Source of the DNA: Chryseobacterium jejuense
Lineage (GTDB): Bacteria; Bacteroidota; Bacteroidia; Flavobacteriales; Weeksellaceae
Reading direction: 5' to 3'
Length of the DNA: 64,000 nt
Assembly: GCF_017877355.1 (NCBI RefSeq)
Contig: NZ_JAGIPR010000001.1
Location: 744,001 to 808,000, forward strand
Shown here in pieces: positions 1 to 64,000 of this stretch. Numbering within the stretch: position 1 is the stretch's first letter; the number at the start of each line of letters is the position of its first letter. Under the pieces are notes generated by a model that was given only the letters and a program-made list of their open reading frames with translations, was not told the DNA's origin and did not search any database. A program made the translations under genes and the position numbers.

Positions 1-423
1 TTAAAAGCCTCAGAAATCGATTCTACGGAATTAAAAAATTATTTAAGCGGAATATCCGGAACTGTAGGCGTTATAGATCACTCAAAAAATGTTATTGAGC
101 CCAAAAATGAAAATGAACGATTTACAGGAAATGTTTATCTGCTCATCAGTGGCCAGACATTTTCATCGGCTGCAGATTTTGCCAATGCTTTTAAATTTTA
201 TAAAGCAGGAAAAATTATAGGCTCAGAAACCGGTGGATTTATAATTTCACCTGGAGAAGTTATAGAAAGACAATTGCCCAATTCAAAATTATTTCTGAAC
301 GTATCATCTACAAAAGATTTTAATATTGGTGCCACAGAGAAAGACTGGCATGGTGTAATTCCTGATATACAGGTTCAGAGCGAAGAAGCTCTGAATTATG
401 CGCTGGATAGGCTTATAAAGTGA
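1..423 (+). CDS. S41 family peptidase (tail-specific protease type), C-terminal part
   Basis: This is the last 140 codons of a gene that begins outside the window; the frame is open from base 1 to a TGA at 421-423. The segment SGQTFSSAADFA matches the strand-turn carrying the catalytic serine of S41 (C-terminal processing/interphotoreceptor-type) proteases. It is followed by GSETGGF and by a closing GVIPDIQVQSEEALNYALDRL, the usual end of the fold. Such enzymes in Bacteroidota are mostly periplasmic or lipoprotein hydrolases of unknown substrate. The N-terminus, including any PDZ domain or signal peptide, cannot be seen. The family call is fairly secure; the substrate is unknown. Confidence 0.75.
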   Translation, partial: LKASEIDSTELKNYLSGISGTVGVIDHSKNVIEPKNENERFTGNVYLLISGQTFSSAADFANAFKFYKAGKIIGSETGGFIISPGEVIERQLPNSKLFLNVSSTKDFNIGATEKDWHGVIPDIQVQSEEALNYALDRLIK

Positions 424-622
424 TTAACTTGTTGATATATACTCTTTCCTGTAAATTTATATTTTTCCTATAATTTATATTATGTTAAATTGTTAATAAT
501 TGCATATTGGTTCATATTAATTAAAAGCTTAGTCGAAGAACTGCTGTTGAACTTTTCAGTTTCACTCCACTATTGTAAAATCCTTGTTGAAATAAACCTT
601 TAAAAAGCTGAAGCTTCCTTTC

Positions 623-669
623 AACAAACTTTTCATTGTTGGCTTTGAAAGACCAATGAAAAGTTTGTT
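623..669. repeat. Long perfect stem-loop between converging genes
   Basis: AACAAACTTTTCATTG at 623-638 is repeated as its exact reverse complement at 654-669, giving a 16-bp stem with a 15-nt loop. It lies 11 bases past the stop of the minus-strand beta-lactamase-like gene. There is no clear U-run on either side, so it could be a structural 3' end signal or a remnant of an intergenic repeat. The remainder of 424-680 holds no gene that can be supported. Confidence 0.6.
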
Positions 670-680
670 ACTAGCAATAG

Positions 681-2129
681 TTATTTCATTAGCAATTTAT
701 ATTTTAAGTGAGCATCATAGTCTTCCGGCTCTTTTTCAAGGTATAACTTTAGATATTCAATCGCTTGTTTTTTTTGACCTGAAACCCTATACGCCTCACT
801 TATATAATAATAGCCATAGGTTGAGTTTGGGAAAAAGTGATTATTTAACTTAAATAGATCTATTGCCTGATTAGCCTTTTTTTCGAACAATAGCTTACAA
901 CCATATCTTTCAATGAGATTTTCTCTTAATGAATATTTCTTTGAATTCAATTCTACTTCCTTAATGCCGGCTTCATAACCTTTATCGCATACGGTCTTGA
1001 TGATATCTTTAGTGTAAAAAAAATTGTCAATGGATGGTACTGAACCTGCTAATTGTTTTTTAATCAGATTACTCGCTTCCCAATAATTTTCGACTTCTCC
1101 ATTGGTTAGAATTACAACAGTGTAGCCCAAATCTGGATAAATCATTATTTCACAGGCAATACCATCGTGTCCGCCGGTATGTCCAATAATTCGGTGTCCG
1201 TTGATTATATTTTCTTCAAACCCATAGCCATACATTCCTTCTCTATACTTCACTTTACCTGATGTACAAAGAGTTACAGACTCTTTACTTAATAAAATAT
1301 TATATTGTAAAGCATTGGCAAAACTCAACAAATCATCAGCTGTTGAATAGCCACCACCAGCAGGAGTTCCTTTTGCTAAATTTGAGAAAATATTATTTTT
1401 CCATTGCCCCGGTTCTTCCAATGACATTGTATAGCCGGTCGCCAAATTTGGAATCGCATTATCCAATTCGTAAACATCAGTATTGGTCATTTTTGCAGGT
1501 TTGTATATGTGTTCTTTTACGAAATCAAAATAATTTTGACCCGACACCTTTTCAATAATCAATCCTAAAACCATATATCCGAAATTGCTGTACAGGAAGT
1601 CACTGCCTGGAACAAAGGCCAGTTTTTTATCTGCAAACAATGGAAGATAATCAGAAACTGTTTTGAAGTTTACTTTTGCAAGTTTGTTGTATTCCTCCCA
1701 AAAACTGGACATTCCTGAAGTGTGCGTCAATAATTGATGGATGGTAACGGAGTCGGCAACACTTTTATTAGGATAATCTGTAAGATATTGGCCTACTTTA
1801 TCCTGAAACGAAATTTTCCCAGATTCCACCAATTGCATAATGGCTATTGCCGTGAACATCTTATTGATAGAAGCTAAGTTGAACTTCGTGTCCGGTTTAT
1901 TTTTAACACAGTCCGGCAAATTGGCAAAACCAAAGGCTTCTCTGTAGATTGGTTTGCCATCTTTTGCAATAAGAACAACCCCGCTTAAGTTGTTCTCATT
2001 TTCAAGATTTTTTAAGTGAGATCTTATCGGAGCAACGATGCTTTTCAAATTTTGCGCTCTTACCACGATAGGCTGTAAAACAACAATGAAGAAGATGGCT
2101 GTAATAAAGTATAATTGACGGGTTGTCAT
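681..2129 (-). CDS. Serine hydrolase, beta-lactamase (class C-like) family
   Basis: A 482-residue exported protein with an N-terminal signal peptide (hydrophobic residues 6-24). The beta-lactamase/DD-peptidase fold motifs are present: SxxK as S87-I-N-K90, YSN at 180-182 and HTGG at 317-320 in place of KTG. HTGG is usual for the esterase/peptidase branch (Pfam Beta-lactamase, EstB/AmpC-like), so true drug hydrolysis is not implied. Residues from about 400 onward form helical TPR-like repeats, a common C-terminal extension in Bacteroidota. It sits 74 bp downstream of an AraC regulator on the same strand and could be its target. Substrate unknown. Confidence 0.82.
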   Translation of the reverse strand: MTTRQLYFITAIFFIVVLQPIVVRAQNLKSIVAPIRSHLKNLENENNLSGVVLIAKDGKPIYREAFGFANLPDCVKNKPDTKFNLASINKMFTAIAIMQLVESGKISFQDKVGQYLTDYPNKSVADSVTIHQLLTHTSGMSSFWEEYNKLAKVNFKTVSDYLPLFADKKLAFVPGSDFLYSNFGYMVLGLIIEKVSGQNYFDFVKEHIYKPAKMTNTDVYELDNAIPNLATGYTMSLEEPGQWKNNIFSNLAKGTPAGGGYSTADDLLSFANALQYNILLSKESVTLCTSGKVKYREGMYGYGFEENIINGHRIIGHTGGHDGIACEIMIYPDLGYTVVILTNGEVENYWEASNLIKKQLAGSVPSIDNFFYTKDIIKTVCDKGYEAGIKEVELNSKKYSLRENLIERYGCKLLFEKKANQAIDLFKLNNHFFPNSTYGYYYISEAYRVSGQKKQAIEYLKLYLEKEPEDYDAHLKYKLLMK

Positions 2130-2203
2130 AGGATTGTCTTATATGATTAAGCAGCAAAACTACTTTAAGTATAAAAGGAAAAATTGTATAATTGTAAACC
2201 TAC

Positions 2204-3037
2204 CTATAAAAATAGCCAATGAATTTGTTTTTTTTCTAGCATACTCGTTTTGTCAAAGAAAACCTTGGGAGAAAACCCTGTCACTGATTTGAATTCCCTG
2301 ATCATATGAGACTGGTCAAAATAATCAACACCATATGCAATATCCGTTAAGTTGTTTCTTGCGTTATTTGATGCGTATTTATTAACCGCATTTCTAAACC
2401 TTAGAATCTTTTTGAATTGAGATGGTGTTTTACAGATATGTCTGCCAAAGTGTTTGTTTAATGTTGTACGCGAGATATCATTTTTTTTGCACAGTTCTGT
2501 AATGGTTACAGCGTCATTTTCATCACCCATCATTTCAGACAAAACATTCTCAAGAAAATTGTGTTTAAACCCAATTAATTTGGATAACCAATACCTTTCA
2601 ACAGCTTCAATTTTTTCGGTGTCATTTTGCAAAGAAAGAATGTCAATCATCGCTTTTCTATAATCTTCAAAGGGCGAAAATTCAGAAAAGTTTGAACTGT
2701 TGTAATGGTTTAATTCGTGTTCTAAAAATGAATTAATAGCCAATGGTTTAAAATAGATCGTGATTTCGTTTATTTTCCCTTCGTACTGAACGTACACTGG
2801 CTTATTGAAATTAGACACCAAATTGGTTTCAACCTCATTATCATCACATTGTTCGATGATCAATTGATTTCCTTTAGTGATTGATTTTGATCTTTCACTG
2901 TTTGATACAATGGTGAAAATAGATGGGAACGTGATGTATTTGATGGATTCTTCTTCAGAGGTATGGGTGAGTATGTAAATACACTCCATATATTTTTTAA
3001 GTAAAGGATTGGAAGGGGTATAAACTTTTATTTTCAT
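2204..3037 (-). CDS. AraC family transcriptional regulator
   Basis: About 277 residues. The C-terminal third carries two helix-turn-helix units (ITELCKKNDISRTTLNKHFGR, then the second with SHMIREFKSVTGFSPKVFF), the signature of AraC/XylS DNA-binding domains. The N-terminal part resembles the DUF6597-type sensor found in many Bacteroidota AraC proteins. I start at the ATG giving MKIKVYTPSNPL; a longer frame from a TTG at 3064 adds nine residues without support. Ligand unknown. The neighbouring serine hydrolase on the same strand is the likeliest regulated gene, by position only. Confidence 0.8.
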   Translation of the reverse strand: MKIKVYTPSNPLLKKYMECIYILTHTSEEESIKYITFPSIFTIVSNSERSKSITKGNQLIIEQCDDNEVETNLVSNFNKPVYVQYEGKINEITIYFKPLAINSFLEHELNHYNSSNFSEFSPFEDYRKAMIDILSLQNDTEKIEAVERYWLSKLIGFKHNFLENVLSEMMGDENDAVTITELCKKNDISRTTLNKHFGRHICKTPSQFKKILRFRNAVNKYASNNARNNLTDIAYGVDYFDQSHMIREFKSVTGFSPKVFFDKTSMLEKKQIHWLFL

Positions 3038-3261
3038 AGGTTGCAATTGGGAGCTAGAGCCCAACTAACTATTTGTACACATATTTTGTTAGATCTTAAT
3101 TCACTTGCTGCCACCGTGCCTTTTAATTATACATGAAAAAGCCTTTCGCCTTTTTCTATTAGTGCAATAAAATGACCACTAACTTTCAAATGGATGCAAT
3201 GCAATCCTACTCATTAACTTTCGTAAAGCTATATCTGACGCTAATTTAAATTTTATTTTTA

Positions 3262-3831
3262 TTATTTTTCATTAAGAATTTGTTGTAATATTAAAGCGGT
3301 TGCCTTAGCATCGTCTAATGCTCTATGAAATTTAAAATCTTCTTTTACATTCATTTTTTCTAAAACTCTTTCTAGGGAGATTCCGGATGTAGAAATGTTT
3401 TTCTTTGCCAGCCAATAAACACCCAGTGCTCTGATATCAAAACCTCCGCCAACAAAATACTGATTATAATCTAATCCAAATTCTGTAAATTCTTTTCTCA
3501 AAAGTGGTAAATCATAGTACAATCCCCACCCTGCTAACGTTGATTTATTTTTTTCTCCATACCAATCTAAAAACTGGTGAATTGCTTCATCAAAATACTT
3601 TTCATTTTCAACCATTTCATTCGTAATGTTTGTAATATCTGTGATTTCAGGTAGAATGGGAAAATGTTTTGGCTTTATTAAAATTGAGAATTCGCTTTTT
3701 ATTTCAAAAGTCTTCCTATCTAATTTTACAGCCCCTATTTCTATTATATTGGTTTCATTTATTTCATTTTTTCCAAAAGTTTTGCAACTTCCTTCTAAAT
3801 CATAAATCACCAAATCACTTGAGAACTTCAT
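3262..3831 (-). CDS. DnaQ-like (DEDDh) 3'-5' exonuclease
   Basis: 189 residues with the exonuclease motifs in order: DLEGSC near the N-terminus (Exo I, D and E), GWGLYYDLPLL (Exo II, with D) and FHRALDDAKA near the C-terminus (Exo III, H and D). The length and the DLEGSC form resemble the ERI-1/KapD branch, which degrades RNA or short oligonucleotides, more than the replicative proofreading subunit. I start at the ATG at 3831; an in-frame TTG 18 bases upstream is less likely. It is a single gene with a GAAAAAG/CTTTTTC stem at 3135-3156 downstream that may end transcription. Substrate is inferred from family only. Confidence 0.82.
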   Translation of the reverse strand: MKFSSDLVIYDLEGSCKTFGKNEINETNIIEIGAVKLDRKTFEIKSEFSILIKPKHFPILPEITDITNITNEMVENEKYFDEAIHQFLDWYGEKNKSTLAGWGLYYDLPLLRKEFTEFGLDYNQYFVGGGFDIRALGVYWLAKKNISTSGISLERVLEKMNVKEDFKFHRALDDAKATALILQQILNEK

Positions 3832-3902
3832 ATCAATGTTTATTAACAATCTCTCAAAGGTATTTTCGTACTGCGCAATCTATTAGCGTATATTGTCGTT
3901 TT

Positions 3903-4645
3903 TTATTTTAATTCAATAATTTCAGAATAATATTTCCTCCATTCGTTTGCTAAATCAACTTTGTCCATCATTTGTAATATACCTTCTAAATCATACTTTT
4001 TACGATTCCTTCCATCATTCAACATGCGGTTATCGCGAACTTTTTATCGTCTTCGCTTTGGGATAATAAATGCCAAAGCCATCCGAGAATATAACTATCC
4101 AAATTATCTTGATAACTTGAAGTATAAGGATATAACTCAAAATAAAGATCTACATAACATTCAGTAAATTTTTCTTTATTAACATGGAACAGAGGTTTTT
4201 CATATTCTGTTAAATTTTGTTGGATCACTACCATTAATTCCCCTTCATAATTATAAAACTCAGTTTTATAGGGAATATTACGCTTTCTGAAATTTCCATT
4301 CCTGTAAAAGAAATTATCATTTTTAAGAATAATATTTCCATCCATATCATATTCAAAACTATCACTTTTTCTACCCGGCCATTCTGACTGGGTTTTTCCG
4401 TTCAGATGCCAGGTTTTATAACTGATATAATCACCATCATCAAAATAACTTTCATTGGCTATTTGACCGTTGTCATAATATTCTACAGATTTCCCATGAG
4501 CATTGCCATTTTTAAATTGAGTTGTCATATTTCCATCGACTAATGTTCCTGTAAAGAGTTCTCCTTTATAAGACATACAAGTATAATAATCCTGAAGATT
4601 AGCTTCAAAATCGGTTTCATTATATTCTATAATTGTCTGGGTCAT
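3903..4645 (-). pseudogene. YwqK/MORN-like repeat protein, apparently frameshifted near the 3' end
   Basis: The main frame (4019-4645, starting MTQTIIEYNETDF) has MORN-like units such as GNAHGKSVEYYDNGQIANESYFDDG and YKTWHLNGKTQSEW, seen in proteins of the YwqK antitoxin-like family. It stops after FAITAC. A second frame at 3903-4025 runs on with DGRNRKKYDLEGIL and MMDKVDLANEWRKYYSE, which looks like genuine coding sequence. Adding one A to the A5 run just before the stop joins the two parts (DDKKVRDNRMLNDG...) into one protein of about 250 residues. I therefore read it as one gene broken by a one-base indel. Sequencing error, real mutation and programmed slippage cannot be told apart here. 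No toxin partner is visible nearby. Confidence 0.6.
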
Positions 4646-4731
4646 TATTGAATTTATCAAGGTTTACAAGATAGGTTTGCTCAAATGTAAGCACTCTCCT
4701 ACTAAAATGATTATTAGTTTATTCCATCACA

Positions 4732-5517
4732 TTAATTAAACTCAAGCTCATCAAAATCCTTTATTTCAGATAATTTGATAAGTTTTTCGACCTTGATCAT
4801 TTCCCAGCTATCTTTGTATTTGACTTCATAATTATCGCCATCATCCTCTTTATTTAAATTATCTTTGGTAAGTTTCTTTTTGGTCAGAAAATTAATACTT
4901 ACTTCATACTGAGGTACTGGTCCTCTGCTTGAATATGAGTCATAGCCAATGAGCTCCATATCCCCATTCTGATACCTAAAAGTGTAGCCCCAAGATCCAT
5001 ATCTTCCATGCCCATAATCTATATGTAAGTTTCCTTTTTCAATGCTCACACTTAACTCAGGAGCAAAGTATACGCCGCCATCCTCATTTTCAGAGGAAAA
5101 ACAATTGTAGTTTTTAGAAGCCAACTCATAATAATTGCCTTTATTTAATAGTACAATAATACCTCTCCTGTTTCGGTCTAATTCCCCGCGATTTTCATCT
5201 TTTATAACTTTGCTTTTGTCTGTTCCTTTGATGATGAGTACAATGTCTTCCAATCCGTCTTTATTCAGGTCACCTTTTATTTCGTTCCAGCCTTCAGCTG
5301 AAACTCCCCCTTCATATTTGTTGATCACATACCCTGCTGGTATAAAGTCACTTGGGTTTTTCTTTTCTTCAATGCTTTGCGAGGAATGATTTACAGTAAT
5401 GCCATTCTCTTGTACTCCTTGAATTTCAGTGTTTTTAGTTTCTGTTGATTTCTGCTTCTCATTTTTACAAGATGGCAATACAAAAGCAAATGCTAGAAAT
5501 AGGACTATTTTTTTCAT
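4732..5517 (-). CDS. Lipoprotein with FG-GAP/VCBS-like segment
   Basis: 261 residues starting with a lipoprotein signal: hydrophobic stretch then lipobox LPSC with Cys17, so anchored in the outer or inner membrane. The middle segment GDLNKDGLEDIVLIIKG is a calcium-loop-like motif (DxNxDG) of the kind found in FG-GAP/VCBS repeats. The rest is rich in aromatic and glycine residues (YGHGRYGSWGYTFRYQNG). Proteins of this design are common in Chryseobacterium with no assigned function. It has no obvious operon partner. Confidence 0.6.
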   Translation of the reverse strand: MKKIVLFLAFAFVLPSCKNEKQKSTETKNTEIQGVQENGITVNHSSQSIEEKKNPSDFIPAGYVINKYEGGVSAEGWNEIKGDLNKDGLEDIVLIIKGTDKSKVIKDENRGELDRNRRGIIVLLNKGNYYELASKNYNCFSSENEDGGVYFAPELSVSIEKGNLHIDYGHGRYGSWGYTFRYQNGDMELIGYDSYSSRGPVPQYEVSINFLTKKKLTKDNLNKEDDGDNYEVKYKDSWEMIKVEKLIKLSEIKDFDELEFN

Positions 5518-5684
5518 GGTTTTTATGTTGTTCCAGTTAAGATCACTTATTTATTGACGAATATAAATAATTTTGGCAACTGTATATAATTTTACATTAA
5601 AGTTATTTCGCGCTGTCATTCTGAAAGTAACAACGTGAATATTATGAGTCTGCATTCAGATTATTATTGAAATTCATAATAAAA

Positions 5685-5709
5685 AGCCCCAAAGTCTTAC
5701 TTTGGAGCT
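5685..5709 (-). terminator. Rho-independent terminator of the BspA-like gene
   Basis: Stem AGCCCCAAAGT/ACTTTGGAGCT with a CTT loop, followed on the minus strand by a T-rich run, 17 bases past the stop of the gene at 5726. Confidence 0.7.
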
Positions 5710-5725
5710 GAATTTTGAAAATCTA

Positions 5726-7219
5726 TTATTTCTTAACTATTTTGGTGAAAATTGTATTGCTTTTTAACAGATAATTCCCTGATGGACATTCAGTAAGGTC
5801 AACACGGTTGTTTCCTTTATTTAAAATCACATTTTTAATGATTTTACCTGTAATGTCATATAAATAAGCATTTTCATTGGCAGTGGATTCAATAGTAATT
5901 ACTCCTGTTGTCGGATTTGGATAAGCCGGAGTTTTCATTTGTTTTGAAGTTTCTGCTGTTGATAAGTTAGCGTTGCAACTCGCGTTATAAGAGTCTCCAT
6001 TAATATTGAAACCTTTGTTCGTCAATTGAGCTCTTGCCATAATAGCTTGCGGTGTAGAATAAGTTAATCCTGTTGCTTCTATGACTCCAATTGCGGATCC
6101 TAAGTTTGATAATGTAGGATTATTGCTGAGGGCAATTAGAAATTTATTATAATTAATACATGATAAACCAGAATTATTAAATCCGAAATATACATAGGCT
6201 GAAGGAACATTTTGAAAGCTGATATTCCAGGTAGAAATATCCTGATCAAAAAGCGAAGCACCATTGAACATCATAAAACTATCAGCACCCCAAACTTTAT
6301 TAACATCCCAGTTTCCAATAGGCTGATTAAATGATGATGCATTGGTAAACATTTGGCCAAAACTTACTACTTTACTGGTATTCCAATTATTAAGAGGCTG
6401 ATTAAAGGATTTAGCATTAGAGAACATATAACGGAAATTCGTTGCATTGCTTGTATTCCATGAATTTAATGGCTGATTGAACGCTACCGCATCCTGGAAC
6501 ATGGAAATGAAATTGGTTCCGGACGAGGTATTCCAGGCAGAAATATTTTGATTAAAAGCTGAAGCTGAAGAAAACATATCCCGAAAATCGGTTACTTTCG
6601 CTGTATTCCAGGTTCCAATATTCTGGTTAAACAATTTGGCTTTGTTAAACATACCATTCATATTCGTAATGGTGCTTGTGTTCCAGTTAGAAAATGAATC
6701 ATTTCCAATCAGAGAAGGGCAATTAGAGAACATTTGTGATACATTGTTTATTTGGCTTAAATTAGGCGTATCTGTAGCCGTTACGTTAAGATTCGGACAA
6801 TATGCAAAGCCCTGAGTAAATTGCTGAAGCCAAAGGATATCTCCCCATTGACTCACTTCAAAGAGTTCCGGATTTCCGCTGGCATTCATATAAGCACTGC
6901 CTTTAAATCCATAAAATAATCCATTGCCATTGGATGCTTTCACTTTGTAGGTTGCCTGGATAGGATTTGGGTTTAAAGAAGCTCCAAAAGAAATAATTGT
7001 AAAAATATTGCTATTGGAGGTAACGGAGAGAGTTCCGTTATGTTGAGGGTAGCCTACTTCTTCCCAGCTAATGGTGTAGTTGGTTCCGGTGCCACCAAAA
7101 GATATCGCATTATCGATGGTCCCATTTACATTAGGTTTCCATAAAGTAATAAATTCATTCTGTGCATAAGAAATGAAAAATAGAAAAAGAAAAATGATTA
7201 CTAGTTGTTTTTTGTACAT
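5726..7219 (-). CDS. BspA-type (DUF285) repeat surface protein with type IX sorting domain
   Basis: 497 residues. A signal peptide (residues 1-19, ending SYAQ) is followed by a beta-rich N-terminal part. Then come about seven 24-27-residue DUF285 units of the pattern FNQxIxxWNTSxxTxFxxMFxxAxx, between about residues 160 and 340. The end (AYPNPTTGVITIE... to TKIVKK) is a type A C-terminal domain for the type IX secretion system. The protein is therefore likely secreted to the cell surface, where BspA-like leucine-rich proteins often bind host or matrix proteins. A -7-like TATCTTTG (minus strand, 7300-7307) precedes the gene. Binding partner unknown. Confidence 0.85.
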   Translation of the reverse strand: MYKKQLVIIFLFLFFISYAQNEFITLWKPNVNGTIDNAISFGGTGTNYTISWEEVGYPQHNGTLSVTSNSNIFTIISFGASLNPNPIQATYKVKASNGNGLFYGFKGSAYMNASGNPELFEVSQWGDILWLQQFTQGFAYCPNLNVTATDTPNLSQINNVSQMFSNCPSLIGNDSFSNWNTSTITNMNGMFNKAKLFNQNIGTWNTAKVTDFRDMFSSASAFNQNISAWNTSSGTNFISMFQDAVAFNQPLNSWNTSNATNFRYMFSNAKSFNQPLNNWNTSKVVSFGQMFTNASSFNQPIGNWDVNKVWGADSFMMFNGASLFDQDISTWNISFQNVPSAYVYFGFNNSGLSCINYNKFLIALSNNPTLSNLGSAIGVIEATGLTYSTPQAIMARAQLTNKGFNINGDSYNASCNANLSTAETSKQMKTPAYPNPTTGVITIESTANENAYLYDITGKIIKNVILNKGNNRVDLTECPSGNYLLKSNTIFTKIVKK

Positions 7220-7299
7220 AATTTAAAATAATAATTTAAGGTTAAAATTGGGTTTGATAAGGTTGTAACTTCCCGGGGTTCTGTATCTTATCTCTAATA

Positions 7300-7307
7300 C
7301 AAAGATA
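7300..7307 (-). promoter_or_regulatory. Possible -7 promoter element (TAnnTTTG) for the BspA-like gene
   Basis: On the minus strand this reads TATCTTTG, an exact match to the Bacteroidota -7 consensus, 80 bases before the ATG. No well-spaced -33 TTTG was found, so the call is weak. The rest of the 356-base gap (7220-7575) is very AT-rich and shows no other gene. Confidence 0.35.
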
Positions 7308-7575
7308 TAGACGCATAGCGACAAAAGGTGTCGTATTATAATAAACTGAGTATTTTTTTTAATATTTTTTCAAATAATATTTAATTTTATTTATCTGAAA
7401 ATCAATATTTTATATTTATTTATCTTGTATGGACATCTGTGAACATCTGAGCAATCTGTAGGAAAGAATATTTGAAGATTTTTAGAATATTTTAGCTCTA
7501 GTTTGGGTTATATTTTAAAATCTATTCGGGAGAAAATGTATCTTGTACTCTCCTATTGTTATTCTGTATTATAAT

Positions 7576-8154
7576 ATGCTGTTAGAAAAATTATTCAAGG
7601 AATTTGATGTAGATATCAAGACATTCAATTCGGCTGATTCTGAGCTTTTTGACCAATATTTTGAACGTATTTTGGTTAAAAAAAACACTTTCCTTATCCA
7701 GGAAGGCGAATTGGAAAAATACAGTTACTTTATTTTCAGAGGTATAGCCCGTTGTTGGACTTTAAATCATAAAGGTGAAGAACAGACGTTCTGGTTTTGC
7801 AAGGAAGGTACTTTTTCTTTATCCAACATATCCTTTACCTTGCAGGAACGATCTACTTTTAATGTGCAAACCATTACAGATTGTGAGATATACAGGATTG
7901 ATTATCAACAGGCAGAAAAACTGTACAAAGCAATTCCTGGCTTAAAACCAGCTTTTGAAGACCTGACTGCCAGATTGTTGAATAAACTTCTCAACCGAAA
8001 TATAGACCTGATAAAATACAGCTCAGAACAATATTATCTGCAAATGATGGCAGAATATGGCAATGCTTTCAATTATATCCCTTTAAAAGATATTGCTTCT
8101 TATTTAGGAATTACTCCTCAGGCGCTCAGTAGAATACGTAAACGCATTTTTTAA
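7576..8154 (+). CDS. Crp/Fnr family transcriptional regulator
   Basis: 192 residues from the ATG giving MLLEKLFKEFDVD; a TTG-initiated frame from 7543 adds 11 implausible residues. Residues about 20-120 form the cyclic-nucleotide-binding-type beta roll (VKKNTFLIQEGELEKYSYFIFRGIARCW). The C-terminus PLKDIASYLGITPQALSRIRKRI is a winged-helix recognition helix, truncated right after it as is usual in Bacteroidota members of this family. No cysteine cluster for an Fe-S site and no clear cAMP-binding arginine are seen, so the effector is unknown. It lies 53 bases ahead of a GNAT gene that may be co-transcribed. Confidence 0.85.
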   Translation: MLLEKLFKEFDVDIKTFNSADSELFDQYFERILVKKNTFLIQEGELEKYSYFIFRGIARCWTLNHKGEEQTFWFCKEGTFSLSNISFTLQERSTFNVQTITDCEIYRIDYQQAEKLYKAIPGLKPAFEDLTARLLNKLLNRNIDLIKYSSEQYYLQMMAEYGNAFNYIPLKDIASYLGITPQALSRIRKRIF

Positions 8155-8213
8155 CTCAGGTTCAGTGGTTGATATGGATAAATACGGATTTTTGCACCAC
8201 AATATTTATGATT

Positions 8214-8636
8214 ATGATTAGAGAAATTATACAAACAGATTACCCACAATTGATGAATATCTGGGAAAGTGCCGTCCTCAATACCCACGATTTTTTAAAA
8301 GAAGAAGATTTTAATTACTATAAAGAACAGATTCCCGGTTATTTTGAGCATGTTACTTTAGTAGGATTTGAAGTAGATAATGTTTTAGTCGGATTTATGG
8401 GCATAGCAGAAGGAAATCTTGAGATGCTTTTTATTCATAATGATTACCGTGGTCAAGGAATTGGTAAAAAACTCATCCAATACGGAACAGACCAGTTAAA
8501 AGTAAGCAAAGTAGATGTGAATGAACAAAATATACAGGCAGTTGATTTTTACAAACATATCGGATTTCATGTGCTGAGCAGATCAGAGCTAGACGGACAA
8601 GGAAAAGAATATCCTATTTTACATATGGGATTGTAA
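8214..8636 (+). CDS. GNAT family N-acetyltransferase
   Basis: 140 residues from MIREIIQTDYPQL. The acetyl-CoA-binding motif is clear: LFIHNDYRGQGIGKKLIQYG (R/Q-x-x-G-x-G/A). It is followed by VNEQNIQAVDFYKHIGF, the usual beta5-alpha4 segment. Size and sequence resemble the YjaB-type small acetyltransferases. A second possible start two codons upstream (8208) exists; the frame from a TTG at 8169 is not favoured. Substrate unknown. A bidirectional terminator follows. Confidence 0.82.
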   Translation: MIREIIQTDYPQLMNIWESAVLNTHDFLKEEDFNYYKEQIPGYFEHVTLVGFEVDNVLVGFMGIAEGNLEMLFIHNDYRGQGIGKKLIQYGTDQLKVSKVDVNEQNIQAVDFYKHIGFHVLSRSELDGQGKEYPILHMGL

Positions 8637-8661
8637 TCCTATTGAAATAAATTATTATAGT

Positions 8662-8687
8662 CAAAAGCATCCCACGGGATGCTTTTG
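8662..8687. terminator. Bidirectional terminator
   Basis: CAAAAGCATCCC and GGGATGCTTTTG form a tight hairpin with only a CA-G turn, lying between the converging GNAT gene and the ferritin-like gene. A T-rich run follows on both strands. Confidence 0.75.
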
Positions 8688-8715
8688 AATTTTTATGATA
8701 TAGATATATTGTTTA

Positions 8716-9531
8716 CTAAACGATAAATAATGAGGCAATAGCTTGTGCATCACTTCCACTCAAAATTTCATCATAGGCTGCAGAGCCTGCGGCAGCTCCA
8801 AATGCAGTTCCAGTGTTGTATCCGGCCTGATTCACGTTATCTTCACCGGCATAGACAGGATTAGTAGCTGATGGCATATTTCCTCCATTAGCAAGTTCAA
8901 TCCAACCTTTATTAGCTCGCATTCTTCTAACTTGTGAAGCATGTCTTGCTTCCACAGAATGAATCTGCAAGGCCGCTTGAAGAACAACTTTATTGGACAT
9001 AACATTTCCAGCCTGTCCTTTATAAGCTCTTACTCCTGTATCTTCAAAAGCCTGAGAGAGAATAAGAAATTGATTGTAATCGGTAAATGGTGAAAAATTA
9101 CCGTTTGCTGTAAAATCAAAAGTTGGTTTGCTACCGGGAGTTACTCCCAGAGATGTAAGGGTGCTTTTCAGAAAACTGACATGGGCAGATTCATGTTTGG
9201 AAATTTGCATAAAAACTGCTCTGTCTGCATTGGGAATTAATCCTGAGGTGGATAATCCTATAGCGTAATATTCGTTTTCAAGGTACTCAAGTATCAGAGC
9301 AAGTTGTAAAGCGTCTGTTAAAGTACTTTTAAGGGCTGTTCCGGTAATCTTTGTATTTACTGTTTCTGCTTTTACTGACGTTGTCATTAAGGCTCCTAAT
9401 CCTAGAGGAACAGCGGCTACAGCTGTTTTTTTTCCTAGTAAGGATATATTTGTAATGGTTTCCTGCCGGGATGCTTCCGTGGTGAAGAATTTATCATGAG
9501 AAAGCTTATCTAATAATTTAAGAATGTTCAT
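8716..9531 (-). CDS. Ferritin-like domain protein (periplasmic, Ferritin_2 type)
   Basis: 271 residues. After a segment with a hydrophobic stretch (KKTAVAAVPLGLGALMTTSVKA, about residues 34-55, likely export signal) comes a four-helix bundle with two metal half-sites: EYLENEYY plus KHESAHVSF, and AFEDTGVRAY plus HSVEARHASQVR. These E/ExxH pairs fit a di-iron or di-metal ferritin-like site (Pfam Ferritin_2, also seen in desiccation-related proteins). It lies 25 bases downstream of a second ferritin-like gene and surely shares its transcript. Role is unknown; oxidative or metal stress protection is an inference from family and neighbours. Confidence 0.8.
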   Translation of the reverse strand: MNILKLLDKLSHDKFFTTEASRQETITNISLLGKKTAVAAVPLGLGALMTTSVKAETVNTKITGTALKSTLTDALQLALILEYLENEYYAIGLSTSGLIPNADRAVFMQISKHESAHVSFLKSTLTSLGVTPGSKPTFDFTANGNFSPFTDYNQFLILSQAFEDTGVRAYKGQAGNVMSNKVVLQAALQIHSVEARHASQVRRMRANKGWIELANGGNMPSATNPVYAGEDNVNQAGYNTGTAFGAAAGSAAYDEILSGSDAQAIASLFIV

Positions 9532-9556
9532 AATACAAATTTTTGAAGATGAATAA

Positions 9557-10270
9557 TTAATTAATACCTCTTTCTTTCCAGGTAAAGCGGGTTTTTATAA
9601 ATCCTCCTGCTGCCATTACAATATCCTTCGGCTCTTTAGCAAGATCAAGACCATTCGCGTCTATTACATCGTCACCGGAAAAATCAGCGGTTCCGGGATT
9701 GATGAGATTTCTGATAGCAGAAGCATGTCTGGCTTCTACGGAAACTATTTTTCCTGCAATGACAAGATAGTCAGCATTAGTTATGTACTTTCCGGCACCA
9801 TTGTAAGCCGCTACTCCTGTATCTTCCAATGCTTTTGCCGTGGCAAGTACAGAATTTCGGTCATTAAAGTTTACATTGGGATACTGAAAGTCAAGTTTTG
9901 GAAGTACATTTTGGGTAGCACCGCTGATTGCTGCTTTAAAAAAATCCCGGTGTATTACCTCATGATGGTAAAGATCAGTGAAGACCTCTTTTTCAATACT
10001 GGAAATTCCGGTATAAAAATTATTCACTACTTTGGTGTAAAAATCGGCTTCCAGTTGTTCAAGGGCGTAAGCATAATTTAAAATTCCTACATCTCCGGTT
10101 CCTAAATCAAAGATTTTGCTGTTATCCATCATCTGAAAGTCGTCATCATCATTACAGCCTATCATTGTGAGCCCGGCAATTGCCAGTCCCACGCCGCTCA
10201 GCTTTAAAAAGTTTCTTCTGCCTGTATCAAGAGTTGCCCCCTGATTAGAAACATGAATCATTTTTTTCAT
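9557..10270 (-). CDS. Tat-exported ferritin-like lipoprotein
   Basis: 237 residues. The N-terminus has a twin-arginine motif GRRNFLKLSG, a hydrophobic stretch and a lipobox-like IGC, so it is probably exported folded by Tat and lipid-anchored. The bundle carries the same metal-ligand pattern as its partner: YALEQLEADFY, HHEVIHRDFF, ALEDTGVAAY, SVEARHASAIR. Tat export suggests the metal is loaded in the cytoplasm. It is the first gene of a two-gene unit with the protein at 8716. A hairpin with U-run separates it from the fasciclin gene upstream, so expression comes by read-through or from its own promoter. Confidence 0.82.
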   Translation of the reverse strand: MKKMIHVSNQGATLDTGRRNFLKLSGVGLAIAGLTMIGCNDDDDFQMMDNSKIFDLGTGDVGILNYAYALEQLEADFYTKVVNNFYTGISSIEKEVFTDLYHHEVIHRDFFKAAISGATQNVLPKLDFQYPNVNFNDRNSVLATAKALEDTGVAAYNGAGKYITNADYLVIAGKIVSVEARHASAIRNLINPGTADFSGDDVIDANGLDLAKEPKDIVMAAGGFIKTRFTWKERGIN

Positions 10271-10311
10271 AATATTAATTTTTGAAGTGTTGGTTAAATA
10301 ATCAAAAGAAA

Positions 10312-10338
10312 AAACAGCACCCTGAAAATATGCTGTTT
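10312..10338 (-). terminator. Terminator between fasciclin gene and ferritin-like pair
   Basis: On the minus strand AAACAGCA and TGCTGTTT enclose an 11-nt loop, followed by a run of T residues (TTTTTTCTTTT). It sits just past the fasciclin stop codon, so it should end or attenuate that transcript before the ferritin-like genes. Confidence 0.7.
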
Positions 10339-10351
10339 AGCGTTATGTATA

Positions 10352-10921
10352 CTATGGCATCAGAACCGTATCTATTACGTGAATAACCCCGTTAGACTGA
10401 TTCACGTCTGCAATGGTTACTTTAGCACTGTTTCCTTTCGCATCTTTTATATAAAGATCTTTACCTTTCGTCCAGAAAGTAAGCTCCTCGCCCTGTACAG
10501 TTTTCATCATGCTTTTTCCGTTTCCAGCTTTCACTGCAGCCCAGATTTCTTTAGCACTGTATCTTCCTGGCAGAACATGATAGGTTAATATGCTTGTAAG
10601 CATTGTCTTATTTTCTGGCTTCACCAAGGTTTCTACTGTACCTTTAGGTAGTTTTGAAAATGCTGCATCTGTAGGTGCCAGCACTGTAAAAGGTCCTTTA
10701 CCCTCCAGTGTTTCTACCAAGCCTGCGGCTTTTACGGCAGCTACTAAAGTTTTATGATCTTTAGAGTTGACGGCATTTTCAATAATGTTTTTAGATGGGT
10801 ACATAGGAGCTCCTCCTACCATAACTGTTTTTTCTTTCATCATCTGTGCAGTTACCTTCCCACTAAATGCAAATGATAAAGCTACCATTGCTAAAACTGT
10901 GATTTTTGATTGTGTGTTCAT
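10352..10921 (-). CDS. Fasciclin (FAS1) domain secreted protein
   Basis: 189 residues with a cleavable signal peptide (residues 1-25, ending VTAQ) and one FAS1 domain. Its H1 segment GPFTVLAPTDAAFSKLP and H2 segment SNGVIHVIDTVLMP are textbook. FAS1 proteins act in adhesion or the extracellular matrix and are often under ECF sigma factors with RskA-type anti-sigmas (as with MPT70/83 in mycobacteria, established knowledge). Here such a pair lies 700 bases away. The promoter region shares a two-part motif with msrB (see 10962-10998). Function in this organism is unknown. Confidence 0.9.
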   Translation of the reverse strand: MNTQSKITVLAMVALSFAFSGKVTAQMMKEKTVMVGGAPMYPSKNIIENAVNSKDHKTLVAAVKAAGLVETLEGKGPFTVLAPTDAAFSKLPKGTVETLVKPENKTMLTSILTYHVLPGRYSAKEIWAAVKAGNGKSMMKTVQGEELTFWTKGKDLYIKDAKGNSAKVTIADVNQSNGVIHVIDTVLMP

Positions 10922-10961
10922 TGTAATGATTTTTTTTAAATGAATTATGATTAATTTATGT

Positions 10962-10998
10962 TCTTAATGTCATTTACGAGTTTGGTTTTATTTTGGAT
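10962..10998 (-). promoter_or_regulatory. Two-part ECF-type promoter motif upstream of the fasciclin gene
   Basis: Read on the minus strand: ATCCAAA, 12 bases, TCGTAAATGA, 2 bases, TTAAGA, with the ATG 58 bases past the start of the second block. The same blocks with the same 12- and 2-base gaps precede msrB. No TAnnTTTG element is seen here. The proposed reader is the ECF sigma factor encoded at 11651; this is inference from shared sequence and proximity. Confidence 0.6.
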
Positions 10999-11038
10999 TG
11001 AAAAAAGATGAAATATATTATAAGTGTCAGTTAAACAG

Positions 11039-11560
11039 TTACTTATTTTTATTGTCAGGTCTGAAGTCAAGACATATAGAGTTCATGCAGAATCTTTTTC
11101 CTGTTGGTTTTGGACCATCATCGAAAATATGGCCAAGGTGAGAATCACATCTTCCACATAAAACTTCTGTTCTTACCATATGATGAGAAGTATCTTTTTT
11201 GTATTTCACACTGTTTTTACGGATGGGCTGGTAAAATGAAGGCCAGCCGCAGGTAGTGGCAAATTTTGAAGTGGAAAGAAATAATGGGTTTCCACATACA
11301 GCACAATAATAGGTTCCCTTTTCATCAAGTTCATAATATTTTCCTGTAAAGGCTGTTTCTGTGGCTCCTTCTCTCGCTACCTGATACAGTTCAGGCTGTA
11401 AAATCTTTTTCCATTCAGAATTATCTACTTTCAGTATGTTTTCTGCTCTGTGTGAGTAGTAAGGATTCCGGATTTTAAAATGATCTGTCTGTGCCTTATA
11501 TTTCCCGGTAGCTATTGTTATAACACCGATTAAAATAACTTTTGATAGTAAGTTTTTCAT
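11039..11560 (-). CDS. msrB: Peptide-methionine (R)-S-oxide reductase, exported
   Basis: 173 residues. It has an N-terminal signal (hydrophobic residues 6-18, then KAQ), so it repairs oxidised methionine outside the cytoplasm. The zinc site is complete: Cys86 and Cys89 (YCAVCG), Cys135 and Cys138 (CGRCDSHLGH). The catalytic motif RFCMN holds Cys158, and CGWPSF at 104-109 provides a likely resolving cysteine. It is transcribed divergently from the ECF sigma gene. The shared motif with the fasciclin promoter points to sigma-factor control. The family call is certain; the reductant partner is unknown. Confidence 0.93.
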   Translation of the reverse strand: MKNLLSKVILIGVITIATGKYKAQTDHFKIRNPYYSHRAENILKVDNSEWKKILQPELYQVAREGATETAFTGKYYELDEKGTYYCAVCGNPLFLSTSKFATTCGWPSFYQPIRKNSVKYKKDTSHHMVRTEVLCGRCDSHLGHIFDDGPKPTGKRFCMNSICLDFRPDNKNK

Positions 11561-11582
11561 ATTTAATAATTTTTAAATATTG

Positions 11583-11619
11583 TCTTAAAATCATTTACGA
11601 AATAAAAGATTATTTGGAT
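11583..11619 (-). promoter_or_regulatory. Two-part ECF-type promoter motif upstream of msrB
   Basis: On the minus strand: ATCCAAA, 12 bases, TCGTAAATGA, 2 bases, TTAAGA, followed 40 bases after the second block's start by the msrB ATG. The second block is a 10/10 match to the fasciclin copy, and the spacing is identical. The upstream end abuts the -33 element of the divergent sigma promoter, so the two promoters may interfere. Confidence 0.6.
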
Positions 11620-11622
11620 TTT

Positions 11623-11653
11623 GTTTGATGTGTGTATTATTTTATTACATTTG
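11623..11653 (+). promoter_or_regulatory. Housekeeping-type promoter of the ECF sigma/anti-sigma pair
   Basis: TTTG at 11623-11626 and TACATTTG at 11646-11653 are separated by 19 bases, a very good match to the Bacteroidota -33/-7 promoter (TTTG, N19-21, TAnnTTTG). Transcription should begin near 11659, which bears on the start codon of the gene that follows. Confidence 0.6.
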
Positions 11654-12220
11654 AGCAGAAAAATAAAAATTATTAAAACAACCTATTCTGAAGAAGAACT
11701 TATCGTTTTACTAAAAGAAAAAAACGAAAACGGTTTTCATTATCTGTATGACCACTATTCCGGTGCGTTGTATGGAATTGTTTTTCGTATTGTTCAGTCT
11801 AAAGAATATGCTGAAGAAGTGATTCAGGATGTTTTTGTTAAAATTTGGAATTCTATTCATCAATATGATGCCTCTAAAGGGAGATTTTATACATGGATCA
11901 TTAATATTGCAAGAAATACAGCTATAGATTACCTGAAGTCTAAAGGATTCCAGAACGAACTTAAAAACCAACCTCTTCCCGATTTCGTATATAATAGTAC
12001 AGAACTTTCAACAGTCAATCATTCAGTTGATTATATAGGATTTAATAATGTGCTTGAAAATCTTGAAGTTGATAAACAGGAGCTCATCAATCTTTCATAT
12101 TATCAGGGATATACACAGCATGAGATTTCTGAAAAACTGAAGATACCGCTTGGAACAGTAAAGACAAAAATGCGGAATGCATTAATGAAATTAAAGGACT
12201 TGTTAAAAGATTATCAATAA
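11651..12220 (+). CDS. ECF RNA polymerase sigma factor (sigma-70 family)
   Basis: About 190 residues. Region 2 is seen in FHYLYDHYSGALYGIVFRIV and YAEEVIQDVFVKIWNSI, and region 4 in YYQGYTQHEISEKLKIPLGTVKTKM. There is no region 1 or 3, as expected for ECF factors of the SigK type. The start is uncertain. No ATG is in frame; TTG at 11621, GTG at 11630 and TTG at 11651 are possible. The conserved sequence seems to begin at ATA 11663 (IKIIKTTYSEEEL), just after the predicted transcription start. The gene is followed one base later by its RskA-type anti-sigma. The proposed regulon includes msrB and the fasciclin gene. Confidence 0.88.
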   Translation: MSRKIKIIKTTYSEEELIVLLKEKNENGFHYLYDHYSGALYGIVFRIVQSKEYAEEVIQDVFVKIWNSIHQYDASKGRFYTWIINIARNTAIDYLKSKGFQNELKNQPLPDFVYNSTELSTVNHSVDYIGFNNVLENLEVDKQELINLSYYQGYTQHEISEKLKIPLGTVKTKMRNALMKLKDLLKDYQ

Positions 12221-12221
12221 A

Positions 12222-13028
12222 TTGAATACTAAAGAATACATATCATCCGGAATTATAGAATCTTATATTCTAGGTCATGCTTCTCCTGAGGAAGCAGGTA
12301 TTTTGGAGTGTGTGATAAAGAATAATGCGGAAGTGAGGGCTGCTTTTGAAGAAGCCCAAAAAACATTGGAAAATCTTGCTACAGCGCAGGCTATAGCGCC
12401 ACCAGATGATTTAAAATCCAAGATCTGGAATAAGATTCAAAAGGAACAGAATTTTGAAGAAGAAAAACCTTTTTCTCCAGAAATTTCTGCTACTCCTTCT
12501 CTGGAAGTGTCTGAAGTTAAAAAAAGTATTCCTTGGAAAACGTTGGGTATTGCTGCTTCTGTTTTATTTTTAGCAAGTGTTGCCGGAAATCTTTTTTGGG
12601 TCAGTAAGCAATCTGAAGTACAAAAAGAAATTGCAGTAATGAAGGCTGAGAAACAATCTCAGGACTTGGCTATGCAGAAGATGAACCAGAAAATAACCAT
12701 GTTTTCTAATCCTGAGATGCAAATGGTCATGTTAAAAGGTGTAGAAAATCATAAGGATGCTAAAGCAATGGTTTTCTGGGATAAAAAAACAAAAGAAGTT
12801 TACCTTAATGCAGAGAACTTGCCTAAAGCCCCTGCAGGAATGCAGTATCAGCTTTGGGCTATAGAAGACGGAAAACCTGTAAGTGCAGGAATGTATTCAG
12901 AAGATAAGGACAGTCAGGTTGCTTTGGCTAGTATACCTAAAGCACAGGCCTTTGCTATCACTCTTGAAAAAGAAGGCGGAAGCCCTGTTCCAACAATGGA
13001 AAATATGTTTGTAATGGGAGAAATATAA
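12222..13028 (+). CDS. Anti-sigma factor, RskA family
   Basis: 268 residues beginning at a TTG (MNTKEYISSGIIESYILGHAS); the TTG start is supported by the conserved opening of this family and by lying one base after the sigma stop. An N-terminal cytoplasmic zinc-less anti-sigma domain (about 1-80) is followed by one membrane segment near residues 107-127. A periplasmic RskA domain follows, with YQLWAIEDGKPVSAG near 205-220. The design implies a signal from the periplasm that frees the sigma factor, usually by regulated proteolysis in this family. The pair is co-transcribed and ends at a terminator at 13079. Confidence 0.87.
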   Translation: MNTKEYISSGIIESYILGHASPEEAGILECVIKNNAEVRAAFEEAQKTLENLATAQAIAPPDDLKSKIWNKIQKEQNFEEEKPFSPEISATPSLEVSEVKKSIPWKTLGIAASVLFLASVAGNLFWVSKQSEVQKEIAVMKAEKQSQDLAMQKMNQKITMFSNPEMQMVMLKGVENHKDAKAMVFWDKKTKEVYLNAENLPKAPAGMQYQLWAIEDGKPVSAGMYSEDKDSQVALASIPKAQAFAITLEKEGGSPVPTMENMFVMGEI

Positions 13029-13078
13029 AGAAATAGATTAAAATTAATAATATTTCCAGTCTCTAAATAATAAAAAAA

Positions 13079-13104
13079 CAAAAGCATCCGATTGGATGCT
13101 TTTG
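13079..13104. terminator. Bidirectional terminator between anti-sigma gene and metE
   Basis: CAAAAGCATCC and GGATGCTTTTG around a GATT loop. The minus-strand side has a strong T7 run, so it mainly ends metE; the plus-strand side is followed by TTCTTT. Confidence 0.8.
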
Positions 13105-13126
13105 TTCTTTATGGAATTGAAAATAA

Positions 13127-15430
13127 TTAAGATGCAAATTCTACAGAAGCTTCTTTAGCAGCAGCAACCATAGCAATTAAAGCCTTTTCAGTTTCTTCCC
13201 AATGTCTGGTTTTTAAACCGCAATCCGGATTTACCCAAAGCTGTTTTGCAGGAATTACCTGTTGTGCTTTGATGAGCAATTCTGTCATTTCTTCCTTAGA
13301 CGGAACTCTTGGTGAGTGAATATCATAAACTCCCGGACCAATCTCATTAGGATATTGGAAGTCTGCAAAAGCATATAAAAGCTCCATTTGCGATCTTGAA
13401 CATTCTATCGTAATCACATCAGCATCCATATCCGCAATATTCTTAATAATGTCATTAAATTCAGAATAGCACATGTGGGTATGGATTTGGGTAGTGTCTT
13501 CTACTCCACTTGCTGATATTTTAAACGCTTCAACAGCCCATGTCAGATAGTTCTGCCAGTCAGTTTTTCGCAATGGAAGTCCTTCACGGATAGCGGGTTC
13601 ATCAATCTGTATAATTCTGATTCCGGCCTTCTCCAGATCCTGAACTTCATCACGGATGGCCAGAGCAATCTGTTTACAGGTTTCGGAACGAGGTTGATCG
13701 TCACGTACAAATGACCATTGTAGAATAGTAACAGGTCCTGTTAACATCCCTTTTACCCATTGATTGGTTTGAGATTGGGCATATTGAGACCAGTAAACCG
13801 TCATAGGTTCCGGACGGAAGATATCTCCAAAAATGATCGGAGGTTTTACACAGCGGCTTCCATAGCTCTGTACCCAGCCATTTTTGGTGAAAATAAAACC
13901 TTTCAGCTGCTCTCCGAAGTATTCCACCATATCATTACGCTCATATTCTCCATGAACGAGAACATCAATTCCAATGTTTTCCTGCCAACGGATGGTTCTC
14001 TGGGTTTCCTCTTTTAATAAAGCATCATATTGTTCAGCTGTTAATTCTCCTTTTTTGAATTTTGATCTCCAGCTTCTTACCTCGGCAGTCTGCGGGAACG
14101 ATCCGATAGTAGTTGTCGGAAACAACGGAAGCTGTAATGTTTTTTGCTGCGCTTCCTTACGGATATTGAAAGGATTCTTTCTTTGTGAATCTTGTTCTGT
14201 AACAGATGCTGCTCTTAATTTTACTTCTTCATTATGGATGAGTGGAGAAGTTTTTCTGTCCGAAATTGCCTTTTTATTATCATCAAAATCCTGTAGAATA
14301 TGGCTATCTGTTGTTCCTGATGCCAATTCTTTAAGGGTAACCACTTCTTTTACCTTTTGTTTGGCAAAAGCCAGCCAGTTTTTAATTTCAGAATTAAGAT
14401 TCGTTTCAAAGTCTAAATCACATGGCGAATGCAGCAGGGAACTTGATGGAGCGATAAAAACCCTTTCAGATCCAAGTTTTTCGACTGCTTTTGTAATAAA
14501 AGACAACGATGTTTCATAATCATTTTTCCAGATGTTTCTTCCATCTACCACTCCCAGAGATAAACTCAGGCTTTCAGGAATAGCATGAAGAACGTCTTCC
14601 AACTGTTCCGGACTTCTTACCAAATCAATATGCAATACATTCACAGGAAGTGAAACAGCAAGAGGTAAATTGTTTTTTAATCCTTCAAAATAAGTGGCTA
14701 CAATGAATTTAAGTTTTGGAAACAGTCTTCGTAGCTCAGCATACACAAAAGTATAGGTTTCTTTTGCCTTTTCAGTAATATCTAACGCAAGGAATGGTTC
14801 GTCAAACTGAATCCATTCTGCCCCTTGAACCTGAAGTTTTGATAGTATCTCAATATAAACAGAGAGTAGATTGTGAGCAAGATCCAGTTTATCAAATCCT
14901 TCTTCTTTTTCTTTTCCTAAAAGTAAATATGAAACCAAACCGATAATCACAGGTTTTGCATTGATTCCTGCCTGTTTAGCACCTGCAAATTCATTGAGGA
15001 TTTTATCTGAACTAAGCTTAAACTGTTGGTTTTTATAAAATTCAGGAACGATATAATGGTAATTGGTATCAAACCATTTGGTCATTTCCATGGCAGTGAT
15101 ATCCAATCCGTCTTTCTGATAGCCTCTTGCCATAGCAAAATAAAGATCCAGTTCAGAATTATTTTTTCTAAGTGCTACTTCATGATAACGTGTCGGAATA
15201 GCACCTACCACCAGACTCATATCCAGTACCTGATCGTAATAGGAAAAATCATTACATGGAATAAGATCTATCCCGGCTTCTTTCTGAAGGCTCCAGTTCT
15301 GGCTGCAGATAGTTCTTCCTGCTGTAAGAAGTTCTTCCAAAACAATTTTACCTGACCAATACTGTTCGCAGGCTTTCTTAAGTTCTCTTTTGCTACCAAT
15401 ACGCGGATAGCCCAGAATGTGAGTTTGCAT
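13127..15430 (-). CDS. metE: Cobalamin-independent methionine synthase
   Basis: 767 residues, the normal length for MetE (5-methyltetrahydropteroyltriglutamate-homocysteine methyltransferase), which transfers the methyl group to homocysteine in the cytoplasm. The N-terminal barrel opens with ILGYPRIGSKRELKKA. The C-terminal barrel carries TTTIGSFPQT and the zinc ligands in HTHMCYSEF (His, Cys), ITIECSRS (Glu) and NPDCGLKTR (Cys). A cobalamin riboswitch lies in the leader, so the gene should be shut off when B12 is available for a MetH-type enzyme encoded elsewhere. The gene stands alone on the minus strand. Confidence 0.97.
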   Translation of the reverse strand: MQTHILGYPRIGSKRELKKACEQYWSGKIVLEELLTAGRTICSQNWSLQKEAGIDLIPCNDFSYYDQVLDMSLVVGAIPTRYHEVALRKNNSELDLYFAMARGYQKDGLDITAMEMTKWFDTNYHYIVPEFYKNQQFKLSSDKILNEFAGAKQAGINAKPVIIGLVSYLLLGKEKEEGFDKLDLAHNLLSVYIEILSKLQVQGAEWIQFDEPFLALDITEKAKETYTFVYAELRRLFPKLKFIVATYFEGLKNNLPLAVSLPVNVLHIDLVRSPEQLEDVLHAIPESLSLSLGVVDGRNIWKNDYETSLSFITKAVEKLGSERVFIAPSSSLLHSPCDLDFETNLNSEIKNWLAFAKQKVKEVVTLKELASGTTDSHILQDFDDNKKAISDRKTSPLIHNEEVKLRAASVTEQDSQRKNPFNIRKEAQQKTLQLPLFPTTTIGSFPQTAEVRSWRSKFKKGELTAEQYDALLKEETQRTIRWQENIGIDVLVHGEYERNDMVEYFGEQLKGFIFTKNGWVQSYGSRCVKPPIIFGDIFRPEPMTVYWSQYAQSQTNQWVKGMLTGPVTILQWSFVRDDQPRSETCKQIALAIRDEVQDLEKAGIRIIQIDEPAIREGLPLRKTDWQNYLTWAVEAFKISASGVEDTTQIHTHMCYSEFNDIIKNIADMDADVITIECSRSQMELLYAFADFQYPNEIGPGVYDIHSPRVPSKEEMTELLIKAQQVIPAKQLWVNPDCGLKTRHWEETEKALIAMVAAAKEASVEFAS

Positions 15431-15614
15431 TTTTACAAATTTTTAGATTACACTTTATTTTAAAGCTCTTTGAAATGCTTCAGAATGCATTGTAGGATAA
15501 GTAAATCTTTGAAGTCAATGATATAGGCAAAGGATACAATTCTCCGGAAGAAAATGTAAGCCAATATCATCTGTATAACTCAAAAGCTTCACACCGCGAA
15601 AGCATTGTCAATTC

Positions 15615-15765
15615 AGTAAAGGCAGGTCTCCTGACTTGTAACGGTTTCCGTCATCCTTCCCGCTTTTGGCAGTGGATATCTAAGGACAGAAACCTTTGAT
15701 GTGTTACTTACAGTTGCGCGACAGCTCGTGATTCCCACACGATTCCCTATTAATCTACGTTAAGT
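15615..15765 (-). promoter_or_regulatory. Cobalamin riboswitch controlling metE
   Basis: On the minus strand the conserved blocks of the cobalamin aptamer follow in order. They are TTAATAGGGAATCGTG near 15753, the B12-box-like GCTGTCGCGCAACTGTAAG near 15715, CCACTGCC, GGGAAGGATG, and the closing GTCAGGAGACCTGCC at about 15621-15636. It lies about 185 bases ahead of the metE ATG. The aptamer type and position fit repression of the B12-independent enzyme when adenosyl- or methylcobalamin is present. The exact expression platform was not resolved. Confidence 0.9.
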
Positions 15766-15802
15766 AAAACCTTTCCTGTTTGATGAAGATCATAAAGAAC
15801 TC

Positions 15803-15834
15803 ATCTATTATCAATATTAAGTTCGATAATAGAT
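15803..15834. repeat. 10-bp perfect inverted repeat upstream of the metE riboswitch
   Basis: ATCTATTATC at 15803-15812 and GATAATAGAT at 15825-15834, with a 12-base spacer. It lies just upstream of the riboswitch on the metE side, where an operator for a transcription factor would be expected. The bound protein is unknown. Confidence 0.5.
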
Positions 15835-15924
15835 TTTAATTTTGTGTAAAATTATTAAAACAGAATATATTATCAATTAAAAGTGTTTTATTCGGTTAAT
15901 TTAGCTTTTAATATGCGTTTTTAA

Positions 15925-15978
15925 AGAATATAATTCTGTAAATTTGAATGATTTTAAACCATAAAAGAATAATATTCT
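15925..15978 (+). promoter_or_regulatory. Two matching palindromes before the Lrp/AsnC gene (possible autoregulatory operators)
   Basis: AGAATATAATTCT at 15925-15937 and AGAATAATATTCT at 15966-15978 both follow AGAAT-N3-ATTCT. Their starts are 41 bases apart, about four helical turns, and the second touches the GTG start codon. Lrp/AsnC octamers wrap evenly spaced sites, so self-control is likely. A half-matching AGAATATATTATC lies further up at 15862. Confidence 0.55.
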
Positions 15979-16440
15979 GTGGAACAGCTCGATGATAAGG
16001 ATATAAAACTGCTGAAACTGCTTCAGAATAATGCAAAACTGACGGTTAAAGAGCTTGCAAAGGAAATTAATCTGTCTCCTTCTCCTGTTTTTGAACGGGT
16101 AAAAAGGTTGGAACAGGAAGGTTTTGTGAAAAGATATGCTGCGGTTCTGGACGCCGAAAAGCTTAACCGTGGATTTACGGTATTTTGTCAGATCAAATTA
16201 AAGATTCATGATCGTTCGGTAGGCTATGATTTTGTAAAAGAAATTCTGGAAATTCCGGAAGTGGCGGAATGCTACAATATTTCGGGAGATTTTGATTTTC
16301 TCTTAAAGGTTCAGGTTCGGGATATGAAGCATTACCAGGATTTTGTTTTCAATAAACTGGGTTCTGTAGATTCTATAGGAAGCACACACAGTACATTTGT
16401 AATGGCTGAAGTTAAGAATAACCACGGCCTTACTTTATAG
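15979..16440 (+). CDS. Lrp/AsnC family transcriptional regulator
   Basis: 153 residues starting at GTG (MEQLDDKDIKLLKLLQNNAKLT). The N-terminal helix-turn-helix is LTVKELAKEINLSPSPVFERVKRLEQEGFV. The C-terminal RAM ligand-binding domain includes VPEVAECYNISGDFDFLLKVQ-like sequence (here IPEVAECYNISGDFDFLLKV). It is divergent from metE, and many Lrp-type proteins sense amino acids, so methionine or a related amino acid is a reasonable but unproven ligand. Two palindromes directly in front suggest autoregulation. Confidence 0.92.
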   Translation: MEQLDDKDIKLLKLLQNNAKLTVKELAKEINLSPSPVFERVKRLEQEGFVKRYAAVLDAEKLNRGFTVFCQIKLKIHDRSVGYDFVKEILEIPEVAECYNISGDFDFLLKVQVRDMKHYQDFVFNKLGSVDSIGSTHSTFVMAEVKNNHGLTL

Positions 16441-16610
16441 AGAAAATGTAGCTATGAACATGTAACTAATAAATAGTGTTCCGAATCTGAATCCTATTCA
16501 TTTTCAAGAGATTATTCATTCCACTCTGTTTCATTTCATTGAGAATGACAACGACAAGAACTCTACAACCTGTTTGCTTAAGCTACAAAAGGAAATGTAT
16601 GAAAAATAAA

Positions 16611-16630
16611 ACCGCTCTTTTCAGAGCGGT
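16611..16630 (-). terminator. Terminator of the glycine-rich peptide gene
   Basis: ACCGCTCT and AGAGCGGT form the stem with a short TTTC loop; the minus strand continues with TTTTATTTTTC. It lies 33 bases past the stop at 16663. Confidence 0.75.
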
Positions 16631-16662
16631 ATACTTTTTTTAACTTTTAATGGAGCTGCTGA

Positions 16663-16947
16663 TTAGCAAGTAGAACCACACTCTAATAATTTGATGTGGA
16701 TTACACCATTAACTACACACTGTGTTTGGCATAAAGCGTTTCCAACAACGGTACCTACACCGCCGATAACACCTCCTACTGTAGAACCTACACCGCCGAC
16801 AACACCGCCAACGATAGTACCTACTCCTCCGATAACGCCACCAACAACGCCACCTAGACCACCTAATAATCCTCCGATTGGATCAAGTAATCCTTCTCCT
16901 GAAATAGATTTTAGTTCGTTTCTGTCTAGTTTTTTGAAATTTTTCAT
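16663..16947 (-). CDS. Small glycine-repeat peptide with bacteriocin-like leader
   Basis: 94 residues. The N-terminus MKNFKKLDRNELKSISGEG is the leader type found on many short Chryseobacterium peptides called bacteriocin-like. The core is a run of near-identical 8-residue units (GGVxGGVG with V/I/T between, residues about 24-68), strongly hydrophobic and glycine-rich. The tail has four cysteines (ALCQTQCVV and LLECGSTC). No transporter-peptidase or modification enzyme lies beside it. A -7-like TATATTTG precedes it at 16977-16984. It may be a secreted membrane-active peptide or a structural one; function unproven. Confidence 0.7.
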   Translation of the reverse strand: MKNFKKLDRNELKSISGEGLLDPIGGLLGGLGGVVGGVIGGVGTIVGGVVGGVGSTVGGVIGGVGTVVGNALCQTQCVVNGVIHIKLLECGSTC

Positions 16948-16976
16948 GATTAAAATTTTATATGATTAATACATTA

Positions 16977-16984
16977 CAAATATA
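16977..16984 (-). promoter_or_regulatory. -7 promoter element of the glycine-rich peptide gene
   Basis: Minus strand TATATTTG, matching TAnnTTTG, 30 bases before the ATG. No convincing -33 was seen. The gap from 16948 to 17383 is otherwise very AT-rich, without further genes. Confidence 0.4.
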
Positions 16985-17335
16985 TGATAATTAATAATAA
17001 ACTAATATTATTTTGAATTAAATAATTAAACAATTTTATTATTTAATATTTCGTTAATATAAATAGATAATTATGTAAATATCATTTTACTTTGTATCTG
17101 ATTGATTTACTAAATTTTAAAAAACATATTTCAAATTTTAAATGTTAGAGTTAATATTTTCAATGTAAATGAACTTTTTTATGATTAATATTTAAAAAAT
17201 GTTAAAATGAGGTTTTGGAGGGTAAAAACGAAGGATAAAACAGGAAAAAATAGATGCGTTTTCAACCCATTTTGTCGGCTTTAGTTAATAAATGATAAAA
17301 TTCTCCAAATTTTATGGTAAAAGCTGTTCCTATTA

Positions 17336-17366
17336 TTGATAACAGCAGGCAAAATTTGTATTTTTG
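17336..17366 (+). promoter_or_regulatory. Promoter of the XRE/S24 regulator gene
   Basis: TTG at 17336-17338 and TATTTTTG at 17359-17366, 20 bases apart, fit the Bacteroidota -33/-7 pattern and place the start of transcription about 13 bases before the ATG at 17384. Confidence 0.5.
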
Positions 17367-17383
17367 TGGACATACTTCTATCA

Positions 17384-18175
17384 ATGTCAATTTTTTCAAA
17401 TAATATACGCTCTCTGAGAGCCAAGAGAAAGCTTTCTCAGCAAAATGTGGCTGATGACCTTACGATTTCCCGAGTGAGATATTCTAAATACGAAAACGGA
17501 ATTTCAGAACCTCCTATTGAGCTTCTTATCCGCATATCCAAGTATTTTCATGTCAGTATAGATCTGTTATTGTCTGTTGATCTTCAAAAATATTCAACAG
17601 AGGATATGCTGAAGCTTCCGGACAACAGAATAGTTCTTCCTGTAGCTGTGGATGATCTTGGAAATGATACCATAGAAATCATTCCGCAGAAAGCTTCCAT
17701 GGGATATCTGGAGGGATACAGTGATGTGGGATATATTGAAAGTCTTCAGCGTATTGCCCTGCCCTTTTTAAATAATGGAAAATACAGAGCATTTCCGGCA
17801 GATGGAGATTCAATGCCGCCATTTAGAAACGGGTCGTACATTGTAGGAAAATATGTAGAGGGAATTGATGAGCTGAAAGCTGGAAAAACTTATGTTTTCA
17901 TTACACAGAATGATGGGATTACCTATAAACGTTTTAAAGAGAATAAAGGAAATGCGATTTGCGTAAGCGCCGATAATTCTTTCTATGAACCCTATGATAT
18001 TCCGTTTGAGGATATTGTGGAAATCTGGCAGTATGCTTCAGGAATTTTCCCGGAAGATTTTGAACCCGGAGATTATGAAAGCTATAATTTCAAAGAAATG
18101 TTCAGGGAATTGAGACAGGATATCAAAGAATTAGATAAAAAAGTTTCTACACGCCGTAGAAAGTCCTCACAATAA
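17384..18175 (+). CDS. XRE regulator with LexA-like S24 peptidase domain
   Basis: 263 residues from the ATG giving MSIFSNNIRSLRAKRKLSQQ; the earlier in-frame TTG (17336) is part of the promoter. Residues about 5-65 form an XRE helix-turn-helix (LSQQNVADDLTISRVRYSKYENG). Residues about 120-215 form an S24/LexA-type domain with the nucleophile region PADGDSMPPF and a lysine in GITYKRF, so the Ser-Lys dyad looks intact. The C-terminus is charged and helical. Such proteins are phage-repressor or stress regulators; here there is no phage nearby. Targets unknown. Confidence 0.87.
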   Translation: MSIFSNNIRSLRAKRKLSQQNVADDLTISRVRYSKYENGISEPPIELLIRISKYFHVSIDLLLSVDLQKYSTEDMLKLPDNRIVLPVAVDDLGNDTIEIIPQKASMGYLEGYSDVGYIESLQRIALPFLNNGKYRAFPADGDSMPPFRNGSYIVGKYVEGIDELKAGKTYVFITQNDGITYKRFKENKGNAICVSADNSFYEPYDIPFEDIVEIWQYASGIFPEDFEPGDYESYNFKEMFRELRQDIKELDKKVSTRRRKSSQ

Positions 18176-18200
18176 ACGGATTAACAATTTTCAGAAAAAC

Positions 18201-18236
18201 AAACAGGCTCTTCGATTCATTTTGGAGAGCCTGTTT
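18201..18236 (+). terminator. Terminator after the XRE/S24 gene
   Basis: AAACAGGCTCT and AGAGCCTGTTT enclose a 14-nt loop and are followed by T and A runs; it lies 25 bases after the stop and may also serve the converging phosphatase gene. Confidence 0.75.
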
Positions 18237-18282
18237 TAAAACCATCTAAAAATATAAAGTATGATATGAAAATACTTTCAGT

Positions 18283-19677
18283 TTATATAGGACATGCTTC
18301 CAACATTAGATGATGCAGGTCTGTATTTTTAATGTAAGGCTTTAAAAGCTGACTATCTGGTCCGTAGGCAGCTACTTCTACATAATCTCCAGAATGGTCC
18401 ATACTGATCCAGCCTACTGAATTTCGACTTTTCTGAATTTCTGAATAAAGTTTGAATGGTAATTTCTTATAATTATAAAGTCCTTCTTCTTTTTCGAGTC
18501 CATTGTAAAAACTTTGTAAATGTTTGGCTTCATCATCGTTCAGAATAAGTTTGTTGGCTTCATATATCCAATCTTTAATATCCTTAGCAGAATGATCTTT
18601 ATGAATTTTATTCAGGATATATTCATTGGTATAGTGATAGTTTGAAATACTATTAAAGTTTTTGGTGGCATCAGTCCCATAAATGATTCCGGGATTGGCA
18701 TTCCCATGATCTGTTGTGATGATTACTAAAGTGTTACCATCTTTTTCAGCAAAATCTATTGCTGTTTTCACAGCTTCATCAAATGCCAACTGATCGTGAA
18801 TCAATGCAGCTATATCATTGGCGTGAGCTGCCCAGTCTACTTTTCCCCCTTCTATCTGAAGAACAAAACCTTCCGGGTGATCCTTCATCTGATCAATAGC
18901 CGTATCTGCCATCTCTGCTAAAGTAGGTGTGTTTTGAAGTTCTTTAAGATTAGCCCTGTCAATGCTGTATGGTAAAGCTCCGGTATTGAAGATTCCTAAA
19001 ATCTTGTTTCCTTTTTGAATGGTTTTGAGATCTGTACGATTCTTCAAAATTTGATAGTTCTTTTTTTTGTAAACAGAATAGAGGTCTTTCTTATCTTCTC
19101 TTTTTAATGGATTAAAAAATTCATCTCCACCTCCAATCAGAATATCTATTCCCAGTTCTGCATACATTTCAGCTATTTGAGGCTCTGCATTTCTTTTGGT
19201 GGAATTAACACAAAACCCCGCAGGCGTGGCATGAGTAACGGTAACACTTGTAACACATCCAACTTTTTTTCCTGCTTTTTTATATTTCTGCCATATTGGA
19301 ATATGGTTTTCCCCATTAACTCCGATATTTAACACCCCATTTTGTACTCTTATCCCACCTCCGAAAGCTGAACTGGCAGCTGCGGAATCTGTTACGATTG
19401 AGCTTGCAGAAGCTGTATCCATTAATGCCCGTGAAACTTTTTTCTGATGATATAAGCTGAGCCAATGGCTTTCCTTACCCAAAATGTTTCTAGAATAAAG
19501 ATCTGCCATTGAAAGGGTTCCAAGACTCATTCCATCACTCACCATGAATATGATGTTTTTTGCTTTTCCGGTTCCTGGAGATTTAGCACTCTTTGTAGAA
19601 CTCCAAAGTTCAGTGGGTGATAGTGATAATAATCCTGAAAGCAGCACTGAACCTTTTAGAAATTTTCTTCTATCCAT
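18283..19677 (-). CDS. phoA: Alkaline phosphatase, Tat-exported
   Basis: 464 residues. The N-terminus has a Tat-like signal (MDRRKFLKGSVLLSGLL). The alkaline phosphatase fold is recognised by VSDGMS (Asp48), TDSAAASSAFG (Asp97-Ser98, the phosphoryl-accepting serine), QIEGGKVDWAAHAND (metal ligands Glu, Asp, His), TTDHGN (Asp, His) and a late DHSGDYVEVAAYGP (His). It should free phosphate from monoesters in the periplasm using zinc. It sits directly downstream of the zinc-related COG0523 gene. A 10/13 match to the nearby zinc-box palindrome lies 47 bases before the ATG. The family call is firm; the symbol is by family. Confidence 0.88.
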   Translation of the reverse strand: MDRRKFLKGSVLLSGLLSLSPTELWSSTKSAKSPGTGKAKNIIFMVSDGMSLGTLSMADLYSRNILGKESHWLSLYHQKKVSRALMDTASASSIVTDSAAASSAFGGGIRVQNGVLNIGVNGENHIPIWQKYKKAGKKVGCVTSVTVTHATPAGFCVNSTKRNAEPQIAEMYAELGIDILIGGGDEFFNPLKREDKKDLYSVYKKKNYQILKNRTDLKTIQKGNKILGIFNTGALPYSIDRANLKELQNTPTLAEMADTAIDQMKDHPEGFVLQIEGGKVDWAAHANDIAALIHDQLAFDEAVKTAIDFAEKDGNTLVIITTDHGNANPGIIYGTDATKNFNSISNYHYTNEYILNKIHKDHSAKDIKDWIYEANKLILNDDEAKHLQSFYNGLEKEEGLYNYKKLPFKLYSEIQKSRNSVGWISMDHSGDYVEVAAYGPDSQLLKPYIKNTDLHHLMLEACPI

Positions 19678-19723
19678 ATATTGTATAAATAATACGCTAA
19701 ATTATTTTATATTCTTATTTAAC

Positions 19724-19736
19724 GACACTTAGTTGC
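19724..19736 (-). promoter_or_regulatory. Possible degenerate Zur box before the alkaline phosphatase gene
   Basis: GACACTTAGTTGC matches 10 of 13 positions of the perfect palindrome GCAACTTTGTTGC found at 21368. The right half is intact, the left half is not. This is a weak call, interesting because the target would be a zinc enzyme. Confidence 0.3.
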
Positions 19737-19754
19737 ATTAATAAATGGTTAATT

Positions 19755-20954
19755 TTAAATATGTTGAGGAAAAGGATCTTCAAATTTGGCTTTTCGATCA
19801 AATAATTCTTTTTCACGACCACTGATAAGACAGCTGGTAAGATCTTGTAAGATTTGTTCTTTGTCCAGATATTGGCCAATAAAAACCAGTTCATTGATTC
19901 TGTCGCCCCAATTTTTATCCCATCTACTTTCAATAAATTCCTGATTTTCCATAAAAGAAGTATATTGTACTCTATGGCTCATAGGCATACTGCTCCACCA
20001 AACTCCCGCTTTCTCCAGACGAAATGAACCTCCTGCCTGAGAAAAGTTCAAAGCATCATCAGGTCTGGAAGCCAACCAGAAAAGCCCTTTGGCTCTTAAT
20101 ATACCTTCAGGATAATGATTAAGGTATTCCCAAAGCCTGTTGGGATGAAATGGTCTTTTATCTCTGAATACTAAAGAGCCTATTCCGTATTCTTCTGTTT
20201 CAGGAGTATGATGATCAGTCTGCAGTTCTTTTTGCCAGCCTGCAGAAGCCTGTGCTCTATCAAAATCAAATAACCTTGTATTTAAAATATTTTGTGGATC
20301 AATTTGACCAAATTCTGACTCCAGAATGGTAGCATCCGGATTTAATTTTTTAAGTGCAGATTTCAAAAATCCTAGAGTTTCCGGATCAATTAAATCTGTT
20401 TTATTCAAAATAATAACATTGGCAAATTCAATCTGATCGGTAAGAAGGTTAACAATGGTACGGTAATCTTCATCAATATCAGTGAGCTCACGGTCCATCA
20501 ACCGTTCATTGGAAGCAAAATCTCTCATGAAGTTAAAACCATCCACAACGGTTACCATGGTATCTACATAGCTGAAGCGGGAAAGATCTATTCCACTTTC
20601 TTCATCAATATAAGTAAAAGTCTGTGCTACTGGAATAGGTTCGCTGATTCCAGTACTCTCGATTAAAAGATAGTCGAAGCGGTTTTCAAAAGCTAACCGT
20701 TCTACTTCAACCATGAGGTCTGCTCTTAATGTACAACATATGCAGCCATTACTCATCTCAACCAGTTTTTCTTCTGTTCTTGAAAGGGTGTTTTGGTTTT
20801 CAACAAGCCTTGCATCAATATTAACTTCACTCATATCATTGACTATAACGGCCACTTTTAAACCTTGTTTATTATGTAGAATATGGTTTAATAGAGTTGT
20901 TTTTCCGGCTCCTAAAAAGCCACTGAGCACTGTTACCGGGAGTTTTTTTGTCAT
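19755..20954 (-). CDS. COG0523 (CobW/ZNG1-type) GTP-dependent metal chaperone
   Basis: 399 residues. The P-loop is GFLGAGKTT (residues 12-20). The metal-binding CxCC is C71-I-C-C74. The GTP-specificity motif NKTDL is near residue 185, and the CobW C-terminal domain begins around residue 265 ([19 protein letters not shown]). The zinc-related subgroup of COG0523 helps deliver zinc to proteins during zinc shortage, and its genes are often under Zur. Here it lies seven bases after a MerC-like gene, in an operon divergent from a Zur-like repressor with palindromic boxes between them. Zinc is therefore the likeliest metal. The client protein is unknown. Confidence 0.88.
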
Positions 20955-20961
20955 TTTTTTC

Positions 20962-21300
20962 TTAATGTTTGTGATTCTTAAAATTGATAAGATGTGCTGT
21001 GATAAGTCCTGCTGCTCCTACATAAATCAAAGGAAGGTGGACTTCAAACATAAAGTCTGCAGCTACAGAAACAGCAATAAGACCAATGGATATCCAAAAT
21101 AAAAACTTCAGTTTGCGATTGGTTATCTGTTTCGTTAATCTATAGACTATCAGTGCTCCAATAGCAAGAAAGCCCAGATCGATATAAGGATTATGTGATA
21201 TTCCTAAGGGAATGACAAGCAATAAAGGAAAGACAATACAATGAATCAGACATAAAGCTGCTGCTGAGATTCCTACTGCATCAAGAATTTTAGACTTCAT
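20962..21300 (-). CDS. MerC domain membrane protein
   Basis: 112 residues with about four membrane segments. The first carries [13 protein letters not shown], the paired cysteines typical of MerC, and the C-terminus ends with a histidine cluster (NFKNHKH). MerC itself moves mercury, but related proteins in Bacteroidota lie beside zinc-responsive genes. The operon with the COG0523 chaperone and the Zur boxes upstream suggest zinc or another soft metal. First gene of a two-gene transcript. Confidence 0.8.
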
Positions 21301-21326
21301 AAAAGATCAGGATTTAAATTTCTTAT

Positions 21327-21341
21327 TGTAACTTTGTTGCA
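21327..21341. promoter_or_regulatory. Zur-type box 1 in the divergent merC/fur promoter region
   Basis: GTAACTTTGTTGC is a near-perfect dyad (GTAAC/GTTGC around TTT). It contains the -7-like TAACTTTG (21329-21336) of the plus-strand Fur-family gene and touches the minus-strand -7 TACATTTG (21340-21347). A protein bound here would block both directions. Confidence 0.55.
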
Positions 21342-21367
21342 AATGTAAATATAAAAAATCAAATAAA

Positions 21368-21380
21368 GCAACTTTGTTGC
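21368..21380. promoter_or_regulatory. Zur-type box 2 in the divergent merC/fur promoter region
   Basis: GCAACTTTGTTGC is a perfect 5-3-5 dyad, 40 bases centre to centre from box 1 and 8 bases before the Fur-family ATG. The minus-strand -33 TTG of the merC promoter falls inside it, 21 bases from TACATTTG. The GCAAC-N3-GTTGC form resembles Zur-box-like palindromes of Gram-negative bacteria; identity as a zinc box is inference. Confidence 0.55.
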
Positions 21381-21388
21381 ATTAAAAT

Positions 21389-21781
21389 ATGAAACAAGTT
21401 AGAAATACCCACGCCAAAACTGAAATTTTAAACCTTATTAATGCTTCTGAGGTGGCATTGAGCCATTCCGATATTCAAAAGAAACTAGGGGAATTATGCA
21501 ATAGGGTCACGATTTACAGAGTTTTGGAAAGGCTTGAAAATGAAGGAGCCATTCACAGGGTTGTTAATGTGGATGGTGTGGTCAACTTTGCAAAATGCAG
21601 TGGTAAATGCAGTCATGAACAGCATTTTCATAATCATGTTCATTTTAACTGTAAAAAATGTCATTCTGTGACGTGTATTGAGAATGCTATCCCGGAAATT
21701 AGTTTACCGGATCATTTTATTGCTGAAGAATATAACTTTATCATCAGTGGAGTGTGCCCGAAATGTACGATGAAAGCATAA
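21389..21781 (+). CDS. Fur family metalloregulator, probably Zur
   Basis: 130 residues. A winged-helix N-terminus (ILNLINASEVALSHSDIQKKLGELCNRVTIYRVLERLENEG) is followed by the Fur dimerisation domain. The latter holds HEQHFHNHVHFNCKKC and a second CPKC, giving the four-cysteine structural zinc site, plus a histidine-rich sensing region. The neighbours (COG0523, MerC, alkaline phosphatase) point to zinc rather than iron. Two palindromes at its own start suggest autoregulation. The Zur name is inferred from context. Confidence 0.85.
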   Translation: MKQVRNTHAKTEILNLINASEVALSHSDIQKKLGELCNRVTIYRVLERLENEGAIHRVVNVDGVVNFAKCSGKCSHEQHFHNHVHFNCKKCHSVTCIENAIPEISLPDHFIAEEYNFIISGVCPKCTMKA

Positions 21782-21801
21782 ATAACTGCCGGATATATAT
21801 T

Positions 21802-22677
21802 TTAATTTCCTCTGTATGCAGAAGGTGTCATGCTGGTGTATCTTTTGAAAAACCGACAAAACAGTGATGATTCAGCAAAATGTAGTACATCAGTAATTTC
21901 CATTACTGACAGATTGGTTGTTTTCAATAAAGATTTGGCCTGTGCTACAACCGCTTCATTGATCCAAATCAGGATAGACTTTCCTGTCTGTTTACGTATT
22001 ATTGTAGTAAGGTATTTACTGGTTAGATGCATTTTCTGGGCATAAAAGGAAACACTTCTTTCTTCTTTATGATGATGGTATAATAAATCAAAAAAAACAG
22101 CTGTTAATTCTGTTGCTCTTGTATGTTGTTGTCCCTGTTCAGCATTAGTATTATATACATCTTTTATTTCTGCTAAAAGGGCTAACAACAGGAATTGAAG
22201 TATATCTGTCTTACTCCTGCTTTCTTCTCTATAATAATGCATAGAAATATTCGTATGATGTTGTCTAAAGATTTCAAAACCTTCATCATTTAACCTGATA
22301 CATGGTATTTGCCTTATTTCGTGAAAAAACATGTAGTTATTCGAAAGAGAATCTCTGGAAATAAAATCAGGATCGAAAAAGATAGTGTCTATATGCAGAT
22401 CATCCGATATTTCTATTGGTTCCATCATAGAACCGGGCGGTACAACCATCAGAGTATAGGGTTCCAATAATTTTTTCTGAAAATTTATTTTCAGTTCTGC
22501 TTTTCCTTTTATACAGATTGCACAGATAAAACCATTGACAGTATGTGGATAATTTGTTAATCCCTTTCGTACAGAATCTTCTGCTCTGTTTACCACAATT
22601 CCTTCCACATTCTGCAACCCTATTTTCTCAGACACATAAGGTATACCGTAATTTTCAACATCTCTCCCTTTTTCCAT
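21802..22677 (-). CDS. AraC family transcriptional regulator
   Basis: 291 residues. An N-terminal cupin-like sensor domain (KAELKINFQKKLLEPYTLMVVPPGSMMEPIE) precedes the double helix-turn-helix (SVSFYAQKMHLTSKYLTTIIRKQTGKS and MEITDVLHFAESSLFCRFFKRYTSMTPSAYR). It is divergent from the M24 family gene at 22824, its most likely target. Ligand unknown. Confidence 0.85.
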   Translation of the reverse strand: MEKGRDVENYGIPYVSEKIGLQNVEGIVVNRAEDSVRKGLTNYPHTVNGFICAICIKGKAELKINFQKKLLEPYTLMVVPPGSMMEPIEISDDLHIDTIFFDPDFISRDSLSNNYMFFHEIRQIPCIRLNDEGFEIFRQHHTNISMHYYREESRSKTDILQFLLLALLAEIKDVYNTNAEQGQQHTRATELTAVFFDLLYHHHKEERSVSFYAQKMHLTSKYLTTIIRKQTGKSILIWINEAVVAQAKSLLKTTNLSVMEITDVLHFAESSLFCRFFKRYTSMTPSAYRGN

Positions 22678-22823
22678 AACGTAAATTAAATTTCAGGTAA
22701 AGAAGATATTTATTTCTCAATAAAACAAACGTATTGCACATTTATTCTTCTTCTGGGATAATATAATTCGATCACTGATCCACTTACTTTGCATCAGCTT
22801 TAATAATTAATAAAGATTGAGTT

Positions 22824-24092
22824 ATGAAAACAAAAATGGAAATACCATTGCCTTTATCATTGAAAGAGCGTGATCGTCGTTGGGATATTGCACGCATCAT
22901 TATGAGAAAAAATGAACTGGACGCTCTTATTATTTACGGAGACAGAGAATCTGCAGCACCTGCCCCGTTTTGTATTGATCATTATTTTACCAATGACAGA
23001 CTTGGGTCTGTTGTGATATTTCATAAAGAAGAAAAGCCGATTGTTGTAACTTTTGCTTCTATGATGGTGGCAGATCATATGCAGGCTTCCCTTCGTGGAG
23101 ATCAGCAATGGATTGAGCCTGAACAAATCTATGTTGGTAAAACTGGGTCCAATATTGGAAATATCCTTAAAGAAAAGGGACTTTCAAATACACCCAAGAT
23201 TGGAATAATCGGTTTGGAGCCTTATCCACCCTTCTATTTTGACGGAGCACTCCCCCATCGTACATGGAAAGGTATCATGGAAGCCTTTCCAAATGCAGAA
23301 ATAAAGGCCGTTTATATGGATTTTTTCAAACTGACTGCTCCAAAAAGCGATGAAGAACTGACTTTAATCAAACATGCTGCCCACATTGGGGAAGCAATGA
23401 GTGAAGCAATGCGCGTTACTGTTAAACCTGGAGTAAGTGAAGCTGAAGTAGCAGCAGCTATTACCTCTGCCTGTATTTCGAAGGGTGGATTTACGGCTGA
23501 AATATTAATGGGGTCAGGACCTGAATATATTGGGTGGGGGCCGCCAGCCTGGCAATATCGGTCACAGCCTCCTCGAATCATTAAAGAAGGAGACATTGTT
23601 TTATCTGAGATCTTTGCGCTGTATGGGATGTATGAAACTCAGCATCAGGCCGCAGTGGCAGTTGGAAATATACATCCAAATCTTGAACGTGCAGCTCTTG
23701 TCTCCCGTGCGTGTTATGAAGCAGGAGTTAATGTTTTGAAATTGGGGAAAACTTTTGGAGAAGTTGTGGATGCCATGGAAAGACCACTTTTAGAAGCTGG
23801 CGGATGGCATGTACATCCTTTGATACACAGTATAAACCCTTATGGTCCGATTGGATTTGGAACCGCTCCGGGGATCGAAATATTACCACAAGCAACCCGA
23901 TACGGAAATGTGGGTAGGTTACCCAATCCTGGAAGAGATTTAGTACTGCAGGAAGGAATGTGCTTTGCCTTTGAACCCAATTGTGCTTTTGGAAATCATC
24001 TTGCCAATATTGGAGGAACTGTAATTGTTGGCAGTGACAGAGGGATTGAACTCAATACCAACTCTACTCATCTGATGAGGGCAGAATATTAA
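22824..24092 (+). CDS. M24 (pita-bread) family protein, creatinase-like
   Basis: 422 residues with a creatinase-type N-terminal domain and a C-terminal aminopeptidase-fold domain (from about 185, TLIKHAAHIGEAMSEAM). In metal-dependent members the strand reads D...D with two aspartates. Here it reads GDIVLSEIFALYGMYETQHQAAV, so those ligands are replaced. HPLIHSINPYG and FAFEPNCAFG keep a His and a Glu. The pattern fits the metal-free branch that includes creatinase-type C-N hydrolases. Peptidase activity is doubtful and the substrate is unknown. Divergent from an AraC regulator and followed by a terminator. Confidence 0.8.
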   Translation: MKTKMEIPLPLSLKERDRRWDIARIIMRKNELDALIIYGDRESAAPAPFCIDHYFTNDRLGSVVIFHKEEKPIVVTFASMMVADHMQASLRGDQQWIEPEQIYVGKTGSNIGNILKEKGLSNTPKIGIIGLEPYPPFYFDGALPHRTWKGIMEAFPNAEIKAVYMDFFKLTAPKSDEELTLIKHAAHIGEAMSEAMRVTVKPGVSEAEVAAAITSACISKGGFTAEILMGSGPEYIGWGPPAWQYRSQPPRIIKEGDIVLSEIFALYGMYETQHQAAVAVGNIHPNLERAALVSRACYEAGVNVLKLGKTFGEVVDAMERPLLEAGGWHVHPLIHSINPYGPIGFGTAPGIEILPQATRYGNVGRLPNPGRDLVLQEGMCFAFEPNCAFGNHLANIGGTVIVGSDRGIELNTNSTHLMRAEY

Positions 24093-24119
24093 TAAAAACA
24101 GTAAAGCAATTTCCTAAAA

Positions 24120-24147
24120 AATAATCCTTCCAACTGGAAGGATTATT
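24120..24147 (+). terminator. Terminator after the M24 gene
   Basis: AATAATCCTTCC and GGAAGGATTATT with an AACT loop, then TTCTAT; 27 bases past the stop codon. Confidence 0.8.
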
Positions 24148-24297
24148 TCTATATAATTAGAATAGCCACTAATACACTAATTATTTTATCCGTGCATTAA
24201 TGGCAAAGAATAATTGTGTCCATTTAAACGGAGAAATGTTATAGGAATATATTAGGATATCAATATTAACATAAATAACATGCTTATTAACAATAAT

Positions 24298-24330
24298 AAA
24301 GCCTCCTTAAAGTTGTTTTAAAGAGGCTTT
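24298..24330. terminator. Terminator beyond the Cys/His hydrolase-like gene
   Basis: AAAGCCTC and GAGGCTTT with a 17-nt loop; a T7 run follows on the plus strand and an AT-rich run on the minus strand. It ends the two-gene minus-strand unit starting at 26073. The rest of 24148-24297 shows no gene. Confidence 0.65.
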
Positions 24331-24348
24331 GTTTTTTTATTATATCTG

Positions 24349-24888
24349 TTATAAAGGAGATATATACACTTCTATTTTAGTTCCGTCATAGTTGAAAGTT
24401 CCATCAGAATTGATCTTTCCAAGAACCCATTTCATGTCTACCGGAACAGACCATGCAGAACCTAATGCAAATCCATTAACGGATCTGATCTCATTTCCAT
24501 TTCCTGTTGTAATCGCTGAATGAAACCATGTTTTGTCGATAGGTCTATAGAAACCAATGGCTTTTCCTTTAGGAATCGGAGAATATCCATCCCATTTTTT
24601 CCCTCCCGGATAGTTGAAGGTTTCTAACCACTTTTGACCTGCTGATCCTGCCAATTGATCAGGACTGATGCGAGCTCCTCTCATGTACAGGGCATAAGCA
24701 ACTACATCATGGCATACTCCGCTACTGTACTTTGAAATATTTTCTGCTCCTGAAAGAACGGCATGTGCTACAGGTGCCCTTTCAGATAAAGATAGTTGAG
24801 CCTTCCTGGCTCCTTCTGGTGTTACTGACATATTAAGAATATTTTGTTTGGTTACTGTAAAGATAGTCTTTTTTACCCAATCTGGCAT
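24349..24888 (-). CDS. Hypothetical protein with NlpC/P60-like Cys-His pattern
   Basis: 179 residues, no signal peptide. SSGVCHDVVAYALYMRG (a Cys at the start of a helix) and KTWFHSAITTGNGNEIRSVNG (His, then a polar residue) resemble the catalytic Cys, His and polar third residue of papain-like NlpC/P60 or amidase-type hydrolases. I cannot name a family. Its start lies 39 bases after the GIGTTTP-protein stop, so the two are probably co-transcribed. If the fold is right, a peptidoglycan or peptide amidase is possible. It could also be a permuted relative without activity. Confidence 0.5.
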   Translation of the reverse strand: MPDWVKKTIFTVTKQNILNMSVTPEGARKAQLSLSERAPVAHAVLSGAENISKYSSGVCHDVVAYALYMRGARISPDQLAGSAGQKWLETFNYPGGKKWDGYSPIPKGKAIGFYRPIDKTWFHSAITTGNGNEIRSVNGFALGSAWSVPVDMKWVLGKINSDGTFNYDGTKIEVYISPL

Positions 24889-24927
24889 TCCCTAATCACC
24901 AGGTCCTTACTTGAAAGTATCTGTTAT

Positions 24928-26073
24928 TTAATCTTTTGCCTGTGAAACCCTTGTAATATTGTCAATAATAATGTCCATTGCTGTATCTGATTTAATTTTA
25001 ATAGTATACCCATTAGTAAAAGAAGAAGGATCTGCGACAGTAGTAAGATAGAAAACAAGATTGCCCGTAGTAACCCCGTTAGGTGCAACGGCTGTCTGAT
25101 CTATTGAAAATGTATTATTCATATTAGACATATTAACAGTTACAAATGCTACCGAACCATTATTTTTGTTTTCATATTTGGTAATGATTCTCCAGGTGTG
25201 AACCTGCCCTGCTACTGAATTGTCAAGAAATTTACCGTTACTCTGGTCATATATATTGGCTACGGCTGGAAAAGCAATGTTTTCGGGCCAGCTTGTTGTA
25301 GGGTTTGGTGAGAAGTCTGTTGCAATATTAACCGGAGTCTGATAGATGATATTCTGATAATTGTTTAAAGAAATTCCTCCTGATGTTCTAAAGGCAAAAG
25401 ATGGTTTTATTCCTGCTCCACTGTTCATTTTTACAACTCCTTCATCGGCTGTTGTAAGGGTTTGTGAAGAAATCATTGTGCTCCATTGCGTTCCATTATA
25501 GTAACGTAATGTTTTATTGGATGAGTCGTATATAATCATTCCTGCTACAGGGTTACTAATATTGGCTGGTGGATTGGTATTTCTGGGTAATATAAGTGTT
25601 GAATTTGCTGAGCTGATATCAACAATTCCTTGTGGGGCATTGGTTCCAATTCCAACTTTTCCATCTGAATCTATTCTTAGTCTTTCGTTATCATTGGTCT
25701 TTAAAACGAAAGGCTGTGCATTGGTACTTCCTATAAAGTCTGTACCAGAAAGATTATTACCTGTTGTTTTCCAACTGGTGGATAGTATTGAGTTTAAAGT
25801 AAGGGCATCAATAACTTTAGTCCATGAAGTACCATTACTCAGATAAATCCCTGGTGTTACATCATTGGTTGTAGCGGTGTTATAAAGAAACATTCCTTCA
25901 CTATATATATTGGATGTGGTGGAGGTAAGCGCTACTTTATTCAAAAGCAAACCTTTATTGGAAGAACCTAAGGTAAGATCAGAATTCAGATCAGGAGTTG
26001 TTGTTCCGATCCCTACTTGAGCTAATAAAAAAGCTGAGTAAATAATACTGATAAATAAGCTAATTTTTTTCAT
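24928..26073 (-). CDS. Secreted GIGTTTP-type surface/fibre-like protein
   Basis: 381 residues from the internal ATG giving MKKISLFISIIYSAFLLAQ, a good signal peptide. The mature protein begins VGIGTTTPD and has a second GIGTNAP unit. Its Ser/Thr/Asn-rich repeats include the phrase GMIIYDSSNKTLRYYNGTQWSTM. Such proteins are frequent in Chryseobacterium, resemble phage tail-fibre stalks, and are of unknown role. The frame stays open for 202 more codons upstream, but that part is unrelated (acyltransferase remnant), so I do not extend the gene. Confidence 0.75.
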   Translation of the reverse strand: MKKISLFISIIYSAFLLAQVGIGTTTPDLNSDLTLGSSNKGLLLNKVALTSTTSNIYSEGMFLYNTATTNDVTPGIYLSNGTSWTKVIDALTLNSILSTSWKTTGNNLSGTDFIGSTNAQPFVLKTNDNERLRIDSDGKVGIGTNAPQGIVDISSANSTLILPRNTNPPANISNPVAGMIIYDSSNKTLRYYNGTQWSTMISSQTLTTADEGVVKMNSGAGIKPSFAFRTSGGISLNNYQNIIYQTPVNIATDFSPNPTTSWPENIAFPAVANIYDQSNGKFLDNSVAGQVHTWRIITKYENKNNGSVAFVTVNMSNMNNTFSIDQTAVAPNGVTTGNLVFYLTTVADPSSFTNGYTIKIKSDTAMDIIIDNITRVSQAKD

Positions 26074-26457
26074 GATTATATTTTTAATTGTTAATGGTAC
26101 TGCAATCCAGCAGTTTTTTCCTATTCTTATGTTTTTTCTGTTTACACACTGAAGCCTTATGAGAGAAGTAAGATCTTCGTAATTATGATTTTCAGGAAGG
26201 AAGCGCAGGTATTGCCCTGTTATACAATCATCTCCTATTTCTCCCATCTGGAGAAACCTACCCCAGGATATTCTTGAAAGGCAGAAAAAATGAAGCTGCC
26301 TTCCAAGTAACAAATCTTTGCTTTTTCTTGAGAAGAGTACTTTAATACCCTGTAAAAAGCTCCCCTGAATCAGGGTAAACTGCAGAACCATTCGGGAACT
26401 CAGATTTTTACCAAACGAGAAAGAGGGATTTCTCCTTTGTAAAATAAACTTTTTCAT
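26074..26457 (-). pseudogene. Remnant of a hexapeptide (LbH) acyltransferase
   Basis: In frame with the gene downstream. From an ATG at 26457, MKKFILQRRNPSFSFG and LLLGRQLHFFCLSRISWGRF look like the start of a polysaccharide O-acyltransferase. IGDDCITGQYLRFLPENHNY and later VNRKNIRIGKNCWI are left-handed beta-helix units of the WbbJ/WcaF kind. The two parts are joined too closely (an internal loss after RFLQMGE). The protein ends just after NCWI, where a full enzyme needs several more repeats. I read it as a gene with an internal deletion and a lost 3' end. Confidence 0.6.
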
Positions 26458-26689
26458 TGTGTAGTTAGAATCATGTGTATTAATGTTTGGAGTATGATAA
26501 GAAGACAAAAAGCGTAATTTTATCATCTTTTCTGATCTGGTACTGGTAAGTATTCTGATACTTAAAGTTTGCTTTATTTTCCGTAGGTTTCTTTTCTTCG
26601 AAAAGGCTTTGTGTTTTGCATGAAGAAATAAGAGCAGGAAAAGTAAAATAACTGGCTGGGTATTGATTCTGGTTTCCATAGCTTATTTT

Positions 26690-27127
26690 TTAGAAAAGCA
26701 TAGAAAAAAGACGGAAGATGCCGTTGTTTCTGTTGCCTTTATCAATTTCTTCCTGTATCTTTAGAATTCTGTTGATTGTACTCTGCATTTTCTGACATAC
26801 AGTGTGATCTTTGACCAGATAATCAAAAGCCCCGTATTTCAAAGCGTCTACTGCAGTATTGATTTCCTTTTGTCCGGAAACTATAATGACATAAATATTA
26901 GAATTATACCTTTTAATCTTTTTAAGAGTTTCAAAACCATTCATGTCATCCATACTATGATCCAGAAAGATGATATCAGGCTTAAGATCAAGATTATTAA
27001 GACATTCGTCTCCGGTCTCGAAATAGATGATGTCAGTATAGTTAAGGTTTTTGAGATACTGTTCATAAGCATTTGCACAGAACAGATCATCATCTACAAT
27101 AAAGAATTTTAAGGGATTAGGGTTCAT
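26690..27127 (-). CDS. Single-domain response regulator
   Basis: 145 residues: a receiver domain alone, with the acidic pocket (VDDD near residue 10), the phospho-acceptor region DIIFLDHSMDDMNG and the conserved Lys in YLVKDH. There is no output domain, as in CheY or Spo0F-type carriers. Its receiver resembles that of the NtrC-type regulator at 30879 (both open with F-I/V-V/E-DDD and carry DxGDECLxxL / AKDCLSGLYLNPDI-like segments). It may act as a shuttle for the hybrid kinase next to it. Confidence 0.85.
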   Translation of the reverse strand: MNPNPLKFFIVDDDLFCANAYEQYLKNLNYTDIIYFETGDECLNNLDLKPDIIFLDHSMDDMNGFETLKKIKRYNSNIYVIIVSGQKEINTAVDALKYGAFDYLVKDHTVCQKMQSTINRILKIQEEIDKGNRNNGIFRLFSMLF

Positions 27128-27267
27128 TGTGTATCATTTTCAAAAATAAAATCACATACAATGCCTTGATTTATTTGTTTGATTTTCAGTTATTTATGTT
27201 TTTATATTTCCATTTTATGGAAAATAAACTGATTTTTGGAAAAATAATGAGAATAAAACGAACAAAA

Positions 27268-27295
27268 AAGCCTCATGTTTTCAATACATGAGGCT
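27268..27295 (-). terminator. Terminator of the hybrid kinase gene
   Basis: AAGCCTCATG and CATGAGGCTT with a 9-nt loop; on the minus strand a T6 run follows. It lies 30 bases past the kinase stop. Confidence 0.8.
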
Positions 27296-27324
27296 TCTGA
27301 TTCTTTTGAGTTTATTCTGATAAT

Positions 27325-30300
27325 CTACAGTTCATTTGCTTTTAAAAGCTCTATAACTTCAGAGAGAGTTTTTTCTATTGCGTCAGAAAGGTTTTGCATT
27401 TCTAAAAATAATTCAGGGGTTTGTTCCTCCTCTTTTGCTTTTGTTTCGAGTGTTCTGATATTTTCAACAATGGAATTAATACCCATACCTTCTATGCCGG
27501 GTCTTATTTTATGCATCAATTTAGCCACTTCATGATAATTTTGCGATTGAAAGCAGGTATGCATCTGTATAATGGCACTTTCTGTCTGACTGATGAATAT
27601 GGAAATCATTTTTTTTACAAATTCTTCATTACCTCTGCTTAATGTACGGATAGCACCAAGATCATACAGACGGGAACCAGAAGTTTCCGTAGTTTTATTT
27701 TTATAACCTGATGTTTTTGAAAGCTTAGTATACTTATAAAGCATATCCAGAAGCATCTCTTCCGAAAAAGGTTTTGTAACATAGTCATTCATACCTGCTG
27801 ATTTACATTTTTCAATTTCTGTTTTGAACGCATTGGCTGTAAGGGCAATAATGGGAGTGGTTAAGAGGTATTTTTTTCTGAGGATTTTAGTAGTTTCTAT
27901 TCCATCAAGCTCCGGCATCTGAATATCCATCAGAATAATATCAAACTTTTCTTTCTTTAAGATTTGTATTGCCTGGCTTCCGTTTTCGGCTTCCGTAACG
28001 TTACATTTAAAATTCTGAAGGGTATTTTGGGCTACTACTCTGTTCATCTCATTATCTTCTACAAGCAGAACTTTAATTCCGGCAACAGAAGTGGTAGGGT
28101 AATTTTCCTTTTTATCAGTATTATGCTCAAGAAATTCTTTATAGAGAGTTAAAGTAATTTGTATGACCGTACCTTTATTTTTTTCACTTTCAATATTGAT
28201 TTTTCCATGCATTAGCTTTACTAATTCCTGGGTAATAGCCATTCCAAGGCCGGTTCCTCCGAATCTTCTTGCAATACTCTCATCTTCCTGATAGAATTTT
28301 TTGAAAATTTTGTCAGCAAAGCCCTTGCTCATTCCAATTCCGGTATCAGAAACAGTCAATCTAATCTTCTGAGTGGATGGGTGATCTTCCAATACACTGC
28401 ATTCTACTTTGATTTCCCCTTTCTGGGTAAACTTTAATGAGTTCCCGATCAGGTTGAAAAGGATCTGTTCTATTCTGAGCTGATCTCCTTTGAAATCCGA
28501 AGCCATATCCGGCGAATATTGTGAGTGGAGTTTTAGCTTTTTTTGTTTTGCTTTGGGACTGAGGATGCTAATGATACTGTTAATAGAGTCTTTTAAAGAA
28601 AAACCTTTCACCTCGAGGGACATTTCGCCTGATTCAATTTTAGAAATATCCAGAATATTATTAATAATTGATAGAAGATGCCGGGAAGCCTGAGTACTAT
28701 TTTCTACCAGGACAGTCTGAGAGGAAGATAGTTTTTGTCTTTCCAGTTCACGTAAAAATCCGATAATGGCATTAAGAGGGGTTCTGATTTCATGGCTCAT
28801 TGTAGCAAGAAATACTTCTTTAGCTTTTGAGGCTTCCTGAGCTTTCTCTTTTTGCTTTTGTAGGTCTTCTTCCAGCCTTTTCTGATCTGTGATATCCAGA
28901 TGTATTCCTATGGAACCTATAAGATTGCCTTTATCATCATAATTGGGAGCTCCGCTTATTGCCCACCATCTCAGTTCTCCGGCTTTATTTTTTACGGGAA
29001 CCTGGTAAACGCTGGAAACTCCGCTTCTCCGCAGCCGGATTTGTTTTTTTACCAATTCCATATCCTTTTCATGATGTATAAAAAGTTCTGCGGGGTTTCT
29101 GCCTACAATTTCTTCTACTTCATAACCGGAAACATTACAGAAACTCTGGTTGGCATATTGTATGACCTCATTCATATCCACCTCAAGAAGTCCCAGGTTC
29201 ATATTGGCAATCATGTTCCGGTATTTCTGTTCCTGTAGTTTCATATTATGTTCGGATCTTTTTCTTTCTGAAATATCCTGAATAAAAGAACAATAGAACT
29301 CTTGTTCCTCTTGTTGAAATGAAATGATGGATATTTCCATAGGAAATTCTTCACCGGATTTTTTGATAGCCGGAAGCTGAATCTGCCTGTTAAGAATCGA
29401 GTTTTTTTCGTCTGCTACATAGTTTTTATAGTTCTCTATATGTTTTTGCGGAATAATGGTCTCAAAAATATTTCTGCCTATGACTTCATTTTTCTGCCAG
29501 CCAAATATTGTTTCTGCACTTTTATTCCAGAATATAATTTCACCGACAGAGTTTATCGTAATAATGGCATTAATGGCAGAATCCATAATCAGCCGGCTTC
29601 TTTGTTCGCTCTGCTGTAAAAGGCTCTGGTTGGTTATCTTTTCTGTAACATCTCCAAATTTCCAGATATGACCATCCTGTTTGTTCCTTGTCTCAAAAGT
29701 ATAATGATCGATTTCTAAAAACCTTCCATCCTTCGTTTCAGCAAGTCTCCCTGTGACCTTCTGACCGTTGCTTTCTGCAATTATTTTTTCCGAAAGATCA
29801 TTTTCTTTGAAGAGGGCATTTATTTTTATTTCATACAGGTTTTTGCCTATGATCTCTGACGGAGTTCTGTTGATTTTAAATATTTTACAGAAAAGATCGT
29901 TGGTGAAAAGAATACGTCCCTGAGGATCTTCCATCAATATTCCATACTGAAGATTAGAGATAAAGGTTTTGAGCAGCTCCACAGTCTGGGTAAGGTTGCT
30001 TTTAATTTTAAATCTTTCCTGGGCATTCACCAGAACTTTTGAAAAAAGAGTAAGTAATTCTGTTTCGGTATCACTAAAATGATGGAGTTTTCTTACCCAG
30101 TCAAAACCAATGAATCCTGTACATGATTCTTTTGACATCATCGGTATTACCATAAGGCTCTTGATATCCTGTGAAGAAAGAAGTTCTTTAAGATTTCCTT
30201 CATTTAAATCCTTTACATGGGGTATCGTAATGCTTTTTCCTGCGCTATTTGCTTCTACCCATTCAGGGATTGCTTCAAGAGGTACATTCTGCAGATCATC

Positions 30301-30822
30301 CATTTGGGGTATAGTTCCGGAAGAACAGTATTCATAGGTATTGGAACATATTCCTGCTTCAAAATTGTAACTGAATATATAAGCTCTGTCAGCTTTTACA
30401 AAGTCTGCCATTTCTTTGAGCGATCTGTTCATGGCAGCATCTATCATTTCGAAAGAAATATTAATATAGTCTGATGAAATATTCATCAACAGCTTTTTCA
30501 GTTTATTCTGCTCGTTCAGCGCTGCCATTATTTCTTTTTTTTCCTGTATCTGGCGGGAAATATAATTGATAAGCTGAGAGCTGTTACGTAAAGAAATGGC
30601 TTTAATATCTTTATCTAAATGTTCTGTTTCCTTATAAATATATTCAATTGACTCCTTCTGGATATCTTTTTCAATTGCTGAACTATCATCACCCTTATCC
30701 TTTTCGAAAGATTGATAAGATAGATTGACAGCCTGTATAAACTGAGTAAGAGCCGGATCTGAAAGATGATCTTGTGTAAGATACTTTTTTATTTGACTTT
30801 CAAGTAATTGATGAAATTCCAT
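27325..30822 (-). CDS. Hybrid sensor histidine kinase (GAF-PAS-PAS-PAS-HisKA-HATPase-REC-HPt)
   Basis: 1165 residues, no membrane segment, so a soluble sensor. Order: coiled-coil N-terminus, then GAF (about 110-275). Three PAS domains follow, about 280-395, 405-525 and 530-650, the last with its PAC end GSIGIHLDITDQKR. Next are HisKA with FLATMSHEIRTPLN (phospho-His) and HATPase with NLIGNSLKFTQKG, DTGIGM and GTGLGMAI. A receiver carries LLVEDNEMNR, DIILMDIQMPELDG and TKPF. The C-terminal HPt holds the phospho-His in AKLMHKIRPG. Together with the receiver-only protein and the NtrC-type regulator it forms a phosphorelay. Signal unknown. Confidence 0.92.
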   Translation of the reverse strand: MEFHQLLESQIKKYLTQDHLSDPALTQFIQAVNLSYQSFEKDKGDDSSAIEKDIQKESIEYIYKETEHLDKDIKAISLRNSSQLINYISRQIQEKKEIMAALNEQNKLKKLLMNISSDYINISFEMIDAAMNRSLKEMADFVKADRAYIFSYNFEAGICSNTYEYCSSGTIPQMDDLQNVPLEAIPEWVEANSAGKSITIPHVKDLNEGNLKELLSSQDIKSLMVIPMMSKESCTGFIGFDWVRKLHHFSDTETELLTLFSKVLVNAQERFKIKSNLTQTVELLKTFISNLQYGILMEDPQGRILFTNDLFCKIFKINRTPSEIIGKNLYEIKINALFKENDLSEKIIAESNGQKVTGRLAETKDGRFLEIDHYTFETRNKQDGHIWKFGDVTEKITNQSLLQQSEQRSRLIMDSAINAIITINSVGEIIFWNKSAETIFGWQKNEVIGRNIFETIIPQKHIENYKNYVADEKNSILNRQIQLPAIKKSGEEFPMEISIISFQQEEQEFYCSFIQDISERKRSEHNMKLQEQKYRNMIANMNLGLLEVDMNEVIQYANQSFCNVSGYEVEEIVGRNPAELFIHHEKDMELVKKQIRLRRSGVSSVYQVPVKNKAGELRWWAISGAPNYDDKGNLIGSIGIHLDITDQKRLEEDLQKQKEKAQEASKAKEVFLATMSHEIRTPLNAIIGFLRELERQKLSSSQTVLVENSTQASRHLLSIINNILDISKIESGEMSLEVKGFSLKDSINSIISILSPKAKQKKLKLHSQYSPDMASDFKGDQLRIEQILFNLIGNSLKFTQKGEIKVECSVLEDHPSTQKIRLTVSDTGIGMSKGFADKIFKKFYQEDESIARRFGGTGLGMAITQELVKLMHGKINIESEKNKGTVIQITLTLYKEFLEHNTDKKENYPTTSVAGIKVLLVEDNEMNRVVAQNTLQNFKCNVTEAENGSQAIQILKKEKFDIILMDIQMPELDGIETTKILRKKYLLTTPIIALTANAFKTEIEKCKSAGMNDYVTKPFSEEMLLDMLYKYTKLSKTSGYKNKTTETSGSRLYDLGAIRTLSRGNEEFVKKMISIFISQTESAIIQMHTCFQSQNYHEVAKLMHKIRPGIEGMGINSIVENIRTLETKAKEEEQTPELFLEMQNLSDAIEKTLSEVIELLKANEL

Positions 30823-30878
30823 GACGTCTTTTGGGGATTGGTTATACTGTTAGAAAATCATGATCTTGAATGCAGAGA

Positions 30879-32225
30879 TTATTTGTTCTGTAAAAGATTA
30901 TAAATAGTTGATTTGCCAATATCTAAAACCTGTGCAGTTTTCATAATATCATTATTATTTTTCTTAAGGTGATAAAGAATAATCTCTGTAGTAAACTGCT
31001 TAAGTGTTTTTTCTGCAGAAATGAAAAGGTCTTCTTTATTTCCTATGGGGTTAAAATGTATGTCTTCCGGTTGTATTTCATTGTCATCTGCCATTACACA
31101 AGCCAGATCAATAACAGATTTAAGCTCACGGACATTTCCAGGAAACGGATATTTTGTAAGCTTGTCCATTGCTTCGCTACTAAGTGCAAAGGGATTCATT
31201 CCGTTTTCTTTAGCAAATAATTTGATGAAATGTCTGGCCAGAATAATAACATCCTGATCTCTGTCACGGAGAGGAGGTAATTCTATAGGCAAACCTACAA
31301 TTCTATAGTACAGATCCTCGCGAAAGTTTCCTTTTTTTACTTCTTCTGCAAGGTTTTTATGGGTTGCAATAATAAGCCGGGCATCGAATTTTATTTTCTG
31401 TGTTCCGCCTATTCTTGTAACTTCTCTTTCCTGTAAAGCTCTTAGTAATTTGCTTTGGAGATTGATATCCAGTTCTGCAATTTCATCGAGGAAAATAGTC
31501 CCTCCATCTGCCTGTTCAAATTTTCCGGAACTTTTGGATAAAGCTCCTGTAAAAGCCCCTTTTTCATGGCCAAAAAATTCACTTTCAATAAGTTCTTTCG
31601 GAATTGCGGCCATATTGATGGCAACAAAGGGTTTATTTTTACGGTCAGAATTATAATGAATGGTTTTGGCCACTACTTCTTTTCCGGTACCGGTTTCACC
31701 TGTAATAGATACGTTGATATTGGTTTTTACAGCTTTACTGATTTTTTTGAAAACCTCCTTTATAGCCTCACTTTGGCCTATTATGTTTTTCTCAAAAGAA
31801 TATTTTTTTTCAAGCTCTTCTTTCAGTTCCTCCACTTCTTTTTTCAGAGAAATAGTTTCTTTTACCTTGAGGATACTGTTCCATAACATTTCTTTGGTGT
31901 GTTCATTTTTCACGATATAATCATGAGCACCTGATTTTAGAAAATTGATTGCCGTCTCTATATCGTCCTGGCCGCTAATAATAATGATTGGGACAGAGGG
32001 TTGTGCTTCCTTGAGTTTTTTAAACAGAACATCTCCTTTCATATCAGGCAGACCAAAATCAATACAGATAATATCCGGATTGAGATATAAGCCGGACAAA
32101 CAATCTTTTGCCGTATCAAATGCAATGATTTCATGATCAGGATTAAGGGAGAGATGATATTTTAACATTTCACTAAAAAACATATCATCTTCCACAATGA
32201 ATATTTTTGTGTAATTTGGTTTCAT
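30879..32225 (-). CDS. Sigma-54-dependent response regulator (NtrC family)
   Basis: 448 residues: receiver (1-120, phospho-site in DIICIDFGLPDMKG), AAA+ domain with Walker A GETGTGKEVVAK, the sigma-54-contacting GAFTGA loop (FFGHEKGAFTGAL), Walker B GGTIFLDEIAEL and arginine finger region, and a Fis-type helix-turn-helix at the end (NDIMKTAQVLDIGKSTIYNLL). It activates sigma-54 promoters when phosphorylated, most likely by the adjacent hybrid kinase. No sigma-54 promoter was recognised in this window, so its targets lie elsewhere or are diverged. In Flavobacteriia such sets often stand beside exopolysaccharide genes. Confidence 0.92.
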   Translation of the reverse strand: MKPNYTKIFIVEDDMFFSEMLKYHLSLNPDHEIIAFDTAKDCLSGLYLNPDIICIDFGLPDMKGDVLFKKLKEAQPSVPIIIISGQDDIETAINFLKSGAHDYIVKNEHTKEMLWNSILKVKETISLKKEVEELKEELEKKYSFEKNIIGQSEAIKEVFKKISKAVKTNINVSITGETGTGKEVVAKTIHYNSDRKNKPFVAINMAAIPKELIESEFFGHEKGAFTGALSKSSGKFEQADGGTIFLDEIAELDINLQSKLLRALQEREVTRIGGTQKIKFDARLIIATHKNLAEEVKKGNFREDLYYRIVGLPIELPPLRDRDQDVIILARHFIKLFAKENGMNPFALSSEAMDKLTKYPFPGNVRELKSVIDLACVMADDNEIQPEDIHFNPIGNKEDLFISAEKTLKQFTTEIILYHLKKNNNDIMKTAQVLDIGKSTIYNLLQNK

Positions 32226-32500
32226 AAGTAATTAATAAACAAATTTATCAAATAATATGTCATTTTTTTGTTAGAGACAGTCTTTTATTTAAAAAAATAC
32301 ATTTTCTTATTCCGTGCAATGATTTGTTTATAGCTATTGAATTGATTTTCAGATGATTGATTTGTTTGTTTTAATTCTCTATTTGGAGATTTTTATGAAA
32401 ATTATCAAATATTCTGAAGAAGTTTTAACACTACCAGAACTTTATTGCATTAATAGATCAAGGCTTATATTTATTCAGCGTATATAAAAATATCAGAAGT

Positions 32501-33004
32501 TTACACTTCCAGTTGGAAAAGTCCCATCGTAGCATTATGATAATGATCCGGACGGCCTTCTGTATCAGTCATTTTTTTATCTCCAAGATAAGTAAATCCA
32601 CACTTCACATAGTAGTCTGTTAACCTTTGATTTCCTGCGGTAGTATCCATTCTTACATATCGCTTGTTGTGCTGAGGAGCAAATTGTTTTGCCCATTCCA
32701 CGATCTGTTCTACAAATTTTTGTCCACGGAAATTGGGATTGGTGGCAATTCTGTGTATATAGATGGAAGGATCTTCATTTTTTTCTTCCCAAACCTGATG
32801 ATCTTCAAAGGTAATGCTCCATACACAAGCTACTTGCCCATCTACTGTAATTTTAAAATGACGATTTTCGTTGATTTCAGTTTCGATCATATGTCGATCA
32901 AATTCTGGCCATTGTATACCAGATACGGTTTTCTTAAAATCAGAAGCCATTTTGTATAAGCCAAGGACCGCCTCCATATCCTGCAAAGAAGTATTCGCTA
33001 TCAT
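32501..33004 (-). CDS. GNAT family N-acetyltransferase
   Basis: 167 residues from MIANTSLQDMEAVLGLY. The acetyl-CoA motif appears as RIATNPNFRGQKFVEQIVEWA, followed by VRMDTTAGNQRLTDYYVKCGF. I use the ATG at 33004; an earlier start at 33040 would add 12 residues. Substrate unknown. The 275-base gap to the regulator upstream (32226-32500) shows no gene. Confidence 0.82.
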   Translation of the reverse strand: MIANTSLQDMEAVLGLYKMASDFKKTVSGIQWPEFDRHMIETEINENRHFKITVDGQVACVWSITFEDHQVWEEKNEDPSIYIHRIATNPNFRGQKFVEQIVEWAKQFAPQHNKRYVRMDTTAGNQRLTDYYVKCGFTYLGDKKMTDTEGRPDHYHNATMGLFQLEV

Positions 33005-33094
33005 TATTCCTGTTATGGCACGAAGATACGGAAAATGCACGGCACTCTTTCCTTATTGTTATTCAGAATGGGTATAAATACCGTTAGATTCCTA

Positions 33095-33655
33095 ATGTTA
33101 CGTTGGGAAACGAAAATAAAAATACTATTTTTATCGGCCAAAAAGAAAAGACCAAGTATGCCGACTGATGCTTCTCATAAGCTGATTCCGATGACTACCT
33201 TTGTGCTTGAATATTATGCCCACGAAGGATATGCCGATCTTCAAACCCTGAGTTTGATGAATAATTATGCTAATTTTTTAAAACGATCCCTTACCTTGGG
33301 AATGTTTGTTCCTGTAGACCCTAATGGAAATGTATTAAAGGAACCAAAAAATTATGCTTCATGGAAATCATTGGAGCATAATGATGGAGAAAGAACGGAT
33401 ATGACTGGTTTTGAAGAATATGGCGAATATCAGAAAGCAGAACAGAAATGTATGTTTGAAGGTTTTAAGGTAGATTATAATGGGTATTCAAAAGTAAGAA
33501 TTGTGGCTGCCTACGATACCTCTATAGAATTATCCTTCAATAAAAATGACCTTATCCCTACAGGCTTCAATGATGTGGAATCGCTAACTGTTTTTGATGA
33601 TATCTTTTTAACTTCTAATGCATTAAAATTGATTGGAATAAAGGATAGAAAATAG
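33095..33655 (+). CDS. Hypothetical protein
   Basis: 186 residues from MLRWETKIKILFLSAKKKRPSMPTDASHKLIPMTTF. An earlier ATG at 33035 would add 20 residues that look non-conserved. It is mixed alpha/beta, with a Trp/Lys/Asp-rich middle (NYASWKSLEHNDGERTDMTGFEEYGEYQKAEQK) and no signal peptide or membrane segment. I recognise no domain. It is divergent from the GNAT gene, and its downstream side is the repeat patch. Confidence 0.55.
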   Translation: MLRWETKIKILFLSAKKKRPSMPTDASHKLIPMTTFVLEYYAHEGYADLQTLSLMNNYANFLKRSLTLGMFVPVDPNGNVLKEPKNYASWKSLEHNDGERTDMTGFEEYGEYQKAEQKCMFEGFKVDYNGYSKVRIVAAYDTSIELSFNKNDLIPTGFNDVESLTVFDDIFLTSNALKLIGIKDRK

Positions 33656-33696
33656 TCAGTCTATTATTTTTACTTTATAGAATACAATAGTTTTTT

Positions 33697-34770
33697 GATC
33701 TTGCTGACTTCTACTTTTATCACTCCGCAGGAATCTAAATATCATAATCATAAGGATTTTTAAAATACAAAGTTGATGTTTGATTATGTTGAATTTTAAG
33801 TGAGCAAAGAGTTCATCGATTTGATGAAGCGTGCTGCTATCATTAGCTTAGCAACGGCTTTGCGACAATCTGAAGTCAAAGATTTATTAAATAAACCTTT
33901 GCGTTGCTGTTAAATAGCTTTTTTTACTTAATACTTTTGTCTTGAAACAAAAGTATTCAAAAGTTCAAGACTGGAATCATCCACTAAAAATTTCAATGTA
34001 CTCCTAAAATTCCCAAACTCGCATGGACCAATCGGTTCTGCTTCGATTCAAAATTGTAGCCATGCTCAGACAGTGGGAATTTTTTAACGGATTACATTGA
34101 AATTTTCTTAACGTTCCTGATTCCTAGGTCGATTAAAAGGTTTATTAATTAATATTCTTCGTTTAATCAACCCATTTGGGGTCTATTATTAGCTCACTGT
34201 TCCAATAGAATAGCTACTTTGATTTTGCTAACTTTTACTTTTGTCACTCCGCAGGAGTCTAAATATGGTAAACATAAGGATTTTTAAAACGCAAAGTTGA
34301 TATTTGGTTACGTTAAATTTTAAGTGAGCAAAGAGTTTCATCGATTTTCAATCGATTTGATGAAGCATACTGCTACCATTAGGTTAGTCAACGGCTTTAC
34401 CGTAACCTTTGCTTCCTAGAATCATAAGCTCAGAAAATAAAATCTTTGCGTTAAATTCAAATTATTATCATCTTACTTTTTATAAAACGCAAAGTTGATG
34501 TTTGGTTATGTTAAATTTTAAGTGAGTAAAGAGTTCATCGATTTGATGAAGCGTACTGCTACCATTAGCTTAGTCAACGGCTTTGCCGCAACCTTTGCTT
34601 CCTAGAATCATAAGCTTAGAAAATAAAACCTTTGCGTTAAATTCAAATTATTATCATCTTACTTTTTATAAAACACAAAGCTGATGTTTGGTTACGTTAA
34701 ATTTTAAGTGAGCAGAGAGTTCATCGATTTTCAATTGATTTGATGAAGTGTACCGTTAATTGATGACTAT
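33697..34770. repeat. Array of about four degenerate direct repeats
   Basis: Copies at about 33697-33910, 34221-34480, 34481-34670 and 34671-34770 (last one partial) share ACTCCGCAGGA...TAAATAT (first two only), CAAAGTTGAT, TTAAATTTTAAGTGAG, TTCATCGATTTGATGAAG and ATTAGCTTAGTCAACGGC. Each copy carries a small hairpin TTCATC/GATGAA, and copies 2 and 4 have a GATTTTCAATC or GATTTTCAATT insert there. Copies 2 and 3 also share CCTAGAATCATAAGCT and a GCGTTAAATTCAAATTATT tail. There is no long ORF and no transposase. It is not a CRISPR: the units are long and lack spacers. The origin is unknown; decayed mobile or intergenic repeat sequence is likely. Confidence 0.7.
33930..33957. repeat. 11-bp perfect inverted repeat inside the repeat patch
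   Basis: AATACTTTTGT and ACAAAAGTATT around CTTGAA. It opens a block (about 33930-34120) that has no counterpart in the other repeat copies. I believe sequences of this kind (ACTTTTGTCTTGAAACAAAAGT) recur between genes in Chryseobacterium, but this needs a search. Confidence 0.55.
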
Positions 34771-34776
34771 TATAAA

Positions 34777-34805
34777 AAACCTTTATCAACATTGGATAAA
34801 GGTTT
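34777..34805 (-). terminator. Terminator of the Cys-rich peptide gene
   Basis: AAACCTTTATC and GATAAAGGTTT with a 7-nt loop, followed by a T6 run on the minus strand, 10 bases past the stop. Confidence 0.8.
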
Positions 34806-34814
34806 CTATTTCAA

Positions 34815-35042
34815 TCATCTGACACATTCACCAGAACGACATTGATATCCTGATGGACACAGCCCGTTAATACAAGGTCCTGCAATATCGGGATAACACT
34901 TTTCATCTGCTCTACAATGGGAATTAGGCGGACATAAACTGATAAGATTTCCAATACAGACTCCTACAGGAAGAGGTAAATTAATCTCAATACCTATTGC
35001 TCCGGCAATGTTTTTTAATGTTTTTCTGTTTAATTTTTTCAT
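34815..35042 (-). CDS. Small Cys-rich peptide with bacteriocin-like leader
   Basis: 75 residues. The leader MKKLNRKTLKNIAGAIG is of the same type as that of the peptide at 16663. The rest has eight cysteines in spaced pairs (VCIGNLISLCPPNSHC, EKCYPDIAGPCINGLCPSG, QCRSGECVR), like EB-module or knottin-type disulfide peptides, so it is probably exported and oxidised. It ends at its own terminator and has a -7-like TACCTTTG upstream (35111-35118). No processing enzyme lies next to it. Function unknown; antimicrobial or signalling are possibilities. Confidence 0.7.
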   Translation of the reverse strand: MKKLNRKTLKNIAGAIGIEINLPLPVGVCIGNLISLCPPNSHCRADEKCYPDIAGPCINGLCPSGYQCRSGECVR

Positions 35043-35110
35043 GGTTTTAGTTTTAAGAAGTCATTGTTTTTTAATAAGTTTCATACTTGTTACTTAATAT
35101 ATGAATAGAT

Positions 35111-35118
35111 CAAAGGTA
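35111..35118 (-). promoter_or_regulatory. -7 promoter element of the Cys-rich peptide gene
   Basis: Minus strand TACCTTTG, matching TAnnTTTG, 69 bases before the ATG. No -33 was recognised. Confidence 0.4.
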
Positions 35119-35182
35119 ACTATCATTTTATGAGGAGTATACAGTAGTTTTACTGAATTTACAGAAGGTAGTTAAAATGGTT

Positions 35183-35314
35183 TGAAGCTGGAAGAAGGAG
35201 GCTGGAAGATACTGTTCAACTTACTATTTCTGAAAGTTAATCCAAACAAATTTTTGTAAGAAAAAATAGAGCAAGTGCTTTTCTGGCTTTAATAACTTCC
35301 CTCTTCCAGCTTCA
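35183..35314. repeat. Imperfect inverted repeat of GAAGCTGGAAG type
   Basis: TGAAGCTGGAAGAAGGAGG at 35183-35201 pairs with the complement of 35296-35314 (TGAAGCTGGAAGAGGGAAG, 17/19). The arms are 94 bases apart and the right arm lies 8 bases past the end of the fusion gene at 35322. Such GGAAG-rich intergenic elements are, to my knowledge, repeated in Flavobacteriia. Confidence 0.45.
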
Positions 35315-35321
35315 GACTTCC

Positions 35322-36842
35322 TTACTTTAGAAATGATTTGAATATGGTTACCAGGCTCATCAGAATAACAACTATTCCTACCACAACAAACATTTTCTTT
35401 GTAGGGAGTTTGGAAGTAAGCATAGCAGAAAACGGAGCAGTAAAAACGCCACCTAACAGAAGCCCCAAAACAATATTCCAATGGTGAATCCCAATGGTAA
35501 AGATAAAAGTGATGGCGCTTGTTAATGTCAGTAAAAATTTCGCAACGGTTGAACTTCCAACAACATAGCGCGGAATTCTTCCTTCTTTAATTAATGTTCC
35601 GGTTACTAATGGCCCCCATCCACCTCCAGCAAAGGAATCTATAAAACCACCAACGAGTCCCAGTACTCTCAGATTGGTTCTTTTTTTGGTTTTGATGCGG
35701 TTTTTACTCTTATCCTTAAAGGCATTTCTGAGAATATTTGATCCTAGATATAAGGTGTAGCAGGCAATGATAGGTTTTACAATATGAGCATAATGTTCGC
35801 CATAATGAGATAAGGTTAATGCTCCAATGATAGATCCCACGATCGCCAACGGAAACAATACCCAAACCATCTTTTTATTGACATTTCCTAATTTGTAGTG
35901 GCTAAATCCTCCTGCTGCTGTTGTAAAAGATTCTGCAGAATGAATACTTGCACTCACAACAGGTGGTGGAACGTTCAGTAATAATAATATGGTGGTACAA
36001 ATTACACCATATCCCATTCCCATAGATCCGGCAACAATTTCAGCCATAAAACCGGCAAACAACATCCAGTAAAAAATATGTCCATCTTTACTGAGAAAAT
36101 TCTGAATATCATCAGAAAGATCAAACTGATAAACGACCAGTCCAAATATTCCAAAAAGAAGCATAACCCCTATGATTACGAGATAAATATTGGCTTTTCT
36201 CTGTGCCATTTTAGTAATGCTGATGAGCTTTTCTATCTCTAAATCAGCTTTTGCAGGAGCAGCTTTTCCATCAGACAGATATTGTGTGGTGATCTTGTTG
36301 AGTTCCGTTACTTTATGATTAAAGTCTCCTTTTAATTGATTGCGTATACTTTGCATATTATCAAGCACAAGATCCATTTCATCCGGAATGGTTTCTGTGA
36401 ATGTTTCTCTGAGTCTTTTGGCAATTGTTGGCGATTTTCCATTCGTAGAAATCGCGATTTTGAGGCTTCCTTTTTTAACAATGGAACCTAAGTAAAAATC
36501 ACAAAGTTCGGGCTTGTCTGCAATATTGACCAATACATTCTTTTGATGGGCATCTTCGCGGATTTGTGCAGCTAATTCAATATCATTCACAGCGATAATT
36601 GCCACATCGGTATCATTAAAATCATCATCATGATAAGCTCTTTCGTATAATGTGAGATTGATAAACTGATGCTGTAAGGCTCTAACTTCAGGAATAATTT
36701 CCTTTGCTATGAGTCTTATGGAAGTTTCAGGAGAATTACCCAATACCGATTCCAGTTTTTCTAGGGCAATTTTTCCGCCCCCAATGATGAGTAACGATAA
36801 TGTTTCAAGTTTTAAAAATACGGGATATAAGGAATTGCTCAT
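35322..36842 (-). CDS. Fusion: precorrin-2 dehydrogenase (siroheme synthase N-terminal) + TSUP/TauE-SafE permease
   Basis: 506 residues. Residues 1-about 215 are the CysG/Met8-type domain: NAD-binding LLIIGGGKIALEKLESVL, then DVAIIAVND and VNIADKPELCDFYLGSIVKKGSLKIAISTNGKSP, which oxidises precorrin-2 to sirohydrochlorin. A helical linker with a first membrane segment (about 217-242) leads to the TSUP domain (about 252-506). That domain has several membrane helices and the paired half motif GSMGMGYGVI and GFIDSFAGGGWGPL, typical of sulfite/organosulfonate exporters. It is the last gene of the sulfur locus, five bases after the TonB receptor. It joins siroheme making to sulfite transport in one protein. 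The direction of transport is inferred. Confidence 0.85.
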   Translation of the reverse strand: MSNSLYPVFLKLETLSLLIIGGGKIALEKLESVLGNSPETSIRLIAKEIIPEVRALQHQFINLTLYERAYHDDDFNDTDVAIIAVNDIELAAQIREDAHQKNVLVNIADKPELCDFYLGSIVKKGSLKIAISTNGKSPTIAKRLRETFTETIPDEMDLVLDNMQSIRNQLKGDFNHKVTELNKITTQYLSDGKAAPAKADLEIEKLISITKMAQRKANIYLVIIGVMLLFGIFGLVVYQFDLSDDIQNFLSKDGHIFYWMLFAGFMAEIVAGSMGMGYGVICTTILLLLNVPPPVVSASIHSAESFTTAAGGFSHYKLGNVNKKMVWVLFPLAIVGSIIGALTLSHYGEHYAHIVKPIIACYTLYLGSNILRNAFKDKSKNRIKTKKRTNLRVLGLVGGFIDSFAGGGWGPLVTGTLIKEGRIPRYVVGSSTVAKFLLTLTSAITFIFTIGIHHWNIVLGLLLGGVFTAPFSAMLTSKLPTKKMFVVVGIVVILMSLVTIFKSFLK

Positions 36843-36847
36843 CTTGA

Positions 36848-39721
36848 TTACAGTTTTAAATCATAGGTAAAAGCGAGATAATATAAGCCTCCTATTTCAG
36901 GGCCGGCTGCATATTGGAAATAACGTCTGTTCAGTAGATTGGTTGCTCCAATTTTTACATTAGCATGAATCTCAGGAATTTTCCAGGTGGCTTGTGCATC
37001 AATAGTATAGTAAGCCGGAATTTGTCCGGATGCTAAAGGACTTTCCCAGGCAAAACTGTTCTGCCACCTAGCCACTACTGTAAATCCAATATTCTTGATA
37101 ATTTCTCTGTTCCCAACACTTACATTGACCATCCATTTAGGCGTATTAAATGCCGTAATAAACAGGTCCGAAGTATTATTGGAGGCCAGATCGTTATAAG
37201 ATACATTGGCATTGACATTGTAGTTTTTAATCACATTGTATCGGATCCCAAAGGAAGTTCCATAACTTTTATAAGTACTGTTGCTATTGGTATAAACCCT
37301 GTATCGGTCCTGTTTACTTCTGTCCAGCATGGCAAGAACTGCTGTATTGCTTCCTATCTGGCTGTTTTTAGGAACTGCTACTTCCACTTGTCCTAGGAAT
37401 CCTTCATAGATATTGTAGTAAAAATCCCAGTCCAGCGCCAGTTTATTATTAAAGAAGACCGATTTATAGCCTATTTCAAATGAATTGATCTTTTCCGGCT
37501 GTAACTTTTGCAGATTGGCAATGGCTAAAAGCTGTTTATGATCCTGTGCAGCCTGACTTTGGCTTTTTCCACCGTCTACATCAGCATTTACTGCAGCAGT
37601 AAATCGGTCAATGGAAGCTAAGGTATAGGAATTTTCCAGGTACCCTAATCCATCATTCACTTTTGTCAATCCGCCTACTCTTCTTACATTTCCGTTATTG
37701 ACGAAGGAAAGGGCTTCAAATAAGGATGGAAAACGGTACCCGTTTTGAAAAGATGCTCTGAAATTGTGCTGTTTAACAGGAGAATAAACAATGCTGATTC
37801 TCGGATTAAGTTTAGCTTCAAACTCAGGGTTTCTGTCGATACGGAGTGCTGCATTAATTTTTAATTTTTCATCAAAGAAAAGTTTGGTAATCTGTGCAAA
37901 GGCTCCATATTTCTGATAGATAACATCCTTACCGAAGGTTCCGTCGGATAAAGGAATATTTCTTGCAGCAACAGGTCTGTTGAAATCTACAAAGTTGTTT
38001 CCATCAGGAGTGATGCTGTACAAACGGTAATCTATTCCGGCCAAAAGACTAAAAACCTTTACAAACCTTGTGAAATCATAAGTAAGTTCACCCTGATAAA
38101 ATCTGGATTTTTGTTCCAATTTGGCCCCTCCTGTTGCGGGAGCCCCGGCGACTCCTCCATTGGCTGAATCCCAATTGTTGATTCCGATAATGGTATTTTT
38201 TAACTGCTCAAAGGTTGTAGTTCCGGGTACTAGTCTATTTTTATCAGCTTCGCGGCGGGCAAGTATAAGAGCATCATTCAGGTTGGTTCCGGAATTAAGA
38301 CTATTTTGAAGTGCGGTTTGAAAAATGCTTTTCCAATTATTGTTTGAAAGATTGGTCAGATCAAGATTATCAGCCAAAGGCTTCAGATTATAAGAATCTC
38401 CGGTATTTTCTATGGATACATAGGCTCTGAAAGTAAGCTCTTTGCCGGTAAGCTCTATCTTATGGTTTTGAACCGTAGCATTTTGTAAACGGATTTTATT
38501 TCCTCTTTGAAAAGTTCCATCTAGTAATCCGTAACGGTAAACGTAAGAAGCTTTCCATTGATCTCCAAAATGATAGTATAATCCTGCATCAAATTTAATA
38601 TTCTTTACTTCCGGGCTTACCAGGTCTTTTTCCAGATATCCTGTTCTGGAAACATTGAATGTCGTAGGTTTTCCGTTATAATCTACTTTTACCGCTACCC
38701 TGTTGTTTCTTTCATCCCCATATTTATTCCAAAGATCTTCTGCCGGATTATTGGCTAAAGAAAAATTAGGATTGGCTGTAATCAATGAATTAGAGTTCTG
38801 ATCGGTCTGATTGTTTGAAATCCAGTCCGTTCCGGTAAAATAGGAAGCATTTACTTTAACAGCAAAGTTTTTATTGAATACTTTGGCAAATCTGATAGCA
38901 CTTTCACCTAGAGAACTTATTTTATGATTGTAGTTGTCTACATGATTCATTCCGCCACGAAAATAAACACTTATTCCTTCAGAGGTAAACGGATCTTTGG
39001 TCTGGAGACTTGCCAATCCGTTGATGGCATTCATACCATACAATGCGGAAGCGGCTCCCGGAGTTACTTCCATTGACTGAATATCCAGTTCTGTAGGGCC
39101 AATCGCATTTCCCAGTGGAACTCCTAAAGTTGCAGACTGCACATCTACTCCATCCACCAGCTGCATAAATCTGAAGTTGTTTGGAGAGTTGAAGCCTCTG
39201 GAGTTAGGAATTTTCAAAGTAAGGCTGGACGTTAAAAGCTGTAGTCCTTTTACATTTTCAAGTGTTTCATAAAAAGAGGCTGCTGGGCTTTCTCGGATGG
39301 TTTTAATATCAATCTTTTCAATAGCGATTGGTGATTTCAGTATTTTTTCCGGAATACGGGATGCCGAAATAACAACATCATCAATAATGGTATTCTGAGG
39401 ATTCAACCCAATGGTAAGTTTGTTGGAAAGCGAAAGAATCTCCACGGTTTGGCTGGAAAAGCCGTCTTTATTAATAACCAGTCGAAAAGGGATTGTTACT
39501 CTCGTTCTTATTTTGAAATTTCCGAGTTGATCTGTTGATGCGGTGTCCTGTGTATTTTCAATCTGTACTTTTACAGCATCAAGCCCTTTTTGGGTGCCTG
39601 TATTTCTGATGATTCCGCTTAATTCTATAAGCTGTTGTGCTTCTGCCAGATTGCAGAATAAAAATGTAAATAATATAACTCCTGTTTTAGGCAGGAAATA
39701 TCCCTGTCTTTTGTTTTTCAT
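36848..39721 (-). CDS. TonB-dependent outer membrane receptor
   Basis: 957 residues. Signal peptide (1-28), then a carboxypeptidase-like regulatory domain (SGIIRNTGTQKGLDAVKVQIENTQDTASTDQLG region), a plug domain (DVVISASRIPEKILKSPIAIEKI, with NGLASLQTKDP), and a long beta-barrel ending in LAFTYDLKL. Aromatic end residues fit outer-membrane insertion. It lies between cysI and the TSUP fusion in the sulfur locus, so uptake of a sulfur compound or a cofactor is a good guess. No SusD partner is present, which argues against glycans. Confidence 0.87.
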   Translation of the reverse strand: MKNKRQGYFLPKTGVILFTFLFCNLAEAQQLIELSGIIRNTGTQKGLDAVKVQIENTQDTASTDQLGNFKIRTRVTIPFRLVINKDGFSSQTVEILSLSNKLTIGLNPQNTIIDDVVISASRIPEKILKSPIAIEKIDIKTIRESPAASFYETLENVKGLQLLTSSLTLKIPNSRGFNSPNNFRFMQLVDGVDVQSATLGVPLGNAIGPTELDIQSMEVTPGAASALYGMNAINGLASLQTKDPFTSEGISVYFRGGMNHVDNYNHKISSLGESAIRFAKVFNKNFAVKVNASYFTGTDWISNNQTDQNSNSLITANPNFSLANNPAEDLWNKYGDERNNRVAVKVDYNGKPTTFNVSRTGYLEKDLVSPEVKNIKFDAGLYYHFGDQWKASYVYRYGLLDGTFQRGNKIRLQNATVQNHKIELTGKELTFRAYVSIENTGDSYNLKPLADNLDLTNLSNNNWKSIFQTALQNSLNSGTNLNDALILARREADKNRLVPGTTTFEQLKNTIIGINNWDSANGGVAGAPATGGAKLEQKSRFYQGELTYDFTRFVKVFSLLAGIDYRLYSITPDGNNFVDFNRPVAARNIPLSDGTFGKDVIYQKYGAFAQITKLFFDEKLKINAALRIDRNPEFEAKLNPRISIVYSPVKQHNFRASFQNGYRFPSLFEALSFVNNGNVRRVGGLTKVNDGLGYLENSYTLASIDRFTAAVNADVDGGKSQSQAAQDHKQLLAIANLQKLQPEKINSFEIGYKSVFFNNKLALDWDFYYNIYEGFLGQVEVAVPKNSQIGSNTAVLAMLDRSKQDRYRVYTNSNSTYKSYGTSFGIRYNVIKNYNVNANVSYNDLASNNTSDLFITAFNTPKWMVNVSVGNREIIKNIGFTVVARWQNSFAWESPLASGQIPAYYTIDAQATWKIPEIHANVKIGATNLLNRRYFQYAAGPEIGGLYYLAFTYDLKL

Positions 39722-39831
39722 TGTTCTTCTATTTTAGGTGAGTGAGAATGGGGCTGTTTGAATGTGAGAATTACCACAAAAGGGATAAAAGATGTTAACC
39801 ACCCCGTCAAAAATTATTTGAATTTTTGCCA

Positions 39832-39848
39832 CCCCTCCTCTGGAGGGG
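39832..39848. repeat. GC-rich hairpin in the gap between cysI and the TonB receptor gene
   Basis: CCCCTCC TCT GGAGGGG, part of a larger segment from about 39800 (ACCACCCCGTCAAAAATT and TGCCACCCCTCC). It stands out in GC from the AT-rich surroundings and, from memory, resembles a widely repeated flavobacterial intergenic element. The rest of the 391-base gap (39722-40112) holds no gene. The gap probably separates two transcripts. Confidence 0.5.
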
Positions 39849-40112
39849 AATATTGAGTCCTTCAATTGTAATGCTTGTAAATGTTGGAGGTTCTCACAAA
39901 GCTTTAGTGTACTTTTATACGCAAAGTATGTTACTTAAAAAATACTTAAGTGTTTAAAAGCTTTTGTGACTTTTGTGGTTTAAATAGAATTCAAACAACC
40001 TGTATATGTTGTCAGTATTGAAAATCAACAACACATACACATTCGTTCACCTGGAAGAAATGGTTGATGTTTTTTTAGTTTTTTCTGGTCATAAAAAAGG
40101 CTGGTCATATAT

Positions 40113-41789
40113 TCAGTTTAAGGTTTGCAAGTAACGGTATGAAAAATCACCAAAAGTTTCTTCGGTATGTTTTTCATTAACATAGATTCCGAAAAGTTCA
40201 TCCAGAGTAGTCAGAATTTCTTCTTCACCAATATTTTCTCTGTATTTTGTATTTAATCGCATTCCCAATCGGTCTCCTCCGATGTGAAGATTGTATTTTC
40301 CATAAGCTGTACCTACAAATCCGATTTCAGCATTAGGAGATCTTCCGCATCCATTAGGACATCCGGTCATTCTGATGGTAATATCTTCCTCTAAAAGGCC
40401 GTATTTTTCAAGAATAGGTTCTATTTTGGTCACCAAAGATGGTAAATAACGTTGTGCTTCTGCCAAAGCCAGTGAACATGTATTCAAGGCAACACAAGCC
40501 ACAGAGTTTTTACGTAGGGCACTTGCTTTTTCAGTAGCATCCGAAATTCCATATTTGTGTAAAAGATTTTCTATAGTTGCTTTATCTTCTTCATTGATAT
40601 CAGCAACAATAAGGTTCTGGTTACAGGTAAATCTGAAATTCACATGTGCTGTCTGAGCAATTTTTAATAATCCGGATTTCAAAGGATATCCTTCAATGTC
40701 AAGAACTCTTCCATGCTCTACAAATAAGGTGTAAAACCATTTTCCTTCATGGTTTTGTGTCCATCCGTAACGGTCTTTTCTTTGTTCGAACTTAAATTCT
40801 CTGGTAGGTTCAAAACTGAATCCTGTTCTTTGTTCTACTTCGGCCCTGTACTGATCGATGCCAAGTTTATCAATGGTGTATTTTAATCTTGAAAGTTTTC
40901 TGTCACTTCTGTTTCCGAAATCACGCTGTACCGTAATGATTTCATACACTGCTTTTAAAGCTTTTTCTTCAGAATCTACAAAGCCAAGAACAGAAGCTAA
41001 TCTTGCATAAGTGGCCTCATTCCCATGAGTAGCTCCTAAACCTCCTCCGGCAGCGATATTATATCCTACGATCTCATTGTTTTCTACGATGGCGATCAGA
41101 GCTATATCATTAATAAATACATCTACATCATTATTAGGCGGAACCGCAATTCCGATCTTCAGCTTTCTGGGAAGATATCTGTCCTGATATAAAGGATCTT
41201 CTTCAGTTTTTCGGTCTACAAGCAGTTCATCATCAATCCAGACATCATAATAAGACTTGGTTTTCGGAAGGCACATTTCACTTATTTTACCTGCCAGCTC
41301 ATACGTTTGCTGATGCAATGGAGATTCTGACGGATTTGCTGTACACGTCACATTTCTGTTCACATCACCACAAGCCGCAATAGAATCAAGATGATTCAGG
41401 TTGAAACTCTGAATGGTAGGTTTTAAATGAGATTTTAAAATACCATGCAACTGAAGTGTTTGTCGGGTTGTTATTTTGATGGTTCCCGTAGAATGGTCAT
41501 TTGCAATATCATTCACGCCAATCCATTGGTCTGAGGTTAAAAATCCACCGGGAAGCCTTAGTCTTATCATATAGGAATACAGCCATTCCAGTTTTTTAGC
41601 TACACGCTCTTCCCTTCTGTCCCTGTCATCCTGCTGGTACATTCCATGGAACTTGATTAGGGTTTGATCGTCTTCTCTTATGGCTCCTGTAAAATCATCG
41701 GCAAGGCTTTCCTTTAAGGTTCCTCTGAGTCCGTTGCTTTGGGTTTTAATTCTTTCTACAGGGGAAAGGTTATCTTTATGGTTCATCAT
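40113..41789 (-). CDS. cysI: Assimilatory sulfite reductase, hemoprotein beta subunit
   Basis: 558 residues. The siroheme/[4Fe-4S] ligands are present in CVALNTCSLALAEAQRYLPS (C-x5-C) and TGCPNGCGRSPNAEIG (C-x3-C), late in the protein. Ferredoxin-like half-domains include KFHGMYQQDDRDRR and KITTRQTLQLHGILK. It reduces sulfite to sulfide with six electrons delivered by the CysJ flavoprotein encoded just upstream (29-base gap). Its siroheme needs the SUMT gene (43518) and the dehydrogenase domain at 35322. The CysI rather than nitrite reductase reading is supported by the cys neighbours. Confidence 0.95.
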   Translation of the reverse strand: MMNHKDNLSPVERIKTQSNGLRGTLKESLADDFTGAIREDDQTLIKFHGMYQQDDRDRREERVAKKLEWLYSYMIRLRLPGGFLTSDQWIGVNDIANDHSTGTIKITTRQTLQLHGILKSHLKPTIQSFNLNHLDSIAACGDVNRNVTCTANPSESPLHQQTYELAGKISEMCLPKTKSYYDVWIDDELLVDRKTEEDPLYQDRYLPRKLKIGIAVPPNNDVDVFINDIALIAIVENNEIVGYNIAAGGGLGATHGNEATYARLASVLGFVDSEEKALKAVYEIITVQRDFGNRSDRKLSRLKYTIDKLGIDQYRAEVEQRTGFSFEPTREFKFEQRKDRYGWTQNHEGKWFYTLFVEHGRVLDIEGYPLKSGLLKIAQTAHVNFRFTCNQNLIVADINEEDKATIENLLHKYGISDATEKASALRKNSVACVALNTCSLALAEAQRYLPSLVTKIEPILEKYGLLEEDITIRMTGCPNGCGRSPNAEIGFVGTAYGKYNLHIGGDRLGMRLNTKYRENIGEEEILTTLDELFGIYVNEKHTEETFGDFSYRYLQTLN

Positions 41790-41818
41790 TATTTTTCTTT
41801 TAAGGGTACGGGTATTTT

Positions 41819-43528
41819 TTAATAGACATCTTTAGCATATCGGCCGTTGAGTTCCATTTCTTCCAGATAATGAGCAGCTTCTTCCTGACTGCGTTTTCCG
41901 TGATGCTGAATAATGTTCAACAGTGTGTTTTCTACATCACGGCTCATAGGTTCTTTGGTTCCGCATACGTAAACAGAGGCTCCGTTTTCAAGCCAGTAAA
42001 AAACTTCTTGTGCTTTTTGTTCCAGTTTATGCTGAACATATACTTTTTCTGCCGTATCTCTTGAAAAGGCAAGATCTAAATGAGTTAAGCTTCCTGTTTT
42101 AAGAAAATCCTGAAGCTCCGCCTGATAAATAAAGTCTGATACAAAGTTTCTGTCTCCGAAGAACAGCCAGTTCTTCCCTTCTGCTCCCACAGCATCACGC
42201 TCCCAAAGAAATGATCTGAAAGGGGCAATTCCGGTTCCGGGGCCAATCATGATAATATCTTTATCCGGTTCCGGTAATCTGAAATGGCCTGCATCCTGGA
42301 TATAGAATTCAACCTCTCCGCCTTCACTGAATTCGCTGAGATAACCGCTGCACAGACCGTTGTGTTTCTGGTGGTCAATAAAGAATTCCGATCTGGCAAC
42401 GGTAATATGGATCTCATTTTCTCCATGGGCTTCCGGAGAAGACGAGATGGAATACAGACGGGGTGCCTGGGCGGTTAATATCTGGATTACTTCTTCAAAT
42501 TCTTCCGCGTTTTTCACGGGATAAATTCTTAAAAGATCCAAAAGACTCAAACGCACTTCCGGAATGGAATGCCCTGTAATCTTAGCATATTGAGCGACTA
42601 CAGTTTTTAGTAAATAGCTGATATTTAGATGCTTTTGCAAAAGTTCTTCTACAGTATCTTTAACTTTTGAGGTTTCGATTCGTTTTCCTGGATCAATTCC
42701 CGTTACAGCAATAATTTCATCCACTACGGATTTTGAATTGAAAGGAATGACTCCTAAGGCTGCACCAGGCTTATAGCTTAAAGACTCTTCTGTTTCTATT
42801 TCAATATGATAGGTTTCCTTTTCAGACGTGATATCATTCAGATTAATAATGGCTGATACTTTTCCCTGATATTTTTTTCTTCCTGTTGAAGCTTTTTGAA
42901 CAGGTATATTTTTAACACTGCTGACAGATATTTTATTTACGGCTTCCAAAACATGTTCAATCCAGTTTTGAGCATCCTGTTCATAATCAATATCACATTT
43001 TTTTAATGGAATGATTCGTTGTCCACCAAGGATTTCAAAGCGGGAATCTACGTCTTCTCCTGTTTTGCAGAATAGAGGATAGCTGCTGTCTCCCAATGCC
43101 AGAACTCCGAATTTCAGAGCACTGAGGTTGATTTCATTCTCATACATATAATCATAGAACTTCTTGGCCAGCACAGGCGGATCGCCTTCGCCCTGGGTAC
43201 TGATTACCACAAAGAAAAACTCTTCTTTTGAAAGGTCTTTAGGCTTATATTGGGAAAGATCCGTTAATTTAACCTGAATTCCTTTCTTTTTGATGATTCC
43301 TGCAAGTGATGTGGCTAATTTTTTACTGTTTCCGGTTTCTGTACCATAGGCTAGTGTGATTTTCTTAACCGTATTTTGTTCCGGTAGCGTTACCTGTAAA
43401 GGTGGCTGTGCAGCGGTAAGAGGGGCTCCTGCCAATCCTGCGAGGTATCCGCTTGCCCAGATGGATTCGTCTCTGGAAAAATCACTGGAGATTTGCTTTA
43501 GAATATTTAATTTATTTTCAGACAGCAT
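41819..43528 (-). CDS. cysJ: Sulfite reductase flavoprotein alpha subunit
   Basis: 569 residues: flavodoxin domain (TLAYGTETGNSKKLA, STQGEGDPP, about 70-195), FAD-binding ferredoxin reductase domain with RLYSISSSPEA and GLCSGYLSE, and NADPH-binding domain ending ELNGRYAKDVY. An N-terminal segment (QISSDFSRDESIWASGYLAGL) as in other CysJ proteins. It passes NADPH electrons via FAD and FMN to CysI. It overlaps the SUMT gene by 11 bases, so translation is coupled. Confidence 0.95.
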   Translation of the reverse strand: MLSENKLNILKQISSDFSRDESIWASGYLAGLAGAPLTAAQPPLQVTLPEQNTVKKITLAYGTETGNSKKLATSLAGIIKKKGIQVKLTDLSQYKPKDLSKEEFFFVVISTQGEGDPPVLAKKFYDYMYENEINLSALKFGVLALGDSSYPLFCKTGEDVDSRFEILGGQRIIPLKKCDIDYEQDAQNWIEHVLEAVNKISVSSVKNIPVQKASTGRKKYQGKVSAIINLNDITSEKETYHIEIETEESLSYKPGAALGVIPFNSKSVVDEIIAVTGIDPGKRIETSKVKDTVEELLQKHLNISYLLKTVVAQYAKITGHSIPEVRLSLLDLLRIYPVKNAEEFEEVIQILTAQAPRLYSISSSPEAHGENEIHITVARSEFFIDHQKHNGLCSGYLSEFSEGGEVEFYIQDAGHFRLPEPDKDIIMIGPGTGIAPFRSFLWERDAVGAEGKNWLFFGDRNFVSDFIYQAELQDFLKTGSLTHLDLAFSRDTAEKVYVQHKLEQKAQEVFYWLENGASVYVCGTKEPMSRDVENTLLNIIQHHGKRSQEEAAHYLEEMELNGRYAKDVY

Positions 43529-44363
43529 ATTCGAAGAAATTTTGAGTTTTTGGTACTAAGCTTCCGTTTTCCACCGATTTAAAATAAAGGCCCTCCTGCT
43601 CTGCATTTTCCAGCCAGGAAAACTCTTCATGAAGGTTCACCACCTTTCCTATCACCACCAATGATGGCGAGGCGAAGGCTTTATCACCCAGTATTTTACT
43701 GAAATCTTCAAAGGAAGCAGTATATACTTTCTGGTAAGGCGTTGTGGCCTGTTCAATTACCGCAATTTTTTTCTCGCTGGAAACATTCAGCCTGTTGAAT
43801 TTCTCTACAAGATCGGTCAGATTGCCTTTAGACATATAGAATACAAGGGTATCCTGGGTTGCCGCAAGTTCTGTCCAATAGTCTTCAGTAAGAATTTCAG
43901 ACTTATAATAAGTAAGAAAACGAACAGATGTTGAATATCCTCTTGCTGTTAAAGGCATTCCCGCATAAGCAGCAGCTCCCAAGGCAGCCGTAATTCCCGG
44001 AATAATCTCAAAAGGAATATGGTTTTCTTTCAACGCTTGCAGCTCGTCCAGAATATTGGAGAAAATAGAAACATCTCCGCCTTTAAGTCTTACCACGGTT
44101 TTGTTCTGTAAAGCATAGTCTACCATTAAAGTATTGATAAGTGATTGAGGGGTAGACGCATTTTTACTGCATTCTTTGCCTACGTAAATGATCTCTGTGT
44201 CTTTATGAACGTAAGTTTCTAAAATTTCAGGGCTTACGAGACGGTCTGCAAGAACAACATCTGCTTTGGCAATGGCTTTTACGGCTTTTACTGTGATTAA
44301 ATCAGGGTTGCCAGGCCCTGCACCGATAAGGTAAACCTTAGGTGATTTTATAGTTGTATTCAT
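43518..44363 (-). CDS. cobA: Uroporphyrinogen-III C-methyltransferase (SUMT)
   Basis: 281 residues. YLIGAGPGNPDLITVKAVKAI (SAM-binding start), VLADRLVSPEIL, VVRLKGGDVSIFSN and EIIPGITAALGAAAYAGMPLTARG are the standard SUMT motifs. It methylates uroporphyrinogen III to precorrin-2, which the N-terminal half of the protein at 35322 oxidises towards siroheme. The enzyme could also feed cobalamin synthesis, but the operon says siroheme for sulfite reductase. Confidence 0.93.
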   Translation of the reverse strand: MNTTIKSPKVYLIGAGPGNPDLITVKAVKAIAKADVVLADRLVSPEILETYVHKDTEIIYVGKECSKNASTPQSLINTLMVDYALQNKTVVRLKGGDVSIFSNILDELQALKENHIPFEIIPGITAALGAAAYAGMPLTARGYSTSVRFLTYYKSEILTEDYWTELAATQDTLVFYMSKGNLTDLVEKFNRLNVSSEKKIAVIEQATTPYQKVYTASFEDFSKILGDKAFASPSLVVIGKVVNLHEEFSWLENAEQEGLYFKSVENGSLVPKTQNFFEYAV

Positions 44364-44388
44364 TGAAATCGGTCTTAGTTAAAGGATT

Positions 44389-45300
44389 TTAGAAGAGTCC
44401 CTCAAGAGAAAGATATCGTTCTCCAGTGTCGTAATTGATGGTAAGAATTTTAGCTCCAGTCTGTATTTGTGGTAAATGTTTTGCGATAGCGGCTAAAGCG
44501 GCTCCTGTAGAAACTCCTACGAAAAGGCCTTCTCTTTTAGCTGCATTAATGGCATATTCATACGCTTCATCCTTGCCTACTGTAATCACTCCGTTTAAAA
44601 GAGTAATGTCTAATATGGAAGGAACAAATCCGGCTCCTAGGCCTTGTAATGGATGTGGTGCAGGACTTCCGCCGCTTAATACCGGTGAAAGTTCCGGCTC
44701 TACTGCAATTACTTTAAGGTTAGGATATTTTTCCTTTAATGCTTTAGCAATCCCTGTAATATGTCCGCCGGTTCCTACTCCTGTAATCACATAATCCAAC
44801 CCATCCGGGAAATCTTTTAAAATTTCCTGAGCCGTAGTTTCCACATGTATTTTTACATTCGCTGGGTTATCAAACTGTCTTGGGATCCATGAATTGGGAG
44901 TTTCTTCTGCTAATTCGTTAGCTTTCTCGATAGCCCCTTTCATTCCTTTTTCTCTCGGCGTAAGCACAAATTCAGCACCATAGGCTTCCATGATTTTACG
45001 GCGTTCTATACTCATGCTTTCCGGCATTACCAGAATAAGCTTATATCCTTTTACTGCAGCTACCAATGCCAATCCTATTCCTGTGTTTCCACTGGTAGGT
45101 TCAATGATGGTGCTGTCTTTATTTAATAACTCTTTGGCTTCAGCATCTTCTATCATCGCTAAGGCAATTCTGTCCTTGATGCTTCCACCAGGGTTGCTTT
45201 TTTCCAGTTTAATCCAGATTTCATGATCTGAACTGAATAAGTTATTGATCTTTACGACTGGTGTATTTCCAATGGTTTCTAGTGCATTCTGAAATTTCAT
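44389..45300 (-). CDS. cysM: Cysteine synthase (O-acetylserine sulfhydrylase)
   Basis: 303 residues. The PLP lysine lies in [12 protein letters not shown]; phosphate-binding [11 protein letters not shown] and [10 protein letters not shown] follow, then [18 protein letters not shown]. The latter is typical of the CysK/CysM family acting on O-acetylserine and sulfide. It is not long enough for a regulatory (CBS) version. Adjacent serine acetyltransferase (28-base gap) supplies its substrate. CysK or CysM cannot be separated with certainty; the short product fits CysM. Confidence 0.92.
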
Positions 45301-45328
45301 ATCAATACAATTTTTGTTTTTTCTGTTT

Positions 45329-46159
45329 TTATATTACAAAGGTTAATGAATCCGGCAAGGGATTGTTATCCTTTATTCTTATTTCGCTTTTGTTATAAAC
45401 CAGCGAATTGGGCGGTACATCCTGGGTAATCCACACATTTCCTCCGATAACGCTTTCTCTTCCTATGGTTGTATTTCCACCTAAAATGGTTGCTCCTGAA
45501 TAAATAATGACATGGTCCTCAATATTGGGATGCCTTTTCTGGTTGGCTTTTTCTTTGGAGACATTCAATGCACCGAGGGTTACTCCCTGATATATTTTCA
45601 CATGATCGCCAATGACGGTAGTTTCTCCAATGACAATTCCGGTTCCGTGATCGATGAAAAAGTATTCTCCGATCACTGCGCCGGGATGAATGTCTATTCC
45701 TGTTTTGCTGTGTGCATATTCTGAAATAACACGAGGTAAAACTGGTACTTCCTGATTCCAGAGCTGATGCGAGATTCTGTAAACATACGTTGCAAAATAT
45801 CCCGGATATGCAAGGTATATTTCTTCTAAAGAGTCTGCTGCCGGATCAAATTCAAGGATGGATTGTGCATCCTGAACGAGATGACTGTAGATCTGTGGCA
45901 AAGCATTAAAAAAAGTATTTACCTGTATTTCGGTAAGGTTTTCGTCTTTTGTTACTGTATTAATCAGGGTGAAAAGATGATTGTACAGTTGGGCAAAATC
46001 CTGTTTCAGCTGATCGGCAGTATTGATGGGCTGAGGAAGAAACAATACTTTATACAATTCTGTTACAAAAACTTTTACTCTTGCTCTGTCAAAGAATCCA
46101 TGCGTTTTATCCTGTTTGCTCTGATGAATTCTTTCAATGAATTGGTTTGAAACTGACAT
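45329..46159 (-). CDS. cysE: Serine O-acetyltransferase
   Basis: 276 residues with an N-terminal helical domain and C-terminal left-handed beta-helix hexapeptides: [45 protein letters not shown] and [17 protein letters not shown]. The His and Asp in IHPG/FIDHGTG and the cysteine-feedback region are as in the epsC/CysE branch. It acetylates serine for cysteine synthase. It lies five bases before the cysN stop, so the genes are one transcript. Confidence 0.92.
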
Positions 46160-46164
46160 TTTCT

Positions 46165-47403
46165 TTACTGGATTATACAGGCTGCTACTGTTGAATTAGA
46201 TGTTTCATCTACTAAAATGGCAGAACCTGTTCTTTTGTTATTGATAAAACTATCATAGACCAAAGGTTGTGCCGTTCGTAGAGTTACTTTTACTACTTCA
46301 TTCAGCTTTATGTCTCCTTCAGCCTTCTCCTGAGTAAGTGTATTGACATCAATCTTGTAATCAATCTCTTTTACTACGGCTCTTATCAGTCTGCTGTTTT
46401 GCTGTAGCAAATATTTGTTACCCGGTTGCAGTGATTTCTGATCCAGCCAGCATAACAGAACTTCAAGGTCTTTTTCAATGACAGGGAGCTGCTCTTCGGT
46501 AGCGAAAATATCGCCTCTGCTGATATCCACATCATCAGTTACATGAATAACTACTGGTTGTCCTTCAAAAGCTTCTTCCTTCTCAATTCCGTTGATTTCT
46601 ATTTTAGCAATTTCACTTGTAATTCCAGCCGGAAGAATGTGAATTTTATCTCCTTTTTGAAACGTACCGCTTAAAACCTGTCCTGCATATCCTCTGTAGT
46701 CATGCAGCTCTTTAGTCTGAGGACGAATCACATACTGAACCTGAAAACGGCTTCCGGTATTTAATTCTTCGTTCAGTGTTACATTTTCCAGATATTCTAA
46801 AAGCGAAGGACCTTGGTACCAATCTGTCTTAGAGGATCCGGAAACGATATTGTCTCCTTTTAATGCAGAGATCGGGAAATAGCTTACATCATTTAGTCCA
46901 AGGCTTTCCGCAATTTTAGCATAATCCGCTTTGATGGTTTCAAATACTTCCTGTGAGTAATTCACCATATCCATTTTATTGATGGCTACAGCTACTTTCT
47001 TTAGTTTTAATAATGATGCTATGATGGAATGCCTTCTGGTCTGTTCAATCACTCCTTGTCTGGCATCAATCAGGATCACCATCAAATCAGAGTTGGAAGC
47101 TCCAGTAATCATGTTTCTTGTATATTGTACATGACCGGGAGCATCAGCAATGATAAATTTTCTCTTGGAGGTTGAAAAATACCTGTACGCAACATCAATG
47201 GTGATTCCCTGTTCTCTTTCTGCACGTAATCCGTCTGTCAGAAGAGCAAGGTCTACGCCGTCATCATTTTTATTTTTAGAATGTTTCTCCAGTACTTCTA
47301 ACTGGTCCTGTAAAATACTTTTACTATCGTATAGCAGTCTTCCGATAAGGGTACTTTTACCATCATCTACGCTACCTGCTGTTATAAATCTTAATATATC
47401 CAT
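46165..47403 (-). CDS. cysN: Sulfate adenylyltransferase GTPase subunit 1
   Basis: 412 residues from the ATG giving MDILRFITAGSVDDGK; a 21-codon upstream extension to 47466 is not coding in style. G1 GSVDDGKST, G3 DAPGHVQYTRNM, G4 NKMDMV. EF-Tu-like barrel domains follow. With CysD it makes APS from sulfate and ATP. There is no CysC kinase domain at the C-terminus, consistent with an APS-type reductase next door. Confidence 0.95.
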   Translation of the reverse strand: MDILRFITAGSVDDGKSTLIGRLLYDSKSILQDQLEVLEKHSKNKNDDGVDLALLTDGLRAEREQGITIDVAYRYFSTSKRKFIIADAPGHVQYTRNMITGASNSDLMVILIDARQGVIEQTRRHSIIASLLKLKKVAVAINKMDMVNYSQEVFETIKADYAKIAESLGLNDVSYFPISALKGDNIVSGSSKTDWYQGPSLLEYLENVTLNEELNTGSRFQVQYVIRPQTKELHDYRGYAGQVLSGTFQKGDKIHILPAGITSEIAKIEINGIEKEEAFEGQPVVIHVTDDVDISRGDIFATEEQLPVIEKDLEVLLCWLDQKSLQPGNKYLLQQNSRLIRAVVKEIDYKIDVNTLTQEKAEGDIKLNEVVKVTLRTAQPLVYDSFINNKRTGSAILVDETSNSTVAACIIQ

Positions 47404-47490
47404 CCGTTTGTAATTATAAATGATAAGTGATTGTTGATAATTGATAAAAAAACTTTGAATAATCATTCATCAATTATCTTTTATCAATGA

Positions 47491-48399
47491 TTAAAAATAG
47501 CCTCCTTTTTTACGGTCTTCCATAGCGGCTTCCGTCACACGGTCATCAATTCTGGTTTCTCCTCGTTCGGAAATTCTGGTGGCAACGATTTCTTCAATTA
47601 CGGCATCTATGGTAATAGCCTTAGATTCTACTGCAGCGGTACAGGTCATGTCTCCTACCGTTCTGTATCTTATTTTTTTTACGGTAATTACATCATCGGT
47701 TTCCAGAGTTGCATGTTGAGAATTGGCAATCCATTGTCCGTTGAGGTCTACCACTTCCCGGTCATGCGAAAAGTAAATGGAAGGAAGTTCTATTTTTTCT
47801 TTTCGGATATAATTCCAGATGTCGAGTTCTGTCCAGTTGCTGATGGGGAATACTCTTACATTTTCTCCTTTATGGATTTTTCCGTTGAAAATGCTCCATA
47901 ATTCAGGGCGTTGCAATTTTGGATCCCACTGCCCGAATTCATCACGAACCGAGAAGATTCTTTCCTTGGCACGAGCCTTTTCTTCATCTCTGCGGGCACC
48001 TCCGATACAGGCGTCAAATTCAAATTCTTCAATGGTATCCAATAAAGTGAATGTTTGTAACCAGTTTCTGCTCGGGAATTTTCCTTTAGGTTCCGTTAAA
48101 CCTTTCTTTTTGATAGTATCTTCTACTTTACGAACTACCAAATCAACTTCTAATTCATTCACAAGTTGGTCTCTAAAGTCCAATACTTCCGGAAAGTTAT
48201 GCCCTGTATCTACATGAACAAACTTGAAAGGTATTTTCCCATAACGGAAAGCTTTTGAGGCTAAATGAGCCAGTACAATACTGTCCTTTCCACCGCTGAA
48301 CAAAAGTGCCGGACGTTCAAATTGTCCTGCGACTTCCCTTAAAATGTAAATAGATTCAGCTTCCAACTGATCCAGATAATCTAAATGATATGTTGACAT
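47491..48399 (-). CDS. cysD: Sulfate adenylyltransferase subunit 2
   Basis: 302 residues. PP-loop SGGKDSIVLAHLA, then HVDTGHNFPEVLDFRD and IGGARRDEEKARAKER, the standard CysD motifs; ends with MEDRKKGGYF, the usual CysD tail. It lies 12 bases from cysH and 87 from the start of cysN, where an AT-rich stretch with TTGATAATTGATAA repeats is seen. Forms the ATP sulfurylase with CysN. Confidence 0.96.
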   Translation of the reverse strand: MSTYHLDYLDQLEAESIYILREVAGQFERPALLFSGGKDSIVLAHLASKAFRYGKIPFKFVHVDTGHNFPEVLDFRDQLVNELEVDLVVRKVEDTIKKKGLTEPKGKFPSRNWLQTFTLLDTIEEFEFDACIGGARRDEEKARAKERIFSVRDEFGQWDPKLQRPELWSIFNGKIHKGENVRVFPISNWTELDIWNYIRKEKIELPSIYFSHDREVVDLNGQWIANSQHATLETDDVITVKKIRYRTVGDMTCTAAVESKAITIDAVIEEIVATRISERGETRIDDRVTEAAMEDRKKGGYF

Positions 48400-48411
48400 G
48401 TTTTCTTTTTT

Positions 48412-49131
48412 TTATTGATGAATATGTAGACCGCATTCTTTTTTATTGGCATCTTCCCACCACCAACGGCCTGCTCTGAAGTCTTCTCCTTCCTGAATAG
48501 CTCTTGTACAGGGTTCACATCCGATGCTTACAAAACCTTTTTTATGGAGATAATTGTAAGGTAACTGATGTTTTTTTACATAATCTGTCACCTGCTCGGT
48601 ACTCCAGTGAAGAAGCGGATGAAACTTAATGATCTGATTATCTTCATCCCATTCTAATGACGGCATATTCTGTCTGTTTGGGGAATGTTCTGCTCTTAAG
48701 CCGGTGATCCAGATTTTATATCCTTTTAAAGCAGATTTCAAAGGATGTACTTTTCTGATGGTACAGCAAGCTTTCCTCTGCTCTACAGATTGATAAAATG
48801 AATTGGGTCCGTTTTCTGATACAAATTTTTTCAGTTCTTCAGTGTCCGGATAATAAGCTTTGATTTCTTTTTTGAAGAAGGCTTTTGTAGAAGCCCATGT
48901 TTCATAAGTCTGCTCGAAAAGTCTTCCCGTATCCAATGTAAATATGTCTACATTCAGATTTTTTATCAAATGAGTAATCACCTGATCCTCATAGCTGAAG
49001 CTGGTTGAAAATACTACTTCATTCGAAAATCTTTCTGTAAGTAATTGTAAAAAGCCAGCTTGAGAAGCCTCTGTGGAGATTTCTTCCTTCAGTTTTTCGA
49101 ACTCGTTTTTCAGACTGTTTTCCATTTCCAT
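48412..49131 (-). CDS. cysH: Adenylylsulfate (APS) reductase, thioredoxin-dependent
   Basis: 239 residues. STSFSYEDQVITHLI and LDTGRLFEQTYE mark the PAPS/APS reductase fold. Two cysteine pairs, KACCTIRKVHPL and SIGCEPCTRAI, make the [4Fe-4S] site found in APS reductases, and HIHQ at the end follows ECG (catalytic cysteine in KKECGLHIHQ). It should therefore reduce APS directly, which explains the absence of CysC. First gene of the sulfate assimilation operon; two adjacent start codons (49131, 49125). Confidence 0.95.
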   Translation of the reverse strand: MEMENSLKNEFEKLKEEISTEASQAGFLQLLTERFSNEVVFSTSFSYEDQVITHLIKNLNVDIFTLDTGRLFEQTYETWASTKAFFKKEIKAYYPDTEELKKFVSENGPNSFYQSVEQRKACCTIRKVHPLKSALKGYKIWITGLRAEHSPNRQNMPSLEWDEDNQIIKFHPLLHWSTEQVTDYVKKHQLPYNYLHKKGFVSIGCEPCTRAIQEGEDFRAGRWWWEDANKKECGLHIHQ

Positions 49132-49146
49132 TCAAATTTATTGATG

Positions 49147-49192
49147 CAAATATATATAAAATTCTATAACTCCTATCAAAATAGTAGAATTT
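49147..49192 (-). promoter_or_regulatory. cys operon promoter with overlapping inverted-repeat operator
   Basis: On the minus strand, -33 TTTG and -7 TATATTTG (49147-49154) lie 22 bases apart. An inverted repeat, AAATTCTA at 49159-49166 and TAGAATTT at 49185-49192, frames the -33 region, with an inner CTAT...ATAG pair (CTATTTTGATAG on the minus strand). A repressor bound here would hide the promoter. The Rrf2 protein encoded directly upstream is the obvious candidate. Confidence 0.55.
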
Positions 49193-49205
49193 AAATGAAA
49201 AAAAA

Positions 49206-49622
49206 TTATTTTTTGTTAATAAACGAGGTCAGAGTGGCCTCCATCATGCTTTTCCTGGTTTTTTCACGAACAATGATTAACTCATTTCTAAGGTAACATT
49301 CTGCTTCATCTACACAATCATCACAGGTTTCATAGAAGTTTAAGGATACACAGGGGGTCAATGCAATAGGCCCGTCAAAAATACGGTAGATATCCGCCAA
49401 TGATACTTCATCAGGGGACTTGAGGAGGTAGTATCCTCCTACTTTACCTTGTTTGCTGTTAACAAGTTTAGTTCTTTTAAGCTCAAGAAGGATTTGCTCC
49501 AGAAACTTTTTGGGAATGTTTTCATCCTGTGCAATAATAGAAGTGGACAGATAGCCTTGATTGTAATTTCTTGCTAATCTGACCATTGCTTTCAGCGCAT
49601 ATTTGCAACGTTTGGACATCAT
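49206..49622 (-). CDS. Rrf2 family transcriptional regulator (cysteine-rich, possible CymR/IscR-like)
   Basis: 138 residues. The winged helix is in the first 80 (KCKYALKAMVRLAR-type start, SKQGKVGGYYLLKSPDEVSLADIYRIFDG). After it comes a four-cysteine stretch, PCVSLNFYETCDDCVDEAEC, fit to bind an Fe-S cluster or sense redox, as in IscR/RsrR, though the spacing differs. It is transcribed in the same direction as the cys operon and sits right before its operator, so control of sulfate assimilation is likely. CymR of Firmicutes is a precedent within Rrf2 for cysteine metabolism. Confidence 0.87.
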   Translation of the reverse strand: MMSKRCKYALKAMVRLARNYNQGYLSTSIIAQDENIPKKFLEQILLELKRTKLVNSKQGKVGGYYLLKSPDEVSLADIYRIFDGPIALTPCVSLNFYETCDDCVDEAECYLRNELIIVREKTRKSMMEATLTSFINKK

Positions 49623-49739
49623 AATCTACGCAAGTTATAACAATTTATCTGATAAATGAAATGTTTTTACGGAATGAAAATCACAGCCGTGAAATAATCT
49701 TTATGTAAGGAATGGTTTATCAACAGAGCTTTACAATCT

Positions 49740-50594
49740 TTAGATGGCTTTATTTTCTTTTTTAAAGACAGACGGAGACTTGCTTCTATAAGTTTTGAAT
49801 ATTTTATTGAAATGGCTAACATCATTAAAACCAAGTTTATCAGAAATTTCACTGATGTTGTAATTGCTCTGAAGCAGAAGTTTTTCAGCAGCCTTTATCT
49901 TATATTGGATGATGTGTTGTTGAATAGAAAAGCCAGTTTCCTTTTTGATATAGATGCTGATATAATTGGGGGAAAGCAGAAATTCTTTAGCCAGGTTTTC
50001 TATTTTCATTTTGTCCGCATCCAGAAAATTGACATTGATGTAGTATAAGATCCTGTCTATTCTGTTAAGATTTTTAGAAACCCATTTTTGATTGGTGGCA
50101 TTACTCATGGTATTTCTGGTAAGAATGGTAAAAATCGTTGAAAAGAGATCTGTTGCAATTTCTTTATTATATAAGTTTTTATGGCTGAATTCATACAAAA
50201 GAATACGGGAAAGCTGAAGAAGGTGCTCTCTGTCAGATTTATTTTTAATCCCTGATTCATACACAAAAGACCGGTCCTCCATCAGTAGCTGGAGAATTTT
50301 TTTCAGTTCATTTTTCTTGTTTATCAGAAGATTTTCCCAGATATATTCCTCCGTAAATTTTATATAGATGAAACTGGTTTTGTTTTGAATAGTAAATTCA
50401 TGAGCATCACTGGGTCTTAAAAGGAATACATCTCCTTTTTGATAGGGAAATGTAATGCCGTTCAGATGATGGGAACCTTTTCCATTTTCTATGATAATCA
50501 GCTCATAGAAGTTATGGTTGTGATATTCAATGTCCCAGATTTCCTTTTCGATCCGGAAAACATTGAAGGAATTGAAATTGACAATTCTTTTCAT
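49740..50594 (-). CDS. AraC family transcriptional regulator
   Basis: 284 residues. The cupin-like N-terminal domain has HNHNFYELIIIENGKGSHHLNG and FPYQKGDVFLLRPSDAHEF. The C-terminal double helix-turn-helix has IENLAKEFLLSPNYISIYIKKETG and NISEISDKLGFNDVSHFNKIFKTYRSKSPSVF. It is divergent from the deacetylase gene, with about 90 bases between, so it probably controls that gene and doxX. Effector likely a sugar or small acid; unknown. Confidence 0.85.
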   Translation of the reverse strand: MKRIVNFNSFNVFRIEKEIWDIEYHNHNFYELIIIENGKGSHHLNGITFPYQKGDVFLLRPSDAHEFTIQNKTSFIYIKFTEEYIWENLLINKKNELKKILQLLMEDRSFVYESGIKNKSDREHLLQLSRILLYEFSHKNLYNKEIATDLFSTIFTILTRNTMSNATNQKWVSKNLNRIDRILYYINVNFLDADKMKIENLAKEFLLSPNYISIYIKKETGFSIQQHIIQYKIKAAEKLLLQSNYNISEISDKLGFNDVSHFNKIFKTYRSKSPSVFKKENKAI

Positions 50595-50683
50595 TGATAA
50601 TGGATTTTTACAAATTTAAGATTAATTTTTACAATAATAACGAACGGTTTAATAGTCAATTTTGCAGTATAAATAAATGTAAA

Positions 50684-51664
50684 ATGAAATATATAAGACA
50701 ATCAGTAATGGTACTTGCTGCAACGGTATTTTTGGGGTCTGGTTTTAAAGCTAATGACTGTGTTGGAAAAGGAAATCCGGAAGATAAAAATCGTATGGTA
50801 ACAAAGAAGCATTGGCCTAATGGTGCACAGTTGGTAATTTCCGTATCCATGCAGTTTGAAACGGGAGGTCAGCCTGAAGGAGCGGAAAGTCCTTTCAGTA
50901 ATACTCCACTTCCTAAAGGGCAGCCGGATCTTCCTGCAGAAAGTTGGTATCGCTACGGTGGAAATGAAGGAATTTACCGTATGCTGGATCTATGGAAAAA
51001 GTATGACATAAAAGTAACCTCTCATGTAGTGGGAACCGCTGCCGAGAAATATCCGGACATTGCAAAAGCCATTGCCAATGGTGGTCATGAGATCGCGGCT
51101 CATGGGATTTCTTGGGATAATCAATGGAATAAAAGTTATGATGAAGAATTACAGTTTGTAAAACAAGGTGTAGATGTAGTTGCGAAAATTACAGGCCAAA
51201 AAGCGGTGGGCTACAATTGCAACTGGCTGAGAAGGAGTCCGAATACCCTGAAAGTATTACAGGAGCTAGGTTTCCTTTATCATATTGATGATCTCAGCCA
51301 CGATGAACCTTTCATTACCAAGGTAAAAGGAAACAACTTTGTGGTAATTCCTTACACGCTTCGTAATAATGATATTGTGAATATTGAAGGGAAACACTGG
51401 AGTCCGGATCAGTTTCTTGCCCAGCTGAAGTTTGAATTTGACAGGCTTTATGAGGAAGGAGCAACCAAAAGAAGAATGATGAGCATTAGTTTTCATGACA
51501 GGATTGGCGGAACACCTGCGATGGTTCATGCCATGGAGGAGTTTATTAAATATACCAAAGGAAAGCAGGACGTGGTTTTTATGAGAAAAGATGATATTGC
51601 TAAAATGGTCATGAACGATCCTGATACTCCGGTTGATAACAGTGAAGCAAAATTCAATAATTAA
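50684..51664 (+). CDS. Exported polysaccharide deacetylase (NodB/PuuE-like)
   Basis: 326 residues from the ATG giving MKYIRQSVMVLAATVFLGSGFKA, a clear signal peptide. The NodB homology domain holds VTSHVVGTAAEKYPDIAKAIANGGHEIAAHG (metal His and Asp region) and ends with ISFHDRIGGTPAMVHAMEEF. The overall layout is like the PuuE allantoinase/peptidoglycan deacetylase subgroup. An upstream start at 50594 is less likely. Substrate unknown: N-acetyl sugar or a cyclic amide. Followed by a DoxX gene. Confidence 0.82.
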   Translation: MKYIRQSVMVLAATVFLGSGFKANDCVGKGNPEDKNRMVTKKHWPNGAQLVISVSMQFETGGQPEGAESPFSNTPLPKGQPDLPAESWYRYGGNEGIYRMLDLWKKYDIKVTSHVVGTAAEKYPDIAKAIANGGHEIAAHGISWDNQWNKSYDEELQFVKQGVDVVAKITGQKAVGYNCNWLRRSPNTLKVLQELGFLYHIDDLSHDEPFITKVKGNNFVVIPYTLRNNDIVNIEGKHWSPDQFLAQLKFEFDRLYEEGATKRRMMSISFHDRIGGTPAMVHAMEEFIKYTKGKQDVVFMRKDDIAKMVMNDPDTPVDNSEAKFNN

Positions 51665-51707
51665 CAAACTGTTTTCAAATTAAAATAATAATTCAAAAAA
51701 TACTTTT

Positions 51708-52094
51708 ATGAATAAGAATATAGCTTATTTTTTCCTTCGCTTATCGATGGGGATCAATTTCTTCGGACATGGACTGGTGAGATTAGCCAAACTTAATGAT
51801 TTTGCTGACGGGATGACGAAAAGCTTTGAAAAAAGCTGGCTTCCTCAATTGTTTGTGCAAATGTTCAGTACAACACTTCCCTTTTTAGAATTCATCATCG
51901 GGGTGCTGCTTATCATTGGCTTTAAGACAAGAATTGCGGCTATAGCAGGCGCTTCACTGATTATCCTGCTGTTATTTGGCAGCAGTACAGTTGAAAATTG
52001 GGAAGCAATGGGAATTCAAATGATCTATGCAGGACTGTTTTATCTCCTGATCTCAAGAATGGATGATAATCATCTTTCTCTGGATAAAAGATAA
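51708..52094 (+). CDS. DoxX family membrane protein
   Basis: 128 residues with four membrane helices: AYFFLRLSMGINFFGHGLVRLAKL, TLPFLEFIIGVLLIIGF, IAAIAGASLIILLLFG and MIYAGLFYLLIS. The spacing of helices and the GHGLVRL motif fit DoxX/DoxD-like proteins. It is 43 bases after the deacetylase and shares its terminator. Function not established; related proteins act in thiosulfate or redox metabolism. Confidence 0.85.
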   Translation: MNKNIAYFFLRLSMGINFFGHGLVRLAKLNDFADGMTKSFEKSWLPQLFVQMFSTTLPFLEFIIGVLLIIGFKTRIAAIAGASLIILLLFGSSTVENWEAMGIQMIYAGLFYLLISRMDDNHLSLDKR

Positions 52095-52109
52095 TTAGTG
52101 ATAAAAAGC

Positions 52110-52142
52110 AAAGCAGGTTTAGAGATGATCTCTACCTGCTTT
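52110..52142 (+). terminator. Terminator after doxX
   Basis: AAAGCAGGT and ACCTGCTTT with an inner AGAGAT/ATCTCT stem and a short turn, then T-rich sequence on both strands; converging genes flank it. Confidence 0.8.
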
Positions 52143-52159
52143 ATCTTCTTTGCTTTTGT

Positions 52160-52660
52160 CTATACTTTTTCTTTTGAATATAAAAAATAAGCCAATTCCC
52201 TTTCATCTCTTATCAGATTTTCCTCCCTTTTAAATCCGCTTTTGAGTAATACTTTCTGTGAGCCGATATTATCAAGGTCTGTCAGGGCAACAATTTCTTT
52301 TTCCTGATCGGCTGAAAGGCAGTAATTAACAAGTGCTTTACATATCTGGGTTCCGATTCCTTTTCCCCAATAGTTTTCTCCAAGCATATACCCTATTTCT
52401 GTCTGGTTAGTATTTTCACCGAAAACTCTGGCTAAACATACTCCCACAAAATCATTATTTTCAGCGTTAAATATTCCCCATCTGCTAAGCGGCCCTTCTT
52501 TATAATCTGATAATGCTTTTTCAAACATTTGCTTAAATTCTTCCGGAGATTTGTAAGGCAGATAGCGGGTAACATTTTCATTTGTAAAGAGGTCTAAAAA
52601 TAAATGGAGTTCCTGAGGAGTAAATTCCCGTATGATGATGGTATCGTTTTTATAGTACAT
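52160..52660 (-). CDS. GNAT family N-acetyltransferase (RimJ/RimL type)
   Basis: 166 residues from MYYKNDTIIIREFTPQEL. RimJ/RimL-like features: TRYLPYKSPEEF, EIGYMLGENYWGKGIGTQICKAL (acetyl-CoA loop) and NIGSQKVLLKSGFKREE. A TTG at 52669 would add three residues. Substrate may be a protein N-terminus or an amine; unknown. Confidence 0.83.
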   Translation of the reverse strand: MYYKNDTIIIREFTPQELHLFLDLFTNENVTRYLPYKSPEEFKQMFEKALSDYKEGPLSRWGIFNAENNDFVGVCLARVFGENTNQTEIGYMLGENYWGKGIGTQICKALVNYCLSADQEKEIVALTDLDNIGSQKVLLKSGFKREENLIRDERELAYFLYSKEKV

Positions 52661-52893
52661 AAGGATCAATTGAGTTTGAAATGGATGAATAAAATTACAG
52701 AAATAAACTCATAATAGTTGATAAAACCGGACAATATTCGCTATAAAATAAAAATGGACTTAAAAAATTAAGCCCATCTTGTATTCAACAAGTGAATAAC
52801 TAACATATCAATACTAAATTATTTTATTAATTGCATCTGTTTAAAAAGCTTTAAACCAGTCTGCAACCGCTTTGAAGTAGTAATGTTTTGATC

Positions 52894-55038
52894 CTATTTT
52901 TTAATGAATTTTTGGGAAGATTTCCCTAAAGAAGTTTCAATATCAATTAAATAAGTTCCGCTTAGGAAGTGTTTAACATCAACCTTATCACCAATAACTT
53001 TAGCATTCATTTTTCTTCCAGACATGTCGTAAACAGAAATTGATTTAATTTTCCCTTTTGTTTTAATATTCAATGCATCAGAAACTGGATTTGGATAGAT
53101 GGATGTTTCTGAGTTTGTTGTATCAACGTCTGAAGTGGATAATAATAATGCACAAGGCGTTGTAATACTGCCATATGGTTGTGTATTGTATGCAAACTCA
53201 GTTACAGAATAACCTGAACCATTGGCCCCAACAATCAGTTTGAAATAGCCGTTGATATTGTAGCCTTCGAATTGGTTTCTAAAACCAACATAAGCTGTTT
53301 GGCCAGACCAGTTAGTGTATGTAGGGGTGTACACGTCAAGTTGTCCGGGAGTACCAGTTGGATAACCTATATTATTTGCATTACTTATAGTGGTACAAGA
53401 CGGAATTAAACTAATATTTCTTGTCCCTACCCCACATACTAATCCTTTCCAATAGGTTTCCAATTTTAATTGATTTGCTCCATAGTACCAAGCGCCATAC
53501 CCTGCATCATCACTAAGCTCCGGGTTAATGATAAAATATTTCCAAGGTGCTCCGGAGTTGGTTGTTACTGTTGTTGGTGTTGGATTGGCATAACTTTCCA
53601 GAGGAGTTCCTGTAACTATTTTATAGGGATCTTTGTAAGAAAAAGTTAATGCCAAAGATGTAGTTGATCCTAATGAAGTTACGCCTCCTGTTATAGCCGG
53701 ATCTAGGAACGTAATTGATGAATTCAGGACCTGACTTTTAGGATGACTGGTTGCCGCACCATTTATGGTAAGTGTAGCAGTAGTAGGGCTTGTAACTGCT
53801 ATAGTTGCTGTTTGTCCTGCTGGTAATGAAGAAGTGAAATGTGTTCCTGCAATAAGAGTTGTTCCATTCGATACGGCAAATGTTGCTCCGTTTAGGGTAA
53901 TGGTTGATGTAGGAGCAGATGCTACTGTTCCATCTAATGACACAGCTCCATTATTGTTTAAGTTCTCTGTAAAGGTACTGTTGCTAAGAGTTAATTTAGG
54001 TGGAGTATTGGCAACTCCGGTTGCAGCTAAGTTGGCAGGCTGCCATAAATTTATTCTTGACGGGTGATTTAATGCGGCTAACATTCTGTTAACTTGTCCA
54101 TTGGTAAACATTTTATAACAACCAGCGGAACCGTTGTATCCCATATAGTTTTCAACGTTCACTTTTTGTCCAAGACAATTGTTTCCAGTTGTACATCCTA
54201 ATCCGGAAGAAGTATTTTCTACAGGAGTGTCAGCAACTCCATCACCATCATTAGTTGGGTTTGCAGTTGAACATGGAATATTAAACGTGTGTTGAAGATT
54301 TAACCAATGCCCAAATTCGTGGGTAAATGTATCAGAAAACTCGTTTGAAGCCACTGTTCCTGCAGCATTAAATATATAACGTCCATTATAAACAACTCTG
54401 GCTGTATTTACTGAAGTCATGTATGAATCCGGATACCAGGCAACTCCCGATTGATATAAATCTTTATTAGCATATAGATCATTTTGTATATACACATTCA
54501 TATACTTTGTATTATCCCATGCATCTGCGCCAATTTGTGCATCATATCCGCCTCCATTGCCATATCCACCTTTGAAAGGATGAAATACCACTCCGCTTGT
54601 TGCTTTTCCGGTTGGATCAATTTTAGCTAAGCGGAATTCAATACTTAATGTGTTCCTAATAGGCTGGAAGTAAGAATCTATAGTGTTTGAATCGGTATTA
54701 GTTCCATTGAAATTTAAGTTGATTTGTTGCAGCAAGTCAACTACTTTTTGGTAATTTACTTTTACATTACTCTGAGATTCTCCATACACATGAAAAACCA
54801 CAGGTATGATATAGGTGGGAGCGTTGACCTTTTTATTCAATGGAGTTTTGTTTGATTCCATTTTTTTTACAAAACCTTTGGTGAATTTTTCAAAATTTTC
54901 ATATTCAGCCTTAGATTCAGGGTGCAGTTCAAAATGTTTCTTCATCATTTCATCTGCTTTACACTCATGAGGTCTATGTTCTTGAGCAAAACCTATTATT
55001 GGAAATAGGGACATAAATAATAATGATTTAATTTTCAT
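52894..55038 (-). CDS. Secreted M43 (pappalysin-like) zinc metalloprotease with type IX domain
   Basis: 714 residues. A signal peptide (1-18) and pro-segment are followed by the catalytic domain with HEFGHWLNLQH (HExxHxxGxxH-like zinc site, here HExxHxxxxxH) and a later MGYNG (Met-turn) near residue 300. Beyond it are beta domains with Thr/Ser-rich sequence. The end (SIYPNPVSDALNIKTKGKIKSISVYDMSGRKM to SQKFIKK) is a type A type IX secretion domain. A secreted protease of this class often cuts gelatin or other proteins. Its nearness to proline-peptide and hydroxyproline genes is suggestive only. Confidence 0.88.
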   Translation of the reverse strand: MKIKSLLFMSLFPIIGFAQEHRPHECKADEMMKKHFELHPESKAEYENFEKFTKGFVKKMESNKTPLNKKVNAPTYIIPVVFHVYGESQSNVKVNYQKVVDLLQQINLNFNGTNTDSNTIDSYFQPIRNTLSIEFRLAKIDPTGKATSGVVFHPFKGGYGNGGGYDAQIGADAWDNTKYMNVYIQNDLYANKDLYQSGVAWYPDSYMTSVNTARVVYNGRYIFNAAGTVASNEFSDTFTHEFGHWLNLQHTFNIPCSTANPTNDGDGVADTPVENTSSGLGCTTGNNCLGQKVNVENYMGYNGSAGCYKMFTNGQVNRMLAALNHPSRINLWQPANLAATGVANTPPKLTLSNSTFTENLNNNGAVSLDGTVASAPTSTITLNGATFAVSNGTTLIAGTHFTSSLPAGQTATIAVTSPTTATLTINGAATSHPKSQVLNSSITFLDPAITGGVTSLGSTTSLALTFSYKDPYKIVTGTPLESYANPTPTTVTTNSGAPWKYFIINPELSDDAGYGAWYYGANQLKLETYWKGLVCGVGTRNISLIPSCTTISNANNIGYPTGTPGQLDVYTPTYTNWSGQTAYVGFRNQFEGYNINGYFKLIVGANGSGYSVTEFAYNTQPYGSITTPCALLLSTSDVDTTNSETSIYPNPVSDALNIKTKGKIKSISVYDMSGRKMNAKVIGDKVDVKHFLSGTYLIDIETSLGKSSQKFIKK

Positions 55039-55127
55039 GATTTTTTGGATTTGTGTGTTAATAAATTATTTTAATAATCAAATTGTTTTGGGCTTAATCA
55101 ACCTATTTAATTGGATCTAGAATGATT

Positions 55128-55257
55128 TTAACTTGTCTGTAAATTTTGATAGTCAATATCTCCCATGCTTTTGCCTACAACTTTGCCATCCTTTATCATA
55201 AAGTTCTGTGTGATAATGCTTATCCCATGATTGCTAATTTTCTGGAAACTCTTTCTT
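55128..55257 (-). pseudogene. Possible C-terminal gene fragment
   Basis: On the minus strand an open stretch without a good start ends KRKSFQKISNHG, ITQNFMIKDGKVVGKSMGD, YQNLQTS, then TAA. It reads like the end of a thioredoxin-like protein but has no matching N-terminus. It could be a gene remnant or chance. The 55039-55311 gap holds nothing else. Confidence 0.3.
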
Positions 55258-55311
55258 TTAAAAAAAATAAACAGGTTCAAATAATAATTTTGTGTGTTAT
55301 GTGATGTTTTT

Positions 55312-56577
55312 TTAACTAAATCTTTCAGGGTTGAATATCTTTATCTCAACCGTTGGCTTTTGGTCATTGGCCAGCTCAGAAACTGTTTTTCCGAAAATAG
55401 GTCCGAGACTTAAGCCCATCATTCCACCGCCACCTGCAATAATCAGGTTTTTTAGTTTGGAAGACTGGCCCACGTAAGGAAGTCCATCTGGAGCGCAGGG
55501 TCTGTAGCCGAACCATATTTCCGATTCTTTGGGTAATTTAACCTGAAAATCAGGCATATATTTAGGAATAGAATTTACGATTCCCTCTACTCTTTTCATA
55601 TTCACTTTATCATGGTGAGAAGCCAGTTCCATGGTTCCTCCAAAACGGATCTGTCCGTTCATGGGAGTTACGGCCACTCTTGCTTCCAGTAATAATGCTG
55701 CATGTTCCAGTGTATGGACTGGATTTTCAGGGGTATGCATGAAAGAATAGCCTTTTCCGGGCATCAGTTGAATTTTAATGCCTGCTTTTTGAGCCAATTC
55801 AGGCAAAAATGAACCTCCGGTCATGATGAAACGATCAGCCGAAAACTTTTTGCCATTGGCAATTACCGCTTTAATGGTATTTCCGGTAATTTCATAGCCT
55901 GTTACTTTATGCTGAGTATGGAAAATAACTCCACTATTTTTAAGGTAAGAGATCATTTGTTTCATCAGCTTTACCGGATTCATGTGGCCGTCGCATTTGT
56001 AATTAATACCTCCTATGACATCCAGTTGAACGTTTGGTTCCAGCGTCTGAATTTCTTTTTTGTCAAGGATATCAACAGGAAGTCCCAAACTGATGGCTTT
56101 ATAGGCCAATTCTATTTCTTCTTCGGCTACTTTTTCTGTTTTATAGAGCATCAGAATTCCGTTTTGATTCAATTCAAAATCAAATTCAGGATTTTGGGCA
56201 ATTTCATTATAAAGACTGCTGCTTGCCAGATTGAGATCCCTGATGGCTGCTGCTGAACGGTCTACATGATTCTGATTGGAATGTTTCAGAAATTTCAGTC
56301 CCCAGGATAATAACTGGGTACTGAGTGAGGGTTTCACATAAAACGGACTTTTACTGTCAAACATCCACCGAATACCCTGCGCAACAACTCCAGGTGCGGC
56401 TAATGGGGTAAAATGACTGGGTACAATCATTCCTGCATTGCCATAAGAGCAATTGTTGGTAAGATCATTTTGTTCCAGAATTTCTACCTGCCAGCCCTTC
56501 TGCAAAAGATAATATGCTGAACTTAACCCTGCGATTCCTGCACCTATAATAAGTGCTTTGCCTTTATTTTGTGTCAT
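55312..56577 (-). CDS. FAD-dependent D-amino acid dehydrogenase, probable cis-4-hydroxy-D-proline oxidase
   Basis: 421 residues. N-terminal FAD dinucleotide-binding GAGIAGLSSAYYLLQKGWQVEILE, then the DAO-type core and GGGGMMGLSLGPIFGKTVSEL near the end. By operon position next to the epimerase it should oxidise cis-4-hydroxy-D-proline to pyrroline-4-hydroxy-2-carboxylate, as DadA/LhpB-like enzymes do. Last gene of a four-gene operon, 16 bases after the epimerase. General D-amino acid activity cannot be excluded. Confidence 0.85.
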   Translation of the reverse strand: MTQNKGKALIIGAGIAGLSSAYYLLQKGWQVEILEQNDLTNNCSYGNAGMIVPSHFTPLAAPGVVAQGIRWMFDSKSPFYVKPSLSTQLLSWGLKFLKHSNQNHVDRSAAAIRDLNLASSSLYNEIAQNPEFDFELNQNGILMLYKTEKVAEEEIELAYKAISLGLPVDILDKKEIQTLEPNVQLDVIGGINYKCDGHMNPVKLMKQMISYLKNSGVIFHTQHKVTGYEITGNTIKAVIANGKKFSADRFIMTGGSFLPELAQKAGIKIQLMPGKGYSFMHTPENPVHTLEHAALLLEARVAVTPMNGQIRFGGTMELASHHDKVNMKRVEGIVNSIPKYMPDFQVKLPKESEIWFGYRPCAPDGLPYVGQSSKLKNLIIAGGGGMMGLSLGPIFGKTVSELANDQKPTVEIKIFNPERFS

Positions 56578-56593
56578 AAATTCGTTACAAACT

Positions 56594-57592
56594 TTACATT
56601 ACCTGAAATCCCTGCCAATAGGGATCTTCATCATCAATAATAATCTGGTTATAGCCGGTAATTCTTGCCCAGCCTTCTACTGACGGGACAATAGCCGGTT
56701 TGCCATCAACAGTAGCGGTTCCTTCAATTCTTCCGATAAATTGTGATCCGATATAGCTTTCGTGGATAAACTCTTCGCCTTCCTTTAGCTTACCCTTTGC
56801 ATACCATTGAGCCATTCTTGCTGAAGTTCCGGTTCCACAAGGAGAACGGTCTAAAGCATTTTCACCTACCAGTACTGCGTTTCGTCCGCTGGCTTTGGGA
56901 TCAGTAGGATTTCCCGTCCATTGAATATGGCTTAATCCGGAGATGTGCTCATTTTCAGGATGGATGAACTCATATTTTTCATTGAGCAGCCTTCTGATGA
57001 TTTTTCCATAGTGAATAAGCTGGCTTGCTGTAAAATCAGAAATATCTCTAAAATTTTCCTGAGGATCAATGATGGCGTAAAAGTTTCCTCCATAGGCCAC
57101 ATCGGCCTTTATCAATCCAAGATCAGGGCATTCAACTTGAAGGTCTGCGGCGTAAAGAAAAGATTTCACGTTGGTCAGTTTTACCGATTTTACTTTTTTC
57201 CCTTCCTGCATATAATCTATGAGAATAAGCCCGGCAGGGGTTTCAAGACGTAGTTTTCCGGGAATTTTAGGAACCACCAACCCTTCTTCTATGGCAATGG
57301 TAACCGTTCCGATAGTTCCGTGCCCACACATGGGAAGGCAGCCGCTGGTTTCAATGTATAAGACTCCGATATCATTTTCATCATCAACAGGTGGATAAAG
57401 AATGCTTCCGCTCATCATATCATGGCCGCGGGGTTCAAACATTAAACCTTTTCGGATCCAGTCATATTCTTTCATGAAGTGAAGCCTGCGCTCCATCATG
57501 GAATTTCCTTTTAAAATAGGGCCACCTCCTGCAACAAGACGTACAGGACAGCCACAGGTATGAGAGTCTACGCAAAAAAATGTTCTGTTCAT
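56594..57592 (-). CDS. 4-Hydroxyproline 2-epimerase (proline racemase family)
   Basis: 332 residues. The two catalytic cysteines of the family are both present: Cys89 in LPMCGHGTIG and Cys252 in DRSPCGTGTSARMA. The first step of hydroxyproline breakdown (trans-4-hydroxy-L-proline to cis-4-hydroxy-D-proline) needs a Cys/Cys enzyme; Thr-containing relatives are dehydratases. Overlaps the aldehyde dehydrogenase gene by 4 bases (ATGA). Confidence 0.9.
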   Translation of the reverse strand: MNRTFFCVDSHTCGCPVRLVAGGGPILKGNSMMERRLHFMKEYDWIRKGLMFEPRGHDMMSGSILYPPVDDENDIGVLYIETSGCLPMCGHGTIGTVTIAIEEGLVVPKIPGKLRLETPAGLILIDYMQEGKKVKSVKLTNVKSFLYAADLQVECPDLGLIKADVAYGGNFYAIIDPQENFRDISDFTASQLIHYGKIIRRLLNEKYEFIHPENEHISGLSHIQWTGNPTDPKASGRNAVLVGENALDRSPCGTGTSARMAQWYAKGKLKEGEEFIHESYIGSQFIGRIEGTATVDGKPAIVPSVEGWARITGYNQIIIDDEDPYWQGFQVM

Positions 57593-59073
57593 ACGGTTTC
57601 TAATTTTAATGATCCTGACTTCACTTCTCCATCTACAATTCTGCTGATCTGCAATGGATTTTCATTCTTCAGTTCTTCCGGTAAGAATTCATCCGGCCAG
57701 TTCTGAAAAGAAATGGGGCGAACAAACCGCTTAACGGCATCCGGTCCTACAGAAGTAAACCGTGCATCTGTAGTAGATGGAAACGGCCCTCCATGCTGCA
57801 TGGCATAAACAACTTCTACTCCGGTAGGCATTCCGTTGAATAGTAATCTTCCGCATTTATCTTTCAAAAGATTAATAAGTTCAGTATTCTTGTGTACATC
57901 ATCTGGAGTTGCTGCAACAGTAATGGTTAGCTGCCCTTTTAAATTTTGAGCAATTTGTATAAGCTCTTCCTGATTTTCACAAGTAACAACGATGCCAAAA
58001 GGTCCGAAAACTTCTTCGCTCAAAACAGAATTATTGAGGAAATTTTGAACATTGGTTTTTATAATGGCTGCACTTCCTTTTCCTTCTTCTTTTGCTGTTG
58101 AGGCGATTACTTCAATATCAGGCTGTGTTATTGCAGTTGTTTTATGCATCTCAAAGCTTTCATATATCCCATTGTGAAGCATGTGAGCGGGTGTTACCTC
58201 CTGAATTTCATTTTTTAATGCTGCGATAAAACGATCCAGAGATTCTCCTTTCACAGCAATAAACACTCCCGGATTGGTACAGAACTGTCCTACTCCTAAT
58301 GTTAATGAGCTAATATATTCTTTAGCTAAAGCTTCTGCTTTATTTTCAATCAAGTTTTCAAGTGCAAATACCGGATTAATGCTTCCCATTTCTGCAAATA
58401 CCGGAATAGGATTTTCGCGACGGCTGGCAATATCAAATAAAGCTTTTCCGCCACTGAATGAACCGGTAAAAGCTACTGCCTGAATATCCTGATGTTGGGT
58501 TAAATAAGCCCCGATCTCATAGGATATTCCGGTAATATGGTTGAAAATTCCTTCAGGCCATCCGAATTCTTTTATCGTATTTGTGATAGCATCAGCCATC
58601 ATTTGAGAGGTCTGAGGATGAGCCGGATGTGCCTTTATAATAACAGGACAGCCCGCTCCTATCGCACTTGCAGTATCACCTCCCGCCGTAGAAAAAGCAA
58701 ACGGAAAATTACTGGCTCCGAAAACAACCACAGGTCCTAACCCTATATTGTACTTTCTGATATCTGCTTTCTGTTTCTCGGGCTGAGCAAGATCAATCCT
58801 TGGCTCGGTATATATTCCAGAGGCTACCGCTTTTGCATAGTTTCTCCATTGTCCTACTGTTCTGGCTTTTTCACCTGTAAGTCTTGCCAGAGGTAATGAA
58901 GTCTCAGCATGAGCGGTGGTTAAAAGTTCTTCTCCTAAAGCTTCAATCTGATCGGCAACAGCATTCATCAATGCAGCTCTTTCTTTTATAGTTGTATTCT
59001 TCAGGAATTGGTACGCTTCGGAAGCCATCTGAATTCTTAACTCAATATTTTCTTTTGATGTTTCTTCAATCAT
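57589..59073 (-). CDS. Aldehyde dehydrogenase, probable alpha-ketoglutaric semialdehyde dehydrogenase
   Basis: 494 residues. The family features are VVFGASNFPFAFSTAGGDTASAIGAGCPVI, the general base region VFAEMGSINPVF and the nucleophile in LGVGQFCTNPGV, plus EEVFGPFGIV. The form resembles the NADP-dependent branch used for 2,5-dioxopentanoate. It takes the semialdehyde made by the deaminase next to it to 2-oxoglutarate. Confidence 0.9.
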   Translation of the reverse strand: MIEETSKENIELRIQMASEAYQFLKNTTIKERAALMNAVADQIEALGEELLTTAHAETSLPLARLTGEKARTVGQWRNYAKAVASGIYTEPRIDLAQPEKQKADIRKYNIGLGPVVVFGASNFPFAFSTAGGDTASAIGAGCPVIIKAHPAHPQTSQMMADAITNTIKEFGWPEGIFNHITGISYEIGAYLTQHQDIQAVAFTGSFSGGKALFDIASRRENPIPVFAEMGSINPVFALENLIENKAEALAKEYISSLTLGVGQFCTNPGVFIAVKGESLDRFIAALKNEIQEVTPAHMLHNGIYESFEMHKTTAITQPDIEVIASTAKEEGKGSAAIIKTNVQNFLNNSVLSEEVFGPFGIVVTCENQEELIQIAQNLKGQLTITVAATPDDVHKNTELINLLKDKCGRLLFNGMPTGVEVVYAMQHGGPFPSTTDARFTSVGPDAVKRFVRPISFQNWPDEFLPEELKNENPLQISRIVDGEVKSGSLKLETV

Positions 59074-59087
59074 AGCTTTTGTTTTGG

Positions 59088-59993
59088 TTAATCTAATGTT
59101 GGGCGATTGGCTCTGCCTTCTTTAATAATCTTATTGACTCTTTCAGCTTCTTCACCCTGAAGTTCAAGACGTGGTGCTCTTACATACGGATTGCTGATTC
59201 CTTCTGCTGTAGCTGCCAGTTTAATATATTGGATAAGCTTAGGATGAATATCAAGTTCCAATAATGGCATAAACCATCGGTAAATGGCTACCGCCTTATC
59301 ATATTGACCTGTTTTAGCATAGTTGTACATGGCCATGGTCTCATTCGGAAAGGCATCTACAAGTCCTGCTACCAGTCCATCGGCACCCAGTAGTAAGGTT
59401 TCAAGGCAAATCGTATCTACTCCACCAAGAATTTTGATTCTTTTCCCAAAACGGTTAACCATTCTGGTTACATTCGCCAGGTCTCTTGTAGATTCTTTAA
59501 CAGCCTGAATGGTTGGATATTCTATAAGCTCATCAAACATCTCCAACGTTACATAAATTCCATAATCTACCGGGTTATTATAGATAAGAATAGGAAGATC
59601 TGTAGCAGAGGCAACCGCTTTAAAATATTCTACCACTTCGCGGCTATCGGCTTTGTAACGCATTGGGGGAAGCAACATTAATCCGTCAGCTCCCAATTCT
59701 TTTGCTTTTTGAGCAAAACTGACTGCATTTTTGGTTGTATTTTCAGAAAGGTTAAGGATAACGGGAATTCTGCCCTCTGTAATCTTTTTGGCATATTGAA
59801 GAAGTTCAAATTTTTCTTCAGTTTCCAACGCACTGGCTTCTCCTAATGTTCCGGCAAGGATAATTCCATGAACTCCGGCTTTAATCTGGGCTTCTGTATT
59901 GACTGCAAACATTTCAAAATCAATCTTTCCCTCTTTTGTAAAAGGAGTTAATACAGCAGGATAAATACCTTCCCAGTTTAGTTTTGTACTCAT
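59088..59993 (-). CDS. Dihydrodipicolinate synthase family, probable pyrroline-4-hydroxy-2-carboxylate deaminase
   Basis: 301 residues. TIM barrel with Schiff-base lysine Lys166 (QAVKESTRD), Tyr138 (LIYNNPVDYG) and the substrate loop LAGTLGEASAL. Related enzymes are DapA and N-acetylneuraminate lyase, but the operon (epimerase, oxidase, semialdehyde dehydrogenase) points to the deaminase that yields alpha-ketoglutaric semialdehyde. First gene of the hydroxyproline operon, 88 bases after an AraC regulator. Confidence 0.88.
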   Translation of the reverse strand: MSTKLNWEGIYPAVLTPFTKEGKIDFEMFAVNTEAQIKAGVHGIILAGTLGEASALETEEKFELLQYAKKITEGRIPVILNLSENTTKNAVSFAQKAKELGADGLMLLPPMRYKADSREVVEYFKAVASATDLPILIYNNPVDYGIYVTLEMFDELIEYPTIQAVKESTRDLANVTRMVNRFGKRIKILGGVDTICLETLLLGADGLVAGLVDAFPNETMAMYNYAKTGQYDKAVAIYRWFMPLLELDIHPKLIQYIKLAATAEGISNPYVRAPRLELQGEEAERVNKIIKEGRANRPTLD

Positions 59994-60081
59994 ATCAAAT
60001 AATATTTATTCAAAACTAAGTGAATTTTAAAACGGTAAATGTTAATATTTTAATGTATTCTAACCGTATTTTAACATGTAG

Positions 60082-60966
60082 TTATTCGTGGTCAAAAGTA
60101 GCTTCTTTATAATGCTTCAGGTATTCTTTGGGAGAGTATTTCATAATGGATTTAAAGACCCGGTTGAAATTGGTTAAACTATTGAATCCGCTGTTAAAAG
60201 CAACAGATGAGATGCTGTATATACTGCTGGAGGTTAATAATCTGCAGGCTCTTTGTACCCGTAACTCATTAAGATATTGAATATAGGTAATCCTTGTCCG
60301 TTTTTTAAAGGATCTGCAAAAAGCCTGAGGCGTCATACAAGCTTCTTTGGCAATGGCATCAAGAGTAAGTTTATGCTGGGTGAAATTTTTCTTAATATAG
60401 TTTTGAGCATCTATTATCCGTTGATCATTATCAGAAATATGATTAGGAAGGTTCTTTTCTGAAGATAGTGGAATATGCAGATGTCTGTTCTGCATCAGGT
60501 GGCTTAAAATCTTTATAAAATCTATGATCTGTTCTACCCCTTGTGTCTTTTGCAAGGCTGCCATGCTTTCTCCTACGCTTATTTTTAATTTTGAAGCAAC
60601 CTGGAATCCTACTTTTGAGTGTTCGATGAAGTTTTTAAGTTCTTCAAATTCCGGTAACTCAAAAAAAGCGGCTATTTTTTTATCAGGATCGAAGAAAATA
60701 GAAATGGCATGAACTTTCTGTTTTTCATTTTCATCAAAATCACCCTTGAAGACATGTGACTGGTTGGCTCCCAGATAGAAAATATCTCCGGGTTTAAAGG
60801 TGAAAAGGTTTTGTTCTATGGCGAGAGTACCATGTCCCTTAAGGATCCACATGATCTGTGTTTCGGTATGTCGATGGAAGTAAGGATAGAAATTAGGCAT
60901 AATATCTTCCTGAATACGGATGCTTTTGTTGGTGTCGGCAGGGACTGAAAACTGAAGACTCTTCAT
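60082..60966 (-). CDS. AraC family regulator of the hydroxyproline operon
   Basis: 294 residues. Cupin-like N-terminal domain (YPYFHRHTETQIMWILKGHGTLAIEQ and FKPGDIFYLGANQSHVF). The C-terminal double helix-turn-helix has LDAIAKEACMTPQAFCRSFKKRT and SISSVAFNSGFNSLTNFNRVFKSIMKYSPKEY. It lies directly before the operon and is divergent from pepP. Regulation of hydroxyproline genes is inferred from position. Confidence 0.87.
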   Translation of the reverse strand: MKSLQFSVPADTNKSIRIQEDIMPNFYPYFHRHTETQIMWILKGHGTLAIEQNLFTFKPGDIFYLGANQSHVFKGDFDENEKQKVHAISIFFDPDKKIAAFFELPEFEELKNFIEHSKVGFQVASKLKISVGESMAALQKTQGVEQIIDFIKILSHLMQNRHLHIPLSSEKNLPNHISDNDQRIIDAQNYIKKNFTQHKLTLDAIAKEACMTPQAFCRSFKKRTRITYIQYLNELRVQRACRLLTSSSIYSISSVAFNSGFNSLTNFNRVFKSIMKYSPKEYLKHYKEATFDHE

Positions 60967-61152
60967 ACAATCAATACTTTATAAGATCAATGAATGGGTA
61001 GGTTAAAATATTGCCGAATTTAAGCAAAATATGAACATTACATATGATATTAAAATACAAACTTTACATCTTCATAATTTTAATGAATAAAGGACTTCAA
61101 ATAGTACAAAATCGTAACTTTAAACTTTTAAAATAAAAAGTATTCATAATAT

Positions 61153-62547
61153 ATGTTTTCAGCACAGACTTATCAAGACAGAAGAGCCGTATTGCAGGGC
61201 AATGTGGCAAGTGGAATTCTATTGTTTTTAGGAAATATAGAGAATCCTGTAAATTTTGAGCACAATCCTTATTATTTCCGTCAGGACAGTACTTTCCTGT
61301 ATTATTTCGGAATTCAGGAGCCTAAGATTGCCGCTATTATTGATATTGATGAAAATAAGACGATTGTTTTCGGAGATGAACTGAGTATTGATGATATTGT
61401 ATGGATGGGCAGGCAGGAAACGCTGAAAGAGAAGAGCCTGAAATCCGGAGTACAGGAAACATTACCGTATGCAGAGCTTTCTCAATATCTTCTGAAAGCA
61501 CAAACATCTGGCAGAAAGGTACATTATCTTCCACCCTATCAGCCTTCTAATAAAATTGCACTAACAGATCTTTTAGGGATTAAAATAGCAGAGTTACAGC
61601 CTTCTGTGGAAATGATTAAAGCTGTTGTAAAGCAGCGTTCTGTAAAAGAAGCTCAGGAAATAGTACAGATTGAAAAAGCAGTAAACGTATCTAATGAAAT
61701 GCATTTGTTGGCGATGAGAATGGCCAAACCGGGTGTTAAGGAATATGAGATTGCTAATGCTATTCAATATCTTGCTGCTAACAAAGAATGTCAGATGTCT
61801 TATCCACCGATAGTTACTATAAACGGAGGGATCCTTCACAATCATTACCGTCTTAATACCCTGAAAGACGGAGATCTTTTCCTTAATGACTCTGGGGCTG
61901 AAACGGCAATGGGATATGCGGGCGACTTAACCAGAACATTTCCTGTAAGCAAAACCTTCAGTACAAAACAAAAGGAAATATATGAAATTGTTCTGAATTC
62001 ATTTAATAACGCCCATCATCTTTTGAAACCGGGAGTTAAGTTTAAAGATATTTACCTGAAAGCTTCTGAATATCTGGTAGAAGGACTTGTTGACTTGGGA
62101 TTAATGAAAGGAAGTCCTGAAGACGCAGTGAAAAACAATGCTCATACTCTATTTTTCCAATGTGGATTAGGGCATATGATGGGATTGGATGTACATGATA
62201 TGGAGGATCTTGGAGAACAATATATCGGTTATACAGAAGAAGAACCAAAAGACACCCAAACATTCGGTCTTAAATCTTTACGTTTAGGAAAAGCTTTAGA
62301 ATCCGGATATGTAGTGACGGTGGAACCCGGTATTTATATGATTCCGGAGCTGATTGATATCTGGCAGGCTGAAAATAAAAATGCGGAATTTATTAACTAT
62401 GATAAAGTGAATGAATACCGAAATTTCGGTGGTGTTCGTGTAGAAGATGATTTCCTGATTACAGATGATGGCCACAGACTTCTTGGAAACGGATTGATTA
62501 CTACCGTTGATGAAATTGAAAGCTACAGAGCAGAATACTTAGCTTAA
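61153..62547 (+). CDS. pepP: Xaa-Pro aminopeptidase (M24 family)
   Basis: 464 residues. The N-terminal domain (MFSAQTYQDRRAVLQGNVASGILL) is creatinase-like. The catalytic domain has all metal ligands: Asp in LFLNDSGAETAMGYAGDLTRTF (two Asp), His in GLGHMMGLDVHD, Glu in VTVEPGIYM and Glu in GVRVEDDF. It frees N-terminal residues before proline, as needed for collagen-like peptides. A DPP IV-type gene starts 10 bases later on the same strand. Confidence 0.92.
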   Translation: MFSAQTYQDRRAVLQGNVASGILLFLGNIENPVNFEHNPYYFRQDSTFLYYFGIQEPKIAAIIDIDENKTIVFGDELSIDDIVWMGRQETLKEKSLKSGVQETLPYAELSQYLLKAQTSGRKVHYLPPYQPSNKIALTDLLGIKIAELQPSVEMIKAVVKQRSVKEAQEIVQIEKAVNVSNEMHLLAMRMAKPGVKEYEIANAIQYLAANKECQMSYPPIVTINGGILHNHYRLNTLKDGDLFLNDSGAETAMGYAGDLTRTFPVSKTFSTKQKEIYEIVLNSFNNAHHLLKPGVKFKDIYLKASEYLVEGLVDLGLMKGSPEDAVKNNAHTLFFQCGLGHMMGLDVHDMEDLGEQYIGYTEEEPKDTQTFGLKSLRLGKALESGYVVTVEPGIYMIPELIDIWQAENKNAEFINYDKVNEYRNFGGVRVEDDFLITDDGHRLLGNGLITTVDEIESYRAEYLA

Positions 62548-62557
62548 GAGATATCGT

Positions 62558-64000
62558 ATGAAGAATTTTAAAAAAATTACGGCTATTGCCCTATATTTCC
62601 TGTGTCTGTCGCCATTCGCCGCACAAAAAACACAATGGACTCCTGATGGCAATGCGTATTATTCATTTACCCAAAATGGTGTTGGGATTATTGATGTGCT
62701 GAATCCCGGAAAAGATCAGGCTTTTTTAAGCAATAATGAGCTGATTCCTTCGGGAAGCTCTACGGCTTTAGAAGTACAGAGTTTTCAGGTGTCACCGGAT
62801 GGTAAAAGTCTGTTGCTTTTCACCAATACCCAGAAAGTATGGCGCGATAATACCCGTGGAGATTACTGGATCTTTGATAAAAATACCAAGAAGCTTACCC
62901 AGCTTGGGAAAGACCTGCCAACAGCATCATTAATGTTTGCCAAGTTCTCTCCTGATGGCAAAAAAGTGGCTTATGTATCTAAGCATAATATTTATATTGA
63001 AGACCTTTCCAATAGTCAGCTTACTAAAATTACCAATGATGGTACAGACAGAATGATTAACGGTACTTTCGATTGGGCTTATGAAGAAGAGTTTGGTACT
63101 CAGGATGGTTTCAGATGGTCTCCTGACGGAAGTAAAATTGCTTACTGGAAGCTGGATGCAAGGGGTACCAAAAACTTTCTGATGATTAATAATACAGATA
63201 GTTTATACTCATTTACCGTTCCTGTAGAATATCCGAAAGTGGGTGAAAATCCTTCAGGATGCAGCATCTGGTTCTATGATCTTGCTTCAAAATCTTCTAA
63301 GAAAGCAGATATAGCCGGGGATGAGGTACAACATTATATTCCCAGAATGGAATGGGTACTGGATTCTAAATCTATTATTCTGCAGCAATTAAACAGGAAA
63401 CAGAATCAGAGCAAAATTATAGTGGCTGATGCTCAATCAGGAAGCAGTAAAACCATTTATACCGAGACAGATCCGGCATGGATTGATATCAAATCCAGAT
63501 GGAATGAGAACGATCCAAGCGGTTGGGATTGGATTAACAATGGTAAAGAGTTTCTGTGGCTTTCTGAAAAAGACGGCTGGAGACATATTTATAAAATAGA
63601 TATGAATGGTAAAGAAACTTTGCTTACAAAAGATGCTTTTGATGTGATAAAACCTGAGTTTTTTGATGTTCCGAACAAACAGATTTACTTTTTGGCGTCC
63701 CCTGGTAATGCTACTCAGAAGTATCTGTACAAAGTAAGTATGCAGGGCGGAAAAGCACAAAGACTCACTCCTGAAACTTACACCGGATCCAATCAATATA
63801 TGATATCTCCCAACGGGAAAATTGCAATGTTTAACAATAGCAGTGTCAATGCACATTCAGCAGGAGCAGTGGTATCGCTGCCTGAACATAAAGAGCTTGT
63901 AGCTGCCCAAAGTGTTTCAAAAGCAGATCCTGCAAGAGCTAAAACAGAATTTTTCCAGGTTACTACACAGGATGGTGCTACGTTAGACGGATGGGTTGTA
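62558..64000 (+). CDS. S9 family dipeptidyl peptidase IV-type protein (partial, runs off the window)
   Basis: 481 codons from ATG 62558, still open at the end of the window. Signal peptide (MKNFKKITAIALYFLCLSPFAAQ). The beta-propeller part includes DWAYEEEFGTQDGFRWSPDG with the Glu-Glu pair that binds substrate N-termini in DPP IV, and repeats such as FSPDGKKVAYV. The catalytic alpha/beta-hydrolase domain (Ser, Asp, His) lies beyond the window. Likely exported, releasing Xaa-Pro dipeptides. Confidence 0.85.
   Translation, partial: MKNFKKITAIALYFLCLSPFAAQKTQWTPDGNAYYSFTQNGVGIIDVLNPGKDQAFLSNNELIPSGSSTALEVQSFQVSPDGKSLLLFTNTQKVWRDNTRGDYWIFDKNTKKLTQLGKDLPTASLMFAKFSPDGKKVAYVSKHNIYIEDLSNSQLTKITNDGTDRMINGTFDWAYEEEFGTQDGFRWSPDGSKIAYWKLDARGTKNFLMINNTDSLYSFTVPVEYPKVGENPSGCSIWFYDLASKSSKKADIAGDEVQHYIPRMEWVLDSKSIILQQLNRKQNQSKIIVADAQSGSSKTIYTETDPAWIDIKSRWNENDPSGWDWINNGKEFLWLSEKDGWRHIYKIDMNGKETLLTKDAFDVIKPEFFDVPNKQIYFLASPGNATQKYLYKVSMQGGKAQRLTPETYTGSNQYMISPNGKIAMFNNSSVNAHSAGAVVSLPEHKELVAAQSVSKADPARAKTEFFQVTTQDGATLDGWVV

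Follow-up and report, generated by a model that had tools for sequence, protein, structure and literature searches.

The motif ATCCAAA-N12-TCGTAAATGA-N2-TTAAGA, which precedes both the FAS1 (fasciclin-domain) gene and msrB of Chryseobacterium jejuense, is very probably the on-switch through which the neighbouring ECF sigma factor would activate the adjacent envelope-protection genes. Judging from the sequence, we consider it highly likely that a joint model holds, in which the motif is an ECF-sigma promoter of a regulon of msrB, FAS1 and ferritin genes, the sigma gene has a weak AUU start and an intragenic copy of the promoter provides rskA feedback. The DNA analysed (the window) was a stretch of 64,000 nt, positions 744,001-808,000 on the forward strand of contig NZ_JAGIPR010000001.1 (assembly GCF_017877355.1). 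The features of the locus are listed in Table 1 with their positions in the window. A domain search recognized the sigma factor gene (Sigma70_r2, 7.8e-20; Sigma70_r4, 9e-12), followed by the anti-sigma gene (RskA_C, 6.7e-21).

Table 1. Features of the sigma factor locus and their positions in the window
Feature	Position	Strand	Details
Ferritin_2 gene FerA, second of the pair	8716-9531	-	
Ferritin_2 gene FerB	9557-10270	-	without its own promoter core; would join the regulon by read-through
Terminator-like hairpin with a downstream T-run, between FAS1 and FerB	10312-10338	-	also in relatives with the same gene order
FAS1 (fasciclin-domain) gene	10352-10921	-	apparent export signal, by eye
Probable ECF-type promoter of the FAS1 gene	10962-10998	-	-35 ATCC 10998-10995, 16-nt spacer, -10 CGTA 10978-10975
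msrB, peptide-methionine (R)-S-oxide reductase	11039-11560	-	apparent export signal, by eye
Probable ECF-type promoter of msrB	11583-11619	-	-35 ATCC 11619-11616, 16-nt spacer, -10 CGTA 11599-11596
Housekeeping Bacteroidota-type promoter of the sigma gene	11620-11653	+	TTTG ... TACATTTG, box at 11646-11653
ECF sigma factor gene, sigma regions 2 and 4	11672-12220	+	probable start codon ATT 11672-11674
Promoter core copy within the sigma gene	11966-11989	+ (sense)	AACC 11966-11969, N16, CGTA 11986-11989
Anti-sigma gene, RskA_C domain	12222-13028	+	methionine-rich part beyond the presumed membrane span

The motif in the window and in its own genome

A pattern search of the window found the complete motif at the two sites on the minus strand with 0 mismatches. 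No further window site with up to 3 mismatches was detected, and 100 shuffles gave none. The preliminary description had reported two identically spaced blocks before the fasciclin gene and msrB and had considered chance an unlikely cause; both points were borne out. From the end of the motif to the ATG there are 40 nt for FAS1 (ATG at 10921) and 22 nt for msrB (ATG at 11560); from CGTA to the ATG there are 53 and 35 nt, respectively. Both the 23-base motif in the window and the 17-base core in the 5.35-Mb genome have exactly two occurrences.

We searched the whole genome (5,345,646 bases, 31 contigs) for ATCCAAA-N12-TCGTAAATGA and obtained 2 exact sites. Sites with 1, 2 and 3 mismatches numbered 0, 1 and 46, respectively. 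The total of 49 sites compares with 61 for the reversed control pattern, and we thus regard the weak sites as noise. The single site with 2 mismatches (L003) coincides in part with a start codon, and we attributed it to chance. A looser pattern gave 9 sites versus 24 for the reversed control, and 7 of the 9 were located inside long open frames. We conclude that the motif by itself is no marker of a wide regulon. A wider regulon in this genome was accordingly rejected, since the core is exact only at the two known sites and the looser pattern stays below its control. The genome-wide check proposed earlier thus gives a regulon that, in this genome, is confined to the locus.

The probable promoter core and its genes in relatives

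The part of the motif held everywhere is A[AT]C[CT]-N16-CGTA, with the -35 element usually followed by AAA and the -10 element usually reading TCGTAAATGA. The TTAAGA block is variable and only partly conserved among relatives and sits where transcription would start. We entered 79 loci of the genus and family into the analysis of FAS1 upstream regions (up to 150 nt). One (L158) gave no FAS1 start, and another (L157), a second FAS1 copy of genome G087 that lies off the sigma gene and has a misplaced start, was excluded although it matched N16. The core was present with N16 in 72 of the remaining 77 loci (73 of 78 if L157 is counted) and with N17 in the other 5, which form the group with the most divergent sigma factor (~70% identity). 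Spacers of 10-15 and 18-23 gave 0-2 matches each in the 77 loci. All 77 FAS1 loci thus show the arrangement of an ECF-type promoter, that is, A[AT]C at -35, CGTA at -10 and a 16-17 nt spacer upstream of the target ATG.

Upstream of msrB the core was found in 30 of 32 loci, and both misses were loci without an intact msrB. These counts support the small regulon with MsrB and FAS1 that had been suggested. A quick sigma tree implied 13 or more changes in whether msrB stands beside the sigma gene, and promoter stumps remain in some loci without msrB.

We also searched 148 genus genomes for the strict form ATCYAAA-N13-CGTAAATGR. This search yielded 97 sites versus 2 for the reversed control, counts that are not independent because genomes of one genus are related. 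By position and by eye, 79 of these sites were assigned to FAS1, 3 to msrB, 4 to FerB, 9 to a recurrent off-target type and 2 as singles. The recurrent off-target ATCCAAAGGGAAACGGAATTCGTAAATGA type was judged by eye to be coding sequence of the preceding gene. It lies 203 nt before an ORF taken for an RNA methyltransferase in the two loci inspected (L035 and its one-mismatch relative L053), and the other strict sites of this type were assigned by likeness only. The two singles (L182 and L183, in genomes G147 and G094) have no match nearby to any of the six cassette proteins. When 2 mismatches were allowed, the counts in most genus genomes were, by eye, near those of the control, and only near-exact sites are therefore informative.

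Sigma orthologues in other families (37-62% identity) are accompanied by sites before FAS1, MsrB and a third gene family, taken by eye for DUF4331. In 19 sigma loci from other families of the order, A[AT]CC-N16-CGTA gave 27 sites versus at most 6 for any other spacer, and in 20 class and phylum loci it gave 35 versus at most 8; both counts include intragenic sites. In Flavobacterium sp. HSC-61S13 (L286), the sigma factor, RskA, FAS1, MsrB and both ferritin genes are all present; the core precedes FAS1 (N17) and MsrB (N16) and also occurs in the sigma gene.

In six loci (L098, L101, L124, L129, L130 and L132) a core upstream of the sigma gene points into a gap of ~550-800 bp. The gap, which ends at a gene resembling glutathione peroxidase by eye, holds no ATG-started ORF of 90 codons and may encode a small RNA or a small protein.

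The ferritin-like pair had been proposed to join the regulon by read-through. Of the 134 genomes in which FerB was matched, 28 have it separated from FAS1, as judged by position. The relocated gene has its own core in 27 of the 28 cases and an N17 version in the remaining one, 32-47 nt before the FerB ATG, versus 0 of 34 loci tested from the set in which FerB is next to FAS1. This distribution supports the proposal, and read-through from the FAS1 promoter would have to pass the terminator-like hairpin that separates FAS1 and FerB (folds of 4 examples, z -2.4 to -5.9). The adjacent and relocated states of FerB changed at least 3 times on the quick sigma tree, on which 14 of 77 rows were relocated.

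FAS1 was absent in 13 of the 148 genomes, and none of the 13 had an intact sigma gene (11 without a match, 2 with relics). FerB was absent in the same 13 genomes and in G028, which counts against the model in that it keeps sigma and FAS1 without FerB. Genome G123 is the only one that has FAS1 without a sigma match; this genome is 73% complete and its FAS1 lies at a contig edge. Taken together, the fixed 16/17 spacing and the joint loss of sigma and targets support the earlier assignment of the motif as a promoter of the adjacent ECF sigma factor. The two relics, L185 (G004) and L186 (G049), bear deletion scars, where only the ends of sigma, rskA and FerA are left and most of the cassette is gone.

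Could the motif instead be the binding site of another transcription factor, such as a redox regulator? The stress-like gene set would suit such a protein. However, the motif is not palindromic, its spacer is fixed at 16-17 like that of an ECF promoter, its distance to the ATG is narrow, and sigma and RskA are the only regulators in the cassette that is lost together; we consider this explanation very unlikely. It is extremely improbable that the two sites are functionless and alike through recent duplication or common descent of the msrB and FAS1 upstream regions. Their proximity, within 700 bases, speaks for this explanation, but the 12-base spacers of the FAS1 and msrB sites in the window differ from each other, the core persists in other families and relocated FerB genes have it as well.

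Start codon of the sigma gene and the core inside it

The housekeeping promoter consensus of Bacteroidota consists of TTTG and TAnnTTTG, and the region before the sigma gene has both elements. The box TACATTTG was conserved in 35 of 36 loci and replaced by TAAATTTG in L090, in line with the separate housekeeping pattern noted for this gene in the preliminary description.

The first conserved sigma codon encodes isoleucine in all 77 loci and is never ATG, GTG or TTG. By script it was ATT in 61 and ATC in 9 loci; the 7 loci that failed this automatic test were judged by eye (4 ATA, 3 ATT). In 24 of the 70 script-scored loci there is no canonical start upstream before a stop. Among these 24, the next canonical codon lies at least 24 codons downstream in 18, and in 4 it occurs only at codon 75, in region 2. 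A non-canonical sigma start is thus needed in at least some species, because no canonical start can serve. Translation of the sigma factor probably begins at this AUU-type isoleucine codon.

A further copy of the core, which the preliminary description does not mention, lies in sense orientation inside the sigma gene, between sigma regions 2 and 4 and ~230 bp before rskA. At this site the codons AAC, TTC, GTA and TAT are used in 72 of 72 genus and family sequences, whereas elsewhere in the same genes AAC accounts for 34% of Asn, TTC for 23% of Phe and GTA for 19% of Val codons. In other families, the position preceding GTA is occupied by codons for 7 amino acids, and the third base is C in 34 of 38 sequences. 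Considering two-fold C/T codons at this position, we counted 32 C versus 4 T, compared with 460 C versus 975 T elsewhere. The codon that follows GTA has T as its third base in 35 of 38 sequences and encodes nine different amino acids. The intragenic codons are under nucleotide-level selection within coding sequence.

For the alignment of the sigma genes, 111 of 118 loci offered a stretch of sufficient length. A[AT]C[CT]-N16-17-CGTA was present in the sigma gene in 34 of 39 loci of other families and missing in 5. Among 20 more distant loci, 10 had the core in the linker (N16 or N17) and 1 somewhat before it; none was found in 9, including 7 of the 8 loci of family f37. In the named loci, the N16 core was present in 21 of 21 Chryseobacterium, which overlap the genus set, and in 35 of 59 others, and was not found in the remaining 24. 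Antisense N16 cores in the sigma gene of named loci numbered 0, and other spacers at most 4 among the non-Chryseobacterium. A spacer of N12 also scored in the sigma gene (29 of 72 genus and family loci, 11 of 21 named Chryseobacterium), which we put down to AACCAACC repeating the -35 letters.

The simplest and most likely reading is that the intragenic copy acts as an autoregulated internal promoter for rskA. In E. coli, the rpoE-rseA operon has a sigma-E promoter for rseA. The present case would resemble it in that an ECF factor raises its own anti-sigma, but in the present locus the sigma coding sequence itself contains the element, which shows codon-level conservation across families.

Constraint on the protein, namely on N...V in the linker that joins regions 2 and 4, might explain the intragenic letters without any function of the DNA. 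Asn and Val columns are indeed invariant in a 7-sequence alignment, and the loci of other families retain Asn in 31 of 38 and Val in 36 of 39 sequences. The extreme synonymous choice argues against this explanation, as do the third-base C and the following T retained through so many amino acids, and in L125, L216, L225 and L226 the -35 letters occupy a different reading frame and the spacer is 17 nt. We regard a purely protein-level cause as quite unlikely. The main rival to the internal rskA promoter is a promoter-like pause site, at which the sigma factor would rebind elongating RNA polymerase and slow its own operon. That intragenic promoter-like sequences can give sigma-dependent pausing is stated in the available part of PMC10771440. 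However, the full -35 element and the fixed spacing are kept, which is not obviously needed for pausing, and the position upstream of rskA suits a promoter; pausing is an unlikely explanation, if a serious one.

Proposed circuit and known systems

We propose that an envelope oxidation-type signal would free the sigma factor from RskA. The freed sigma factor would transcribe msrB and FAS1 via A[AT]C[CT]-N16-CGTA, and FerB and FerA would be reached by read-through past a partial terminator or, where relocated, by an own promoter. The sigma gene itself would be fed by the housekeeping promoter and probably by a weak AUU-type start codon. The intragenic copy would make extra rskA message while sigma is active, which would result in a negative feedback loop.

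In the genus, the outer part of RskA (about 12597-13028 in the window) is rich in conserved methionines. In 66 genus and family sequences, Met makes up 8.5% of residues beyond residue 125 versus 1.1% in the cytoplasmic part, and its share of L, I, V and M is 34.5% versus 4.7%. The outer-part Met content is 0-6% in 19 related loci of other families. The RskA cysteine at residue 30 is kept in 66 of 66 sequences. Given MsrB in the regulon, these data suggest that methionine oxidation may be the signal; copper is an alternative. A link between RskA Met content and an adjacent msrB was tried and dropped: 19 loci with msrB averaged 13.7 Met and 47 loci without it 11.9, but a few divergent loci supply the lowest values and the comparison is thus no evidence for a link.

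A bolder proposal would be an ECF design common to the Bacteroidota that joins three controls: an AUU start keeping sigma scarcer than RskA, activation by sigma of its own inhibitor from an in-gene promoter and, in Chryseobacterium, a methionine-rich outer RskA as an oxidation sensor reset by sigma-induced MsrB. We put this forward tentatively and consider it rather doubtful.

MPT83 and MPT70 are FAS1 proteins. The closest known system is the mpt83-sigK-rskA cassette of Mycobacterium and Yersinia (Veyrier et al. 2020, PMC7509140). As far as the available text of that paper describes it, the likeness extends to the ECF sigma factor, the RskA-type anti-sigma and an MPT83-type gene with an upstream sigma site. 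In the present locus, a FAS1-type gene likewise adjoins the pair and has an upstream sigma site, recognized by its letters only. Compared with the accessible description in PMC7509140, the present cassette belongs to Bacteroidota, has msrB and two ferritin-like genes in addition, encodes a sigma factor without cysteines and carries a promoter core within the sigma gene. The best model for the sigma factor was the SigK model PRK09646 (NCBIfam), at 130.4 bits and thus below the cut-off of 226. According to the same part of PMC7509140, the redox cysteines of M. tuberculosis SigK are at positions 133 and 183. No Cys is encoded in the window sigma from 11651 on, and the mean was 0.07 Cys per sigma in 54 genus and family sequences.

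The RpoE-ChrR photooxidative response of Rhodobacter is similar in that a fasciclin gene and Msr belong to the response: in the accessible part of PMC7074977, the fasciclin gene RSP_1409 is tabulated among the response genes, Msr proteins increase under singlet oxygen, and RpoE and ChrR of R. capsulatus are noted as resembling SigK and RskA. On the same partial evidence (PMC7074977), it differs from the present system in its phylum, in the type of the R. sphaeroides anti-sigma and in the gene set. A survey states, in its available part, that class I anti-sigma factors adjoin only 6% of Bacteroidetes ECFs (PMC7406223). In our literature search, which covered only a minority of subscription papers, we recognized no paper describing this circuit.

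The results give a Bacteroidota ECF group a sequence rule, A[AT]C[CT]-N16-CGTA, and tie a FAS1, MsrB and ferritin-like gene set to this group. The codon-level signature of the putative intragenic promoter is directly testable by synonymous recoding. Should the internal copy be functional, it would explain how the anti-sigma alone can be raised in an operon that has a single housekeeping promoter.

Elsewhere in the window, a glycine-rich ORF of 94 aa with a double-glycine-like leader (by eye) was found on the minus strand at 16663-16947.
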